Below, piece by piece: positions 1 through 11,716 of a DNA stretch of 11,716 nt. Numbering within the stretch: the stretch's first letter is position 1; every line of letters starts with the position of its first letter. Below the pieces are notes generated by a model. That model made no database searches. It saw only the letters and a list, made by a program, of their open reading frames with translations, and was not told the origin of the DNA. A program made the position numbers and the translations under genes. Source of the DNA: Bacillota bacterium (GTDB lineage: Bacteria > Bacillota > Clostridia > Lachnospirales > CAG-274); NCBI GenBank assembly GCA_017627115.1, contig JAGAHK010000288.1, positions 1 through 11,716 of the forward strand, in the 5' to 3' direction.

Positions 1-18
1 GCCTGTACGCTATGTTGC

Positions 19-121
19 CTCGGCTAAAGCCGAGTGCAATCCCCGAAGGGGATCGGGTTTGCTTTAGCAAATCCCGACTAAGTCGCGCGTTTCGGCCTAT
101 GTAGCAGAAATTTATTTCTGC
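19..121. repeat. Cluster of four short palindromes, probable interspersed repeat
   Basis: Four inverted repeats sit almost end to end. Bases 19-34 read CTCGGCTAAAGCCGAG. Bases 39-53 pair ATCCCC with GGGGAT around GAA. Bases 54-76 pair CGGGTTTGC with GCAAATCCCG, leaving one bulged T. Bases 104-121 have perfect 8-base arms, GCAGAAAT and ATTTCTGC. None is followed by a T-run on either strand, so they do not look like ordinary terminators. The block ends about 20 bases before the ribosome site of the DUF975 gene and may be the tail of a longer element starting outside the window. The hairpins are read directly; calling them a dispersed genomic repeat is inference. Confidence 0.55.
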
Positions 122-156
122 GGAATACGAATATCATTGACAAAGGAGAGGATAAT

Positions 157-921
157 ATGTGGACAAGAGCAGAACTTAAAACTGCTGCCAAAGAAGTACT
201 TAGTGCGAACTATTGGATGAGTGTTGTGGTATCATTTATTTTGGCGGTGGCGATAGGAGCAGGCAACGTTGGTTTCAGAGGCGGTTTACCTATGACGGGA
301 CCTTCTTCGGAAATGGCCTCGGGCAGCGGCGGTGATATTGATATGGCTTTACTTTTTATTATAATTGCCACTGTAATGCTGTTTGCCATTATGGGTATGA
401 TAATCGGTATGGTATTTAATGCTTTTGTATTTATGCCTATACAGGTAGGCTGCCGCCGCTTTTTCATCAGCTGCCGTGACGGACGGGGTATTGTGGATAT
501 GGTCATTTTTGCATTCAAAGAGGGTAAGGATGCTTATCTTAATATTGTTAAGACAATGTTTCTGAAACAGCTTAAAATAGTACTTTGGACATTGCTTTTT
601 ATCATTCCGGGCATTATTAAAGCGTATGAATATTATATGATACCGTATATTCTTGCCGATGACCCGAATACAGACAGTGAGACTGCATTTGAAATGTCGC
701 GTGAAATGACGGACGGAGAAAAGATGAATATTTTTGTGCTTGAACTGTCGTTTATCGGCTGGCATATTCTCAATATTTTTACGTTGGGTCTTTTGGGTCT
801 GTTCTATGTTAAACCGTATGTAAACCTTACGTTTGCCGAACTTTATCATACCCTGCGTGCAGAGTACGATCAGCGAAACGGCGGATATAATGAAACCGCC
901 GTCTCTGCCGAAACTTTATGA
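157..921 (+). CDS. DUF975 family integral membrane protein
   Basis: A 254-residue multi-pass membrane protein of unknown biochemical role. The opening MWTRAELKTAAKEVL and the later motifs are typical of the DUF975 family of Firmicutes: KAYEYYMIPYILADDP at 155-170, SREM at 181-184, SFIGW at 198-202 and a conserved region ending TFAELY near 225-230. Likely membrane segments lie near residues 21-38, 63-95, 138-156 and 192-217, with a Gly/Ser-rich loop near 45-60. The ATG is fixed by AAGGAGAGG at 143-151, five bases upstream. It is the only plus-strand gene and ends 11 bp from the convergent CLC gene, so it is not part of the transport operon. Length is normal for the family. The family assignment is firm; no function can be stated. 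Confidence 0.88.
   Translation: MWTRAELKTAAKEVLSANYWMSVVVSFILAVAIGAGNVGFRGGLPMTGPSSEMASGSGGDIDMALLFIIIATVMLFAIMGMIIGMVFNAFVFMPIQVGCRRFFISCRDGRGIVDMVIFAFKEGKDAYLNIVKTMFLKQLKIVLWTLLFIIPGIIKAYEYYMIPYILADDPNTDSETAFEMSREMTDGEKMNIFVLELSFIGWHILNIFTLGLLGLFYVKPYVNLTFAELYHTLRAEYDQRNGGYNETAVSAETL
878..902. terminator. GC-rich hairpin at the convergent gene ends, weak terminator candidate
   Basis: ACGGCGG at 878-884 can pair with CCGCCGT at 896-902 around an 11-base loop, inside the last codons of the DUF975 gene. It lies about 30 bases past the stop codon of the minus-strand CLC gene. On the plus strand a run of seven T follows only about 25 bases later (928-934); on the minus strand only three T follow. 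It might serve the convergent pair, but the missing adjacent U-tract keeps confidence low. Confidence 0.25.
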
Positions 922-932
922 AAAATGTTTTT

Positions 933-2219
933 TTAATGATGTGCCGTCTTGTTGACTTTCTCTGTGCGGTATTTTGAATATATTATCTTCTGGCTGTTGT
1001 AAAGCCCGTAGTAGCCCGAAAGCATATAGCTGACGGCTACTGCCGCAAGATAATACTCTATACCCTCCATACCGAAAAGCTCTATTGCGATTATAAGCGA
1101 AGCTATCGGACAGTTGGTAACGCCGCAGAACACGGCTATCATACCCACAGCGGCACAAAGCGAGGGCGAGATGTTAAGGTATCTGCCGAGGAAGCAGCCA
1201 AAGGTCGTGCCTATGTAGAATGACGGCACTATCTCGCCGCCCTTGAAGCCGCAGCCAAGCGTTATAGCGGTAAAAAGAAGTTTCAGTATCCATGCTTCGG
1301 GGTTGACCTCACCGCGGAAAGCACGCTCCATAACGGGTATGCCTGCGCCGTTGTAATCGGTGGTACCGAGCAGGAAAGTGAGTATAACTATTATAAAGCC
1401 ACCTGTCATAATGCGCAGATACGGGTTTGGCGCAAATTTTTTGAACAGCACGGAGGACTGTTTCAGCGCTATGCAAAACAGTATGCTCACAAGGCTTGCA
1501 AGTATGATAACAACAAGGGTCTTTGCACCTGTTTCAAGCGTGTAATCCGTTATGTAAAGCACATGGAAGCCCTCGCCTTTGCAGTTGAGCCTTTCGGCTA
1601 TCCTGTGTGCGGTAAGCGATGCTATGGCACAGGGGACGAGCGCAGAATAATACATAATGCCTACGCTGACAACTTCCATTGCAAAAAGCGCCGCTGCGAT
1701 AGGCGTGCCGAAAACTGCGGAGAATGCCGCACTTACGCCGCACATTGTAAGCATACGCTTATCGAAATCATCAAGCTTGATAAATGTGCCGAGTGCATTG
1801 CCAAGACTGCCGCCTATCTGTACCGCGGCACCCTCACGTCCTGCCGAACCGCCGAAAATATGCGTTATAACGGTCGATATAAAAATAAGGGGCGCAACAT
1901 TTATCGGTACGGCTTCATCCGACTGCACAGCCTTTAAAATAAGGTTCGTGCCCTGACCTTTGTCCTTTGCCAGACGGTATATAAATACTATTATCAGCCC
2001 CGAAAACGGCAGCAGCAGTATAATATGCTCGTTCTGCGTGCGGTATTCGGTCGCTATTTCAAGACAGTGGAAAAACAGCGCGCCCACTGCGCCGACAAAT
2101 ACGCCCGTAAATATTGAAAGCGCAAGCCATTTCAAAAAAGTCAATAAATTTGAAGACCCCTTGCTTAAATAAAGTTTAAGGGTATCTAATATATTTTCGT
2201 TCTCATTATTTTTATCCAT
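933..2219 (-). CDS. CLC-family anion/proton antiporter, probable fluoride exporter (CLC-F type)
   Basis: A 428-residue CLC membrane protein. GSAGREGAAVQIGGSLG at 124-140 carries the gating glutamate (E129), and a GGEIVPSF segment at 327-334 occupies the usual GxFxP region. The canonical GSGIP chloride filter is not seen. The matching place reads GTNLI (90-94), and the late helix reads GVTNCP (366-371), giving Val-Thr where canonical CLCs carry the conserved tyrosine. These departures resemble the fluoride/proton antiporter branch (CLC-F), so F- export is more likely than chloride transport; this rests on remembered motif patterns, not an alignment. AAGGA lies about 10 bases before the ATG. 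It is the last gene of the minus-strand cluster, 54 bp after the ECF fusion. That gap holds a TATAAT (2241-2246) but no good -35 box and no fluoride riboswitch. Confidence 0.83.
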   Translation of the reverse strand: MDKNNENENILDTLKLYLSKGSSNLLTFLKWLALSIFTGVFVGAVGALFFHCLEIATEYRTQNEHIILLLPFSGLIIVFIYRLAKDKGQGTNLILKAVQSDEAVPINVAPLIFISTVITHIFGGSAGREGAAVQIGGSLGNALGTFIKLDDFDKRMLTMCGVSAAFSAVFGTPIAAALFAMEVVSVGIMYYSALVPCAIASLTAHRIAERLNCKGEGFHVLYITDYTLETGAKTLVVIILASLVSILFCIALKQSSVLFKKFAPNPYLRIMTGGFIIVILTFLLGTTDYNGAGIPVMERAFRGEVNPEAWILKLLFTAITLGCGFKGGEIVPSFYIGTTFGCFLGRYLNISPSLCAAVGMIAVFCGVTNCPIASLIIAIELFGMEGIEYYLAAVAVSYMLSGYYGLYNSQKIIYSKYRTEKVNKTAHH

Positions 2220-2273
2220 AACATTTTTCCTTACTTATATATTATATTTCAAAAGTTAAAACTTCTTCTTTTG

Positions 2274-2299
2274 TTAAAGTGATTTTGTCGCCGCAGCCT
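2274..2299 (-). repeat. Repeat-like sequence encoding the C-terminal tail of the ECF fusion
   Basis: Bases 2274-2299 match the intergenic bases 11570-11595 at 23 of 26 positions in the same orientation. Both share TTAAAGT, ATTTTG and CGCCGCAG, with mismatches at 2281, 2288 and 2297. At this site the sequence encodes the last residues of the ECF fusion (AAATKSL) and its stop codon. The match stops abruptly beyond both edges. Confidence 0.5.
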
Positions 2300-4661
2300 G
2301 CAAAAGCCCGAACTTCACCTTTACTCTTTCTATTTTTTCTATCATTTCGCCGCCTATCAGCACCAAAAAAACGCTTGTGCCCACAGCGTGTATCATATCA
2401 ACGGGAAAGCCGCTTATATACGAAAACAGCAGCTCTTTCATACTTGGGTCGGGCTGATACATTATGACCGAAGCGGGGTTCATTATTCCGCCGTATATAA
2501 AAAGTACCGCCAAAAAGCCGAATACCGCAAGGCTTGCCTTGCTCCTGCCCAAAAGCCCGAGCCTTGAAAGTATGCCCGACAGAAAGCCTATTATGCCCAG
2601 CGTGAACATCTGCCACGGTGTCCACGGCCCCTGACCGAAAAAGAAGTTCGATACAAAGCCGCTGACTGCACCTGTCATAAAGCCTGCCTCCGCACCGAGA
2701 CAAGCGCCCGATATTATTATCATCGCACACATGGGCTTGAATTCGGGCACCATAAAAAATGCAGCGCGCCCCAGACAGGTGAGGGCGCAGATCATGGCTA
2801 TGAGCATAAGTTCGCGTGTGCGTGCCAGCCTGTCCTCGAATATCATAAAAAAGGGCAGCATAGTCATAAAAATTATTATGACACTTATAAAATAGTATTT
2901 TCTGTCGTTTAGCACCGTCATGCCGAAAAACAGGGTAATGGGTATCAGCAGCAGTATCATAAGCGCGGCAAAGACCGTGCGTTTGTTTTCCGCCCGTTTC
3001 TCGGTCGTGCTTACGTTTTGCGCCGCCAGTTCCTTTGCGGAGGCGTGCCTGCCCGTGCCGCTCTCGTCTATATCCGTTTTTTTGCCCATAGCATCAAGCA
3101 CTTCATCAGTGGTTATGCGCTTTTCCATATACGGGCGTGATATGCGCGAAGCATCTGTGGTGTAGAAAGCACTGCGCGGGAAAAACTCATGAGGCTCACC
3201 CTCGCTGACTATCTCGGTATCAAAAAGCATTGCGCAGCGGTTTGCGTACTCCGCACAAAACTCCGTATCATGCGACACAACGACCACGGTAAGCCCGTTT
3301 TCGGTCAGCTCTATAAGCAGTTTTCCGAGCTTTTGCTTGTAAAAATCATCAATGCCCTTTGTCGGCTCGTCAAGCAGCAGTATATCGGGCTTTGAAAGCA
3401 GCAGTTTGGCTATTGCCGCCCTCTGGAGTTCACCGCCCGAAATGTCGAATGGATGCGAACCGAGAATATCCGTTATCTGCGTAAGTTCCGCAATATCCGC
3501 CGCTTCCGTTGTTTTGCCGCTTTCCATAGCGGCGCATAGGTCGTCGTATACGGTCTTGTGCGTGAAAAGATCGGCAGGCTCCTGCGGCAAAAGCAGGACT
3601 TTGCTCTCGGTCTTTATACTGCCGCGATAGGGGCGCAAAAGCCCTGCAAGCAGTTTCAGTGCGGTGGTCTTGCCGCTGCCGTTGCTGCCAAGAAGTGCGT
3701 AAAAATCACCCTTTTTTATATCTATATCAAAGTTTTTAAGTATGTCCTTTCCGCTGCGCTCATAGCCGAAGTATACGCCGTTCGCCCGAAGCACGGTCTC
3801 TTTGCTTCTGCCGCGGCTTTCGGGAGCAGCTATACTGCCGCCGTCAAGATAGTTTTCAAGTGCTGCGGAGGCTTCCGATACCGTCATGCAGGCTTTTCCT
3901 GCGGCTGTGCCTATACGCACGGCGGCAGGCAGGGCGCAGAGCATGGGATGCCTTTTTTTATATAAAAACTCCGCTGTTTTCTGCGGTGTGTCAAAGTTTA
4001 TAAGACGTCCGCCGTCCATTACCGCCACTTTGTCGGCGCGGCGGAATACCTCGTCAAGCCTGTGCTCGCTTATCACTACCGTTATGCCGAGCTCGCTGTT
4101 TACACGTCCGAGCATATCAAGAAAATCGTGCGTTACAAGCGGATCGAGCCTTGCTGTAGGTTCATCGAGCATTATTACCTCGGGGCGCAGTGCGGTAACG
4201 GCGGCAAGGCTCAAAAGCTGTTTTTGTCCGCCCGAAAGCTTTGCCGTGTCCCTGCGGAACCAATCCGATATGCCGAAAAATGCGGCAGTTTCCGCAACAC
4301 GCAGCCTTATCTCGTCCTGCGGAAAGTTAAGGTTTTCAAGCCCGAAAGCAAGCTCGTGCCATACCTTGTCCGTGACTACCTGTTCTTCGGGGTCCTGCAT
4401 AACAAAGCCTATTTTCTGCGCCTGTTCGCGCGGCGAAAGCTCCGAAAGCTCTTTGCCGCCGCAGTATACTTTGCCTTTTTTAATACCGTGCGGCGCAAGG
4501 GCTGTTTTCAGCATACGCAAAAGAGTTGTTTTGCCGCTGCCGCTCTGACCGCAGATAAGCACAAAACTGCCTTTATTCACTTTTAACGAAACATTGTCAA
4601 GTGCAAGCCTGCCTTTTTGCGGATAGGCAAAACTCAGACCTTCGATCTCAATAATCGCCAT
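2274..4661 (-). CDS. ECF transporter fusion: two ATPase domains plus S component, predicted cobalamin type (CbrU-CbrT)
   Basis: A 795-residue fusion. ABC domain 1 (about 3-235) has Walker A GQSGSGKTT (38-46), Q-loop MQDPEEQ (88-94), LSGGQ (142-146), Walker B with E167 and switch H200. ABC domain 2 (about 291-495) has GSNGSGKTT (325-333), ISGGE (407-411), E432 and H464, so both look catalytically complete. A charged linker (about 510-560) leads to about six or seven membrane helices (561-780) with FKPMCAMIII (641-650) and FFFGQGPWTPWQMF (673-686), typical of the S-component family annotated CbrT. Duplicated ATPase, S and T together match the predicted cobalamin ECF transporter, which would drive vitamin uptake with ATP. 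The start overlaps the T gene by 28 bp and has GAGGAG upstream. A, A and S in one chain is unusual for ECF systems. Substrate is inferred and could be another corrinoid or vitamin. Confidence 0.88.
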   Translation of the reverse strand: MAIIEIEGLSFAYPQKGRLALDNVSLKVNKGSFVLICGQSGSGKTTLLRMLKTALAPHGIKKGKVYCGGKELSELSPREQAQKIGFVMQDPEEQVVTDKVWHELAFGLENLNFPQDEIRLRVAETAAFFGISDWFRRDTAKLSGGQKQLLSLAAVTALRPEVIMLDEPTARLDPLVTHDFLDMLGRVNSELGITVVISEHRLDEVFRRADKVAVMDGGRLINFDTPQKTAEFLYKKRHPMLCALPAAVRIGTAAGKACMTVSEASAALENYLDGGSIAAPESRGRSKETVLRANGVYFGYERSGKDILKNFDIDIKKGDFYALLGSNGSGKTTALKLLAGLLRPYRGSIKTESKVLLLPQEPADLFTHKTVYDDLCAAMESGKTTEAADIAELTQITDILGSHPFDISGGELQRAAIAKLLLSKPDILLLDEPTKGIDDFYKQKLGKLLIELTENGLTVVVVSHDTEFCAEYANRCAMLFDTEIVSEGEPHEFFPRSAFYTTDASRISRPYMEKRITTDEVLDAMGKKTDIDESGTGRHASAKELAAQNVSTTEKRAENKRTVFAALMILLLIPITLFFGMTVLNDRKYYFISVIIIFMTMLPFFMIFEDRLARTRELMLIAMICALTCLGRAAFFMVPEFKPMCAMIIISGACLGAEAGFMTGAVSGFVSNFFFGQGPWTPWQMFTLGIIGFLSGILSRLGLLGRSKASLAVFGFLAVLFIYGGIMNPASVIMYQPDPSMKELLFSYISGFPVDMIHAVGTSVFLVLIGGEMIEKIERVKVKFGLLQAAATKSL

Positions 4662-5524
4662 GAAATCTCCTCTTTTATATTTATCGCAAAAGGTATAGTA
4701 TAATACAAAGCAAAGCAGAGATATGCAAATATATTCTGCCTGCCGTTTTTGACAACAGGGTAGTAGTCAAATGTAAAAAAGCCCGAGGCAAAGCAGAAGC
4801 TTACCGCAAGCGCAAGCAGCAGCACGCCCGAAAGCACTATGCCGTCATAGGCTGTAAAGCGGAATATCGTGTAGTCCGTGCGCCTGCCTGTGCCATAGCC
4901 TCGTGACTGCATAGAGTCGGAAATGCGTATGCTGCCCTCAAGCATATGGTTCACAAGCACCGAAAACGCACCCAAAAAAGACGAAAGCCGTTTTACGATG
5001 TTTTTTGAGTGTATATCGTTGCCTATGCTTTTCTGTGCCTGCACTATCTCCCCGAATTTTGCGGAAAGCCGCGGCACAAAGCGCAGTGTCATTGATATAA
5101 GCAGTGAACCTCCGGGGACTATCCTGCCGAAAATATACACTATTTTATCGGTAGTGACCGTTTTGTTGAAGCAGTCGAACCACAAAAGCACCGCCGCAAG
5201 CATTTCGCCTGCCGCAAAGCCGAAAAACACGGACTCCGCCGTAAGAGGGTTTCCGCTGTGAAAATATGTTATAACGGTCGCACCGCGGTGGTTGAAAGTG
5301 GGATTGATAAGCGCTGTCAGCAAAAAAACGGGTATCACCGTGAGCAAACGCAAAAACATTGCCTTTATGCCGCGCACAGCCGCAAAATAAATAAGTGCGC
5401 CCAAAAGCGCAGCCGTAAGGCAGATGGGATTGAACCCAAGCATTGCAAAAAGCATAGCCGCCGCAAAATATATAAAGGTGACAATGGGGTGAAGTTCCCC
5501 GAAAAAGTCATACTCACTGTGCAT
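4634..5524 (-). CDS. ECF transporter T component, predicted cobalamin type (CbrV-like)
   Basis: A 296-residue membrane protein of the EcfT/CbiQ family, the scaffold joining ATPases to the S component. Hydrophobic stretches lie near 14-50, 58-72, 97-116, 136-150, 226-250 and 264-282. The coupling region is the polar cytoplasmic stretch about 150-215. It ends in the SRG of DSMQSRGYG (203-211), the second Ala-Arg-Gly-type coupling motif; the first (VQAQKSIG, 161-168) is degenerate. NPTFNHRG (74-81) and TFDYYP (251-256) also fit T components of this type. The ATG follows AGGAG by nine bases and overlaps the DUF4430 stop by 11 bp. Its own end overlaps the ATPase fusion by 28 bp, suggesting translational coupling and a stoichiometric complex. 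T-component identity is clear; cobalamin specificity comes from context. Confidence 0.87.
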   Translation of the reverse strand: MHSEYDFFGELHPIVTFIYFAAAMLFAMLGFNPICLTAALLGALIYFAAVRGIKAMFLRLLTVIPVFLLTALINPTFNHRGATVITYFHSGNPLTAESVFFGFAAGEMLAAVLLWFDCFNKTVTTDKIVYIFGRIVPGGSLLISMTLRFVPRLSAKFGEIVQAQKSIGNDIHSKNIVKRLSSFLGAFSVLVNHMLEGSIRISDSMQSRGYGTGRRTDYTIFRFTAYDGIVLSGVLLLALAVSFCFASGFFTFDYYPVVKNGRQNIFAYLCFALYYTIPFAINIKEEISWRLLRSKV

Positions 5525-6359
5525 AGTATGTATCTCCTATATCACGGCCGAGGTCGCAGGTGTAAAGCCATTCCACCACATCGCCGTCCTTTAATTTATA
5601 CATATCGCAGCCGTAGCGCGGATGCTCTCCGTTAACGCGGTATTCCCAGCCCGAAAGCTCACCGCAGTCAAATTCATAAATATTGTTTATACCCTCTATG
5701 TATACCGAATTGTATGCGGGTACTTTTGAAAACTCCATATGTATATTGTTTTCGCGCATTTCGCGCAAAAGTACGTCAAAAACGCTTTCGCCCTCCTCAA
5801 AAGTCACGGTCTTCGGCGCAAAAATAACGCCGTCCGCAGGTAAAAGCGAGAGCTTGTTTTTATCAAAATTATCTATATTGTCGAGTATGGTCGCACAGCT
5901 TACCGAAAAAGTACAGGTCTTTGCCGTATTTTCGGAGTGTTGCTGTGCATTTGCGCTTTGCTGTGCAGTTACGGCTTCGGGCTGCTTTTCAGCGGTTTTT
6001 GTCTGTGCCGTGTTTTTGGCGGCGGAAACGGCAGCAGGTTCGGGACTTGCTTTTGAAACTGTTTCCGAAACTTCTTCGGAAATGTTTTCCGAAACCGCTT
6101 CCGACACGGACTCGGAGTTTATTTCCGATATTTCTTCGGATATTTCCTCTGATATTTTTTCTGATATTTTTTCTGATATTTCTTCGGATGTTTCTTCCGA
6201 TATTTCTTTTGTTTCGGACGTTGTTTCAAAAACCGTGTTTTCAGCCGTGTTTTTGTGCTTGTTGCCGCTGCCCGTCCCGCTCGCGAAAAATGCCGCCACA
6301 AGTATCACGACAGCAGCAAGTGCAATAATTATTTTATTCTTCAAGGGTAAGTTTTTCAT
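5514..6359 (-). CDS. Membrane-anchored DUF4430 (transcobalamin C-terminal-like) protein with Glu/Ser repeat stalk
   Basis: A 281-residue exported protein. Residues 8-27 form a signal anchor with no lipobox cysteine, so it probably stays tethered by its N terminus. Residues 52-104 are EISE-type repeats, followed by an Ala/Thr/Gln-rich stretch to about 147. The C-terminal domain has the DUF4430 pattern: CTFSVSC (149-155), GESVFDVL (190-197), YIEGINNIYEFDCG (220-233), SGWEYRVNG (236-244) and WLYTCDLG (264-271). DUF4430 is the bacterial relative of the beta domain that closes over B12 in intrinsic factor and transcobalamin. Five cysteines (149, 155, 232, 251, 268) may form disulfides. It follows the toroid gene by 12 bp and overlaps the T gene by 11 bp. 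I infer a substrate-capture receptor half reaching through the cell wall. Ligand binding is not shown. Confidence 0.85.
   Translation of the reverse strand: MKNLPLKNKIIIALAAVVILVAAFFASGTGSGNKHKNTAENTVFETTSETKEISEETSEEISEKISEKISEEISEEISEINSESVSEAVSENISEEVSETVSKASPEPAAVSAAKNTAQTKTAEKQPEAVTAQQSANAQQHSENTAKTCTFSVSCATILDNIDNFDKNKLSLLPADGVIFAPKTVTFEEGESVFDVLLREMRENNIHMEFSKVPAYNSVYIEGINNIYEFDCGELSGWEYRVNGEHPRYGCDMYKLKDGDVVEWLYTCDLGRDIGDTYYAQ
6048..6206 (-). repeat. 12-nt tandem repeat encoding the EISE stalk
   Basis: The coding strand repeats a 12-base unit that encodes Glu-Ile-Ser-Glu/Lys. The most regular copies span about 6127-6206, where plus-strand GATATT recurs every 12 bases, with drifted copies down to 6048. 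The unit is a multiple of three, so gain or loss of copies would change stalk length without a frameshift. Confidence 0.8.
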
Positions 6360-6371
6360 AACAAAACCTCA

Positions 6372-7391
6372 TCAAGCTACGCTCTGCCATGCCTTGAAAG
6401 CCGCAGCCCAGCGCAGTATCTCCGCAGATATATCCGCAGTTTCGTCTTTGATGCAATAAAGCGGAGTTTTGCCCTCTTTGGCGCGGATATATGCCGTAAG
6501 AGAGTAGACTGCCTGTTCGCTTGCGATAATATCGGCGTTTTCAAGGGTTTTAAGGTGCTTAAATCCGTTTTTTGTTCTGTAGCCGAGAATATTGCCGCAG
6601 ACAGTCTGTCCGTTTTTGATAAATCTTTCGTCCGTATCGGGGTCTATGCCGAGCGTGCAGAGCGCAGTCAGCACCTGTGCGGAACTTTCGCAGGTCTCCT
6701 CGCCCACAGTCGCATAACCGCCGTTGTCAAGCTGGTTTTCGGACAGCCATACAAGCGCTTTTTCAATGCTTTCGTTTATTTTTTTGTCGTCTTTGTACTT
6801 TGCAAGCGCCTGTAATGCCATTGCGGTCATATCCGCATCGCCTTTGTCGCCCGAAAGCGAAAAGCCGCCGTCGCTTTTTTGTGCGGAAAGTATGTGTTCG
6901 ATATAAAGCGCGCGTGTCGCCTGTGTGCCGCTTTTTGCCTGCGGTATAATGTAATTGCCGCAGTCAAGCGCGATAAGTGCGTAAATACTGCCGTTAACAC
7001 CCTGCTTTTTTACCGCATCAATATCGGCAAGCTTTTCAAGCAGATCATAGCCCGATACATTGCGCGGGTCTTTTCCTATAGCCGTGAGAGCGATGACCGT
7101 CCTTGAATACTCGGTATATTTTCTTTCGCTTAAGACTCCGCCGCTTTGTTTAAGAGTATCACAAAGCTTTTTGTAATATACGTCAAAATATCCGTCTTTA
7201 AGCTTCGTGTCGCTCCTTGCGGCCGAAAGTACGAACCATTCGCCGTTTGCGTAGCCAGGTGTAAGTTCGTCACTGCTTACGGATGCTATATATTCGCTTA
7301 CCGCCTGTTTTGCCGTTTCGGTGTCCGCATATACGGTCGCCGAAAACAGCATTACGGCAATAAAAACAAATGCTTTTTTTAAAATATTCAT
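6372..7391 (-). CDS. Secreted squalene-cyclase-like alpha/alpha-toroid protein (transcobalamin alpha-domain-like)
   Basis: A 339-residue exported protein. A signal peptide (1-22, ending TVYA) is followed by helical repeats of the terpene cyclase/prenyltransferase fold. Two QW-like repeats are clear: QKSDGGFS...DADMTAMALQAL (171-196) and ENQLDNGGY...SSAQVLTAL (218-244). Earlier and later helices (95-145, 285-305) look like weaker copies. It is half the size of real squalene cyclases (about 600 residues) and has no DxDD acid motif, so enzymatic cyclisation is unlikely. Intrinsic factor and transcobalamin use the same alpha/alpha barrel as their N-terminal half, and the next gene encodes a DUF4430 domain, their C-terminal half. 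I infer the partner half of a split corrinoid-binding receptor. The ATG is preceded by AAGGA, 23 bp after the glycosyltransferase stop. No anchor is visible, so retention would need its partner. Confidence 0.8.
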   Translation of the reverse strand: MNILKKAFVFIAVMLFSATVYADTETAKQAVSEYIASVSSDELTPGYANGEWFVLSAARSDTKLKDGYFDVYYKKLCDTLKQSGGVLSERKYTEYSRTVIALTAIGKDPRNVSGYDLLEKLADIDAVKKQGVNGSIYALIALDCGNYIIPQAKSGTQATRALYIEHILSAQKSDGGFSLSGDKGDADMTAMALQALAKYKDDKKINESIEKALVWLSENQLDNGGYATVGEETCESSAQVLTALCTLGIDPDTDERFIKNGQTVCGNILGYRTKNGFKHLKTLENADIIASEQAVYSLTAYIRAKEGKTPLYCIKDETADISAEILRWAAAFKAWQSVA

Positions 7392-7414
7392 TCTATCATT
7401 CCTTGATCGTTTTC

Positions 7415-10400
7415 TTAAACTCTGATATATCTGTCAAAAACAGCCGCGTATTTTTTCAGTGTAACGGTGTTTTCAAGCAAAATTCCTATCCTGTACCTGC
7501 CGGGGCGGATAAGCGTGGTGTCTATACTGCTGCCGAAGCCCGAGAGGTTAAGACTGCCCTTTTTGCCGTAGGCGGCACTTATATCAAGCCTTATCACCGT
7601 GCGTGTTTCGGCTGCAAGCGCGCGGTTTTCCTCGTTTATGAGCAGTACACGCTTTTTGTTGCAATTGTTGAGTTTTATGCCGTCCACATAAGCCCAGCCG
7701 TCTATCTCGGTCACTTCGCCTTCGTTCACACGGTCAAGATTTGCCCTGACATTTGCATTAAGGTAAGGCGTTATATCTATGTCGGCACCCGTTATCCTGC
7801 TTATATGTCCGCTGTCGGTAACGTCAATGCCGAAATCGACCTTGTTTTTGACAAGGTTGGGGTTGTAGAAAGGGTCTTTGCCGCGAAGCTTTGGATGCTT
7901 GTTGTATAAAAGCTCCATCTCGCCGCCGAGACGCTTTTTCTTTTCGACACTTTCCTCGTCGCTGCCGCGGCTGACCGATTCGTGATGCCACAACACAGCA
8001 TCGGTGCGTACTACATTATAAAGCCCTTTTTCGTGCAGCCTGAAACAAAATTCCACATCATTGTATGCAACGGCAAGTTCCTCGTCAAAACCGCCTATTG
8101 CATCGAAGGTGCTTTTTCTTATGCAAAGACAGGCGGCAGTGACTGCGATATAGTTGTAATCAAGCTTGTTGCGCCCGAAATAGAGCGGGGCGGAATCGTC
8201 AAAGGGGCTGAATGCGTGCCCGGGACCTATCGGCAGGTTTATCACGCCGCAGTGCTGGATAGCGGTGCTTTCGGGGTAGAGCAGCTTTGCGCCGACTGCA
8301 CCCGTGTGCTTTTGCATCGCCTGACCGACCATTATGCCAAGCCAGCTTCCGTCTATTATCTCCATATCGTCGTTAAGGAAGAGCAGAAACTCGCCGTTTG
8401 CGGACTCCGCGCCCATATTGCACATTACGGAGAAGTTGAAATCACGTTTCTGGTATTGGTAAACAGCACCTGTCTTGTCGCAGAGCTGCCTGTACTTTGT
8501 TTTGTTTTCATCGCTGCTGCCGTTGTCTATGGTTATTATCTCGTAGTTTTTGTACAGAGTTTTTTCAACAAGGCTCGTTATGCAGCGTTCGTATACCGCG
8601 TAATTATCCTTTGACGGTATCACTATGCTTACAAGCGGCTCGTTTACGGGTTTGTAAACAACACGGTACTGTGAGACTTCGGGCACGTAAACCACATCGC
8701 CCTCAATGCCTCTGCGTTTGAGTGCATCCTCTTTGAGTCTGAGCATAGCCTCTTTTACATACGGCTTTGCATCTATATCCGCTGCCACGGAGTTGGGCTG
8801 CTGCCGCCAATGGTAAAGCACTTTGGGTATATGCGCTATCCTGTTTGTCTTTTCGATAAAGCGCAGTGTCATATCATAGTCCTGTGCGCCGTCAAATTCG
8901 CTGCGCAGACCGCCTATCTCGTCTACTATGCTCTTTCGGTATGCCGCAAGATGATTTGTATACATCAGGCACATAAAGGTATCGGGCGACCAATCGGGCT
9001 TGAAATGCGGGAAATGCCGCCTGCCGTTTTCATCAAGCTTGTCTTCGTCACTGTAGATGAAATCAATGCTTTTGTCGTTGTTTACTGCCTTTGTCAGCTC
9101 ATATACCGCGTTGGGAGCGACCGTATCGTCACAGTCCATAAATACAAGATATTCGCCTTTTGCAACCGATATGGCTGTGTTTGTGCATTTTGAGATATGG
9201 CCGTTTTCGCTGCGGTATATGACATTCACCTTTTCCCTGCCTTCGTATGCCGAAAGGATATTGCGTACACTGGCCTGCGTTGAGCAGTCGTCAACAAGTA
9301 TCAGTTCAAAATTGTCATAGGTCTGGCAGAGCACGGACTCTATGCACTCTTTAAGCTGCTCGTCCGCAGTGTTGTACACGGGCACAACAAAGGAAAACAG
9401 CGGTTTGTAGTCAAGCGGTTCGGTCTCGAGGATGTCGTTTTCGGTGTTTTGTATAAAGCTTTCGTAGGCTTTGTCCGCATCCTTGCCCGCAAGCTTGTTT
9501 TTTATCATATATGCCGTTGTGGCAACACCGTAGCCGTTTACGTAGCCCATCACTCTCTGCACCACATTCGGGCGCTTTTCGGGCTTCTGCTTTGGTTTGT
9601 CCTTGTTGGGGTCGGTGTTTTCGCGCACAAGTTCCTTCACCTCATCGGGGATGTCTATAATGCCTATTTCGACGGCTTCCTCGGGGGTGGGGTTCTCTAT
9701 AAGGCGCACAAGCTCGCAAAGACAGTCCTCGTCACTCATAAATATATCATACTCTTCAAGTATGGGCAGTGCAAGGCGCACAAGGTCCGTTATGCCGCGC
9801 AAAACGCTCTCCTTGTGTGCGTGTGTGGTCTCCTCCGTTTCAAGCGTGTAGCCGCAGCTCCCGGTTTTTGCGTACTTGTGCACCGAATTATGCGGCGCGC
9901 TGAAAAACTGCTTTAAAAGCGCCTTTCCGGGTGCAAGTTTTTTTGCAAGCTCCCTGTTGTTTGCGGGCGAAAATACGACCATGTCGCTTTTTTTGTCCTT
10001 TTCAAGCTTTGCGTGACGGGTCGCTTCCGTTATGCCCGCAAAGACAAAACTGTTGCTGCCCTTGTATTCCAAAAGCGAGAGAGCGCGGTCAAGCAAAAGG
10101 CGGCTGCCGCCCTCGAAACCGCTGTCAAAAACAAGCGCATTGCAGTCAAGAAGCCCCGTTTTTGCGATATATTCCTCAAAAGCCGCCCTTTCTTCGGCAA
10201 CTTCCTTGAAAAAGGCATCTTCTTCCATATCTATCAGTTTTCTGAATTTTGCAAAATCGTTTTTGTCTTTTATTATGTCGTTGTAGCTTGAAAAACCTGA
10301 TTTTTTCAGGCTTTTTTCGTCAATACGGCGCATATCGAGCCAATCGAGAGTTTCACGCACGCTGTCACCCGTGCGGAAAGGCGGCAGCAGGGCGCGCGTT

Positions 10401-11386
10401 TCTTCATCAAGGCTTTTCATTCCGCAAAGCAGCAGGGCACGGTATGATGTGTAGAAATACTGCATCGGTATATCCGTAAGTTTAAGTTCGTCAAATATCT
10501 TGTAAAGATTATAGCCGTCACGCGATGAAAAGAACAGCTTGTCGGGCTTGTCATCGGCTATTTTGCGGCGTATCTCGAATATAAGACGGCAGTAAAGACC
10601 GCCTGCGGCTTCCGCGCCGAGACCGTACCAAAAGTCGGAACAGGTGCTTTTAAGCACATTTGCTGCGCTTTTGCACACCGAAAGGAAAAGAGAAGTGTTT
10701 TCGCTTTCCTGTGTGTTGTCGATCATAACGGCATTGAAACCGCAGTTTCTGGCATTTTCGACATCTGTTTTGAAATTGCTGCCTATATGCAATATCCTGT
10801 AGGCGGAAGTCTGCTCCTGTTCGGCAACATAGTCGTATATTTCCGAGTTTGCCTTTGATCTGCCGACCATAGACGATAAATATATCCTGTCCACACCCTC
10901 TATGCCGTGTTTCTCAAACAGTTTCCAAATATCATCTGCATGAAGCAGGCAGTCGCTTATACATATAACGGTTTTGCCAAGCCTTTTTGCGTATTTCAGC
11001 AGGGAATACATAGTTTCGCTGCGCGTGACAAGCTTGCCGAGTGTTTCCTTTTCAATGTTTTTAAGCTGCTCCCAGCTGTATTCGCCCGTGCGCAGTTCCG
11101 AAGTCTGTTCCAATATGGAATAAATATCGTCAAGTGTGTAGATACCGCCGTTTTGATCGGACGACAGTTTTTCCGTGACAGCTGCGTTCTTTTTAGTGTT
11201 TTCGGCGCATTTCGAGCCTATATATGCCCTCTCCTCGGCAAAGCCCGTTATACCCGTTTTTTTTGCGACCAATTCAAAAATATCTTCCCTGCGCATAACA
11301 AGCGGCAGCAAAAGCGTGTCAAAAATGTCAAATGACAATGTATCCGCAAGATCGATATACTGTTTTATTTTACTGATATCCGCCAT
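7415..11386 (-). CDS. Multidomain HAD-like / tandem GT2 glycosyltransferase
   Basis: A 1323-residue protein, probably cytoplasmic, for surface-polymer assembly. Residues about 12-240 are HAD-like: FDIFDTLL (19-26), ICISDC (141-146), HIGSNFKTDVENA (200-212). D20 is in the nucleophile place, but the +2 acid/base Asp is Phe and motif IV has Ser for its first acid, so phosphatase activity is doubtful. Residues about 250-580 (FFSSRDGYNLY 285-295, FDSGFEGG 420-427) resemble the COG5610 HAD-associated region. GT2 domain 1 spans about 661-865 (VDD 698-700, DCDD 751-754, QDYD 835-838). GT2 domain 2 spans about 917-1160 (NDD 1005-1007, NDVEF 1109-1113, WHH 1133-1135). A beta-rich tail follows (1180-1323). 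GAGGG lies upstream of the ATG, and a promoter precedes it. The acceptor and sugars cannot be read from sequence. The next gene is 23 bp away, so read-through into the receptor genes is likely. Confidence 0.88.
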   Translation of the reverse strand: MADISKIKQYIDLADTLSFDIFDTLLLPLVMRREDIFELVAKKTGITGFAEERAYIGSKCAENTKKNAAVTEKLSSDQNGGIYTLDDIYSILEQTSELRTGEYSWEQLKNIEKETLGKLVTRSETMYSLLKYAKRLGKTVICISDCLLHADDIWKLFEKHGIEGVDRIYLSSMVGRSKANSEIYDYVAEQEQTSAYRILHIGSNFKTDVENARNCGFNAVMIDNTQESENTSLFLSVCKSAANVLKSTCSDFWYGLGAEAAGGLYCRLIFEIRRKIADDKPDKLFFSSRDGYNLYKIFDELKLTDIPMQYFYTSYRALLLCGMKSLDEETRALLPPFRTGDSVRETLDWLDMRRIDEKSLKKSGFSSYNDIIKDKNDFAKFRKLIDMEEDAFFKEVAEERAAFEEYIAKTGLLDCNALVFDSGFEGGSRLLLDRALSLLEYKGSNSFVFAGITEATRHAKLEKDKKSDMVVFSPANNRELAKKLAPGKALLKQFFSAPHNSVHKYAKTGSCGYTLETEETTHAHKESVLRGITDLVRLALPILEEYDIFMSDEDCLCELVRLIENPTPEEAVEIGIIDIPDEVKELVRENTDPNKDKPKQKPEKRPNVVQRVMGYVNGYGVATTAYMIKNKLAGKDADKAYESFIQNTENDILETEPLDYKPLFSFVVPVYNTADEQLKECIESVLCQTYDNFELILVDDCSTQASVRNILSAYEGREKVNVIYRSENGHISKCTNTAISVAKGEYLVFMDCDDTVAPNAVYELTKAVNNDKSIDFIYSDEDKLDENGRRHFPHFKPDWSPDTFMCLMYTNHLAAYRKSIVDEIGGLRSEFDGAQDYDMTLRFIEKTNRIAHIPKVLYHWRQQPNSVAADIDAKPYVKEAMLRLKEDALKRRGIEGDVVYVPEVSQYRVVYKPVNEPLVSIVIPSKDNYAVYERCITSLVEKTLYKNYEIITIDNGSSDENKTKYRQLCDKTGAVYQYQKRDFNFSVMCNMGAESANGEFLLFLNDDMEIIDGSWLGIMVGQAMQKHTGAVGAKLLYPESTAIQHCGVINLPIGPGHAFSPFDDSAPLYFGRNKLDYNYIAVTAACLCIRKSTFDAIGGFDEELAVAYNDVEFCFRLHEKGLYNVVRTDAVLWHHESVSRGSDEESVEKKKRLGGEMELLYNKHPKLRGKDPFYNPNLVKNKVDFGIDVTDSGHISRITGADIDITPYLNANVRANLDRVNEGEVTEIDGWAYVDGIKLNNCNKKRVLLINEENRALAAETRTVIRLDISAAYGKKGSLNLSGFGSSIDTTLIRPGRYRIGILLENTVTLKKYAAVFDRYIRV

Positions 11387-11427
11387 AATAATACCCTCAT
11401 ATTCCTGATGAACGACAATATATTATA

Positions 11428-11456
11428 ATTATATCATATTTTTAACTGCATATAAA
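11428..11456 (-). promoter_or_regulatory. Sigma-70-type promoter for the minus-strand cluster
   Basis: On the minus strand TTTATA (11456-11451) is followed, after 17 bases, by TATAAT (11433-11428). TGA just upstream gives an extended -10 (TGnTATAAT). A second TATAAT directly abuts it (11427-11422). Transcription would start near 11420, giving a leader of about 35 bases before the ATG at 11386, too short for a riboswitch. This is the only convincing promoter seen for the six-gene minus-strand cluster. Confidence 0.6.
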
Positions 11457-11485
11457 GAGTTTTTCAAAGAATTTTTGCATATAAA

Positions 11486-11535
11486 AAGGGACTGTCGCAT
11501 TAAGAATATGATAATATTCAATGTTTCAGTCCCTT
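11486..11535 (-). terminator. Long hairpin with minus-strand T-run, terminator or palindromic repeat
   Basis: Nine-base arms AAGGGACTG (11486-11494) and CAGTCCCTT (11527-11535) enclose further pairing, CATT with AATG and GAATAT with ATATTC around a GATA loop, so nearly all 50 bases fold into one stem. On the minus strand the distal arm runs into CCCTTTTT, as in an intrinsic terminator. It lies upstream of the cluster promoter and would stop transcription from a minus-strand gene outside the window. The near-perfect palindrome also suits a small non-autonomous mobile repeat. Confidence 0.5.
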
Positions 11536-11569
11536 ATGTTGTCTATTTTCTGTTAAACGACCCTTTTTA

Positions 11570-11595
11570 TTAAAGTAATTTTGGCGCCGCAGGCT
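11570..11595 (-). repeat. Intergenic copy of the ECF-tail repeat
   Basis: This is the second member of the pair described at 2274-2299, with 23 of 26 identical positions and the same orientation. Here it lies in non-coding DNA between the long hairpin and the terminal hairpin repeat, so it may be part of a composite dispersed element. Confidence 0.5.
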
Positions 11596-11636
11596 TTAAT
11601 CCGCAGTCCCTCGGTCATTGAAGTGTGCCTATGCTT

Positions 11637-11686
11637 GGCTCCCCTTGTTCAGGGGAGCTGGCACGGCTTTAGCCGTGACTGAGGGG
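11637..11686. repeat. Two-hairpin intergenic repeat
   Basis: GCTCCCCT (11638-11645) pairs with AGGGGAGC (11651-11658) around a five-base loop. Directly after it, CACGGCT (11662-11668) pairs with AGCCGTG (11671-11677). A further GAGGGG (11681-11686) could compete with the second arm of the first hairpin for CCCCT, giving two alternative folds. I recall similar sequences recurring between genes in gut Clostridia, but cannot verify that here. No open reading frame is visible in the whole stretch 11387-11716; the rest of it is the promoter, long hairpin and short repeat listed separately. Confidence 0.55.
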
Positions 11687-11716
11687 TTTCTCCACGCTGA
11701 GTAGAGTTATCATATA

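Follow-up and report, generated by a model that had tools for sequence, protein, structure and literature searches.

Does an ECF transporter for corrinoids receive its ligand from a two-part extracellular receptor? The question is raised by the window analyzed here, i.e. the whole 11,716-nucleotide stretch (positions 1-11,716 of contig JAGAHK010000288.1) from Bacillota bacterium GCA_017627115.1 (GTDB: Clostridia; Lachnospirales; CAG-274). According to the usual description, an extracellular binding protein is not required by ECF transporters. The preliminary description of this DNA had noticed two adjacent exported proteins tightly packed with T and A-A-S genes, and the four open reading frames (ORFs) indeed lie at these places, all on the minus strand, with a 12-nt gap between the toroid and DUF4430 genes and overlaps of 11 nt (DUF4430/T) and 28 nt (T/A-A-S). 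A glycosyltransferase gene stands upstream of the toroid gene, after a gap of 23 nt. The features are as follows:

6372..7391, minus strand: exported alpha/alpha-toroid protein, 339 amino acids (ORF, Pfam); proposed first corrinoid-facing half
5514..6359, minus strand: membrane-anchored DUF4430 protein, 281 amino acids (ORF, Pfam); proposed second corrinoid-facing half
5559..5792, minus strand: DUF4430 (transcobalamin C-terminal-like) domain within the DUF4430 protein (Pfam)
4634..5524, minus strand: ECF T component, CbiQ family, 296 amino acids, CbrV-like by position (Pfam, gene order)
2274..4661, minus strand: fused A-A-S protein, 795 amino acids, with two ECF ATPase domains and an S component (Pfam)
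2277..2894, minus strand: S-component domain related to the B12-specific CbrT (PDB sequence and profile search)

Regarding the transporter, the T component matches CbiQ (PF02361, 34.6 bits, cut-off 25), and the A-A-S protein matches PF00005 in two stretches, TIGR01166 (231.6 bits, cut-off 211.8), TIGR04520 (313.1 bits, just under the cut-off of 315) and, in its S domain, PF07155 (35.6 bits, cut-off 26.7) and PF12822 (33.2 bits, cut-off 30.7). Searched against the PDB as a single sequence, the S domain returned CbrT (6fnp_A) as the sole match at E ≤ 10 (E 2.1e-5); searched as a profile, it returned CbrT at E 1.2e-16, the second match being at E 0.31. CbrT binds cobalamin and cobinamide with nanomolar Kd and transports both, according to the available part of PMC5997447. 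This kinship agrees with the corrinoid ECF transporter proposed earlier and, judged by sequence, the transporter half is of a known kind, the CbrTUV type. It shares its transporter class with ECF-CbrT (CbrTUV) of Lactobacillus delbrueckii (PDB 6FNP), the S components being homologous; however, the ECF module of ECF-CbrT is common to several S components, (PMC5997447, available part), whereas in the window A, A and S are fused in a single protein, the gene of which belongs to a dedicated cluster that also encodes two exported proteins. The same text names a gene cbrS beside cbrT; we considered CbrS as a DUF4430 protein, and found no such identification in the available parts of the literature.

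At its N-terminus, the DUF4430 protein has a hydrophobic anchor that leads into a stretch of about 118 residues with abundant E, S, T and A (as judged by eye and with a simple pattern), and its domain matches Pfam DUF4430 at E 3.1e-16 (60 bits, cut-off 23.8). DUF4430 corresponds to the C-terminal domain of the transcobalamin, intrinsic factor and haptocorrin carriers (PMC4350170, available part). Consistently, human transcobalamin, the sequence of which was checked for identity to 2bb5_A, matches Pfam DUF4430 with 25.0 bits (cut-off 23.8) at residues 334-406, i.e. its C-terminal domain. A profile of DUF4430 plus stalk gave only weak matches in the PDB, mostly on the stalk part, and a short profile of the DUF4430 core gave P 0.07 in hhalign. 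The identity of DUF4430 with the transcobalamin C-terminal domain is supported by the match of human transcobalamin.

The N-domain of transcobalamin, intrinsic factor and haptocorrin is an alpha/alpha toroid. The toroid protein of the window starts with a Sec-type signal peptide lacking a lipobox (by eye and simple pattern), and matches Pfam Prenyltrans with 25.7 bits, just under the cut-off of 26.5. It has 3998 relatives at E ≤ 0.001, and many of the 120 listed carry PF13243 or PF00432. The residues invariant across 25 rows include W52, T93, Y95, R97, Q130, N133, D187, T189, E235, Q239, H279, E292 and Q293. The N-terminal Cobalamin_bind family (PF01122) did not match the window toroid at E ≤ 1, nor did it appear among the 25 of 65 families listed for A8 at E ≤ 10, and neither transcobalamin nor intrinsic factor was among the toroid matches in the PDB searches. 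Aligned directly to the transcobalamin N-domain, the toroid gave P 0.0027 in hhalign, or P 0.028 with a larger set, the score of which (23.6) was below the top of 60 shuffles (26.8); profile-profile alignment gave z 1.3 (60 shuffles). In these comparisons, sequence by itself is insufficient to link the toroid with the N-domain of transcobalamin. Hence, of the initial idea that the two proteins correspond to the two domains that sandwich B12, the DUF4430 part stands with the human transcobalamin match, whereas the toroid part found weak or negative results in the PDB, hhalign and profile-alignment comparisons.

In the PDB searches, the solved structures closest to the toroid in sequence are squalene cyclases and alpha-2-macroglobulin. 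Together with the upstream glycosyltransferase gene, they would suit an alternative in which the pair has some other function at the surface (binding of the cell wall or of glycans, or an enzyme activity of the terpene-cyclase or thioester type) and merely shares the operon of a B12 transporter. However, the CGEQ motif of thioester (TED) proteins is absent from the window toroid and from all 120 relatives, and the DxDD catalytic motif of squalene-hopene cyclases occurs in only two of these 120 and not in the window toroid, which has DADMT; a motif of the DxD-x-T type is found in 110 of the 120. The transcobalamin identity of DUF4430 also argues against this alternative, as does the distribution of riboswitches. 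The survey of the class covered 40 genomes with 61 toroid matches; for 38 of these, a cobalamin riboswitch lies on the same strand no more than 8 kb upstream, against 0.28 expected from uniform placement, the 61 matches not being independent since several come from one genome; 36 of the 61 are retained when counting only riboswitches above the Rfam cut-off, and 23 of the 61 lack such a riboswitch. Counted per genome, a riboswitch-linked toroid occurs in 29 of the 40 (27 above cut-off only). The 61 leave out the toroid matches weaker than 1e-30, the host genome (its window toroid has no nearby riboswitch) and three genomes of genera already represented (G083, G130 and G143), each of which lists a riboswitch upstream of a toroid. 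Furthermore, a riboswitch stands directly upstream of the toroid-DUF4430-T-AA-S genes in Paenibacillus chondroitinus, P. silvestris, Anaerovorax and the relative G007. In the window itself no riboswitch reached the cut-off, all four matches at E ≤ 5 being far below it, and the only riboswitch detected in the host heads other DUF4430 genes at a different locus. Together, these data support a link between the toroid family and cobalamin riboswitches, and we regard a different surface task as very unlikely. The corrinoid assignment is strengthened because the kinship with CbrT, the transcobalamin match of DUF4430 and the linkage to riboswitches all bear on it.

Is this gene set a peculiarity of one genome? 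Among GTDB genomes, DUF4430, T, A-A and S genes all occur downstream of the toroid at 51 of 63 assessable loci, i.e. the best 80 of at least 567 toroid loci (a choice that leans towards close relatives) minus 17 in which fewer than 6.5 kb follow the start of the toroid. At 53 of the 63, DUF4430 is no more than 2.2 kb away from that start; both counts were made without toroid labels. They supersede a count of 38 strictly contiguous sets out of 80, made with a crude ORF caller and a toroid model, built from 120 proteins, that also labels some S-layer-homology (SLH) domains; this model had no part in the riboswitch counts. The two surveys overlap slightly (3 of the 40 riboswitch-survey regions contain DNA that also belongs to 4 of the 80 loci), and some alignments of whole toroids together with DUF4430 proteins, which MAFFT misplaced, were kept out of the counts. 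The gene set was also found in Paenibacillus and on a Latilactobacillus plasmid, and Latilactobacillus curvatus has an LPXTG-anchored toroid followed by DUF4430, T, AA and S. Thus, the gene set is widespread, not unique; it is not a chance assembly, because it recurs in many genomes. With Paenibacillus and the Latilactobacillus plasmid among its carriers, it is not an arrangement peculiar to the gut, where the preliminary description had suggested that it might capture corrinoids. As for S components for unrelated substrates, they proved not to be frequent partners: a CbrT-like S was found in 22 of 24 regions with toroid, DUF4430, T and A-A, and no S was detected in the other two, using an S model built from such operons and a toroid model that also labels some SLH domains.

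Both domains may also share one chain, as in 45 proteins counted with a toroid model free of SLH sequences. The toroid precedes DUF4430, as in transcobalamin, in 36 of the 45; among these, 14 with several copies also carry DUF4430 before a toroid and 22 do not, while the other 9 of the 45 have DUF4430 then toroid as their sole order. One such fusion (L121) lies directly upstream of T-AA-S, where it replaces the separate pair. A rather unlikely alternative is that a corrinoid transporter is served by surface proteins of which the toroid and DUF4430 bind separately, as serial binders or relay anchors, with no joint clamp. It would accommodate the chains having the reverse order or both orders, the DUF4430 gene (L035) standing beside T-AA-S with no detected toroid, and the linked surface proteins of the host that have DUF4430 and no Pfam toroid match (two DUF4430 with dockerin; propeller with DUF4430 and SLH). 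The proximity at 53 of the 63 loci, the prevailing toroid-first order (exclusive in 22 chains) and the substitution of the pair by L121 speak against it. Also weighing against a joint capture device, DUF4430 without a detected toroid was seen at L048, and toroid-DUF4430 pairs without nearby T/A-A genes at L099 and L112-L114, as labeled by the toroid model that also marks some SLH domains.

Turning to the ligand, it is unlikely that it is a corrinoid precursor or another part of a cobamide instead of complete B12. CbrT also takes up cobinamide (PMC5997447, available part) and, in the host genome, searches for a B12-binding domain, CobS, NrdJ_Z, Cob_adeno_trans and TIGR00276 gave no match, so no B12 consumer was identified there. 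However, cobinamide would presumably be of little use without CobS, the host assembly is 86% complete, and a B12-binding domain is present in 11 of 14 DUF4430-bearing genomes, the exceptions being the host (G000), G004 and G016.

From the above, we think it probable that the window encodes a CbrTUV-type corrinoid importer with a two-part extracellular capture device, most likely with the pair closing on the corrinoid. We infer that the pair would bind a corrinoid, clamp it jointly and pass it to the S component. The toroid, which is secreted, would correspond to the N-domain of transcobalamin and intrinsic factor, and the DUF4430 protein, tethered to the membrane, to their C-domain; the two would close on opposite sides of the corrinoid, and the stalk would retain the ligand-bound pair at the membrane until the corrinoid is transferred to S. 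Like these animal carriers, the window has DUF4430, and many bacterial single chains likewise place the toroid before it; the carriers, however, are single chains, whereas the bacterial device of the window comprises two separate proteins, one of them tethered, with a toroid lacking a PF01122 sequence link.

An extra exported component has already been assigned to a cobalamin ECF transporter, as we propose for the window: the annotation of L. rhamnosus has an "Additional lipoprotein component of putative cobalamin ECF transporter" and the paper describing it names a DUF4430 gene beside rtpR (PMC9963975, available part). The available text of that source does not equate the two entries, and mentions neither a function nor a toroid. 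In Bacteroides, the surface protein BtuG catches B12 for its transporter and can strip intrinsic factor of B12 (PMC6143338, available part); it is a beta-propeller lipoprotein acting with the outer-membrane BtuB in Bacteroidetes, whereas the present pair combines a toroid and DUF4430 with an ECF transporter. The toroid partner and the reading as a split carrier appear to be unreported.

If our proposal is true, a conserved two-part receptor adds a capture step to the B12 ECF transporter, a large family annotated as terpene-cyclase-like or DUF4430 is explained, Bacillota have a counterpart of BtuG, and the question of where the animal B12 carriers come from becomes accessible to tests. More tentatively, and with slightly more doubt than confidence, many Bacillota may possess a split transcobalamin, in which toroid and tethered DUF4430 would close on a corrinoid at the cell surface and feed a CbrT-type ECF transporter, so that ECF importers would possess a dedicated extracellular binding device. 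Larger SLH-, LPXTG- or dockerin-anchored proteins with these domains would serve as an outer relay, and the animal B12 carriers would have descended from this bacterial design or converged on it.

These genes of the window lie on the minus strand in this order:

11386-7415, minus, glycosyltransferase gene
7391-6372, minus, exported alpha/alpha-toroid protein (toroid)
6359-5514, minus, tethered DUF4430 protein
5524-4634, minus, ECF T component
4661-2274, minus, A-A-S fusion
2219-933, minus, ClC channel

From the glycosyltransferase to the ClC channel, successive genes are tightly spaced (23, 12, −11, −28 and 54 nt), and ORF and domain searches bore out the coordinates and domain calls of the preliminary description. 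The toroid and DUF4430 ORFs share a frame and are set apart, across 6360-6374, by a TGA-TGA tandem plus three more codons. The 1323-aa product of 7415-11386 is a HAD-like domain fused to two family-2 glycosyltransferase domains; its gene ends 23 nt before the toroid gene and perhaps shares a transcript with it. The window is an entire contig of the host draft assembly (2.24 Mb, 457 contigs, 86% complete), which is probably a MAG from an organism likely living in the gut.

The S domain alone had a single PDB match at E ≤ 10, the B12-specific CbrT of Lactobacillus delbrueckii (6fnp_A; E 2.1e-5), and a 12-sequence S profile matched CbrT at E 1.2e-16, the second match being 4hzu_S at E 0.31. Since CbrT is reported to bind cobalamin and cobinamide with nanomolar affinity and to take up both (PMC5997447), this kinship makes corrinoids the likely substrate, and it supports the earlier assignment of a corrinoid transporter. 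CbrTUV is an already established kind of transporter, and the names CbrV, CbrU and CbrT appear for the plasmid of L. plantarum MF1298 (PMC6722938). A proteomic study includes among its L. rhamnosus entries an 'Additional lipoprotein component of putative cobalamin ECF transporter' and places a DUF4430 gene beside rtpR (PMC9963975). Among the literature matches listed, from a collection with few subscription journals, none had a title or abstract opening that presents toroid and DUF4430 together as a receptor for B12.

On the MF1298 plasmid, the DUF4430 gene lies two genes past the S component, with a gene annotated as a fucose-binding lectin between them. The intervening product (lectin II, 8885-9937 of the pMF1298-5 locus L209), which follows a CbrT-like S, shows DADTTSM and toroid-like repeat motifs by eye and no match to the toroid model; it is perhaps a divergent toroid.

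We propose that the toroid would be exported while the DUF4430 protein is held ready on a flexible stalk, that the two would clamp a corrinoid between them, and that the tethered complex would deliver the ligand to the S domain, with import by the associated ECF module. The following observations bear on this proposal. First, the gene set toroid-DUF4430-T-AAS was found again in relatives of the same family and order (L033, L034, L036, L039, L041 and L046). In 40 further regions of the class (≤20 kb each, around toroid matches), toroid, DUF4430, T and A-A occur together in 24, 22 of which also carry a CbrT-like S; the others are contig ends, large multidomain-protein loci, T-less loci (S and A-A present, T not detected in L120 and L123) and transporter-less pairs (no transporter found near the toroid-DUF4430 pair of L099 and L112-L114). 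At least 567 stretches of GTDB species genomes encode toroid relatives; the best 80 loci include Paenibacillus species, Anaerovorax, Terrisporobacter, Sporobacter and Papillibacter, and in the 63 with ≥6.5 kb beyond the toroid start, DUF4430 (60), T (52), A-A (52), S (52) or all four (51) lie downstream. Latilactobacillus curvatus has an LPXTG-anchored (PF00746) toroid (model E 2.7e-45) followed by DUF4430, T, AA and S; toroids of relatives are otherwise anchored by a lipobox (45 of the 120 listed, by a simple pattern) or SLH (L136).

Second, using a toroid model cleared of S-layer-homology proteins, we counted 45 chains bearing both domains (6 first-round ORFs and 39 stretches of later loci), no two of them near-identical. 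The toroid precedes DUF4430, as in transcobalamin, in 36 (22 in that order only; 14 multi-copy, with both orders), and follows it as sole order in 9. The strongest evidence that the two proteins, where separate, function as a unit comes from a relative, whose 536-aa chain L121:9160-10767 combines a single toroid with a single DUF4430 (Pfam: 26.8 bits for Prenyltrans, 67.8 for DUF4430). Its gene lies immediately before T, AA and S, and itself follows a 181-aa gene whose DUF4430 match is weak.

Third, a same-strand cobalamin riboswitch lies ≤8 kb upstream of 38 of the 61 toroid matches (E<1e-30) from 40 genomes of the class, versus 0.28 expected; above-cut-off riboswitches alone account for 36 matches in 27 genomes, and of the 100 riboswitches that these genomes contain, 33 stand ahead of a toroid. 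Twelve of 15 DUF4430-bearing genomes, host included, carry a riboswitch (one below cut-off), none being found in G014, G021 and G035; in eleven of these genomes (all except G020) a DUF4430 gene is situated downstream of the riboswitch on the same contig, and in G007 the riboswitch directly heads toroid-DUF4430-T-AAS. A riboswitch also precedes the toroid in four of seven scanned named-genome loci, at ≤~350 bp in P. chondroitinus, P. silvestris and Anaerovorax and ~1.2 kb in Sporobacter; none was found in the two Terrisporobacter loci, the Papillibacter locus or two Lactobacillaceae plasmid loci.

Fourth, residues 334-406 of transcobalamin (2bb5_A) match Pfam DUF4430 at 25.0 bits (cut-off 23.8), hhalign placed the bacterial DUF4430 on residues 326-406 (P 0.0019; P 0.07 with a smaller profile), and TCN proteins are reported to carry DUF4430 at their C-terminal end (PMC4350170). 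For the other protein, the toroid fold class is clear and the nearest kin, judged by sequence, less so: its closest solved relatives are squalene cyclases and alpha-2-macroglobulin, Pfam gave no PF01122 match, and a further Pfam search gave none among the 25 of 65 families listed. Against the transcobalamin N-domain, hhalign returned P 0.0027, then P 0.028 with a larger set (score 23.6; 60 shuffles, mean 14.9, sd 2.9, maximum 26.8), and our separate alignment z 1.3. The invariant polar residues of the toroid are scattered along its sequence.

Enzymatic readings of the toroid are disfavoured, CGEQ occurring in 0 and DxDD in 2 of the 120 relatives listed. Two class genomes have a toroid gene and a cobalamin riboswitch that point away from each other, ~165 bp apart (L120 on G092:C39, and G064:C1), the L120 riboswitch heading an opposite-strand gene with weak DUF4430 matches. 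In L048 (7585-8618, G032:C7), a sub-threshold cobalamin riboswitch precedes genes for a short DUF4430 protein that begins with a lipobox-like sequence and for a 171-aa S-like membrane protein with no match to the CbrT-like S model; the locus may represent a different kind of importer that is partnered by DUF4430.

Regarding the use of B12, a search of 20 related genomes for B12-binding domains found them in 16. Of the 14 genomes that bear DUF4430, 11 have such a domain, and none was found in G000 (host), G004 (same genus) and G016; the remaining genome without one, G009, lacks DUF4430. A genome-wide search of the 86%-complete host assembly found no B12-binding domain, CobS, NrdJ_Z, Cob_adeno_trans or TIGR00276; with these families, neither an enzyme dependent on B12 nor an adenosyltransferase was detected. 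No cobalamin riboswitch was found in the window; the one detected in the host (93.4 bits, contig C46, L032 11528-11738) lies just upstream of other DUF4430 genes. Under it (L032 7513-11423, minus) are encoded a 480-aa protein with two DUF4430 domains and a dockerin and, after it, one of 820 aa that combines propeller-like repeats with DUF4430 and SLH. A B12 binder held by a dockerin or an S-layer would be unusual.
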